From positions 1-31,282 of IMG/VR virus record IMGVR_UViG_3300031974_000143: a DNA stretch of 31,282 nucleotides. One strand, 5' to 3'. The position numbers and the translations under genes were made by a program. The notes beneath the pieces are model-generated. The model was given only the letters and a program-made list of their open reading frames with translations. It did not search any database and had not been told where the DNA came from. Positions within the stretch are counted from its first letter, which is position 1. The number at the start of each line of letters is the position of its first letter. Shown piece after piece: positions 1-31,282 of the stretch. The stretch is from a virus.

Positions 1-330
1 GCATATGACGCAGATCAGAAAAAAGTTGTTCTTGCATATCGTGATGCAAACAACAGTAATTATGGAACTGCTAGAGTGTTTACAACAGGTTTTACTTCTA
101 CAAACATTACCTCAGAGAACTATATCGGTATGTCCAAAGGTGGCGCTGTAGCTGACACCAAGGGTGCAACTGTAGATATTATTGGTGCAGTAAATGATGA
201 GCAATCTAGCCTCACCGCAGGGCAACAATATTACGTACAGACAGATGGAACGATAAGCACAACAGCGGATAGCCCAAGTGTACTGGCAGGGACTGCCATT
301 TCAGCAACAGAGTTATTAGTAAAGACATAG
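1..330 (+). CDS. C-terminal part of a beta-propeller-like repeat tail protein (5' cut by window edge)
   Basis: The reading frame is open from base 1, so the gene begins outside the window. The visible part starts in the last propeller-type repeat (AYDADQKKVVLAYRD, then NNSNYGTA) and continues into a C-terminal domain of about 75 residues with the landmarks TSENYIG, SSLTAGQ, YYVQTDGT and AGTAISATELLVKT. The same last repeat and terminal domain occur in the proteins at 28046-29533 and 29810-31264, so this is a third paralogue. An appendage or receptor-binding role is inferred from the family architecture and the tail-gene neighbours. An internal ATG at 76 is not the true start, because the homologous sequence continues upstream of it. 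Confidence 0.85.
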   Translation, partial: AYDADQKKVVLAYRDANNSNYGTARVFTTGFTSTNITSENYIGMSKGGAVADTKGATVDIIGAVNDEQSSLTAGQQYYVQTDGTISTTADSPSVLAGTAISATELLVKT

Positions 331-337
331 GTGATGG

Positions 338-1816
338 ATGCCTTTAATTTCTATGCAAATTCCAAAAGGTCAGTACAGAAATGGCACTGATTACATGGCA
401 CAAGGTAGGTGGCGTGACGTCAATCTAGTTAGGTGGCATGAAGATTCTTTACGCCCAATAGGTGGATGGCGTCAAAGAGTAAGTGTAAATATAAATGGTG
501 TTGCTAGATCAATAATAGCTTGGGAAGATAACAGCTCAAATAGACGTTTAGCAACAGGTACATATAATAAACTTTATGCCTTACAAGCTGATGGAACATC
601 TGCCGATATAACACCTGTTGGCTTAACTGCTGGTAGAGTAGATGCTTCAATAAATACTGGTTATGGAGCTAGTTTTTATGGACGTGAAGAATATGGATTG
701 CCGCGAGTTGACAGCGAAAATATATTACGAGCTACAGTTTGGTCATTAGATAACTGGGGCGAATATCTTTTAGCCATGTCACCAGATGACGGCAAGCTAT
801 ACGAATGGCAGCTTAATAACTCTACAAAAGCTGCACAAGTTTCTAATGCCCCTACATCTTGTTCTGGTTTTATGGTTACGGAAGAGCGTTTTGTGGTTTG
901 TTTTGGTGCTGGAGGTGATCCACGAAAAGTTCAATGGTCTGACCAGGAAGATAACACAACTTGGACAGCAGCAGCTACAAACCAAGCTGGCGATTTAAGA
1001 ATACAAACGAATGGTGTGATTTTAAAAGGTTTGCGAACTAGAGGTCAGTCTTTAATATTAACCACAGAAGATGCTCATACGATGACATACCAAGGGCCAC
1101 CATTTGTGTACGGTTTTGAACGTGTCGGTACATCATGTGGCTTGATAGGTGCGGCTGCGGCTGTATCTGTTGATAATGGTGTATTCTGGATGGGGCAGCG
1201 AGGATTTTTTAATTACTCTGGTGGCAGAGTGCAAGACGTGCCTTGTGAAGTAGGTGATTACATTTTTTCCGATTTTAACACAGATCAACGCAGTAAAGTA
1301 AGTGCGGTGGTCAATTCTTCATGGAACGAAATATGGTGGTTTTATCCAAGCGCAGACAGTACCGAATGTAATCGTTACGTTGCTTATGATTATGCAGAAA
1401 ATATTTGGACAACAGGTTCAATAGATAGAACGGCAGGGGTTGATCGTGGTGTATTTAGGTATCCAATGTTTATTAAAAGTAATGGTGTACTTTACGAACA
1501 TGAAATAGGATTTAACTACGATAGTTCTACGCCTTTTGCCGAAACAGGTCCAATAGCAATTGGAAATGGCGAAAATTTAATGAATGTTGTAGAGCTTATT
1601 CCTGACGAAAAAACACAAGGTGATGTTCAAGCAAAATTTAAAACAAGGTTTTATCCAAATTCTACCGAAAGTGAGTATGGACCTTTTAGTATGAGTAGCC
1701 CCACATCTGTAAGGTTTCAAGGTAGGCAAGTACGCATGAGAGTAGAGGGAAATGTTGCTACGGACTGGCGTGTTGGGATTATGAGATTAGATGCACGTCA
1801 AGGTGGCAAAAGATGA
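338..1816 (+). CDS. Phage tail/tail-stabilisation-like structural protein (492 aa)
   Basis: This 492-residue protein begins MPLISMQIPKGQYRNGT and is rich in Trp, Gly and aromatic residues, with recurring strand-like segments such as GVFWMGQRGFFNYSGG and YVAYDYAENIWTTGSID. This style is seen in podoviral tail accessory or stabilisation proteins of the P22 gp10 kind, and in tail-tube proteins of small marine podoviruses. The ATG at 338 follows an AGGTGATGG ribosome site and lies eight bases after the upstream stop. The gene ends with an ATGA overlap into the next gene, so the two are translationally coupled. Assignment to the virion tail rests on sequence style and position, not on a catalytic motif. 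Confidence 0.6.
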   Translation: MPLISMQIPKGQYRNGTDYMAQGRWRDVNLVRWHEDSLRPIGGWRQRVSVNINGVARSIIAWEDNSSNRRLATGTYNKLYALQADGTSADITPVGLTAGRVDASINTGYGASFYGREEYGLPRVDSENILRATVWSLDNWGEYLLAMSPDDGKLYEWQLNNSTKAAQVSNAPTSCSGFMVTEERFVVCFGAGGDPRKVQWSDQEDNTTWTAAATNQAGDLRIQTNGVILKGLRTRGQSLILTTEDAHTMTYQGPPFVYGFERVGTSCGLIGAAAAVSVDNGVFWMGQRGFFNYSGGRVQDVPCEVGDYIFSDFNTDQRSKVSAVVNSSWNEIWWFYPSADSTECNRYVAYDYAENIWTTGSIDRTAGVDRGVFRYPMFIKSNGVLYEHEIGFNYDSSTPFAETGPIAIGNGENLMNVVELIPDEKTQGDVQAKFKTRFYPNSTESEYGPFSMSSPTSVRFQGRQVRMRVEGNVATDWRVGIMRLDARQGGKR

Positions 1817-2463
1817 GAATAGTACCACCGTATACACCAGATATACAATCGTGGGCTGAAAATATTAGGAAGTTTCTTGGTAAGGCTCTTAATCAATTAG
1901 ACGCTAAAGATCAGTACAGTTCTGCGGCTGAAGATGGTACAATTTTATATGATCGTGTAAACGGTTATCCTGTTGTCAGTAAAAATGGTGAGTGGCGTCA
2001 AATAGTTTTAGAAGATGGCCACGGTGATTTTTACATTGACGCAGACGTAACGGCAGCAAGTGCAAATACAGAATATCAGCTTACGTACACGGCTGAAACA
2101 ACCAACAGCGGTATTACTTTAGGCACGCCTGCAAGTAGAATTGTGTTCGAAGAGGCAGGGGAATACGTCATAGCGTTTTCGGCGCAAATATCCTCTACAT
2201 CTGCAAGTACTGTGCATTTTTACTTTTGGCCTAGCGTTAACGGCACAGATATTAACAATAGCGCAATGACTACAGCTTTACATCAAAACAACGCAACTCT
2301 TGTCACATCACGAACCCAAATATTTACAGTAGCGGCAAATGACTATTTAGAGGTAAATTGGATGACAGATAGCACTGACGGATTTCTTAATGCTACGGCT
2401 GCATCATCACCAGTGCCAAATATTCCTGCTTCAACTTTGTCAATTACAAGATTACATGGGTAG
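1813..2463 (+). CDS. Probable tail fibre/appendage protein with C1q/TNF-like jelly-roll domain (216 aa)
   Basis: The first 80 residues (MRIVPPYTPDIQSWAENIRKF) look like an attachment region carrying the phrase GTILYDRVNGYPVVSKNGEW. The remaining 130 residues alternate beta-strand-like segments, including RIVFEEAGEYVIAFSAQISS, VHFYFWPSVNGTDI and TVAANDYLEVNWMTD. This pattern matches the C1q/TNF-like jelly roll of phage fibre and capsid decoration proteins. The start overlaps the stop of the upstream gene (ATGA). A trimeric surface appendage contacting the host or decorating the tail is an inference from the fold pattern. Confidence 0.5.
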   Translation: MRIVPPYTPDIQSWAENIRKFLGKALNQLDAKDQYSSAAEDGTILYDRVNGYPVVSKNGEWRQIVLEDGHGDFYIDADVTAASANTEYQLTYTAETTNSGITLGTPASRIVFEEAGEYVIAFSAQISSTSASTVHFYFWPSVNGTDINNSAMTTALHQNNATLVTSRTQIFTVAANDYLEVNWMTDSTDGFLNATAASSPVPNIPASTLSITRLHG

Positions 2464-2465
2464 GG

Positions 2466-2494
2466 GTGTAAATGTGTATAAATTGTGCTATAAG
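2466..2494 (+). promoter_or_regulatory. Weak promoter-like sequence in a 56-base gap
   Basis: The gap between two structural genes holds TGCTATAAG at 2486-2494, an extended -10 pattern, with only a poor -35 match (GTGTAA, 2466-2471) 17 bases upstream. The downstream gene also has a clear TTGGAG ribosome site. The gap is unusually long for this genome, which supports some regulatory content, but the -35 is weak and the call is tentative. Confidence 0.3.
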
Positions 2495-2519
2495 ATAATT
2501 AAGGTTTTGGAGAAATAAA

Positions 2520-3242
2520 ATGGGTATTATGGATTTTTTGTTTGGTACACCGTCTCAAGGACGATTAGAGCCACAAGTCCAACAAGCAAGAGATTATTTT
2601 CTTGAGCAAATGATGCGACAGTATCAAGCTGGGCCAATTAACTTACCAACATATATGGCTATGGATCAACCTCAAATGTACGGTGGCACAAATCAACTTT
2701 TAGAAAGTCTAGGGTTGGGTCAGGTTTCTGCTCCAAGTATGCCAACTACTACTATCGGTGGAATGGAAGTTTATACCTCTCAACCTTTCCAAACACAAAT
2801 GGAACAATCTTTTGCAGAGCGTTTTCCTGGTCAGTACGATTATTTACGTCAACCTTTTATTGACCCTGTAACTGGTTTACCAAGGGGTGTTGATCCCAAT
2901 GCTTCAACACAGCCTGTTGTTGATCCAGAAGAAGAAGAAAGGGAAAGGCGTAGACGCAGACGTAGGCGCAGCAGACGAAATAGAGAGCGAATAGAACAAA
3001 ATCGCAGAAATATGGATTCGTCAAATAGAAGCACTGGTGGTTTAGTTTCGCAACTTGTTTCACGAATGCCAAACAGAGTTAATGCTAGAAATTTGTCTGA
3101 TGGTAGTAGAATAACAAGAACCTCTGGTGCAATAACGCGATCAAGAATGCCAGTAGCTAGAGGTAACAGAACGCCAACAGATCCTAGTGGTGGAAGGGGT
3201 TTTAGATCAGCTATTAGCAGAATTTTTGGAGGTGGTAGATGA
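2520..3242 (+). CDS. Hypothetical virion-associated protein with Arg-rich tract (240 aa)
   Basis: I do not recognise a named family. The protein starts MGIMDFLFGTPSQGRLEPQ and is Gln/Pro-rich in its first half. It then carries an acidic patch (DPEEEERE) that runs directly into a run of about a dozen Arg residues broken by Ser and Asn, and a Gly/Arg-rich tail ending FGGGR. Such charged tracts suit nucleic-acid or capsid-interior contacts. It lies immediately before three proteins that look like ejection or internal virion proteins, and its last codon overlaps the next start (ATGA). TTGGAG eleven bases upstream sets the start. An internal virion role is inferred from context only. Confidence 0.6.
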   Translation: MGIMDFLFGTPSQGRLEPQVQQARDYFLEQMMRQYQAGPINLPTYMAMDQPQMYGGTNQLLESLGLGQVSAPSMPTTTIGGMEVYTSQPFQTQMEQSFAERFPGQYDYLRQPFIDPVTGLPRGVDPNASTQPVVDPEEEERERRRRRRRRSRRNRERIEQNRRNMDSSNRSTGGLVSQLVSRMPNRVNARNLSDGSRITRTSGAITRSRMPVARGNRTPTDPSGGRGFRSAISRIFGGGR

Positions 3243-4201
3243 TTGGAACTCAATCACCAATGCAGGGTGCTTTTGCAAGAGCGCAACAGTACCAAACACA
3301 AGCAGCAGATGCGTATGGTAGATTAGCTAGTTTTTCTCCAGAAGCGATGGAAGCTGCCAGATTAGGAGAGGCGCAACAAATGCAGGGCGTTGGTGCGGTT
3401 CAAGGAGCACAAGCCCCTAGTCAAATACAAGTTGGTCAATTAGCAACAACAAACTTGCAGCCGTATATGTCACCCTACCAACAGCAAGTTATAGAAGCTG
3501 GGCAAGCAGACATTGAACGTCAGCGTCAATTGGCTTCTCAAAACTTAGCCGCACAAGCACAACGTGCAAGAGCATTTGGTGGATCACGCCAAGCAGTGCA
3601 AGAAGGTGTATTGGCTGGTGAAGCATTACGTCAAGCTGGAGCATTATCTGCACAGCAAAGGCAACAGGCATTTGAAACGGCCCTTCGATCTGGGCAATTT
3701 GATATTGGACAAACACAACAAGCAAGAACAATGGCTTCTCAGCAGCAATTTCAAGCACAACAATTAGCGCAACAAGCGCGTGAGGCCGCCGCGGCACGTG
3801 AGCAAGCGGCAAGGGCTGGAAATATGCAAGCGGCTAATCAGTTTGCGCTACAACAAGCACAACTTGAACAGGCTGCTAATCAAGCAACCTTTGGTGGGCA
3901 ATTTCAAGCTGCTGGAATACAACAGGCAGCGGCTGGTGGTTTAGGCCGTTTAGGCAGTCAAGTATTTGGTCAAGGTATGCAAGGGCTACAAATGCAGCAA
4001 AGAGCCGCTGAAAGAGCGCAGCGACAACAGCAAGCAATGTTAGATGCCGCAAGAGGACAAACAGCCACAAATTTAGGATATGGGCCACAAGCATTGCAAA
4101 CAGGCACTGGTATTTTAGGTGGCCTGCCAACAGCGCAACAACAAACTGGTGGCACTCCTGGGCTATTTGGTGTTTTAGGAAGTTTAGGCGGATTTTTTTA
4201 A
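3239..4201 (+). CDS. Gln/Ala-rich internal virion (ejection-type) protein (320 aa)
   Basis: The protein is dominated by Gln and Ala with long predicted helical or coiled-coil stretches. It contains the phrases LQPYMSPYQQQVIEAGQADI and AQRARAFGGSRQAVQEGVL, which recur in internal virion proteins of marine podoviruses. The C-terminus becomes Gly-rich (GTPGLFGVLGSLGGFF). Helical Gln/Ala-rich proteins next to the portal are typical of podoviral ejection proteins, which enter the cell with the DNA and build a conduit across the envelope. The gene overlaps its upstream neighbour by four bases and is followed by two more proteins of similar location and style. No enzymatic motif is visible. Confidence 0.55.
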   Translation: MIGTQSPMQGAFARAQQYQTQAADAYGRLASFSPEAMEAARLGEAQQMQGVGAVQGAQAPSQIQVGQLATTNLQPYMSPYQQQVIEAGQADIERQRQLASQNLAAQAQRARAFGGSRQAVQEGVLAGEALRQAGALSAQQRQQAFETALRSGQFDIGQTQQARTMASQQQFQAQQLAQQAREAAAAREQAARAGNMQAANQFALQQAQLEQAANQATFGGQFQAAGIQQAAAGGLGRLGSQVFGQGMQGLQMQQRAAERAQRQQQAMLDAARGQTATNLGYGPQALQTGTGILGGLPTAQQQTGGTPGLFGVLGSLGGFF

Positions 4202-4214
4202 ATTAGGGTAAATC

Positions 4215-5201
4215 ATGGCAGAGCAACCAACAGCAATACAAATGCAGCAAATGCAGAGACAACCAAGGGGTTTAATGGGTTTTCTGCGCGATCCTAGGGT
4301 ACGTCAAACACTGGCTTCTATGGACAGATCAGGATTGTTTCAAGGTGTTGCAGAGCAAGCTGGTAGAGATATTGCAAGACAAGAAGAAATAGAAACTCAA
4401 AACAGAACAGCACAATGGTTGGCTTCACAGCCAAATGGTCAAAAATATGCAGAGGCAATATTAGCTGGTTTGCCAGCTTCTTCTATTTACTCTCAGTATG
4501 TTTCTGATCAGCAAGGTACGGCTGGTGTAAAAGTTGGTGACAGACTCATTGACCCAAAAACTGGGGAGATTATTTACGAAGATAACCAAGCTATAAGCCA
4601 GTTAGACAAAGATCAAGTTGGTGTAGTGGCTCAGTTAAATGGGCAGCTTAGGCAAATTTATCGACCTTACGACGAAATATTTAATGGTTATAATTTAATT
4701 AAAAATGCTATTTCTCGCAGACAAGAAGGAAATATAAGTTCGGGTATTGATGATTTAACTGTTACCATTGCTTTTGCAAAAATTCTTGACCCAGAAAGTG
4801 TTGTACGAAGTGAAGAAAGTGCGGCTGTATCACGTGCTGGCGGTGGTATCAACGCTGCAATAAACGCGTTTAAAAACTTTTTAACAGGTGAAGGTTTGCT
4901 GGCTGATGATGTAAGGCAACGGATTTTTAAAGTGGCGAGTGATACCGCAAAAACGTGGTTTAAAAAATCAACTGACGAATATGACAGAGTTTTAAGAACT
5001 GCAAAATTATACGGAATACCAGATGATATAGCACAACAAGTATTTTCTAAGCCACAGCAAATATCAATTACTCCAATACCATCAAGTACTGAAAATTCCG
5101 ATCAGCCAAACGGTATAATTCCTCAGTCTGCAAAAGACGCAGGCTTAACACAAGAAGATTGGAACCGTATGACGCAAACCGAAATAGCACCTTTTCTTTA
5201 G
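4215..5201 (+). CDS. Probable internal virion protein (328 aa)
   Basis: I do not recognise a named family. The N-terminus is Gln/Met-rich (MAEQPTAIQMQQMQRQPRG), the middle is mixed alpha/beta with the phrase VGDRLIDPKTGEIIYEDNQ, and the second half is helical (ILDPESVVRSEESAAVSRAGG). The C-terminus ends in a segment resembling a short peptide-recognition tail (AKDAGLTQEDWNRMT). It sits between the Gln/Ala-rich protein and the 665-residue protein in the same operon, so a role in the DNA-ejection apparatus is the simplest inference. TAGGGT lies just upstream of the ATG. Confidence 0.5.
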   Translation: MAEQPTAIQMQQMQRQPRGLMGFLRDPRVRQTLASMDRSGLFQGVAEQAGRDIARQEEIETQNRTAQWLASQPNGQKYAEAILAGLPASSIYSQYVSDQQGTAGVKVGDRLIDPKTGEIIYEDNQAISQLDKDQVGVVAQLNGQLRQIYRPYDEIFNGYNLIKNAISRRQEGNISSGIDDLTVTIAFAKILDPESVVRSEESAAVSRAGGGINAAINAFKNFLTGEGLLADDVRQRIFKVASDTAKTWFKKSTDEYDRVLRTAKLYGIPDDIAQQVFSKPQQISITPIPSSTENSDQPNGIIPQSAKDAGLTQEDWNRMTQTEIAPFL

Positions 5202-5210
5202 GAATATTAA

Positions 5211-7208
5211 ATGGTTACAGAAGCACAAAGAGCCGCCGCAGAAGCATATAAAAAACGTATAGCTAATGAAGAAGCGCAGGCCGATCAATTAAAAGAAGAA
5301 ACGCCAACACAACGTGGCAGAACTTTTTTGCAAGGCATTACTTTTGGAACAGCAGATGAGTTAGAAGCTTATATTAGAAGTATTGGCTCTGAACGTGAAT
5401 ACGAAGATTTAGTAAATGAGATTCGTGGCAATTTAGATGCGTATAAGCAAGCAAGACCTCTAGAAGCTGCTGGTGCAGAAATTGCTGGTGCGGCTGCTCC
5501 TGCGGTTATTGCTACATTTTTAACTGGTGGAGCTGCATTACCAGCTCTTGCCACAAGACTTCCTTTGCTTAACAATTTAATTGGTAGAGTTACTGGTAGA
5601 TTATTAGGAACAAGAGGCACACAATCAGTTACTGGAGGTGTTGCAGTAGGTGGTGGCCAAGGTGCATTAACAGGTTTTGGAACGGCAGAAGGTGGTGTTG
5701 GTGAAAGACTTGACGAAACAATAACTGGTGCTGGCACAGGAATGGTTCTAGGCGCTGGTGGTGAAGTTGCTGGAAAACTCATTGGCAAAACTATTGGTGG
5801 TTTGATTGATTATGCCAGAAGGCAATACGGCAGTAAAGCAAGTGCTGTTGCGGAGCGTGAAATACAACGATTGGCACAAGAGCGCGGTATAACGCCAGAA
5901 GATGCTTTTCAACAGCTTATGGATGGATCAATATTAGCAGAAAATGTTACCATGCGAGACATGGTGCGAACATATCGCGCGACAGGTGGAGAAGCTGCGG
6001 CAGAATTGGAAAAAGGTTTACGTGGTCGCAGAAAAGAAACTCGCAAAGAAGTTGTTGAAACGTTAGAACGTGGGTTTGGTGTTACAGATAGAAATATTTT
6101 AAAACAGCAAACAAATCGTCTTGATGATTTAGGTGAAAAAGCAAGTTCTTTGTACGATGATGCTGATTGGGGACAAAATCCAGTACCGCAACAATTTGTA
6201 ACAAGTATGGCTAATATTTTCAGTAGAGTTCCTAGAGCATTTGATGAAGTAAAAGAAGCAATGCAATATTCGGGCGAAAAAATGTTTTTTACATTAGATA
6301 AGGCTGGAAATGTAAATATAACTGGTGCGCCAACAATAGCACAAGCCGAAAAAGTAAGGAGAGCAATATCGAATAGAGTTGATGCTTTATATAAAGCAGA
6401 TAATCCAATGGCTGCAAAAGCACTAAAACAAGTTGAGCTTGAATTGCGTGGAATTATCGACAATATCAGCCCTCAAACTCAACAAGCGCGGCAAACATAT
6501 GCACAAATGATGTCGGAAAATGACGCATGGAAAACAGCAAGAGGTTTAACCACTGCTAATCCTGATTTTGATTTATTACAAATGGAGTGGGATAAAGTCC
6601 TTACACAAGGTGACGAGCAAATTAAAGCATTTAGACTTGGCGTAATGTCAAAGCTGCGAAGAATGTTGGCAAGTGGTTCTGCGGCAGGTACAATTAGAAA
6701 AATGCTAGATGAAGATAACAGTATGCGTGCTGTTTTAGAGGAAGTTTTCCCAGAACAAGAACTGCCAGAAATGCTTAGAAAATTATCTGTATCTAAACTT
6801 GCAAATGATACAGTGAACGAGGTTTTAGGGTCAACGCCAACTGCAATTACTTCTGAATTGGTAAAACGTCAAAAAGGTGGTTTTGATTTACTAGATGTTG
6901 GTCTTGATATGGCAAGTGGGTCGTCAGCAATCGCGCTTGCAAGGTTATTATTTAGAGGGCTTCAAAAAGCTGACCCACAACTTACTGATAGTCAACGTAC
7001 AGAAATTGTAAAAATAATGGTTTCTCGTGATGCCGATAGAATTAGACAAATTTTACAAGATGATAGTGGTTTAGCTGTATTACAAGATTATTTAACAACC
7101 ACAGCAGATACATTAAAACGTGGTGGATTAAGAGCAGCAACGCAAATGCAAGCGCAAAATCCTAATTTTCAAGGTAACTTGATGCAACGCTTAACTGGTG
7201 CTCAATAA
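5211..7208 (+). CDS. Large internal virion/DNA-ejection-type protein (665 aa)
   Basis: The N-terminal 60 residues form a charged helix (MVTEAQRAAAEAYKKRIANE). Then comes RTFLQGITFGTADELEAYI, a phrase common in large internal proteins of podoviruses. Residues of about 85 to 195 are very rich in Gly and Ala and contain amphipathic or membrane-active stretches (AGAEIAGAAAPAVIATFLTG and a long Gly-rich run). The remaining 450 residues are helical and charged. A membrane-active Gly/Ala segment in a large helical virion protein beside the portal fits a component of the ejected trans-envelope conduit. No lytic transglycosylase motif is visible. GGAAT lies upstream of the ATG. Confidence 0.55.
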   Translation: MVTEAQRAAAEAYKKRIANEEAQADQLKEETPTQRGRTFLQGITFGTADELEAYIRSIGSEREYEDLVNEIRGNLDAYKQARPLEAAGAEIAGAAAPAVIATFLTGGAALPALATRLPLLNNLIGRVTGRLLGTRGTQSVTGGVAVGGGQGALTGFGTAEGGVGERLDETITGAGTGMVLGAGGEVAGKLIGKTIGGLIDYARRQYGSKASAVAEREIQRLAQERGITPEDAFQQLMDGSILAENVTMRDMVRTYRATGGEAAAELEKGLRGRRKETRKEVVETLERGFGVTDRNILKQQTNRLDDLGEKASSLYDDADWGQNPVPQQFVTSMANIFSRVPRAFDEVKEAMQYSGEKMFFTLDKAGNVNITGAPTIAQAEKVRRAISNRVDALYKADNPMAAKALKQVELELRGIIDNISPQTQQARQTYAQMMSENDAWKTARGLTTANPDFDLLQMEWDKVLTQGDEQIKAFRLGVMSKLRRMLASGSAAGTIRKMLDEDNSMRAVLEEVFPEQELPEMLRKLSVSKLANDTVNEVLGSTPTAITSELVKRQKGGFDLLDVGLDMASGSSAIALARLLFRGLQKADPQLTDSQRTEIVKIMVSRDADRIRQILQDDSGLAVLQDYLTTTADTLKRGGLRAATQMQAQNPNFQGNLMQRLTGAQ

Positions 7209-7219
7209 AGGAATATAAT

Positions 7220-9364
7220 ATGCGTCTAGAGCCAATGGATAAAGATACGATTGAAGGCATCATACAAAAAGCTGTACAAGATGCCGTTGATTTTATTGAA
7301 AGTGAAATATCCGAACCAAGATTAAAAGCGCAAAGATACTTTGATGGTGAAGTTGATATTGGTTTTGAGCAAGGTAGATCAAAAGTAGTTGCTACAAAGT
7401 GCCGTGATGTTGTTCGCGGCATCAAACCATCTATACAGCGTGTATTTTTAAGTACAGAAAACCCAGTAGAATTTGTACCAAGAATGCCAGAAGATGTACA
7501 AGTTTCTGAGCAAATGACCAAATATGCAAATTATAAATTTATGCAAAATAATGGTTATCGTATGCTTAATGACGTTTTCCAAGATGCAATGGTAAAAAAA
7601 TGCGGCATCGCAAAAGTAATGTTTGACGATAAAACCGTAAATGAAATTTATACTGTTGAAGGTTTAACAGAAGAAGAATTTACTGTTGCTGTTGAGGAGG
7701 ATGAAATAGAGGTTCTTGAGCAAACAGTAAGCCAAAAAGTAGAAATAGACGAAAATGGTGTAGATGTTGAAACGCCTATTTATGATGCAAAGTTAAGCAG
7801 AAGAATAGAAGGTGGTGATATATTAATTACCTCAGTGCCTCCAGAAGAGTTTTTTGTAGATCGTAATGCGCGTAGCGTTGATGATTTCTATGTAATCGGT
7901 CATCGCACTGATATGACAGTTGGTGATATTTTGGCGATGGGTTACGACCTAGATGATCTTGTAGGAATATCAGGAACAAATTCCACAATAGAAGCTGAGG
8001 CAGAGTTTGAGCGTAGAGGGTATTCGGTAGACGAAGACGATACAGAAAATGCTGATCCAACTTCAAGAAAAATTGTTGTTACAGAGGCATATATGAAGAT
8101 AGATGCTGAAGGTACTGGCATGCCTCAGTTGTACCAATTTATATTGGCAGGGTCGGGTTATAAAATGTTGTCTTACGAATTGGCAGATGAAGTTCCGTTT
8201 GCTGTTTTCGAAGTAGATCCAGAACCACATGCTTTTTTTGGTCGTAGTTTAGTTGATTTAATTATGGACGATCAAGATGCTGCAACCGCAATGCTGCGTG
8301 GTGTACTTGATAATGTTGCACTTACAAACAATCCTGGCTTAGAAATACTTGACGGTCAGGTTTCCGTTGATGATTTATTAAATAACGAAATTGGTAGAAT
8401 TGTTCGCGTTAAGCAATCAGGTGCAATTCGAGAGCAAGTAATTCCTTTTACGGCAGGTTCAACATTACCAGCATTGCAGTATTTTGATTTACTTGTTGAT
8501 AATAAAACAGGCGTTTCAAAAGCAGCACAAGGACTTGACCCTGATATATTACAGTCGGCAACAGCAACAGCTGTAGCGGCAACAATGGAAGGTGCGGCAG
8601 GTCAAGCAGAGGTTATTGCGCGTAATTTAGCAGAAGGTGGTATGCGTAGATTATTTAAACTTATTGCAAATTGTATAATTAAAAATACTGATAAAAAAGA
8701 AATTATCAGGCTCAATAATCAATTTGTAGAGGTTGACCCGCGTGTTTGGAATGCCGACATGGACATGATAGTTAATGTTGGTGTTGGTACTGGACGAGAA
8801 AACGAAAAGGCTGCTGTTCTGCGCGAAACTTTACAAATGCAAATGAGCGTTTGGCAACAATATGGCCCTAACAATGGCTTAGTTACAATGACCAATGTTC
8901 GTAATACATTAGCGGATATGTTAAGTAGTGTAGGTTTAAAAAATTCAGAGCGTTATTATTTGCCAGTTACACCAGAAAGTGAACAACAATTGATAGCTCA
9001 AAAGCAACAAGAAGCTCAAATGGCAGCACAACAGCAAGAAGGTGGAATACCAGCAAGTGATCCAAACCAAGCATTTTTGGCCGCAGAGCAAATGAAAGCT
9101 CAAGGCAAAATGCAAGTAGATATGGCAAAACTACAATTAGATGCACAAAAAGCACAGGCTGATCAGCAATTTAAAATGCACGAACTTGCAATGCAAGATG
9201 ATTTAAAGCGCGACGAAATGGTACAAGATTTGGCTATTGAAGTTGCAAAAATACTTGGCATTTATGGTGCACAAGTAGATGTGGCAGCAGTAAAAGCAGA
9301 ACAAGATGCTCCAAGGCCACACAATGAACAAATGATGGGAATGGGAAATGGATTACAAGGTTAG
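7220..9364 (+). CDS. Portal protein (P22-type, 714 aa)
   Basis: The portal forms the dodecameric ring at one capsid vertex through which terminase pumps DNA and to which the tail attaches. The length and order of segments match P22-type portals: an N-terminal helical region with FIESEISEPRLKAQRYFDGE, the conserved phrase SKVVATKCRDVVRGIKPSI, and YKFMQNNGYRMLNDVFQDAM. A middle part contains PFAVFEVDPEPHAFFGRSL and the membrane-like helix TATAVAATMEGAAGQAEVIA. The tail from about residue 590 is Gln-rich coiled coil, like the barrel of long portals. The ATG at 7220 is preceded by AAAGGAAT. The gene overlaps the next one by 17 bases and lies just before scaffold and capsid. Confidence 0.88.
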   Translation: MRLEPMDKDTIEGIIQKAVQDAVDFIESEISEPRLKAQRYFDGEVDIGFEQGRSKVVATKCRDVVRGIKPSIQRVFLSTENPVEFVPRMPEDVQVSEQMTKYANYKFMQNNGYRMLNDVFQDAMVKKCGIAKVMFDDKTVNEIYTVEGLTEEEFTVAVEEDEIEVLEQTVSQKVEIDENGVDVETPIYDAKLSRRIEGGDILITSVPPEEFFVDRNARSVDDFYVIGHRTDMTVGDILAMGYDLDDLVGISGTNSTIEAEAEFERRGYSVDEDDTENADPTSRKIVVTEAYMKIDAEGTGMPQLYQFILAGSGYKMLSYELADEVPFAVFEVDPEPHAFFGRSLVDLIMDDQDAATAMLRGVLDNVALTNNPGLEILDGQVSVDDLLNNEIGRIVRVKQSGAIREQVIPFTAGSTLPALQYFDLLVDNKTGVSKAAQGLDPDILQSATATAVAATMEGAAGQAEVIARNLAEGGMRRLFKLIANCIIKNTDKKEIIRLNNQFVEVDPRVWNADMDMIVNVGVGTGRENEKAAVLRETLQMQMSVWQQYGPNNGLVTMTNVRNTLADMLSSVGLKNSERYYLPVTPESEQQLIAQKQQEAQMAAQQQEGGIPASDPNQAFLAAEQMKAQGKMQVDMAKLQLDAQKAQADQQFKMHELAMQDDLKRDEMVQDLAIEVAKILGIYGAQVDVAAVKAEQDAPRPHNEQMMGMGNGLQG

Positions 9365-9596
9365 GGCTTCAAGAGCCAAATCTTTACAAAATAATGAAAT
9401 TTTCCAAAGCATTTTAAAGGATTTGCGAGAGCGTCAGTTAGAGGTTTTCGCAAGTAGCAGCGCGAGTGAGGTGGAGAAACGTGAGGACGCACACGCCATT
9501 TTGCGAGCATTAAATGAAATAGAGTATATTCTGCAAGCAGATATTAATGCAGAAAAGCTCATAGAAAAGAAAGGAACGGCACTGCATGGCAACTGA
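9348..9596 (+). CDS. Small hypothetical protein between portal and scaffold (82 aa)
   Basis: This is a charged helical protein beginning MDYKVRASRAKSLQNNEIFQ and ending with a helix that carries the phrase LRALNEIEYILQADINAEK. It starts inside the end of the portal gene after a GGGAATGGGAA stretch that can serve as ribosome site, and it overlaps the start of the scaffold gene by 11 bases. This tight placement shows co-translation with head genes. Small proteins at this location occur in many podoviruses without known function. A head-assembly role is only inferred. Confidence 0.65.
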   Translation: MDYKVRASRAKSLQNNEIFQSILKDLRERQLEVFASSSASEVEKREDAHAILRALNEIEYILQADINAEKLIEKKGTALHGN

Positions 9597-10572
9597 ACCT
9601 ACAAAGGGCAGCATTGACGCTGTCACAGAAATGGTGATGGAAACACCTAAAAACGAAAATCCGAACGAGGAAACTGAAACACCTGTTGAGGCAAGTCAAG
9701 ACGTTGAACCTGAGGCAGAAGTAGAGGTTGCTGAGAGTGAGGATGACACTGACTATAGTAGTGATGAAGAAACTATAGGTGAGGATGAATTTGAAGGCGG
9801 CGAAGCCGCTCCCTTGGAACTTTCTGATGACATCGAAATTGAATATAAAGCTGATGGTGTAATGAAGAAGGCAACCCTTGGGGAGCTAAAGCGAAGCCGC
9901 GCTGGACAAGATTATATCCAAAAAGGAATGGAACAAAACGCTCAAGCGCGAAAAGAGTTAGAGCAAATGGCTATTTCTATTAAACAAGAACGTGAACAGT
10001 TGTTGCAAAAATTTGAACAATTTAACAATGGCGATGTTCCACAAATGCCGCAAAAACCACCAAAGGAACTACAAAATAGTGACCCTCTTGGTTATTTGGA
10101 AAAAATGGAACAATACCGTGAGCAAGTTGCCGAATTTGAGAAGTTTCAAGACGAAGCAGATCATCTGCGTCAACAGCAAATCGCGCAAGAACAACAAGCC
10201 GAAGAGTTATATATTGCTCAACAAGCCGAAGCTTTACGAAAAGAAATACCTGAACTGAATGACCCTGAGAAAAGCAAGAAGCTTTTAACAGATATTACAG
10301 AAACGGTTACGTCTTTTTACGGAGTACCTGAGGAAATTGTTGGCAAACTTACTCATGGTTGGGAGTTCAAAATTATGCGTGATGCGGTTGCCTATCGTAA
10401 GCTAATGGCAAACAAAGACAAAGTTGTTGAAAAATCAAAGGGCGCTCGTCCAATGGTTAAGCCAGGTGCAAAGCGTAGTGAAAATGTTTCAGCGAAAAAA
10501 CAACAACAAGCACGTTCTAGGATGAAGCAAAAAGGCGATATTAATAGTGTCGCTGATTATTTATTGTCTTAG
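9586..10572 (+). CDS. Capsid scaffolding protein (328 aa)
   Basis: Scaffolding proteins guide capsid subunits into procapsids and then leave. This protein has the expected composition. A strongly acidic N-terminal third (PNEETETPVEASQDVEPEAE) is followed by a folded segment around DIEIEYKADGVMKKATLGEL. Then come long coiled coils rich in Gln and Glu (EQNAQARKELEQMAISIKQE), and a basic C-terminus (ARSRMKQKGDINSVADYLLS), which is usually the part that binds capsid protein. It directly precedes the major capsid gene, the normal place for a scaffold. AAAGGA upstream of the ATG is a good ribosome site. Confidence 0.78.
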   Translation: MATEPTKGSIDAVTEMVMETPKNENPNEETETPVEASQDVEPEAEVEVAESEDDTDYSSDEETIGEDEFEGGEAAPLELSDDIEIEYKADGVMKKATLGELKRSRAGQDYIQKGMEQNAQARKELEQMAISIKQEREQLLQKFEQFNNGDVPQMPQKPPKELQNSDPLGYLEKMEQYREQVAEFEKFQDEADHLRQQQIAQEQQAEELYIAQQAEALRKEIPELNDPEKSKKLLTDITETVTSFYGVPEEIVGKLTHGWEFKIMRDAVAYRKLMANKDKVVEKSKGARPMVKPGAKRSENVSAKKQQQARSRMKQKGDINSVADYLLS

Positions 10573-10587
10573 CGAAAGGACTAAAAA

Positions 10588-11580
10588 ATGGCTGTTACAG
10601 CAAATACAAACGAGACGTATGACGTCACGACAATTCGGGAAGATTTATCTGAAGCTATGGCCTCAATAAGCCCTACTGAAACTATTTTTATGAGCACTAT
10701 CGGTTCTCGTAATGTCGATAATACCTACTTTGAATGGAGTGAAGTTGACCTGGCAGCAACTACCGCAAACCGCCAAATTGAGGGCGATGTGGGGTTGTCT
10801 AATACAGCGCCAACTAATGCTGTTCGTAAAGGTGGTTACACACAGATTTCAGCTAAAGTTGTAGAAGTATCATCTACTAACCAAGCTGTTAATGGTGTAG
10901 CAAATGCACAAACGGTTGCAAAGCAAGTTGCTTACAAACTAAGCGAGTTAAAGCGGGATATGGAAGCCATGTTATTGGCGAACGTAGCCGCCAGCGCAGG
11001 TGCATCTGGTACTGCTAGACAAACAGCAGGCTTGCCAGCTTATTTAACTTCAAACGTTTCGCGTGGTACTGGTGGTGCTAATGGTACTACGTCAGGAACA
11101 GGTGAGGCTGGGTTTGTCAACGCAGCAGCAACAGACGGTACACTACGTGCTTTAACAGAAACATTGCTTAAAACAGTAATTGCTTCTTGTTGGGATGCAG
11201 GTGCACAGCCAACTGTTGTACTTTGTGGATCAGCTCAAAAGCAAAAAATGTCTACATTCACTGGTAACGCAACACGTTACAAGGAAGCAGAAGATAGCAA
11301 GCTAAATGCTGCTATTGATGTGTACATTTCTGATTTTGGTGAGTTACAGATCGTGCCATCGCGTCATATGCGTGTGCGCACAGTTAGCAGTGTAGACTAT
11401 ACACCAGATGTATTTGTTCTTGATCCAAACTATGCGGAAGTTGCTTATCTACAAACAGCGAAGCAAGAACCATTAGCGAAAACTGGTCTGTCAGAGCGCC
11501 GCCTAATAAGCTGCGAATATGGACTTCAAGTTACTTCGCAAAAAGCACATGGTGTCGTTGCAGACGTAAACGCATCATAA
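10588..11580 (+). CDS. Major capsid protein, SU10/DUF5309 type (330 aa)
   Basis: This is the shell-forming HK97-fold subunit. Recognisable segments of the SU10-type (DUF5309) capsid family are the N-terminal phrase TIREDLSEAMASISPTETIF, the TYFEWSEVDLA stretch, SELKRDMEAMLLAN with its long helix, and the C-terminal segment around SERRLISCEYGLQVTSQKA. The length of 330 residues is normal for the family. The gene has a strong ribosome site (AAAGGA), follows scaffold and is followed by a GNRA-loop hairpin. Codon use looks GC-richer than its neighbours, as expected for the most highly translated gene. Confidence 0.85.
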   Translation: MAVTANTNETYDVTTIREDLSEAMASISPTETIFMSTIGSRNVDNTYFEWSEVDLAATTANRQIEGDVGLSNTAPTNAVRKGGYTQISAKVVEVSSTNQAVNGVANAQTVAKQVAYKLSELKRDMEAMLLANVAASAGASGTARQTAGLPAYLTSNVSRGTGGANGTTSGTGEAGFVNAAATDGTLRALTETLLKTVIASCWDAGAQPTVVLCGSAQKQKMSTFTGNATRYKEAEDSKLNAAIDVYISDFGELQIVPSRHMRVRTVSSVDYTPDVFVLDPNYAEVAYLQTAKQEPLAKTGLSERRLISCEYGLQVTSQKAHGVVADVNAS

Positions 11581-11588
11581 TAAAGTCT

Positions 11589-11610
11589 AGGGGGGCAGAA
11601 ATGCCCCTCT
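11589..11610 (+). terminator. Nine-base-pair hairpin with GAAA tetraloop after the capsid gene
   Basis: AGGGGGGCA (11589-11597) pairs with TGCCCCTCT (11602-11610), with one G-U pair, around the loop GAAA. The hairpin begins nine bases after the capsid stop codon. There is no U-tract behind it; the next gene's ribosome site (ACGGAGGA) follows instead. It may therefore be a partial attenuator or an mRNA-stabilising 3' end that raises capsid mRNA over the downstream small genes. The pairing is seen directly; the role is inferred. Confidence 0.6.
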
Positions 11611-11626
11611 ACCTACGGAGGATTTT

Positions 11627-11863
11627 ATGAAAATAAAAATAACAACAGATCGCAAACCTTTTATCGACGAAGAGCAATTAGAGCAAGGCGCAGAAGTAGA
11701 AGTTTCTGATGAAGAAGCGAAAGTATTTATAGAAAATGGTTTTGCAGTAGAAGTCACAGATAAACCTAAACGAGCACGTAATAAAAAAGGCCAACTTATG
11801 GCAGATGATCCCAACACCCCAGATGTGAATGAGGCGTGGGAAGGTGGAGAAGCCCCAGAATGA
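11627..11863 (+). CDS. Small acidic post-capsid protein (78 aa)
   Basis: The protein begins MKIKITTDRKPFIDEEQLEQ and contains VEVSDEEAKVFIENGFAVEV, a short beta-helix-beta unit common in small phage head genes that follow the capsid gene. The middle is basic (KPKRARNKKGQ) and the end acidic (VNEAWEGGEAPE). GGAGGA at 11617-11622 is a near-perfect ribosome site. Its stop overlaps the next start as ATGA. A head-completion or decoration role is plausible from the location but no conserved motif proves it. Confidence 0.6.
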   Translation: MKIKITTDRKPFIDEEQLEQGAEVEVSDEEAKVFIENGFAVEVTDKPKRARNKKGQLMADDPNTPDVNEAWEGGEAPE

Positions 11864-12144
11864 GCGATACGATATTAGATACCACTTACCACACAGAAGA
11901 TGATAAACTCATTGTGCAGCGTTCTCAGGACGTGCAGCGCATACTTGATTTTAACAAAGAGCGAAATATAGACGGTCATAACCGTAATAGCGAAATGCGT
12001 TTGGCTGGATCTATTCCTTTTGTCATTGCAGAAATGTGGGCAAAGGAGTGTGGTGCAAAAATAGGATCGCAAGAGTTCATGGAATATGTTAAAAAGAAAC
12101 TTATGAGTGGTGAATTTTCAAAACTTATTGCAAACGGATTTTAA
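11860..12144 (+). CDS. Hypothetical protein (94 aa)
   Basis: The start was placed at 11860 because this ATG overlaps the upstream stop (ATGA) and has AAGGTGGAG ahead of it; an ATG at 11836 in the same frame has no such support. The sequence starts MSDTILDTTYHTEDDKLIVQ and contains VQRILDFNKERNIDGHNRNS, MRLAGSIPFVIAEMWAKECG and FMEYVKKKLMSGEFSKL. The same arrangement, with a central hydrophobic helix and a lysine-rich end, occurs in small virion-region proteins of marine phages. The function is unknown. It stands between head genes and the lysis block. Confidence 0.65.
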   Translation: MSDTILDTTYHTEDDKLIVQRSQDVQRILDFNKERNIDGHNRNSEMRLAGSIPFVIAEMWAKECGAKIGSQEFMEYVKKKLMSGEFSKLIANGF

Positions 12145-12145
12145 A

Positions 12146-12358
12146 ATGAAAACCATGTCAGATTATACAGCAATATTAATAGCTATATTCACTGCACTTA
12201 TTGCTGCGGCGTGGTGGGTAATGAATAATATTTTAACTAATAAATCTAAAGTTGTACTTTTAGAGCAGAAAACAGACATGATGATAAAGCTGATGGAAGA
12301 AATGCGCGAAGATCAGAAAGAAATGCGTAGAGACGTTCATCAGCTAATGAAAAAATGA
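12146..12358 (+). CDS. Small single-TM, coiled-coil membrane protein, lysis-block type (70 aa)
   Basis: The start MKTMSDYTAIL at 12146 follows the upstream stop by one base; a longer in-frame start at 12107 would run deep into the preceding gene. Residues of about 7 to 25 (YTAILIAIFTALIAAAWWVM) form one membrane helix. The rest is a charged coiled coil (KTDMMIKLMEEMREDQKEMR) ending HQLMKK. This topology resembles XhlA-type holin partners and small spanin-like proteins. Its position at the head of a block ending in endolysin supports a lysis role, but no family motif is decisive. Confidence 0.6.
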   Translation: MKTMSDYTAILIAIFTALIAAAWWVMNNILTNKSKVVLLEQKTDMMIKLMEEMREDQKEMRRDVHQLMKK

Positions 12359-12834
12359 TTGACCCCGTCAGTTGTGTAGCTTTGGCTAGTGGCGCATTTA
12401 AGGCGCTCAAGGGCGCTGTGGCGGCAGGCCGTGATCTCCAAGACTGTACAAATCAAATGATAAGTTGGGGGCAAGCCTTTAGCGATTGGGGTAATTTAGA
12501 AGAACGTGAGAAAAATCCACCCTTCTGGCAGAAAACATTTAAAGGCAGTGATAGCAGTAACGCGCTGGAAATTTTCGCTCATAAGAAGAAAATGCAGGCT
12601 CTTCGGGAAGAAATGAAAGAATTTGTGACGTGGCACTACGGCAAAAGCGGCTACGAAGAACTCCTGGCAATAGAGGCGCAAATGCGAAAAAAACGAAAAG
12701 CCGAAGTATATAGGAAACAACAGCAAATTGATAGTCTTATTAATTTTGCTATTGGGGCAGTAATTTTCAGCATTGGTGCAGCAGTTATATTTTTTATATT
12801 TTACCTATGGGGTAGTAAACAAGGGCGCTGGTAA
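12355..12834 (+). CDS. Hypothetical membrane protein with C-terminal TM helix (159 aa)
   Basis: The first 30 residues are small and hydrophobic (VALASGAFKALKGAVAAGRD). A soluble helical, basic middle follows (LEEREKNPPFWQKTFKGS and MRKKRKAEVYRKQQQ). One strong membrane helix lies near the C-terminus (FAIGAVIFSIGAAVIFFIF), before GSKQGRW. The gene overlaps its upstream neighbour by four bases (ATGA) and the next gene by one base (TAATG), so it belongs to the lysis block. A holin-associated or virion membrane role is possible. I do not recognise the family. Confidence 0.6.
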   Translation: MIDPVSCVALASGAFKALKGAVAAGRDLQDCTNQMISWGQAFSDWGNLEEREKNPPFWQKTFKGSDSSNALEIFAHKKKMQALREEMKEFVTWHYGKSGYEELLAIEAQMRKKRKAEVYRKQQQIDSLINFAIGAVIFSIGAAVIFFIFYLWGSKQGRW

Positions 12835-12995
12835 TGTGGGTTTTATTATGGTTGCAGGTTATAAGCGGAACATTTGACCACTATCATATTGGCAGTCATA
12901 GCACTGAAGAAGCATGTAAATTGGCACTTAAAGAAGCTAAAGTATTAGTTACAAATAATAATTCTAAAGTTGTGTGTATTAAAATAGAACGGTGA
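12834..12995 (+). CDS. Tiny secreted or membrane-anchored protein with two Cys (53 aa)
   Basis: The start overlaps the preceding stop as TAATG. The peptide begins with a hydrophobic segment (MWVLLWLQVISG) like a short signal sequence. The body carries FDHYHIGSHSTEEACKL and ends NSKVVCIKIER, giving two Cys about 20 residues apart that could form a disulfide outside the cytoplasm. Small proteins of this pattern are frequent in marine phage lysis regions, without known function. The protein at 14904-15116 has a similar plan. The stop overlaps the next start (GTGA). Confidence 0.55.
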   Translation: MWVLLWLQVISGTFDHYHIGSHSTEEACKLALKEAKVLVTNNNSKVVCIKIER

Positions 12996-13105
12996 TACTG
13001 AAACAATTTCGCAATAAATATATTGTATATGACAAAAACGGAAAAGTAGTTATAATTACCAAAGACAAAAAAGTAGCAATAGCACATGCTAGGTCAAAAA
13101 AATGA
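12992..13105 (+). CDS. Tiny basic protein with GTG start (37 aa)
   Basis: GTG at 12992 overlaps the upstream stop by four bases, and the final TGA overlaps the downstream ATG by four bases, so the gene fits exactly between its neighbours. The peptide reads MILKQFRNKYIVYDKNG and then KVVIITKDKKVAIAHARSKK, nine or more of its residues being Lys. The pattern suggests two beta strands and a short helix. The exact fit with stop/start overlaps on both sides is the main support. The function is unknown. Confidence 0.5.
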   Translation: MILKQFRNKYIVYDKNGKVVIITKDKKVAIAHARSKK

Positions 13106-13467
13106 CAGAATTTGATAAAGCTGACATTAACGGCAATGGCGTTATAGAACGCAACGAATGGAATAAACTTGCCTTAGAAGATCGCAGACTAGAAATGATA
13201 GACCGCGATTTAAAGAGGAACGCAGAGCGAAGATTTACAGGATTTGCGTTAGCTGGCATGTTAATTTATCCATTTATAATATTATTAGCGTCTGTTCTTG
13301 GCTTTGATAAAGCTGCTAGTTTAATAACAGATATTGCCTCAGTTTACGTAATTGCCGCATCAGGTGTGGTTGCCGCTTTCATGGGTTTTAATGCCTACAG
13401 CGCAAAGGCTGACAATAAAAAATCTAACATTCAAATGGAGAGCAACAATGATGACGTTGTTAGGTAG
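13102..13467 (+). CDS. Two-TM membrane protein with an EF-hand-type loop (121 aa)
   Basis: Residues 8-19 (DINGNGVIERNE) fit the canonical EF-hand calcium loop: acidic or amide side chains at loop positions 1, 3, 5, 9 and 12, Gly at 6 and Ile at 8. A charged helix follows (EDRRLEMIDRDLKRNAERRF), then two membrane segments (FALAGMLIYPFIILLASVLG and YVIAASGVVAAFMGF). It lies directly before the three-TM holin, overlapping it by 20 bases. A holin or holin-regulator role is likely from topology and place. Calcium binding is a prediction from the single loop; EF-hands normally work in pairs. Confidence 0.6.
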   Translation: MTEFDKADINGNGVIERNEWNKLALEDRRLEMIDRDLKRNAERRFTGFALAGMLIYPFIILLASVLGFDKAASLITDIASVYVIAASGVVAAFMGFNAYSAKADNKKSNIQMESNNDDVVR

Positions 13468-13906
13468 TTTATTAGGTTTTGGTACATCGTTTTTGCCAGA
13501 AGTTTTAAATTATTTCAAAGCTAGTCAAGATCACAAACACAACTTGGAACGTATGCAAGTTGAAATGGAAATGATGACAAAGCGTAATGAGCTAAAGCTA
13601 AACATTATTGATAAGCAAGCAGAGATAAAAGAAACAGAAGGATTGTATAAACATGATGCAATTGATGCAGGGGGTTTTGTCAACGCATTACGAGGTAGTG
13701 TGCGCCCTATTATCACTTATGCTTTTTTTGGTCTTTTCGTTGCCGTACAAGTAGTTGTTATGATGAAGGTTATTAACGAAGGTGGTAATTGGCAAGACGC
13801 TATACCTTTAATGTGGACGCCAGAAACACAAGGATTGTTCGCAGCGATTATGTCTTTCTGGTTTGGTAATCGCGCTGTTTCTAAATATTATGGTGTAAAA
13901 AAATGA
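13448..13906 (+). CDS. Holin, gene-transfer-agent three-TM type (152 aa)
   Basis: Holins open the cytoplasmic membrane so that endolysin reaches the cell wall. The start was set at 13448 (MMTLLGSLLGFGTSF), which follows GGAGAG by a normal distance; the in-frame ATG at 13352 would overlap the upstream gene by over 100 bases. There is an N-terminal hydrophobic segment, a charged coiled coil (MQVEMEMMTKRNELKLNIID), a strong membrane helix (YAFFGLFVAVQVVVMMKVI) and a C-terminal one ending MSFWFGNRAVSKYYG. The FWFGNR ending is typical of the alphaproteobacterial GTA-release holin family. It is followed by an accessory membrane protein and a GH19 endolysin. Confidence 0.75.
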   Translation: MMTLLGSLLGFGTSFLPEVLNYFKASQDHKHNLERMQVEMEMMTKRNELKLNIIDKQAEIKETEGLYKHDAIDAGGFVNALRGSVRPIITYAFFGLFVAVQVVVMMKVINEGGNWQDAIPLMWTPETQGLFAAIMSFWFGNRAVSKYYGVKK

Positions 13907-14163
13907 AGGTAAATATTGGGTTAGCTTTTGCAATGGCTGTACAGTTGGTTGCACTGGTCTGGTATATTTCTGGGCTTGTGCATGACTTGGAACACTTAAA
14001 ACAAACTGTATCAGCGCAAGATGAACTTATACGTCTTATAGACCAAGACGTTGATGACCTATGGGCATTCTGTACTTTCACGGAAAATAAATGGGCAGAA
14101 GCATATTCAAGCGATATGGTTTATGAACGATTATGTGGCACTAAGGAATTTATCAATGAGTGA
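13903..14163 (+). CDS. Single-TM coiled-coil lysis accessory protein (86 aa)
   Basis: The gene overlaps the holin by four bases (ATGA) and the endolysin start by eight. One membrane helix comes first (IGLAFAMAVQLVALVWYISG), followed by a coiled coil (HDLEHLKQTVSAQDELIRL) and a Cys-containing end (WAFCTFTENKWAEAYS). This order, a TM anchor then a periplasmic coiled coil, resembles i-spanins and XhlA-like proteins. I see no matching lipoprotein o-spanin gene, so a spanin call is unsafe. Its place between holin and endolysin strongly suggests a lysis function. Confidence 0.6.
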   Translation: MKVNIGLAFAMAVQLVALVWYISGLVHDLEHLKQTVSAQDELIRLIDQDVDDLWAFCTFTENKWAEAYSSDMVYERLCGTKEFINE

Positions 14164-14764
14164 TGCACTTAAAAAACTCCAAACAAAAATAAACGCAAAC
14201 GCTGATGGCAGTTTTGGCCCACAGACCGCTAAAGCTATCTGTAATCATTATGTGCTAAACCCAGAACGTGGGGCGCATTTTCTTGGGCAGTTAGTGCATG
14301 AAAGTGGTACGTTTAAATATACAGAGGAAAACTTAAATTATTCTAAAGAAGCTATTTTAAAAGTTTTTGGTAAGTATTTTAAAACAGAGGCAGATGCTGA
14401 AAGTTGTGCACGTAACCCACAAGCCCTAGCAGATCGTGTATATGGTCACCGTTATGGTAATGACGGTCAAGGGTATCTATGGCGCGGCAGAGGTTTTCTG
14501 CAATGCACTTTCAAAGAAAATTACGCGATGTTTGCTAATGACATGAATTTGCCAGAGGTAATGAAAGATCCAGATTTAGTTGCTACAGATTACCCTATGG
14601 AAAGTGCTTTATGGTTTTTCAAAAGAAATGATTTATGGGAAATGTGTGATGTTGCGCCAACTAATGAAAGCGTAAAAGCCCTGACAAAAAGAGTTAATGG
14701 CGGTTACAATGGATTAAAGCACCGCCAAGAAGAAACTATGAAAATTTATAAATGGTTAGCTTAA
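14156..14764 (+). CDS. Endolysin, glycoside hydrolase family 19 with N-terminal peptidoglycan-binding-like segment (202 aa)
   Basis: GH19 endolysins cleave the glycan strands of peptidoglycan. The start at 14156 (MSDALKKLQTKINA) has AAGGA upstream; longer in-frame starts overlap the upstream gene heavily. Residues 5-27 (LKKLQTKINANADGSFGPQT) resemble a shortened peptidoglycan-binding repeat. The catalytic domain shows FLGQLVHESG with Glu49 as the likely acid, EENLNYS with the second Glu pair at 57-58, and the signature YLWRGRGFLQCTFKENY at 107-123. VNGGYNGLKHR closes the domain. It is the last gene before the terminator at 14771. Confidence 0.9.
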   Translation: MSDALKKLQTKINANADGSFGPQTAKAICNHYVLNPERGAHFLGQLVHESGTFKYTEENLNYSKEAILKVFGKYFKTEADAESCARNPQALADRVYGHRYGNDGQGYLWRGRGFLQCTFKENYAMFANDMNLPEVMKDPDLVATDYPMESALWFFKRNDLWEMCDVAPTNESVKALTKRVNGGYNGLKHRQEETMKIYKWLA

Positions 14765-14802
14765 AATAAAAACCTCAGTCAGCGGTTAGACTAACTGAGG
14801 TT
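14761..14802. terminator. Hairpin terminator between converging operons
   Basis: AACCTCAGT (14771-14779) pairs perfectly with ACTGAGGTT (14794-14802) around a 14-base loop that can add a two-pair inner stem. On the - strand the hairpin is followed at once by TTTTTATTTT (complement of 14761-14770), a strong rho-independent terminator for the leftward early operon. On the + strand only a short T-run follows, so it is weaker there. It sits exactly where the two transcription units meet. Confidence 0.8.
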
Positions 14803-14852
14803 TCCATATCCATCGAACCAAGGAGACCAATCCCCAGAGGTACTGCTTTTTT

Positions 14853-14891
14853 GAAACTAAAATAAAGAAGCAAATATAATTTTAAAGTTTC
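14853..14891. repeat. Inverted repeat in the convergent intergenic gap
   Basis: GAAACTAAAAT (14853-14863) pairs with ATTTT-AA-AGTTTC (14879-14891), leaving a 15-base A-rich loop and a two-base bulge. It lies in the 3' region of the leftward operon, between the last gene and the terminator at 14771. It may be an RNA-stabilising or secondary termination structure. The remainder of the 139-base gap 14765-14903 shows no gene that I can support. Confidence 0.4.
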
Positions 14892-14903
14892 ATTTTTATT
14901 ATG

Positions 14904-15116
14904 TCAAGGTCTAGGCATAGGCTTTACAAGCTTATTAGAGGCGTGTGTAGTGCCTTTACAGTGTATTAGCACATTATCGTGGTGTTGCTCCATTATATCG
15001 AACATAGCCTCTTTAGAATAGCTGCAAGCGTCATAGCTAGGAAATAGTATTTGATGCGTTAGTGGTTCGCCTTGAACAAAATAAGTAAGAATCATAAAAG
15101 TGTAATATTTAATCAT
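14904..15116 (-). CDS. Small secreted-type protein with two Cys, last gene of leftward operon (70 aa)
   Basis: The N-terminus (MIKYYTFMILTYFVQG) looks like a short signal or anchor segment. The body contains HQILFPSYDACSYSKEAMFD and NVLIHCKGTTH, with two Cys about 22 residues apart. The plan is the same as in the 53-residue protein at 12834-12995. The start has GGAG eleven bases upstream (complement of 15127 area), which decides the strand. It is the gene nearest the terminator. Function unknown; an envelope-located small protein is the best guess. Confidence 0.55.
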   Translation of the reverse strand: MIKYYTFMILTYFVQGEPLTHQILFPSYDACSYSKEAMFDIMEQHHDNVLIHCKGTTHASNKLVKPMPRP

Positions 15117-15163
15117 TGTGTTTTCTCCATTGGTTTTGTACTATTCGCATGGGGCAGTTTTCA

Positions 15164-15370
15164 TCATAATTTTGGTAGTCCACGTTCCCCTGTGGCTGCC
15201 CCACGACAATCTTTATAACAATTAGCTGCAAAGCCTTTTGGTTTAAATTTCATAAATCTATGTTTAGCGTTTTCTTGATCTTCTACAGCTACTGACTGCA
15301 TCATAATTGCTATTTCATCTTCAGTTGGTTCTCTGTTGAACTTCTTTTTATATGCCTCAATGTAGTTCAT
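15164..15370 (-). CDS. Hypothetical early protein (68 aa)
   Basis: The protein begins MNYIEAYKKKFNREPTEDEI, a helical phrase often seen in small phage proteins of unknown function, and continues AIMMQSVAVEDQENAKHRFM. The C-terminal half contains two Cys (ANCYKDCRG). The start overlaps the stop of the upstream gene by four bases (ATGA), which supports reality and strand. It is followed by a 47-base gap with no evident signal. No family recognised. Confidence 0.5.
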   Translation of the reverse strand: MNYIEAYKKKFNREPTEDEIAIMMQSVAVEDQENAKHRFMKFKPKGFAANCYKDCRGAATGERGLPKL

Positions 15371-15549
15371 ATATTATACCCTTTTTGTCTAAGTAACTTA
15401 ACGTAGTCTGTTAGTTCACGCTTTGCATACTCATAGTTTCTTAACGCATTGCGGTCAGCGTCATGTTTAAACCGTTCTTCTAACCACTTTGCTTCTTGTT
15501 GTTTAAAATACTTTAGCTCCTGTTGTTGTTGATAATTAAGTTTTTTCAC
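15367..15549 (-). CDS. Small coiled-coil early protein (60 aa)
   Basis: The protein is almost entirely helical and charged: MKKLNYQQQQELKYFKQQEA, then FKHDADRNALRNYEYAKREL and a C-terminal VKLLRQKGYNI. It overlaps the downstream gene by four bases and the upstream HTH gene by 14. Such short helical proteins may serve as binding partners or inhibitors of host proteins, but nothing in the sequence shows a specific function. Confidence 0.5.
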   Translation of the reverse strand: MKKLNYQQQQELKYFKQQEAKWLEERFKHDADRNALRNYEYAKRELTDYVKLLRQKGYNI

Positions 15550-15733
15550 TGCGCTGACCTTGTTTGATAACCCACCAATGTATGTTGTTGCGTTTGACGA
15601 AGTTGTTTAAGGCTTGCAAAGACATATTTAGTTTTTTTGCTGCCTCTGTTTGCGTAGTATTTTTAGAGAATTGCGCTACTAGTTTAAAACGTTCACGCTT
15701 ATGTCTCTCAGTCATTTGTTCCCAAGTTTCCAT
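15536..15733 (-). CDS. Small helix-turn-helix DNA-binding protein (65 aa)
   Basis: The middle of this protein carries a clear helix-turn-helix: TQTEAAKKLNMSLQALNNFV, with the first helix TEAAKKLN, a turn at MS and a recognition helix LQALNNFVKRN. The ends are charged and Trp-containing (METWEQMTERHKRERF and IHWWVIKQGQ). The start overlaps the stop of the tiny membrane gene upstream (TAATG). It may be a transcription factor of the phage early program or a host-directed regulator. Its target is unknown. Confidence 0.6.
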   Translation of the reverse strand: METWEQMTERHKRERFKLVAQFSKNTTQTEAAKKLNMSLQALNNFVKRNNIHWWVIKQGQRSEKT

Positions 15734-15825
15734 TATTGCACCACAAAAAATTTATCTATGTTATAAACGGCAATGCCTAACATTACCGCCCACAAAAAAG
15801 CTATCCATCTATCTTGCCTACTCAT
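15733..15825 (-). CDS. Tiny single-TM protein (30 aa)
   Basis: The peptide reads MSRQDRWIAFLWAVMLGIAV then YNIDKFFVVQ, a single membrane helix with a basic N-terminus. ATG overlaps the upstream stop by four bases (ATGA) and its TAA overlaps the downstream ATG by one base (TAATG), so it fits its slot exactly on both sides. The region would otherwise be an unexplained 88-base gap in a densely packed operon. The function is unknown. Confidence 0.5.
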   Translation of the reverse strand: MSRQDRWIAFLWAVMLGIAVYNIDKFFVVQ

Positions 15826-16043
15826 TGGTATTTACTCCAATATTCGTTCCAATACTCTGTTGCTTTTTCATCTATTTCTTCTTCTAATAGAAAATCTATT
15901 ACGTCAAAGTCTTTCATAATTACGTGCGCTTTTTCTTGTGCATCACCTAATGATGCGTATGTGCCAAAGCCTTTAGTAAATGTATCCCAAGCAAAATCTA
16001 TATGTTGTTCTACAGTTTCTTTTTTAAGGTCTGGTAATTGCAT
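15822..16043 (-). CDS. Small acidic early protein (73 aa)
   Basis: The protein begins MQLPDLKKETVEQHIDFAWD and is acidic, with helical segments SLGDAQEKAHVIMKDFDVID and EEIDEKATEYWNEYWSKYQ. The start overlaps the stop of the upstream gene by one base (TAATG) and its stop overlaps the tiny membrane gene. Acidic small early phage proteins often act as host-protein binders or DNA mimics; here that is speculation, and no motif supports a specific role. Confidence 0.5.
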   Translation of the reverse strand: MQLPDLKKETVEQHIDFAWDTFTKGFGTYASLGDAQEKAHVIMKDFDVIDFLLEEEIDEKATEYWNEYWSKYQ

Positions 16044-16282
16044 TATATATCTCCGTCTAATAATTGTTCTTGGATACTGTCGTGATATTCTGCCATTATA
16101 GCTTTTGCTAAACGTGCTGAGATTGGCCTAGCCCTTCTAGGATTGTGCAAATCAGTGTAGTCGAAATCTACGGTAGTTCCTTGTACTTCATCACTGAACT
16201 GGCTTTCCGTTGTTGTGTAATAAACCTCTAAGTCAAACTCAAAGCCACGAAACTCTACTGGTATATGTTTGTAATTTTCCAT
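16043..16282 (-). CDS. First gene after the leftward promoter: hypothetical protein (79 aa)
   Basis: The sequence starts MENYKHIPVEFRGFEFDLEV with beta-strand alternation, continues YYTTTESQFSDEVQGTTVDF and ends in a helix (SARLAKAIMAEYHDSIQEQL). I do not recognise the family. It is read directly from the strong promoter at 16307-16335 and has GGAAGGTACAC before its ATG, part of a leader motif shared with two other early genes. As first gene of this sub-operon it is likely to be made early and strongly. Confidence 0.6.
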   Translation of the reverse strand: MENYKHIPVEFRGFEFDLEVYYTTTESQFSDEVQGTTVDFDYTDLHNPRRARPISARLAKAIMAEYHDSIQEQLLDGDI

Positions 16283-16306
16283 TGTGTACCTTCCTTTTAT
16301 ATTACT

Positions 16307-16335
16307 AATATAGTATCAGATATGAGACTTGTCAA
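16307..16335 (-). promoter_or_regulatory. Strong leftward sigma70-type promoter
   Basis: Read on the - strand, TTGACA (16330-16335) and TATATT (16307-16312) are 17 bases apart. The -35 is a perfect match and the -10 has five of six. Expected start near 16300 gives a leader of about 20 bases before the 79-residue gene. This is the best consensus promoter in the window, and suits immediate-early transcription by host RNA polymerase. Confidence 0.8.
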
Positions 16336-16363
16336 CCCCTTGTGTATAATTAATTTACTGAGA

Positions 16364-16392
16364 TTGTAAAAAAATTTGATAAAAACTATAAA
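16364..16392 (+). promoter_or_regulatory. Rightward promoter for rusA
   Basis: TTGTAA (16364-16369) and TATAAA (16387-16392) are 17 bases apart, four of six and five of six matches. The predicted start lies about 23 bases before the GTG start of the resolvase gene. It diverges from the strong leftward promoter, and the sequence between them is AT-rich. Confidence 0.6.
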
Positions 16393-16421
16393 TAATAAAA
16401 AACAATTGACAGGTAAAAGCA

Positions 16422-16862
16422 GTGTATAAAGTAGAAATGGAAATATCAGGACAGCCACAAGGTAAGGGCAGACCTAGATTTACAAGGACAGGCAAGGCAT
16501 ATACGCCAGAAAAAACAAAAGAATATGAAAGTCGTATTCAAGCAGCAGCTTGGAAAGCTATGCAAGAAGCAAAGCTAGAGCCGACAGAACGTTTTGTTGC
16601 AGTAGATATTATTGCATTTATGGAAATACCTAAATCGTGGCCTACGGTAAAACGCATGGAGGCTGAATATGGCGCTCTACAGCATACAACAAAACCTGAT
16701 TTAGACAACATTATAAAAGCAGCACTAGACGGTATCTCTTCTGGAAAAATTATTATGGATGACAAGCAAGTGACTGCAATTAAAGCTAGAAAGATGTACT
16801 GCCACCCAGACAGAGGGCCAGTGCTTTACGTGTCAGTATCTTGGACTGATCCAGAAGAATAA
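16422..16862 (+). CDS. rusA: RusA-like Holliday-junction resolvase (146 aa)
   Basis: RusA cuts four-way DNA junctions formed in recombination and replication. The start is GTG at 16422 with an AGG ribosome site; the ATG at 16437 would remove the first conserved strand (YKVEMEISG). The N-terminal PQGKGRPRFTR is a family signature. The metal-binding acidic residues lie in KPDLDNIIKAALDG (Asp93 and Asp95) and IMDDKQV (Asp114), with the same 2- and 19-residue spacing as Asp70, Asp72 and Asp91 of E. coli RusA. It is the only + strand gene inside the leftward operon, and its end overlaps the convergent HNH gene by 37 bases. Confidence 0.9.
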   Translation: MYKVEMEISGQPQGKGRPRFTRTGKAYTPEKTKEYESRIQAAAWKAMQEAKLEPTERFVAVDIIAFMEIPKSWPTVKRMEAEYGALQHTTKPDLDNIIKAALDGISSGKIIMDDKQVTAIKARKMYCHPDRGPVLYVSVSWTDPEE

Positions 16863-17164
16863 GACCAATCAGGGCCATATGTTTCACGCCATAACTCAGG
16901 TTGTTTGTGTAAAGCTATTTTTGTTTGATCCCATAACCCCTGGTGGTGTCCTTCACACAACGGTATAGCAGAGCTATCAGGACGCTTTAGAGTGCCATGT
17001 CTATCATGGATTGGATGGTGGGCTGTTGTATTGCTTAATTGGTTCTCTCCGAAGCGTTGACAGACGCAACAGGGCATTTCTCTAATAGACTGTAAGTATT
17101 TTTCATCTTTCATTTTTGTTTTTGTTTTCTGCCCCAATGGTGGTTTTTTTGCTAAGTTAGTCAT
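16826..17164 (-). CDS. HNH endonuclease, YbcO/Ref-like (112 aa)
   Basis: The start was set at 17164 (MTNLAKKPPLGQKTKT), which overlaps the upstream stop by eight bases; a longer frame to 17266 would cover the upstream gene. A zinc-type pair CCVCQRFG is followed by the nuclease core: TAHHPIHDRHG with tandem His, then AIPLCEGHHQGL and ALHKQPELW. This HH...PLC..HHQ layout is that of the YbcO/Ref class of phage recombination nucleases, of which P1 Ref is RecA-dependent. Together with RusA, SSB and a possible annealing protein it forms a recombination set. The 37-base convergent overlap with rusA is unusual. Confidence 0.75.
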   Translation of the reverse strand: MTNLAKKPPLGQKTKTKMKDEKYLQSIREMPCCVCQRFGENQLSNTTAHHPIHDRHGTLKRPDSSAIPLCEGHHQGLWDQTKIALHKQPELWRETYGPDWSYSSGSVQDTDT

Positions 17165-17387
17165 TTTCAAATGCTTCTTTTGTAACTGGTACTCTATATG
17201 TGTCGAAATAATAATAACCGTAAGTAACATTAGAAACGTGTTTATGGAATAACTCCATACGCTCACGATGATTTCTCACAATACCGTTTTCTTGTGGTTT
17301 TCTATCACATAATTCTCTAGGTTGGGCAAAGCAATATGGGCAAGGCATTGCTCTTATCATAATTTGTTCTTCTGTATAATTTGTCAT
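17157..17387 (-). CDS. Small zinc-binding protein (76 aa)
   Basis: Residues of about 14 to 42 read MPCPYCFAQPRELCDR then RNHRERMELF, giving the C-P-x-C ... C ... H-x-x-R pattern of a small phage zinc-binding domain often written CPxCGAxPGxxC...HxxR. The C-terminus is aromatic (TYGYYYFDTYRVPVT). It overlaps the HNH gene downstream by eight bases and the gene upstream by four. DNA or RNA binding is likely from the zinc motif; the target is unknown. Confidence 0.6.
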   Translation of the reverse strand: MTNYTEEQIMIRAMPCPYCFAQPRELCDRKPQENGIVRNHRERMELFHKHVSNVTYGYYYFDTYRVPVTKEAFEND

Positions 17388-17815
17388 ATTAATTTAAAAT
17401 GCTCCGTTGATAAAACGCTTATTATTTCTTGATCGTCATAGTTATTGCGTCTGTTGTGTGTTTTTGCACTAATTTTAAATTCGCCAAAAATTACAAAATT
17501 TTCTAAATCGGTATAGCCAATGGCATCTTCCCACTCTACCACAAAGAAACACGGCAAGCCTGTTATTGCTTTTGAGCTATGCCATGCGACTAATTTTGTC
17601 ATAGATACAATCATTGTCGGATAGTCGTTAAACTTTTGATTGCGTTTTCTGAACTCTAAAAATGCTAATGGTTTGTTGTCACGGTAAGCAATAAAGTCAA
17701 ATTGTGATAACTTTTTTTGGCGTAACATCTGGCATTTCCATTTCTCAGCAAGCATGTCAGCTATTCTTTGTTCGTTGTCATAATCCTCTTTATTTTCGTA
17801 TATAGAGTGGGTCAT
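17384..17815 (-). CDS. Possible PD-(D/E)XK-type nuclease (143 aa)
   Basis: The order QFDFIAYRDNKPLAFLEFRKR resembles the core of PD-(D/E)XK nucleases: an Asp in one strand, then a second strand ending in E-x-K. Here the last position is Arg (E-F-R), so activity is uncertain. The remainder alternates strands and helices (AITGLPCFFVVEWEDAIGYT). It overlaps its downstream neighbour by four bases and the DUF1367-like gene upstream by 26. Position among recombination and SSB genes agrees with a DNA-processing role. It could equally be an inactive nuclease fold. Confidence 0.45.
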   Translation of the reverse strand: MTHSIYENKEDYDNEQRIADMLAEKWKCQMLRQKKLSQFDFIAYRDNKPLAFLEFRKRNQKFNDYPTMIVSMTKLVAWHSSKAITGLPCFFVVEWEDAIGYTDLENFVIFGEFKISAKTHNRRNNYDDQEIISVLSTEHFKLI

Positions 17816-18197
17816 AACCTATTGCCTCTGCCAATTTAGCCATCGACATTTCAAAATATTTGTTAAATTCTTTTTGATCCATGTCATCGAAGCTAATGCT
17901 ATCAATTACACGCATGTGACAGTTTGCTAAACCGTTCCAACGCATACGGACGTAACCACAAGCCCATTTGAGTTCATCGTGTAAATGTTTATGTGTAGGC
18001 CACTTTCCTGTAGCCTTACACACGTTGTTTAATGTTGCCCAATACAGATTGTGTTGTGGGTTAGAACGCTTACCAGTGGCTACTAAATCAAACGTCTGCC
18101 CCTGTTTGTGTTCTTCTATTTGTTCTGCATCAAAGCTAGTGCAAGGCAACAAGTTCCCATCTTTCAATTGCACTTGGATTTTAGAAAGGGATTTCAT
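17790..18197 (-). CDS. DUF1367-like recombination-region protein (135 aa)
   Basis: The start chosen, 18197 (MKSLSKIQVQLKDGN), overlaps the end of the SSB gene by 17 bases; an in-frame ATG at 18209 is the alternative, and a frame reaching 18305 would cover much of SSB. Conserved features resembling DUF1367/NinB-region proteins are ATGKRSNPQHNLYWATLNNV, LHDELKWACGYVRMRW and VIDSISFDDMDQKEFNKYF. Proteins of this group lie next to SSB and nucleases in many phages, and are thought to handle single-stranded DNA during recombination. The assignment rests on pattern memory and is moderate. Confidence 0.5.
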   Translation of the reverse strand: MKSLSKIQVQLKDGNLLPCTSFDAEQIEEHKQGQTFDLVATGKRSNPQHNLYWATLNNVCKATGKWPTHKHLHDELKWACGYVRMRWNGLANCHMRVIDSISFDDMDQKEFNKYFEMSMAKLAEAIGYDPLYIRK

Positions 18198-18570
18198 CGT
18201 CAAGATCATTAGTTGTTTGTTGTTCGTTATTGTTGTCAGATAAGTTGTCACCCTCTGCATAACGATTATCAGATGTATGGGTTTTCTTGCTTGCCCAAAT
18301 AACATCTACAATAGACGCTTTGACTTGTAAGTAGGTTTTGTCATTGTACATACGTGTTTTAAACTCACCTACAACAATAACCTCTGTGCCTTTTGTAAGA
18401 TGTGTAGCTAATCCTGTTCTAAAAAACGAACATTCAAAAAAGTACGTTGATTTATCTTCTTTGTAGCCATCATCTACAGCAACGCTGAAGTTTAAAACCT
18501 TATTATCATTGCTAAATGATTTTATTTCTGCGTCTTTCGTCAAACGCCCTTTTATTGTAATATTTTTCAT
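18181..18570 (-). CDS. ssb: Single-stranded DNA-binding protein (129 aa)
   Basis: SSB coats single-stranded DNA in replication and recombination. The OB-fold strands are visible: NITIKGRLTKDAEIKSFSND, LNFSVAVDDGY, TYFFECSFFRTGLATHL and GTEVIVVGEFKTRMYNDKTY. The C-terminal 40 residues are polar and disordered and end in DDEIPF, the acidic tip with terminal Phe through which SSB recruits host enzymes. Length is short compared with the E. coli protein, as usual in phages. The gene lies three bases downstream of the 198-residue putative annealing protein. Confidence 0.92.
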   Translation of the reverse strand: MKNITIKGRLTKDAEIKSFSNDNKVLNFSVAVDDGYKEDKSTYFFECSFFRTGLATHLTKGTEVIVVGEFKTRMYNDKTYLQVKASIVDVIWASKKTHTSDNRYAEGDNLSDNNNEQQTTNDLDDEIPF

Positions 18571-18573
18571 TAA

Positions 18574-19170
18574 TCATTCTACTCCAAATTCTTTATTTAA
18601 TTTATCTCTTGCATCTATTAGTTGGTTATATTGATCTTCATCAATATTAGGGTTGTTAAGAAATTTTTTAAATTTTGTTTGGTTAGCTTTAAATTTATCC
18701 CAACCACACGTTTGAAAAAACTCTAACCACGCATCAACTTTTTCTTGTATATTAGCAACGGCAAATTCTTGCTCTTGAGGTTTTGCGCTTTTAAAATCAT
18801 CTGCTTCTTCTTCTGAATATACGTCACCGTGTAAACCTACTAACTTAAGTATAACTCTGTCTTTGGCACGTTTTTCTGCCATAGCAAATGGGTAACTGTT
18901 TTTGTTATTGTATGGTGCTGCTTCACCAATCGACCACTCTGTAGCGTCTTTCATGTGTCCAGTAACACATATTACAGCCTCTTTAGCACTAACGTCACAA
19001 GATATTATTTGTGGTGCATCGAACACTATATTATGATGGGCTGCTATTTTTTCTAAGGCTTTGTGCAAAAGAACAGGAGTGCCATGACAATCCCAAACAG
19101 CTTTGTGTTGTGTTATATCAACTTCTTTTAACAACTTAACTAATTTTTCTGGTAAATTAGGCATCTTCAT
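18574..19170 (-). CDS. Conserved recombination-region protein, possible ssDNA-annealing (Rad52/Sak-like) protein (198 aa)
   Basis: The first 130 residues form a folded domain with AVWDCHGTPVLLHKALEKIA, ISCDVSAKEAVICVTGHMKD and the distinctive TEWSIGEAAPYNNKNSYPFA, AMAEKRAKDRVILKLVGLHG and DVYSEEEADDF. The W..GEA...N...YPFAMAEKRAKDR signature is shared by phage proteins encoded beside SSB that have been proposed to anneal single strands. The last 60 residues are helical and acidic/basic. It sits immediately upstream of ssb. I cannot confirm a Rad52-like fold from sequence alone. Confidence 0.45.
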   Translation of the reverse strand: MKMPNLPEKLVKLLKEVDITQHKAVWDCHGTPVLLHKALEKIAAHHNIVFDAPQIISCDVSAKEAVICVTGHMKDATEWSIGEAAPYNNKNSYPFAMAEKRAKDRVILKLVGLHGDVYSEEEADDFKSAKPQEQEFAVANIQEKVDAWLEFFQTCGWDKFKANQTKFKKFLNNPNIDEDQYNQLIDARDKLNKEFGVE

Positions 19171-19396
19171 TTTCCTTTATAATACCAGCAAAAATGCCAT
19201 GTTTATCGAAATCACTACAAGCCTTGTTTATTGCTTCCGTAATAACAGAACTAGATTTAGCTCCAAAAGTAAGATTAGTTGCTTCACCATCTTTTGTTTC
19301 AGCCATTTCTTTTTCTGTTGTTTCTAACATTGCTTTTGTAATGTACAGCCTAATCAATGACGGATCAGGGTGTTTTTGACCAAGTTTTGTGTCCAT
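19157..19396 (-). CDS. First gene of the leftward early operon, hypothetical (79 aa)
   Basis: The protein begins MDTKLGQKHPDPSLIRLYIT and continues as charged helices (AMLETTEKEMAETKDGEATN and SSVITEAINKACSDFDKHGI). No family is recognised. It is read from the divergent promoter region at 19428-19455, and has AAAGGTACA before its ATG, the leader motif shared with the gene at 20502. It overlaps the next gene by 14 bases. Confidence 0.6.
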   Translation of the reverse strand: MDTKLGQKHPDPSLIRLYITKAMLETTEKEMAETKDGEATNLTFGAKSSSVITEAINKACSDFDKHGIFAGIIKENEDA

Positions 19397-19421
19397 TTTT
19401 TTGTACCTTTTTAATTTATAC

Positions 19422-19450
19422 TTGTCTTATATAGGAAACAGTCTTATATA
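19422..19450 (+). promoter_or_regulatory. Rightward promoter for the repressor-like gene
   Basis: TTGTCT (19422-19427) and TATATA (19445-19450) are 17 bases apart. The 10-base direct repeat GTCTTATATA occurs at 19424-19433 and 19441-19450, overlapping both elements. The predicted start falls inside the palindrome at 19451-19468, so binding there would shut this promoter: a typical autoregulation layout. Confidence 0.6.
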
Positions 19451-19455
19451 TGCAA
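19428..19455 (-). promoter_or_regulatory. Leftward early promoter, overlapping the rightward one
   Basis: On the - strand TTGCAT (19450-19455) and TATATA (19428-19433) are 16 bases apart. The expected start lies near 19421 and gives a leader of about 25 bases before the 79-residue gene. Its -35 overlaps the first half of the palindrome, so the same repressor could block both directions. Confidence 0.5.
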
Positions 19456-19468
19456 CCATAAAGTTGCA
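19451..19468. promoter_or_regulatory. Palindromic operator-like site
   Basis: TGCAAC (19451-19456) and GTTGCA (19463-19468) form a perfect inverted repeat with a six-base spacer. It overlaps the start site of the rightward promoter and the -35 of the leftward promoter. Size and position fit the operator of a small dimeric HTH repressor, most simply the 59-residue protein encoded just downstream. Confidence 0.55.
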
Positions 19469-19484
19469 CATTGGAGACTTTTTT

Positions 19485-19664
19485 ATGGAAAGCATTTTAT
19501 CAACTGAGGAAATAATTAGGCGATTAGATAAACGTGTATTGGCTAAAGTTGTAAGAGACGTTGGCGTATCAAAGCATACTATTTATAGGTTAATGCGTGG
19601 TGACGATGTATATTATTCTACAGTTAAAAAGTTGTCTGATTATTTGGTAAAAGAAAACCCATAG
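19485..19664 (+). CDS. Small Cro/CI-like HTH regulator (59 aa)
   Basis: The start at 19485 (MESILSTEEIIRRLD) has GGAG eight bases upstream; in-frame sequence back to 19389 runs through the promoter and operator and is not coding. Residues of about 19 to 42 form a helix-turn-helix (LAKVVRDVGVSKHTIYRLMR, with SKHTIYRLM as recognition helix), followed by a short helix (YSTVKKLSDYLVKE). Size and motif resemble Cro or small XRE regulators. It is placed directly after a palindrome overlapping divergent promoters, so it probably controls both the early leftward operon and itself. No integrase or long CI-type repressor is visible. Confidence 0.75.
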   Translation: MESILSTEEIIRRLDKRVLAKVVRDVGVSKHTIYRLMRGDDVYYSTVKKLSDYLVKENP

Positions 19665-19680
19665 CGTGAAGAACTATGGG
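19658..19680. terminator. Hairpin after the HTH regulator gene
   Basis: CCCATAG (19658-19664, including the stop codon) pairs with CTATGGG (19674-19680) around a nine-base loop. On the + strand no U-tract follows, so it may act as partial attenuator. On the - strand it is followed by GTTTTCTTTT, which would stop antisense transcription entering the regulator gene. The stem is only seven base pairs. Confidence 0.45.
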
Positions 19681-19694
19681 CTTCCAAAAAAGGT

Positions 19695-19754
19695 ACATTG
19701 TGTGCATAATGTCAAAACCAATGAAATATGCAAGGTCTTTATAAACGATCTTGC
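19695..19754 (+). promoter_or_regulatory. Structured leader upstream of the replication gene
   Basis: The 111-base gap between regulator and initiator genes holds two further inverted repeats: ACATT/AATGT (19695-19699 with 19708-19712), and a longer imperfect one, GCAAGGTC/GATCTTGC (19730-19737 with 19747-19754, one G-T pair). The second ends 21 bases before the ATG, just upstream of AAAAGGG. These could be operator sites or RNA hairpins tuning initiator translation. The repeats are seen directly; the role is inferred. Confidence 0.4.
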
Positions 19755-19775
19755 CCAACAAGAAAAGGGTTAAAA

Positions 19776-20489
19776 ATGTCAAATTTAGTTAGTAACCTAG
19801 TACAAACAAAAAAAGTAGGTTCTAATACTCAAAAATCTATTCTGATGTACATGGCAGACAAGGCTAGTGATGATGGTAGTGGTATATGGGTTAGCAAAAA
19901 GAATATGGCTGCTGATTTGGAAATGGCTATTAGAACGCTGCAAACAAATATTAGAGACATGGTTAGTTCTGGTATAATTTCTGAAGCAGGGCAGAAAAAA
20001 CATAAAAACGGCTACACTGTAGATTATACAATCAACCTGGAACGTATCGGAACACTACAGAACACTAGGGAACACCATGCAACACCTGCACCCCTGCATC
20101 AGATGCACCCCTACCCACGCAGCACCTGCACCCCTACCCCTGCACCAGATGCACCCAAACCATTAATAGAACCATCCATTGAACCAAATAATATTAAAAA
20201 TATTTTATCTCATTGGGTAATAGAAGATAATGCAGCAGAAAGTTTTATTAAATATCGTAAGCAGATTAAGAAACCTTTAACTGTAACAGCAGCGAAAAGA
20301 TTAGCAGAAAAATTAAGATTTATTTTTATAGCCGATGGTAGTCCAGAAGATGCTTTGGCAATGGCAGAGGAAAAAGGATGGCAATCTATAGAACCTGATT
20401 GGTATTTTGGTAGTTTGTTTGGCAAAGATAGTGTAGAGTATAAACAGGCGATGGGTAAAATTCGTGAAGCAATAAAAGAAATAAATTAA
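19776..20489 (+). CDS. Replication-initiator-like protein (lambda O/DnaD-type organisation, 237 aa)
   Basis: The start is ATG 19776 (MSNLVSNLVQTKKVG), preceded by AAAAGGG. Residues of about 1 to 90 form a winged-helix domain of the HTH_36/O type: SNTQKSILMYMADKASDDGS, IWVSKKNMAADLEMAIRTLQ and NIRDMVSSGIISEAG with a wing at KHKNGYTVDY. A Pro/His/Thr-rich linker (about 100-135) is encoded by the GC-rich repeats described at 20050-20209. The C-terminal domain (SHWVIEDNAAESFIKYRKQI and AMAEEKGWQSIEPDWYFGSL) resembles the helical tail of phage replication proteins. It would bind the repeats and recruit a helicase loader or host helicase. No polymerase or helicase gene is present, which agrees with this model. 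Confidence 0.7.
   Translation: MSNLVSNLVQTKKVGSNTQKSILMYMADKASDDGSGIWVSKKNMAADLEMAIRTLQTNIRDMVSSGIISEAGQKKHKNGYTVDYTINLERIGTLQNTREHHATPAPLHQMHPYPRSTCTPTPAPDAPKPLIEPSIEPNNIKNILSHWVIEDNAAESFIKYRKQIKKPLTVTAAKRLAEKLRFIFIADGSPEDALAMAEEKGWQSIEPDWYFGSLFGKDSVEYKQAMGKIREAIKEIN
20050..20209 (+). other. Putative replication origin inside the initiator gene (iterons plus AT-rich tract)
   Basis: Four tandem 10-base units start at 20050, 20060, 20070 and 20080 (GAACACTACA, GAACACTAGG, GAACACCATG, CAACACCTGC). They run into longer GC-rich repeats: CACCTGCACCCCT at 20083 and 20123, GCACCCCTACCC at 20105 and 20128, and TGCAYCAGATGCACCC at 20095 and 20141. About 30 bases after the last repeat the sequence turns almost purely A/T (20187-20209), a possible unwinding element. 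Repeats followed by an AT tract inside the initiator gene is the lambda O/ori layout. The repeats are seen; origin function is inferred. Confidence 0.6.
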
Positions 20490-20501
20490 AAGGTACAAAA
20501 A

Positions 20502-20990
20502 ATGAATTATGATTATAGAATACAATTAGTAAAAAAAGAATTAGAGAATATTCTTAGCAGCTATGCAGTGCCAGTACACATTAGGAATGATGAAGATGCA
20601 AAGCAAAATGAAATCAAAATTATTGCTAAAGCAGTAAATCAAATATTTCCATCAGATAGCACTAGGGAAGTTATAGAGGGTGCTTTTAGTCGCGCAGAGC
20701 TTAAAATTAAAGCTGCACATATGTCTAGAACGTGGCCTAAAGGCGCAGATATAGTTACTGCTATAAAACATAGTATAGCAACGGCTGGTGACCTTCCTAG
20801 TGTATCACCTAACTGGCATCCAGATCCAAAAATAATTAATGCACAGCGAATAAAAAAAGGTGAACCTGTTGGTGAGTTTTATATTCATGGCAAGATGGCA
20901 GATGAATTAGTACGTGATGGTTTAGTAACAGAGCATGATCTACAGCCTTACAAGGAATACTTAGCCGTAGAAAAAATAGATAGAATATGA
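20502..20990 (+). CDS. Replication-operon partner protein, possible helicase loader (162 aa)
   Basis: The gene follows the initiator by 12 bases and has AAAAGGTACA before its ATG. The N-terminal half is helical (YDYRIQLVKKELENILSSYA and EIKIIAKAVNQIFPSDSTRE). The second half contains AAHMSRTWPKGADIVTAIKH, a phrase seen in small phage replication-region proteins, and a compact end (GEFYIHGKMADELVRDGLV). No Walker motif is visible, so it is not a DnaC-type ATPase. Place after an O-like gene suggests an analogue of lambda P that recruits host DnaB, but sequence alone does not show this. Confidence 0.5.
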   Translation: MNYDYRIQLVKKELENILSSYAVPVHIRNDEDAKQNEIKIIAKAVNQIFPSDSTREVIEGAFSRAELKIKAAHMSRTWPKGADIVTAIKHSIATAGDLPSVSPNWHPDPKIINAQRIKKGEPVGEFYIHGKMADELVRDGLVTEHDLQPYKEYLAVEKIDRI

Positions 20991-21005
20991 TATTTATGTT
21001 ATACT
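20977..21005 (+). promoter_or_regulatory. Extended -10 promoter-like element overlapping the end of the replication operon
   Basis: TGTTATACT (20997-21005) is an extended -10 (TGn plus TATACT). TAGATA (20977-20982) lies 17 bases upstream as a four-of-six -35. The predicted start is near 21012. Only about 85 bases follow before a strong terminator, so the product would be a short RNA. Confidence 0.45.
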
Positions 21006-21006
21006 G

Positions 21007-21042
21007 ACATTGGGGTGATATGCTCCATACTCCTCCCAATGT
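21007..21042. repeat. Inverted repeat between the promoter-like element and the terminator
   Basis: ACATTGGG (21007-21014) and CCCAATGT (21035-21042) are perfectly complementary and 20 bases apart. In a read-through mRNA they would form an eight-pair stem with a loop rich in CTCC. If transcription starts near 21012, only the GGGG part of the stem would be in the RNA, so the repeat might instead work as DNA operator. Confidence 0.5.
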
Positions 21043-21099
21043 GGGGTTTGCCTCAACTAGCCCTAGTGTTGAACTGCTCCGCTAGGGCTTTTCTTTTTC
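21012..21099 (+). ncRNA. Putative short phage RNA with own promoter and terminator
   Basis: This segment of about 88 bases lies between the extended -10 at 20997-21005 and the rho-independent terminator at 21059-21099, and has no open reading frame with a ribosome site. It carries several CTCC/CTCCTCCC motifs complementary to Shine-Dalgarno sequences (GCTCC at 21022, ACTCCTCCC at 21029-21037, GCTCC at 21076). Such exposed anti-SD motifs are known in alphaproteobacterial small RNAs. It may be a regulatory sRNA, or simply the 3' end of the replication operon transcript. The call is tentative. Confidence 0.35.
21059..21099 (+). terminator. Rho-independent terminator after the replication operon
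   Basis: AGCCCTAG (21059-21066) pairs with CTAGGGCT (21082-21089) around a 15-base loop, followed immediately by TTTTCTTTTTC on the + strand. This is the most classic terminator in the window. It separates the replication operon from the methyltransferase, packaging and tail operon. Confidence 0.85.
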
Positions 21100-21116
21100 T
21101 AAATATAGAATATAAT
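21089..21116 (+). promoter_or_regulatory. Promoter for the methyltransferase-packaging operon
   Basis: A perfect TATAAT -10 lies at 21111-21116; the -35 is poor (TTTTCT at 21089-21094, 16 bases upstream, inside the terminator U-tract). The predicted start is about 21123, giving a 30-base leader to the gene at 21153. The position right behind a strong terminator supports independent initiation, perhaps with an activator because the -35 is weak. Confidence 0.45.
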
Positions 21117-21152
21117 ACCATATATAGACGCACCCAGTTATGGACGGACTAA

Positions 21153-22427
21153 ATGAAAAAAACTTTAACTTGGCCAGCTGATAAAATAGAGCGAAAAAAA
21201 GTAAAAAATTTAATACCTTACGCACGAAACAGCAGGACTCACAGTGAAGAACAAATATCACAAATTTCAGCAAGTATTAATGAATGGGGTTTTACTAATC
21301 CTATTTTGATAGACGTTAATAATGAAATTATAGCTGGGCATGGGCGTTTACTTGCTGCGCAAAAGCTAGGTTTAAACGAAGTTCCATGTATAACGGCTGT
21401 TGGTTGGTCGGACGCTCAAAAGAAAGCCTATGTCATAGCAGATAACAAACTAGCCCTAAACGCAGGGTGGGATAACGATATGTTGTCCGTTGAGTTTGCC
21501 GAACTAAAAGATATGGACTTTGATCTTGGCCTCACAGGTTTTGACGCGGACGAATTGGCGAAGCTGCTACATGAGCCAGAGAAAGACGGCTTGACCGACG
21601 AGGACGATGTTCCAGATGCACCAGAACAACCTGTTACGGTAGAGGGTGATGTTTGGATATTGGGCAACCACAGACTGATGTGCGGCGATAGCACGAATTT
21701 TGATGCTGTAGATAAACTATTAGAAAATAAAAAAGCTAATATGTGCTTCACTGATCCACCGTATCTTATGGACTTTACTGGCGGAATACACGCGGACGGT
21801 TCTAAATCGTTTAACGCTACCCACGGCGGAATTAAAAACGATAAGATGTCAAAGAAAGACGGCGAGGCATTTTTAGACGCAATCAATACCACCATAAAAA
21901 CTTATGTGGACGGTGCGTTTTATATTACTTTCTATCGCCTGGGGATAGATGGATATTACGCAAGTTTAGAACGTGTTGGGTTAAAATGCCGTTCATTAGT
22001 TATATGGGATAAAGGTAATCATACTCTAAGTAATAGTGATTATATGAGTATGTATGAACCTATTTTTTACGGCTGGGTTAATAATCATAAATTTTACGGC
22101 GGTAAAAACGGCATGGATATTTGGCGTATAGATCGCACAAAGAAAAACGATCTACACCCAACTATGAAACCAGTAGAGTTATGCTTAAAAGCCATAAAAG
22201 ATGGCTCTCAGGTAAATGGGTTAGTTTTAGATTTATTTGGCGGTTCAGGTTCTACGTTAATAGCGTGTGAAAAAATAGACCGTGAATGCCGTGTAATGGA
22301 GTTAGACGCTAAATACTGCGATGTTATAATCAAGCGTTGGCAAGACTATACTGGTAAATTAGCCGTTTTTGAGGAAACAGGACAAACTTACCATGATTTA
22401 AAGGCGGTCAGATGCAAAGCCGCGTAA
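21153..22427 (+). CDS. ParB-like domain fused to DNA methyltransferase (424 aa)
   Basis: Residues of about 13 to 100 form a ParB/sulfiredoxin-type N-domain: VKNLIPYARNSRTHSEEQIS, then ILIDVNNEIIAGHGRLLAAQ with the AGHGR nucleotide/DNA motif at 61-65. After an acidic linker, residues 160-400 form a beta-class amino-methyltransferase, with catalytic motif IV TDPPYLMD (DPPY 201-204), HPTMKPVEL at 335 and the SAM-binding motif VLDLFGGSGSTLIACE at 358-373. Motif IV before motif I defines the beta class, which methylates adenine-N6 or cytosine-N4. No restriction enzyme is encoded nearby, so it probably protects phage DNA or marks it for replication or packaging. It starts the packaging operon. Confidence 0.9.
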   Translation: MKKTLTWPADKIERKKVKNLIPYARNSRTHSEEQISQISASINEWGFTNPILIDVNNEIIAGHGRLLAAQKLGLNEVPCITAVGWSDAQKKAYVIADNKLALNAGWDNDMLSVEFAELKDMDFDLGLTGFDADELAKLLHEPEKDGLTDEDDVPDAPEQPVTVEGDVWILGNHRLMCGDSTNFDAVDKLLENKKANMCFTDPPYLMDFTGGIHADGSKSFNATHGGIKNDKMSKKDGEAFLDAINTTIKTYVDGAFYITFYRLGIDGYYASLERVGLKCRSLVIWDKGNHTLSNSDYMSMYEPIFYGWVNNHKFYGGKNGMDIWRIDRTKKNDLHPTMKPVELCLKAIKDGSQVNGLVLDLFGGSGSTLIACEKIDRECRVMELDAKYCDVIIKRWQDYTGKLAVFEETGQTYHDLKAVRCKAA

Positions 22428-22615
22428 TGAGTGGAGTAGAAGCGGTTACTAACGTGCTAATAGGATACACAATCGCAACCGCAGCAACTTATGTTATACT
22501 ACCTATGCACGGTTATGACGTAACAACACAAAAAGCCTTGTCTATCTCTTTAGCTTTTACCGTCATATCTTTAGCGCGTTCTTACATTTTACGTAGGTTT
22601 TTCAATAGGTTATGA
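22412..22615 (+). CDS. Small two-TM protein, DUF7220-like (67 aa)
   Basis: The start overlaps the methyltransferase end by 16 bases. The sequence MQSRVMSGVEAVTNVLIGYT and the ending FTVISLARSYILRRFFNRL follow the pattern of a small phage family: a membrane helix, a short loop (PMHGYDVTTQ), a second helix and a basic C-terminus. Members usually stand next to methyltransferase or terminase genes, as here. The function is unknown; a superinfection or membrane role is possible. Confidence 0.65.
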   Translation: MQSRVMSGVEAVTNVLIGYTIATAATYVILPMHGYDVTTQKALSISLAFTVISLARSYILRRFFNRL

Positions 22616-22616
22616 G

Positions 22617-22994
22617 ATGAATAAAAAAAACAAGGGTGGCAGACCATCAATAAAACTTACTAAAGAACAAAAGAGTGAGCTGGAAACATTAGCTGCTGTG
22701 CTTAACGTAGAACAGATTGCAGATTACTTTGGTATAAGTAGACGTGTTTTCTATGATATTATGGAAAGAGATGAAGAAGTTTCTGCACAGTATAAAAAGG
22801 GTAAAGCCAAAGCCGTGGGTTTTGTGGCGCAAAATCTTATTCAAAAAGCAAGGGGTGGTGATTTAGGAGCGCAAATATTTTATTTAAAAACACAAGCTGG
22901 TTGGAAAGAAACCCAGAAATTTGAGGGTTCTGGAAATGACGGTGAACATGTAATAGCTTACAAATGGATGGATAATGAAGACGAGGACAATTAA
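22617..22994 (+). CDS. terS: Terminase small subunit (125 aa)
   Basis: The small terminase subunit recognises phage DNA and regulates the motor. After the basic N-terminus (NKKNKGGRPSIKLTKEQKSE) there is a helix-turn-helix, VEQIADYFGISRRVFYDIME, typical of this subunit. A helical oligomerisation region follows (AKAVGFVAQNLIQKARGGDL and AQIFYLKTQAGWKET), common to phBC6A51-type small terminases. The end is acidic and overlaps the large-subunit start by 20 bases. Location directly before the large terminase confirms the call. Confidence 0.82.
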   Translation: MNKKNKGGRPSIKLTKEQKSELETLAAVLNVEQIADYFGISRRVFYDIMERDEEVSAQYKKGKAKAVGFVAQNLIQKARGGDLGAQIFYLKTQAGWKETQKFEGSGNDGEHVIAYKWMDNEDEDN

Positions 22995-24234
22995 ATATAA
23001 ACCTCGTGAGATGCTTAAACCATTTCATAAACGTAAAGAGCGTTATGCTATTATTGTGGCTCATAGACGTTTTGGTAAAACCGTTGCCGCTATTAATGAT
23101 TTAATAAAAGACTCATTAACAATACCGCGTAAAAATGTTCGTGTTGCTTATATAGCGCCATATTATAGACAAGCTAAAGCTATTGCCTGGGATTATTTAT
23201 TGGAGTACACAAGAGATGTTGAGGGTAGCTTAGTAAACGCAAGTGAATTGCGCGTAGACTTTCCTAACGGTTCGCGCATTCGTTTGTTTGGCGCAGATAA
23301 TTATGATGCAATGCGTGGATTATATTTTGATAGCGTTGTGTTAGATGAGCCAGCTGATTTTCCTGCAAACGCCTGGCCTTCTGTTATTCGTCCTAGTTTA
23401 TCAGATCGTAAAGGAAGAGCGACATTTATTGGAACTCCCAAAGGAAAAAATGATTTTTGGGATATTTGGCACGATGCTCAAAACGATGGAAATTGGTACG
23501 CTGCGATGTTTAAGGCTTCTGAAACGTCAATATTAGACTCAGAAGAACTTGAAGAAGCTAAACAAACTATGGGCGAAGATCGCTATGAGCAAGAGTTTGA
23601 ATGTAGTTTTGAGGCAGCTATTCAAGGCGCATATTATGCAATGGAAATGAAAACAGCTACGCAAGAGAAACGTATTGCAAAAGTGCCATATGATCCTAGT
23701 GTTGGTGTAACGGTCTCTTGGGATTTAGGAATAGGCGATAGTACGTCATTATGGTTTGCTCAATTTGTAGGGCAAGAAATACGCCTGATAGATTTTTACG
23801 AAATGTCAGGTGTTGGTTTAGACCATTATGCAAAGGTGTTAGATGAAAAAGGCTATCATTACACAGAACATATATTACCACATGATGTGAAAGTAAAAGA
23901 GCTTGGTACAGGGAAAAGCAGATTAGAAACATTGGATGCTCTTGGTGTTAATAACATATCTATAGCTCCTAAACTTTCTATAGATGATGGAATACAATCA
24001 GCACGTTCTATGCTTAATCGTTGTTGGTTTGATGAAAAAAATTGTGGGCGTGGCATTGAAGCATTAAGACAATATCGTAGAGAATTTGACGAAAAAAACA
24101 AAGCATGGCGTGGTAGACCTTTGCATGATTGGACATCACATGCAGCCGATAGCTTTAGATACATGTCAATTGGACGCAAAGAACAGCAAGAGTGGGGCGA
24201 ACCAATAAAAAGAAATTTGCGTGGAATTGCATAA
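22975..24234 (+). CDS. terL: Terminase large subunit (419 aa)
   Basis: This is the ATP-driven packaging motor and headful or site nuclease. The ATPase domain shows a Walker A variant AHRRFGKT (residues 29-36), a Walker B VVLDEPADF with Asp124 and Glu125, and the coupling motif FIGTPKGK at 151-158. The RNase-H-like nuclease domain has SWDLGIGDST with Asp250, the LPHDVK segment with Asp304, and HAADSFRY with Asp392, the three metal ligands. Length is typical of the Terminase_6 type. It starts inside the small-subunit gene, so the two are coupled. The non-adjacent location of portal is unusual. Confidence 0.93.
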   Translation: MKTRTIKYKPREMLKPFHKRKERYAIIVAHRRFGKTVAAINDLIKDSLTIPRKNVRVAYIAPYYRQAKAIAWDYLLEYTRDVEGSLVNASELRVDFPNGSRIRLFGADNYDAMRGLYFDSVVLDEPADFPANAWPSVIRPSLSDRKGRATFIGTPKGKNDFWDIWHDAQNDGNWYAAMFKASETSILDSEELEEAKQTMGEDRYEQEFECSFEAAIQGAYYAMEMKTATQEKRIAKVPYDPSVGVTVSWDLGIGDSTSLWFAQFVGQEIRLIDFYEMSGVGLDHYAKVLDEKGYHYTEHILPHDVKVKELGTGKSRLETLDALGVNNISIAPKLSIDDGIQSARSMLNRCWFDEKNCGRGIEALRQYRREFDEKNKAWRGRPLHDWTSHAADSFRYMSIGRKEQQEWGEPIKRNLRGIA

Positions 24235-24250
24235 TGTGGTAAACAAAACC

Positions 24251-24442
24251 ATGGCTCGTAAATTTAAAAAGGTTGCTAAAACAAAAAAAGGTGTACCTAA
24301 AAAATACTTGCAGGGATCAAAAAACCCTAATGCAAAAGAAAAAGAAATATTAGAAACAAAACGAAAATATAAACTTGGTTTACCAATTGATGTAAAGAAA
24401 GTGAGTAAAAGCCGTGCCGCCCAAGCCAAAAAAAAGAAGTAG
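24251..24442 (+). CDS. Small very basic protein (63 aa)
   Basis: The start at 24251 (MARKFKKVAKTKKGVPKKY) lies 17 bases after the terminase stop; in-frame GTG codons at 24221 and 24236 are less likely. The protein is about one-third Lys/Arg, with LQGSKNPNAKEKEILETKRK and VKKVSKSRAAQAKKKK. Similar lysine-rich small proteins (DUF6321/DUF5872 type) are common after terminase in marine podoviruses. They may bind DNA inside the capsid, but this is not shown. The end overlaps the next gene by 29 bases. Confidence 0.6.
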   Translation: MARKFKKVAKTKKGVPKKYLQGSKNPNAKEKEILETKRKYKLGLPIDVKKVSKSRAAQAKKKK

Positions 24443-24674
24443 CGAAACCGCGTTAGCTAATAAAGCAAAAGAAAGTGGTATTTCGCTTAGTATTTTAAAA
24501 GAAGTCAAAAAACGTGGTGATGCAGCATATTTAGGTTCTGGTTCTAGAAATGTTTCAATGGCAGCTTGGAGCATGGGTAGAGTAAATAGTTTTATAAGTG
24601 GCAGAGGTGGCGCTAGAAAAGCCGATGCTGACTTATGGAAAAAAGCAAAAGCATCAAAAAAAAGGAGTGCGTGA
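24414..24674 (+). CDS. DUF5824-like basic protein (86 aa), GTG start
   Basis: The frame has no upstream ATG; GTG at 24414 gives MPPKPKKRSSETALANKAKE, and the first internal ATG would remove half of the conserved part. The phrases GISLSILKEVKKRGDAAYLG, GSRNVSMAAWSMGRVNSFIS and KADADLWKKAK match the DUF5824 pattern (helix, RG-A, sG-R, W...RVNSF, D-DL) seen in phage genes near the terminase. It is basic and may act with the neighbouring Lys-rich proteins on DNA or in head assembly. Function unknown. Confidence 0.6.
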   Translation: MPPKPKKRSSETALANKAKESGISLSILKEVKKRGDAAYLGSGSRNVSMAAWSMGRVNSFISGRGGARKADADLWKKAKASKKRSA

Positions 24675-24675
24675 A

Positions 24676-24726
24676 ATGCCTGGGTATCATAAAGGTGGTA
24701 AGAAAAAAGGTGGTAAGAAAAAATGA
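24676..24726 (+). CDS. Sixteen-residue Lys/Gly-rich mini-protein
   Basis: MPGYHKGGKKKGGKKK is encoded directly after the preceding stop, with a strong AAAGGAG ribosome site nine bases upstream, and overlaps the next gene by four bases (ATGA). Similar Gly/Lys mini-proteins occur in marine phages. Peptide-scale size limits certainty, but the ribosome site and the coupled overlap support translation. A nucleic-acid-binding peptide is possible. Confidence 0.5.
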   Translation: MPGYHKGGKKKGGKKK

Positions 24727-24827
24727 GAGTAGGTAAATATTCATCAGCAAAAAGCTTCAAGCCATGCAAAGGGTGTCCAACTCCTAATAAATGTGCTATG
24801 GCAGGTAAGTGTTTAGCCAAGGAATAA
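24723..24827 (+). CDS. Thirty-four-residue Cys4 mini-protein
   Basis: The peptide starts MRVGKYSSAKSF and contains KPCKGCPTPNKCAMAGKC, four Cys in the spacing C-x2-C-x5-C-x5-C, which can bind one zinc ion or two disulfides. It ends LAKE. It overlaps the upstream mini-gene by four bases and is followed three bases later by the next gene. Related Cys-knuckle peptides are seen at the same place in other marine phages. Function unknown. Confidence 0.55.
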   Translation: MRVGKYSSAKSFKPCKGCPTPNKCAMAGKCLAKE

Positions 24828-24830
24828 AAA

Positions 24831-25415
24831 ATGGCCTATATTGACGAACAGCCAAGATATACAAGTTTAATTGATCTAATTGATGGTGGTGGCGCAGGTA
24901 GAAGTGGTGAACGTTTTGAAGGCGGTGGTCTTCTAAGTATTTTGGCAAACGCACTGACACGTCCTTACGGCTATGAAGATAGATTAAGAGATCGTAAAAA
25001 CGATACTACTGACGCAATAACTGATGTGATTAGTGAATTAACAAATCGTGACGGAATTGAGAGATTGCAAAACCGTAGAGGATTTGTTCCTGGTGAACAA
25101 GTTGAACCAAATCCAATGCAAGATTATCCTAATATGTCTATGCAGCTAATGGAAGGCGTTACAGTGCCGTTTACCAATCCTTACGAGGTGGGCGGTGGTT
25201 TTGACATGACAGCGCCTTCTGCATATCCTCAAGCAGATGTGGCTTCTCCTATGAACACAGCAATGGTAAGCCCTCAGCAAAATGCGCTTGAAGAATTAGC
25301 GGCAAATTTAGTTGCTGATGAAATGGGCGAAGGTTTTTTTATGCTTCCTTCTGAAGATCGTAGAAGATTAATACAAAATAAGTACAACGAGCTAGCAATT
25401 TCTCTGGATATGTAA
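24831..25415 (+). CDS. Hypothetical virion-region protein (194 aa)
   Basis: No family is recognised. The N-terminus (MAYIDEQPRYTSLIDLIDGG) is followed by a Gly-rich patch (GGGAGRSGERFEGGG), RPYGYEDRLRDRKNDTTD, a Pro/Met-rich middle (EPNPMQDYPNMSMQLMEG) and a helical C-terminus (ALEELAANLVADEMGEG and EDRRRLIQNKYNELAISL). The low-complexity middle suggests a flexible structural or scaffold-like protein. It lies between the mini-genes and another basic protein, upstream of the adaptor. Confidence 0.5.
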   Translation: MAYIDEQPRYTSLIDLIDGGGAGRSGERFEGGGLLSILANALTRPYGYEDRLRDRKNDTTDAITDVISELTNRDGIERLQNRRGFVPGEQVEPNPMQDYPNMSMQLMEGVTVPFTNPYEVGGGFDMTAPSAYPQADVASPMNTAMVSPQQNALEELAANLVADEMGEGFFMLPSEDRRRLIQNKYNELAISLDM

Positions 25416-25416
25416 A

Positions 25417-25707
25417 ATGGCAAAAGCATCGGCTGCTAAAAGAGTAAATGGTAAACTAAAATATCGTGGGAAAACATTTCGTGGATTTAATAAGCCACAA
25501 AAATCAAGTTCTAAAAACAAAGACATGGAAGTGCTTGCAAAAAAAGGTGACGAAATTAAAGTTGTGCAATTTGGTGATCCTAACATGAGTGTAAAATCAA
25601 ACAGGGCAGAAAACAAAAAAAGTTACTGTGCTAGATCAAGTGGGATAAAAGGCGCAAATGATAAATTTTCTGCAAATTATTGGTCACGAAAAAATTGGGA
25701 ATGTTAA
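25417..25707 (+). CDS. Basic phage protein of the FGDPNM type (96 aa)
   Basis: The N-terminal half is very basic (MAKASAAKRVNGKLKYRGKT and GFNKPQKSSSKNKDMEVL). The C-terminal half has the conserved phrases IKVVQFGDPNMSVKSNRAEN, YCARSSGIKGANDKFSANYW and SRKNWEC, widespread in phage proteins near the packaging and portal region. Its biochemical role is not known to me. It begins one base after the upstream stop and ends one base before the adaptor gene. Confidence 0.6.
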   Translation: MAKASAAKRVNGKLKYRGKTFRGFNKPQKSSSKNKDMEVLAKKGDEIKVVQFGDPNMSVKSNRAENKKSYCARSSGIKGANDKFSANYWSRKNWEC

Positions 25708-26331
25708 ATGGCTATAACAACGTATAGTGAATTAAAAACTGCTGTTGGGAATTGGTTAAACAGAGACGATTTAACAAGCGTTATTCCTGATTTTATTTCA
25801 TTATGTGAGGCAGATTTAAACAGAAAACTTCGACATTATAAAATGATTGAGCGAGTAGACGCAACATTAGATAGTCGTTACATACAAGTGCCTGCCGATT
25901 GGTTAGAAACTTTTAGATTTAACATAACAGACGCAGCAACGGTTCGGCTAGATTTAATTGGTGCAGAAGATATGTTGCAAAAACGAGAATTAAATAGAGA
26001 TACAACAGGCGTACCACAGTTTTACGCTCAAATAGGCGATAGTATAGAGGTATTTCCAACTCCAGCTGGTGAATATCCAATGCAGCTTGCTTATTATGCA
26101 GAAATACCTAAACTAAGTGACACTACCACTTTCAACTGGTTATTGCAGTCTGACCCAGATTTATATTTATATGGTTCGTTGATGCAGTCAGCGCCTTATT
26201 TACTGGATGACGCAAGAATGCAAACGTGGGCTAGTTTATATCAAAATGGATTAGCTTCTTTGCAAAAAGCCTCAGACGATACTAGATTTGGTGGTTCTGG
26301 TCGCAGAATTATTATATCTAGTTATGCTTAA
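25708..26331 (+). CDS. Head-to-tail adaptor (SU10/P22 gp4-like, 207 aa)
   Basis: Adaptors form a ring below the portal that seals the capsid and carries the tail. The start ITTYSELKTAVGNWLNRDDL and the region VIPDFISLCEADLNRKLRHY with RVDATLDSRYIQVPADWLE are typical of the SU10-type adaptor family. The C-terminal part shows LQSDPDLYLYGSLMQSAPYL and a helix with ASLYQNGLASLQKA before DDTRFGGSGR. It is far from the portal in this genome but first in the tail block, which agrees with a tail-assembly start. Confidence 0.72.
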   Translation: MAITTYSELKTAVGNWLNRDDLTSVIPDFISLCEADLNRKLRHYKMIERVDATLDSRYIQVPADWLETFRFNITDAATVRLDLIGAEDMLQKRELNRDTTGVPQFYAQIGDSIEVFPTPAGEYPMQLAYYAEIPKLSDTTTFNWLLQSDPDLYLYGSLMQSAPYLLDDARMQTWASLYQNGLASLQKASDDTRFGGSGRRIIISSYA

Positions 26332-26376
26332 CAAAATGGTGTATATTGCACCTAGATTGATCTAACGGAGATAATA

Positions 26377-26763
26377 ATGTCTTTCACCAATACTTTCGAA
26401 ACACACGTATTAAATTATGTGTTTACTGCTACAAGTGTTACAAGACCGACTGCTTGGTACGTTGGTTTATTTACTGCTGATCCAACTGACAGTGGTTCAA
26501 CTACAAATGAAATATCAGGAAACGGCTACGCAAGAACAGCCGTAAGTTTCAATGTTTCAGGAGATTTAGCTACAAATTCAGCAGCAGTAGAGTTTCCAGC
26601 CGCTTCTGGTGGTAATTGGGGAACTATATCACACATGGCCGTAATGACTGCTTCGACTGGTGGTGATATGATTGTGCATAGTGCATTAACAACTGCAAAA
26701 GCTATCAATGATGGTGACGTTTTCCGCATTCCAACAGGTGATCTTGATATTACATTAGCTTAA
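26377..26763 (+). CDS. Tail fibre-like structural protein (128 aa)
   Basis: The sequence MSFTNTFETHVLNYVFTATS, then WYVGLFTADPTDSGSTTNEI and SGNGYARTAVSF, is a known marine phage tail-protein pattern built mostly of beta strands (FPAASGGNWGTISHMAVMT). GGAG at 26365-26368 is the ribosome site. The 45-base gap before it contains GGTGTATATTGCACC, a small palindrome with a -10-like core, too weak to call a promoter. It starts the row of fibre genes leading to the propeller proteins. Confidence 0.65.
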   Translation: MSFTNTFETHVLNYVFTATSVTRPTAWYVGLFTADPTDSGSTTNEISGNGYARTAVSFNVSGDLATNSAAVEFPAASGGNWGTISHMAVMTASTGGDMIVHSALTTAKAINDGDVFRIPTGDLDITLA

Positions 26764-27422
26764 TGGCTCTACGTTCTACATACAATACTGGCCTATATGG
26801 GGCTGGGCTTTATGGGCAACCAGAAACAACGCAAGGCGCAGCAAATATAAGTTGCTCATCAAGTGTAGTAGCAAATGCTGATGTTATTATTGATGCTGCG
26901 ACAACTGTAACGTGTAGTTCAAATGTAACCGTTTCAGCAGGTAGAATTAGAACATCTGCGGTCAACATAGTTTGTCAAGGCGTAGTTGTAGCTGTAGCGG
27001 TAGAATATCCAGAAGTGCCAGGTTTTAGACCTGGGTACGGTAAAAATACTTATGGATCATACATATATGGCATCAATCACAGTGTAGAAGAAGGTGCTGC
27101 TGCAATTAGCCTTGCTTGTAGTGTCACAAGTGCTGGTACGCGCATTGCCGATGCAAGTTCAAATGTAACTTTAACATCTACTATGACTGCAAACGGTGTG
27201 ATAGATGTTGTAGGTCAGGCAAATATTGCACTATCATCTAGCGTAAATATAGAGTATAATCGCGTCAGATTAATGGCAGCAGATATAAATGCTGCTGCTT
27301 CAATAGCAATTAATTCAAGGTATAAATGGCTTGATGCACCAGACCCAACAACCACATGGACGGACGTATCAGACCCAAGTACATCTTGGACGGAAGCAGA
27401 TTATTTAGAGAGGGCCGCATAA
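26763..27422 (+). CDS. Repeat-rich tail structural protein (219 aa)
   Basis: The protein begins MALRSTYNTGLYGAGLYGQP and contains a second GxYG-rich phrase later (GFRPGYGKNTYGSYIYGINH). Between and after these are Ser/Val/Ala strand repeats (ANISCSSSVVANADVIIDAA and SSNVTLTSTMTANGV), and a C-terminal pair DPTTTWTDVSDPSTSWTEAD. The pattern of repeated short strands suggests a fibrous beta structure. It overlaps the upstream fibre gene by one base and is followed at once by the next. A tail fibre or tube role is inferred. Confidence 0.6.
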   Translation: MALRSTYNTGLYGAGLYGQPETTQGAANISCSSSVVANADVIIDAATTVTCSSNVTVSAGRIRTSAVNIVCQGVVVAVAVEYPEVPGFRPGYGKNTYGSYIYGINHSVEEGAAAISLACSVTSAGTRIADASSNVTLTSTMTANGVIDVVGQANIALSSSVNIEYNRVRLMAADINAAASIAINSRYKWLDAPDPTTTWTDVSDPSTSWTEADYLERAA

Positions 27423-27653
27423 ATGCCAGCATCAACAACTAATTATTCTTGGAACTTACCTACCGTTGGCGGAGACGAAGACGCTTGGGGTGGTTATTTA
27501 AATTCTAATTGGACAAATTTAGATACGCTTTTAGGTGGAGTTTCTGCAACAGAATTTGGGTATGTAGATGGTGTAACTTCACCAATACAAACTCAATTAG
27601 ACGCTAAAGCAACAACTGGTAAGGCTATAGCGATGGCAATGGTATTTGGATAG
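27423..27653 (+). CDS. Short tail fibre protein of the WNLPTVGGDEDAWG type (76 aa)
   Basis: The N-terminal phrase YSWNLPTVGGDEDAWGGYLN and NSNWTNLDTLLGG are hallmark fibre sequences in marine phages. They are followed by ATEFGYVDGVTSPIQTQLDA, the GYxDGVTSxIQTQLDAK unit also found in T4-type fibres. Usually these units belong to longer fibres; here the protein ends 15 residues later (AIAMAMVFG), so it is a short version, perhaps an anchor or trimerisation adaptor for the next proteins. Confidence 0.7.
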   Translation: MPASTTNYSWNLPTVGGDEDAWGGYLNSNWTNLDTLLGGVSATEFGYVDGVTSPIQTQLDAKATTGKAIAMAMVFG

Positions 27654-27668
27654 TAAAGGAGTTTTTCA

Positions 27669-28031
27669 ATGGCAAATCCAAATGTAGTCGCAGTGAGCAG
27701 TATTTATGCTAATACAGCCGTAGATGCTGATGTTGCTGCAAGTGCGGTAAGTTTATTAACCGCTGCATCAGATAAATTATTAAAAATTAATTCGCTGGTT
27801 ATAGCCAACATAGATGGCACTAACTCTGCTGATATATCTGTGTGGATTACACGATCAAGTGTAGACTACTACATAGCTAAAAGCATTACAGTAGCAGCAG
27901 GTAGTTCACTGCTACCCATAGATAAGAACATGGGGCTGTACTTAGTAGAAGGTGACATACTGAAAATACAAGCAAGTGCAGCAGGGGATTTATCCGCTGT
28001 TTGTTCATATGAAGAGATTGATGACGCTTAA
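27669..28031 (+). CDS. Beta-rich tail appendage protein (120 aa)
   Basis: MANPNVVAVSSIYANTAVDA is followed by alternating strands (LLKINSLVIANIDGTNSADI, SVWITRSSVDYYIAKSITVA, GDILKIQASAAGDLSAVCSY). The pattern fits a small beta-sandwich seen in marine phage fibre clusters. AAAGGAG at 27656-27662 is a strong ribosome site. A structural role beside the propeller-type proteins is inferred. Confidence 0.55.
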   Translation: MANPNVVAVSSIYANTAVDADVAASAVSLLTAASDKLLKINSLVIANIDGTNSADISVWITRSSVDYYIAKSITVAAGSSLLPIDKNMGLYLVEGDILKIQASAAGDLSAVCSYEEIDDA

Positions 28032-28045
28032 TAGAAAGTAGCTTA

Positions 28046-29533
28046 ATGAAATCTTTCGGTAATATTGCAAAAGATGGTCAGGTCAGAGCAGTTGCTTCTG
28101 GTGCTTTAACTGATGGTACTCCTGTTGTTGTCAACTCTGATGGTACTGTGAGCAGTGTTAGTGAAACCACTACAACAGAAGCTCTAGGAACAGAAAGTGC
28201 TTTTAATGCACTTAATTCTGCTTTTATTACTACTGTTTTTGATAGCTCTAATAATAAACATATAATTGTTTATCGTACTAGTCCTAACATGAGATATGTA
28301 GTTGCAACGGTGGCATCAGATGGTGGTGTTTCTTTTGGTACTGATGCTGTTGCTTTATCAGGAGACCATCAACAAATCGCCTCTGCCTTTGATAGCACAA
28401 ACAATAGAATTGTTACTGTTTTTAGGAATGGTAATGACAGCAATCATGGTTATGCAATAGTCGGTTCTTTATCAGGAACTACTGTAACTTGGGGCAGTGC
28501 TACAGAATTTAATAACGCAAATAACGCTGAACTAGGTATTTCTTTTGATAGCACAGCAGGAAAAGTTATTATTACTTATAGAAATTATGGCAATAGTAGT
28601 TACGGGACTGCAATAGTTGGAACTGTAAGTGGTACAAGCATAAGTTTTGGAACACCTGTTGTTTTTAACAGTGGCACTACAGAAAAAACTAGATCTGTTC
28701 ACGATAGCATTAACAACAAAACAGTTGTTTCGTTTAGAGATGATGGTGACTCAAGTAAAGGTAAAGCTGTTGTTGGAACGGTCAGTGGAACAGATATTAG
28801 TTTTGGATCAGAGGTGGAATTTGAATCAGGTAAGATAAACCACTCTGGTATAGCGTTTGACAGTGATACTGGTAAAGTAGTTATTGCTTATAGGCAAGAC
28901 CACGAAACTTCTGGTTCTACGGACTTCAAACGAGGAACTGCTGTTGTCGGCACTGTTTCTGGCACAAGTATTAGTTTTGGTACTCCTGTTGCATTTGACA
29001 ATACAGGAGACTATGGCGAAAGCTCGCATGGTAATGTGATATATGATTCTAATGCTAAGAAAGTTCTTGTTGTTTATCCACGTACAGTAAGTGGTAGTTA
29101 TTCAAATCGTGGTTATGTGTTTCCTTTAAAAGTTTCTGGCACAACTGTTGTTGCTGATACACCGAAGGAATTTACCTCAGGTTCAGCTACAGGTTATACT
29201 TCCATATCGTTTGACAGTAATGTAAATAGAAGTCTTATAGCTTTTAAAGATAATGCTAATAGTGAATATGGAACAGCAGTTTCTTATAGACCTTCATTTA
29301 CTTCTACAACCCTCACCTCAGAAAACTACATAGGCTTTTCTGACGGTGCATACGCAGACACACAGAGTGCTGCAATAAACACAACAAACACAATCGACAG
29401 AAACCAAAGCAGCCTTACAGCAGGGCAAACATATTTTGTGCAAACGGATGGCACACTAGGATTAACAGCAGATGATCCCTCAGTAACAGCAGGAACTGCT
29501 ATATCAGCTACAGAACTAATAGTGAAAGGTTAA
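28046..29533 (+). CDS. Seven-repeat beta-propeller-like tail protein A (495 aa)
   Basis: The N-terminal 45 residues (VRAVASGALTDGTPVVVNSD) are shared with the protein at 29810. Then come seven blade-like repeats of about 50 to 60 residues, each with the order FDS...GKVVIAYR, NSSYGTAIVGTVSGTSISFG and a variable F-N/E-S segment; several repeats carry insertions (for example HETSGSTDFKRG). The last 75 residues (TSENYIGFSDGAYADTQS to ATELIVKG) form a terminal domain shared with two paralogues. Seven four-strand repeats suggest a closed propeller, a common receptor- or glycan-binding scaffold. A distal tail receptor-binding role is inferred. Confidence 0.7.
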   Translation: MKSFGNIAKDGQVRAVASGALTDGTPVVVNSDGTVSSVSETTTTEALGTESAFNALNSAFITTVFDSSNNKHIIVYRTSPNMRYVVATVASDGGVSFGTDAVALSGDHQQIASAFDSTNNRIVTVFRNGNDSNHGYAIVGSLSGTTVTWGSATEFNNANNAELGISFDSTAGKVIITYRNYGNSSYGTAIVGTVSGTSISFGTPVVFNSGTTEKTRSVHDSINNKTVVSFRDDGDSSKGKAVVGTVSGTDISFGSEVEFESGKINHSGIAFDSDTGKVVIAYRQDHETSGSTDFKRGTAVVGTVSGTSISFGTPVAFDNTGDYGESSHGNVIYDSNAKKVLVVYPRTVSGSYSNRGYVFPLKVSGTTVVADTPKEFTSGSATGYTSISFDSNVNRSLIAFKDNANSEYGTAVSYRPSFTSTTLTSENYIGFSDGAYADTQSAAINTTNTIDRNQSSLTAGQTYFVQTDGTLGLTADDPSVTAGTAISATELIVKG

Positions 29534-29536
29534 AGA

Positions 29537-29803
29537 ATGAAAACTATCGTAGAAACGTCAACAGGTCTAAGCAAATATCTACTTGCAGATGACGTAACAA
29601 TCACAGCGACAGCAGATAATATTACAGTGGGTGATCCTGCTCAGTTTATTATTGCTGACCTCAATAGCACCACAGTTACAATCACTGACAATGTAACCAA
29701 CGCACCCGAAGATTGGACAGGCAACAAGTATACCTTTGACGGCACAACTTGGGCAGCCAACCCTGATTGGGTAGACCCAGACGCTGAAGAGGGTGGGGAG
29801 TAA
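29537..29803 (+). CDS. Small beta-rich tail protein between the two propeller genes (88 aa)
   Basis: MKTIVETSTGLSKYLLADDV begins three or four beta-strand repeats (TITATADNITVGDPAQFIIA and NSTTVTITDNVTNAPEDW), ending with YTFDGTTWAANPDWVDPD and an acidic tail. Similar small proteins precede fibre genes in marine phages, with the TW.xNPDW ending. It starts after a short ribosome site and ends six bases before the next gene. It may be a linker, chaperone or capping protein for its propeller neighbour. Confidence 0.55.
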   Translation: MKTIVETSTGLSKYLLADDVTITATADNITVGDPAQFIIADLNSTTVTITDNVTNAPEDWTGNKYTFDGTTWAANPDWVDPDAEEGGE

Positions 29804-29809
29804 AACATC

Positions 29810-31264
29810 ATGCGTATCATTGGTAATGATCCAAGCGTACCAAGACAGGAACACGCTGTAGCTAGTGGTACGCTGACGAATGGTACTCCTGTAGTTGTGA
29901 ACTCTGATGGGACGGTGAGTGTTGTTTCTGAGACAACTGTTACTGAAGGTTTTGGTTCTTCTGTTGTATTTGAGAGTGCTACTGCCGATTTTATTTCAGG
30001 AGTTTATGACTCTAATGCTCAGAAAGTGATTTTAGCTTATAGGGATGGTGGCAACTCTAGCTACGGTACGGCTATCGTTGGAACAGTCAGTGGCACGTCT
30101 ATCAGCTTTGGCTCTCCTACTGTATTTGAGAGTGCTTATAGCACTAACATGTCAGTTATTTATGATACTAACGCTCAGAAAGTTGTTATAGCTTATACTG
30201 ATGTTGGCGGTTCTGAATACGGCACTGCTATAGTAGGAACAGTTAGTGGAACGTCTATTAGTTTTGGTTCTGCTGCTGTGTTTGAGAGTGCGAGTACCGA
30301 AGTCATTTCAGCAGCCTATGATGCTAATGCTCAGAAAGTTGTCATAGCTTATAGAGATTTTGCTAACTCTAGCAAAGGCACTGCTATAGTAGGAACAGTA
30401 TCAGGTACTTCAATTAGCTTTGGTTCTCCTGTTATATTTGAAAGTGGTTCTACCAGTTATATTTCAGCTATCTATGATGCTAGTGCTCAAAAAGTTGTTA
30501 TAGCTTATAGAGATAATGGTAACTCTTTTTACGGAACTGCTATTGTTGGTACTGTAAGCGGAACGTCTATTAGTTTTGGCACTGCCGTTGTATTTGAGAG
30601 TGCTACGGTTGAGTACATTTCAGGAGTTTATGACTCTAACGCACAAAAAGTTGTAATAGCTTATGAAGATGTTGGTAACTCTGAGTATGGTACAGCTATA
30701 GTAGGCACTGTGAGTGGTACGTCTATTAGCTTTGGTAGTGCTGTTGTGTTTGAAAGTGCTAGCTCTAATTTTATTTCAATCACTTATGACAATAATGTTC
30801 AGAAGGTTGTTATTGCGTACAGAGATGTAGGAAACAGTAACTATGGTACGCTTATTGTCGGAACAGTTAGTGGGACTTCAATTAGTTTTGGTAGTGCCTC
30901 TGTTTATGAAACTGCTAATTCAACCTATAATTCAGCAATCTATGACTCTGACTTAAACAAAGTTGTCATAGCTTACAGAGATAATGGCAACTCTAACTAC
31001 GGCACATCAATAGTATTTCAAAACGCATCTACTGAATCAAACATCACCTCCGAAAACTACATAGGCATAGCTCGTAGTGGTGCAGCAGACACAGCAGGGG
31101 CTATCATAGATACGCAAGGTGCAATAGCTGACAACCTGTCAGGATTAACATCAGGGCAAAGCTACTACGTTCAGACGGATGGCACATTAGATACAACGGC
31201 TGATGATCCTAGCGTCTTTGCAGGGACGGCTGTATCGGCAACTAAACTTATCGTGAAAGGGTAA
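29810..31264 (+). CDS. Seven-repeat beta-propeller-like tail protein B (484 aa)
   Basis: After an N-terminal region shared with protein A (SGTLTNGTPVVVNSDG), seven repeats start at 29966, 30122, 30278, 30434, 30590, 30746 and 30902. The first six are exactly 52 residues each, with the shared core IYDxNAQKVVIAYRD, GNSxYGTAIVGTVSG and TSISFG and a variable stretch after FES. The seventh runs into the shared C-terminal domain (TSENYIGIARSG to ATKLIVKG). Seven equal repeats fit a seven-bladed beta-propeller, probably a receptor- or glycan-binding appendage. The variable residues are all in the same place in each repeat. It is an inference that this place is the binding face. Confidence 0.75.
   Translation: MRIIGNDPSVPRQEHAVASGTLTNGTPVVVNSDGTVSVVSETTVTEGFGSSVVFESATADFISGVYDSNAQKVILAYRDGGNSSYGTAIVGTVSGTSISFGSPTVFESAYSTNMSVIYDTNAQKVVIAYTDVGGSEYGTAIVGTVSGTSISFGSAAVFESASTEVISAAYDANAQKVVIAYRDFANSSKGTAIVGTVSGTSISFGSPVIFESGSTSYISAIYDASAQKVVIAYRDNGNSFYGTAIVGTVSGTSISFGTAVVFESATVEYISGVYDSNAQKVVIAYEDVGNSEYGTAIVGTVSGTSISFGSAVVFESASSNFISITYDNNVQKVVIAYRDVGNSNYGTLIVGTVSGTSISFGSASVYETANSTYNSAIYDSDLNKVVIAYRDNGNSNYGTSIVFQNASTESNITSENYIGIARSGAADTAGAIIDTQGAIADNLSGLTSGQSYYVQTDGTLDTTADDPSVFAGTAVSATKLIVKG
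29966..31010 (+). repeat. Exact 156-base-period internal repeats of the propeller gene
   Basis: Six units of exactly 156 bases start at 29966, 30122, 30278, 30434, 30590 and 30746, with a seventh partial unit at 30902. There is no insertion or deletion between them. The conserved amino-acid core is encoded by different synonymous codons from unit to unit, so the repeats are old or diversified at DNA level while the protein sequence is kept. Confidence 0.85.
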
Positions 31265-31266
31265 CT

Positions 31267-31282
31267 ATGTTAAAACGTATAG
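31267..31282 (+). CDS. Start of a further gene, cut by the window end
   Basis: ATG at 31267 follows the propeller stop by two bases and has GAAAGGG upstream as ribosome site. Only MLKRI can be read. In analogy to the spacing at 29537, a small tail protein before the third propeller-type gene is likely, but too little sequence remains to identify it. Confidence 0.45.

Follow-up and report, generated by a model that had tools for sequence, protein, structure and literature searches.

We describe a phage locus that probably encodes a trans-acting anti-Shine-Dalgarno small RNA of approximately 88 nt. The locus lies in a whole virus sequence of 31,282 bases and 39% G+C (IMG/VR record IMGVR_UViG_3300031974_000143), here called the window, meaning the entire stretch of DNA that was analyzed. 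The hypothesis is that an extended -10 box directs transcription from approximately G21012 and that a terminator stops it at approximately 21099. The product would be a 15-bp hairpin exposing the sequence CUCCUCCCAA and, after it, a terminator hairpin whose short loop again contains CUCC. By pairing in trans with GGAGG or GGGAGG Shine-Dalgarno sequences, more likely those of host mRNAs than those of the phage itself, the C-rich loop would block ribosome binding. In copies that reach the unit by read-through out of the replication operon, ACATTGGG would also be present, and it could mask the motif by pairing with CCCAATGT. The active RNA would then arise only from its own promoter.

Gene order and relatives

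The interval lies between the replication genes and the packaging genes. Upstream, an O-like replication gene (19728-20489) is followed by the last gene of the replication operon, which encodes a 162-residue protein of unassigned function (20502-20990, plus strand; stop codon 20988-20990). Downstream, the first gene is ParB/methyltransferase-like (21153-22427), and the terminase, portal, and capsid genes come after it. The isolated phages closest in terminase are Methylophilales phage Venkman and SAR11 phages (44-50% identity), and capsid matches to isolated phages reach 43% identity or less. At E 0.001, the 162-residue protein has a match in neither Pfam nor PHROG. Its AlphaFold model (pLDDT 84.7) matches no solved structure at the same threshold and revealed nothing informative. 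Homologs of this protein, 24-100% identical, stand before the RNA in relatives. Three of them found no match among 50,697 phage records, and searches of bacterial genomes found none either.

Two further features of the record deserve mention. Repeat-bearing proteins (GTAIVGTVSGTSISFG) with similar C-termini are encoded at both window ends (76-330, 28046-29533, and 29810-31264), and the genome is probably circularly permuted, with the record broken inside its repeated tail region. Among close relatives, the first gene after the shared leader (21153-22427 in the window) differs: it is methyltransferase-like in some and an MSTKEE... gene, possibly the small terminase, in others.

Relatives were gathered via neighboring proteins, yielding over 150 IMG/VR loci, some overlapping. 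Downstream of the homologous 162-residue gene, nearly all loci keep a compact RNA and a terminator, L163 being one exception; approximately 75 related loci do so in at least six divergent forms. The forms have little sequence in common and are named here after their loci: window/L120/L132, L151, L184, L190, L183/L187, L136, L031, and L032. At the equivalent place in L037 and L039, which have a different upstream gene, there are also C-rich RNA-like units. A search model derived from the window type recovers the first L136 RNA, the L184 RNA, and the L151 RNA in syntenic position, though weakly (E-values 0.006-0.06), which hints that these RNAs share descent with that of the window.

Relatives do not keep the terminator alone, the outcome that a sequence-only reading of this DNA had named as telling against a small RNA. 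Between L120 and the window, the upstream gene shares 357 of 485 positions (74%) and differs at 17 of 30 fourfold sites, and the RNA hairpin shares 45 of 49 aligned positions. Thus, by this comparison, the RNA is more strongly constrained than the adjacent gene. What that reading had proposed in outline, a compact non-coding RNA with a conserved promoter box, a terminator, and an anti-Shine-Dalgarno motif in a loop, recurs across strongly diverged relatives. Its view that the interval has no plausible reading frame also holds: one forward frame stays open over 53 codons and has no conserved start. A small protein gene in the interval was rejected on that ground and because window-type relatives break the frame by indels of 1-2 nt. 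A coding role for the L183-type RNA was likewise rejected, its open frame showing no third-position bias.

Promoter box, terminator, and the operons on either side

Six nucleotides past the stop codon of the 162-residue gene stands the extended -10 box expected after the replication operon, TGTTATACT at 20997-21005 (plus strand), of the form TG-N-TANNNT. Taken singly, such a motif is within chance (TGNTANNNT matches the window 118 times, with 110 expected), and its weight rests on conservation at this place. Specifically, a TG-N-TANNNT box upstream of the RNA is kept in the window, L120, L151, L184, L190, and L136 types, with variation at the N and the inner bases; the L183, L031, and L032 types have no strict box. 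In the window, L120, L151, and L184 types, transcription starting 5-8 nt below the -10 would begin on GGG, and in the window G21012 lies 6 nt after the -10 hexamer. From this spacing, the fold, and the terminator, we infer an RNA of approximately 88 nt at 21012-21099 (plus strand), whose start probably lies near 21012, inside an inverted repeat. An interval of 20977-21099 had been suggested earlier. A candidate non-coding RNA unit is indeed present there, but that interval begins inside the upstream gene. In the L120 group, an extra inverted repeat, AACACA-TTTT-TGTGTT (approximately 2917-2935 of L120), overlaps the extended -10 box just upstream of the RNA and is perhaps an operator.

The predicted rho-independent terminator is also present (21059-21098, plus strand). 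Its stem, AGCCCTAG/CTAGGGCT at 21059-21066/21082-21089, is lengthened by one T.G and one G-C pair, encloses a loop containing GCUCC (21076-21080), and is followed by TTTCTTTTT at 21090-21098. An automated scan missed it because of a loop limit of 8 nt. Among relatives, the stem changes sequence yet stays paired (AGCCCTAG/CTAGGGCT versus GCCCCTA/TAGGGGC). With its conserved -10 box and terminator, the unit may be a stand-alone transcript.

It is unlikely, in our estimation, that the unit is simply the structured 3' end of the replication operon, a hairpin and terminator that protect or end the mRNA and have no function in trans. The unit does come directly after the operon and end in a terminator, and the first of two RNAs in the L136 type overlaps the gene end. 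That same type (L136:810-1020) supplies evidence to the contrary. Its two RNAs stand in tandem, the second directly past the first's terminator; because this terminator is complete, the second RNA needs its own promoter, and the extended -10 is the sole -10 box between the two. Two further points argue against an operon end: an extended -10 box is conserved and suitably spaced from the RNA, and the C-rich loop is kept while stems change.

Past the terminator, the downstream operon has what looks like a separate start (21111-21152, plus strand), with a TATAAT-like box at 21111-21116 and a conserved CGCACCC-N6-GGACG at 21129-21146. This arrangement suggests that the small RNA unit ends ahead of the next operon's start. 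It bears on a second alternative, that the RNA is a late leader of the lambda 6S/StxS type. Under that scheme, transcription from a constitutive late promoter would at first stop at the terminator and yield a short RNA. An antiterminator, possibly the 162-residue protein, would later let polymerase into the late genes. The position between replication and packaging genes suits a late leader, as do the unit's own promoter box and terminator. StxS, the best-known phage precedent, is such an RNA of promoter plus terminator, extends from the late promoter to the first terminator, and itself blocks a ribosome site (PMC7873438). The separate conserved promoter-like start past the terminator argues against this scheme. 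So do relatives with two tandem RNAs or with a gene between the RNA and the late operon. The 162-residue protein has no sequence or fold match to an antiterminator, which is weak negative evidence, and a late leader leaves the conserved CCUCCC unexplained. We consider it rather improbable.

The downstream start has a feature of its own. A G[C/G]ACCC-N3-12-GGACG motif stands there and occurs in 131 of 196 records. Its position varies, ahead of the first codons in some cases and overlapping them in others, and so it is not tied to translation; it is possibly a packaging (cos/pac) site or an operator.

The junction also accommodates other insertions. In L174 (3485-4126), a small gene (MGKLRAIIVADIE...) lies between two tandem RNA units. 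L118 (approximately 3600-3810) and L119 (approximately 3600-3710) carry an extra RNA-like cassette after the terminator, with its own terminator and a near-perfect promoter (TTGACA, 17-18 nt, TATAAT/TAATAT). L149 likewise carries an insertion of its own. The junction resembles an insertion hotspot for small RNA units.

Two computed folds around a constant loop

The interval folds more stably than shuffled versions of it. The fold of 21007-21105 has an energy of -35 kcal/mol, shuffled sequences give -22.7 +/- 3.0 (z -4.1), and z ranges from -2.3 to -6.4 over the RNAs of the window and its relatives. In the RNA predicted to start at G21012, the computed structure is a 15-bp hairpin at 21012-21054 (plus strand). 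GGGGUGA/UUGCCUC pair at 21012-21018/21048-21054 and GCUCCAUA/UGUGGGGU at 21022-21029/21040-21047. The apical loop (21030-21039, plus strand) is the 10-nt CUCCUCCCAA, the candidate anti-Shine-Dalgarno seed by computed unpaired probability and conservation, and it lies wholly inside the hairpin loop.

As had been noted from the sequence, the region contains a perfect inverted repeat: ACATTGGG at 21007-21014 can form 8 bp with CCCAATGT at 21035-21042 (both plus strand). This repeat is probably not the active fold: it spans the expected start, and its formation would conceal the motif. Specifically, the 3' arm can pair with 21007-21014 only in transcripts started upstream. In a computed transcript from 21007, the inverted repeat forms and the C-rich motif is paired. 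The unpaired probability of CUCCUCCCAA is 0.8-1.0 in the short transcript and 0.1-0.3 for most of the loop in the long one. The energies are close: the long RNA folds at -35.0 kcal/mol, and a start 3 nt later gives -33.5 and already the open fold. The notion is that the repeat would be a device that silences the RNA within read-through transcripts. A classical pseudoknot between the apical loop and the 3' flank was rejected as sterically unfit with the outer stem closed. The same pairing is a plain hairpin without the 5' arm, and we therefore adopted the two-state reading over the pseudoknot.

Both folds recur among relatives. Applied to nine distinct relatives, RNAalifold returned the open hairpin unaided, and 99% of cells are paired in it, compared with 35-56% when it is slid. 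A C-G to U-A pair exchange occurs in four of the nine window-type sequences, which may reflect merely one or two events. Short transcripts of the window, L120, L151, and L184 types have differing stems and carry the motif in the loop. The arms of the closed fold are present with other sequence in L151, L154, and L184; one outer-arm pair, lying before the start, changes from T-A to C-G between L151 and L154. L190 favors the closed fold. In the L183/L187 type, five pairs show double changes around an invariant loop. Three pairs covary in the L136 type, in which CTCCCTCCCTG is invariant in 14 sequences. These RNA groups share ancestry, and the counts are therefore not independent. Covariance model R1 scores the window RNA at 108.9 bits, as expected of a sequence that was part of its training set.

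These patterns also speak to the idea that the inverted repeat is a DNA element, such as a repressor operator, an origin, or a packaging site. Perfect 8-bp arms at the start site, packaging genes next in order, and the second conserved motif at 21129-21146 would fit such an element. G.U pairs and fold-specific compensations are at odds with it, as are relatives' hairpins that differ in layout and the presence of terminators; we regard a DNA element as highly improbable.

The C-rich loop, its candidate targets, and comparable RNAs

The CTCC and CUCCUCCC motifs reported earlier are present: CTCCTCCC lies at 21030-21037, and other CTCC copies lie at 21023-21026 and 21077-21080. CCTCCC (21032-21037) occurs once in the 31-kb window on either strand, with 4.2 copies expected. 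Of 18 representative intergenic regions, 17 carry it on the sense strand, and it occurs at five sites, both strands counted, in 124 kb of flanks of the 18 loci; these are relatives, so a formal probability is not meaningful. L032 has CUCCC and no CCUCCC. The motif's surroundings differ: it lies in a hairpin loop between CAAAC/GTTTG or CGAAC/GTTCG, in the large loop of a three-way junction (L136 type), or in the terminator loop (L031). Thus, the C-rich motif is constant while stems change, several of them by compensatory substitutions.

The predicted transcript presents an unpaired complement of the Shine-Dalgarno core (CUCCUCCCAA) in a loop, as expected of an anti-Shine-Dalgarno small RNA. For single RNAs, accessibility of the motif is modestly above chance relative to dinucleotide shuffles (5-20 per 100 for most, 78 for L032, and 53 for L190), and base composition explains part of it. 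Conservation therefore carries the argument.

Silencing of phage mRNAs in general, also put forward earlier, found no support here. Mean loop pairing with the 52 start regions of the phage was no better than that of shuffled loops (129 of 200 as good). The best single phage candidates are ORFs 29810 (-15.3 kcal/mol), 11836 (-13.2), 15367 (-12.2), 3239 (-11.4), and 11627 (-10.8). Because phage start regions are not favored, host mRNAs are the likelier targets. Conserved exposed loops that have no clear phage targets could alternatively belong to a decoy for something besides a ribosome site, for example, a sponge of host RNAs or a binder of a host protein. We deem a decoy very unlikely: the motif is the exact complement of the Shine-Dalgarno core, and no protein-binding signature was recognized.

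The anti-Shine-Dalgarno RNA that we favor has counterparts among bacterial RNAs. The alpha-r14 RNAs of Rhizobiales, including NfeR1 and SmelA075, have ultraconserved CCUCCUCCC loops on variable stems, and NfeR1 is proven to silence by pairing at the mRNA start region (PMC10746234, PMC3927594). The predicted window RNA is similarly a short intergenic RNA with an anti-Shine-Dalgarno hairpin loop, constant on variable stems. Unlike the alpha-r14 RNAs, which are chromosomal and stress-regulated and have three equal hairpins, each with an unpaired CCUCCUCCC, it is phage-borne, with one main C-rich CUCCUCCC hairpin, a terminator loop bearing GCUCC, and an alternative closed fold. The alphaproteobacterial likeness drawn earlier is only an analogy. 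C-rich loops are also found in the CcsR/cuckoo RNAs of alphaproteobacteria. Like these RNAs, which frequently stand in tandem, the window RNA ends in a terminator, and L136-type relatives likewise have tandem RNAs. RNase E processing releases CcsR RNAs from an operon that also contains a gene for a DUF1127 protein (PMC10253847). Unlike in that arrangement, no DUF1127 gene was seen at the phage locus.

StxS and lambda 6S resemble the window RNA as phage RNAs between early and late genes with a promoter and a terminator. They differ in that no Q-type gene was recognized here and the next operon has its own start. To our knowledge, StxS is not based on a C-rich anti-Shine-Dalgarno loop. In RNAIII of Staphylococcus aureus, C-rich loops block ribosome sites. 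Unlike the window RNA, RNAIII is a much longer host RNA that also serves as an mRNA, and the two are unrelated by descent. Its C-rich loops are mentioned in PMC3927594.

At gathering thresholds, Rfam contains no family for the window RNA. At a permissive threshold, its only Rfam match is RF00519 (suhB/MmgR), at 20.5 bits against a gathering score of 41, and in the alignment the family's CUCCCU is not aligned with the window CUCCUCCC. An L183-type relative aligns to RF02837 (anti-hemB, Burkholderia) with CUCCUCCCUG in the family's loop, at 24.0 bits, below the gathering score of 49.5; the window RNA does not match that family. We found no report of phage-borne CCUCCUCCC-type RNAs in the open-access collection that was searched. 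The best reading by analogy is that the window RNA would act like alpha-r14/NfeR1 or CcsR while being a member of no known Rfam family.

We speculate, as a tentative and rather doubtful extension, that phages of a widespread, uncultured, mostly marine family re-tune or shut off host translation with dedicated anti-Shine-Dalgarno RNAs made at the early/late junction, and that the start-straddling repeat keeps the read-through copy inert. Phage takeover has been studied chiefly via proteins, and such an RNA would offer a conserved, protein-free block of ribosome sites. If so, abundant uncultured phages would possess a simple route to host shut-off, and the inverted repeat at the start site would allow one sequence to be silent in an mRNA and active as a small RNA.
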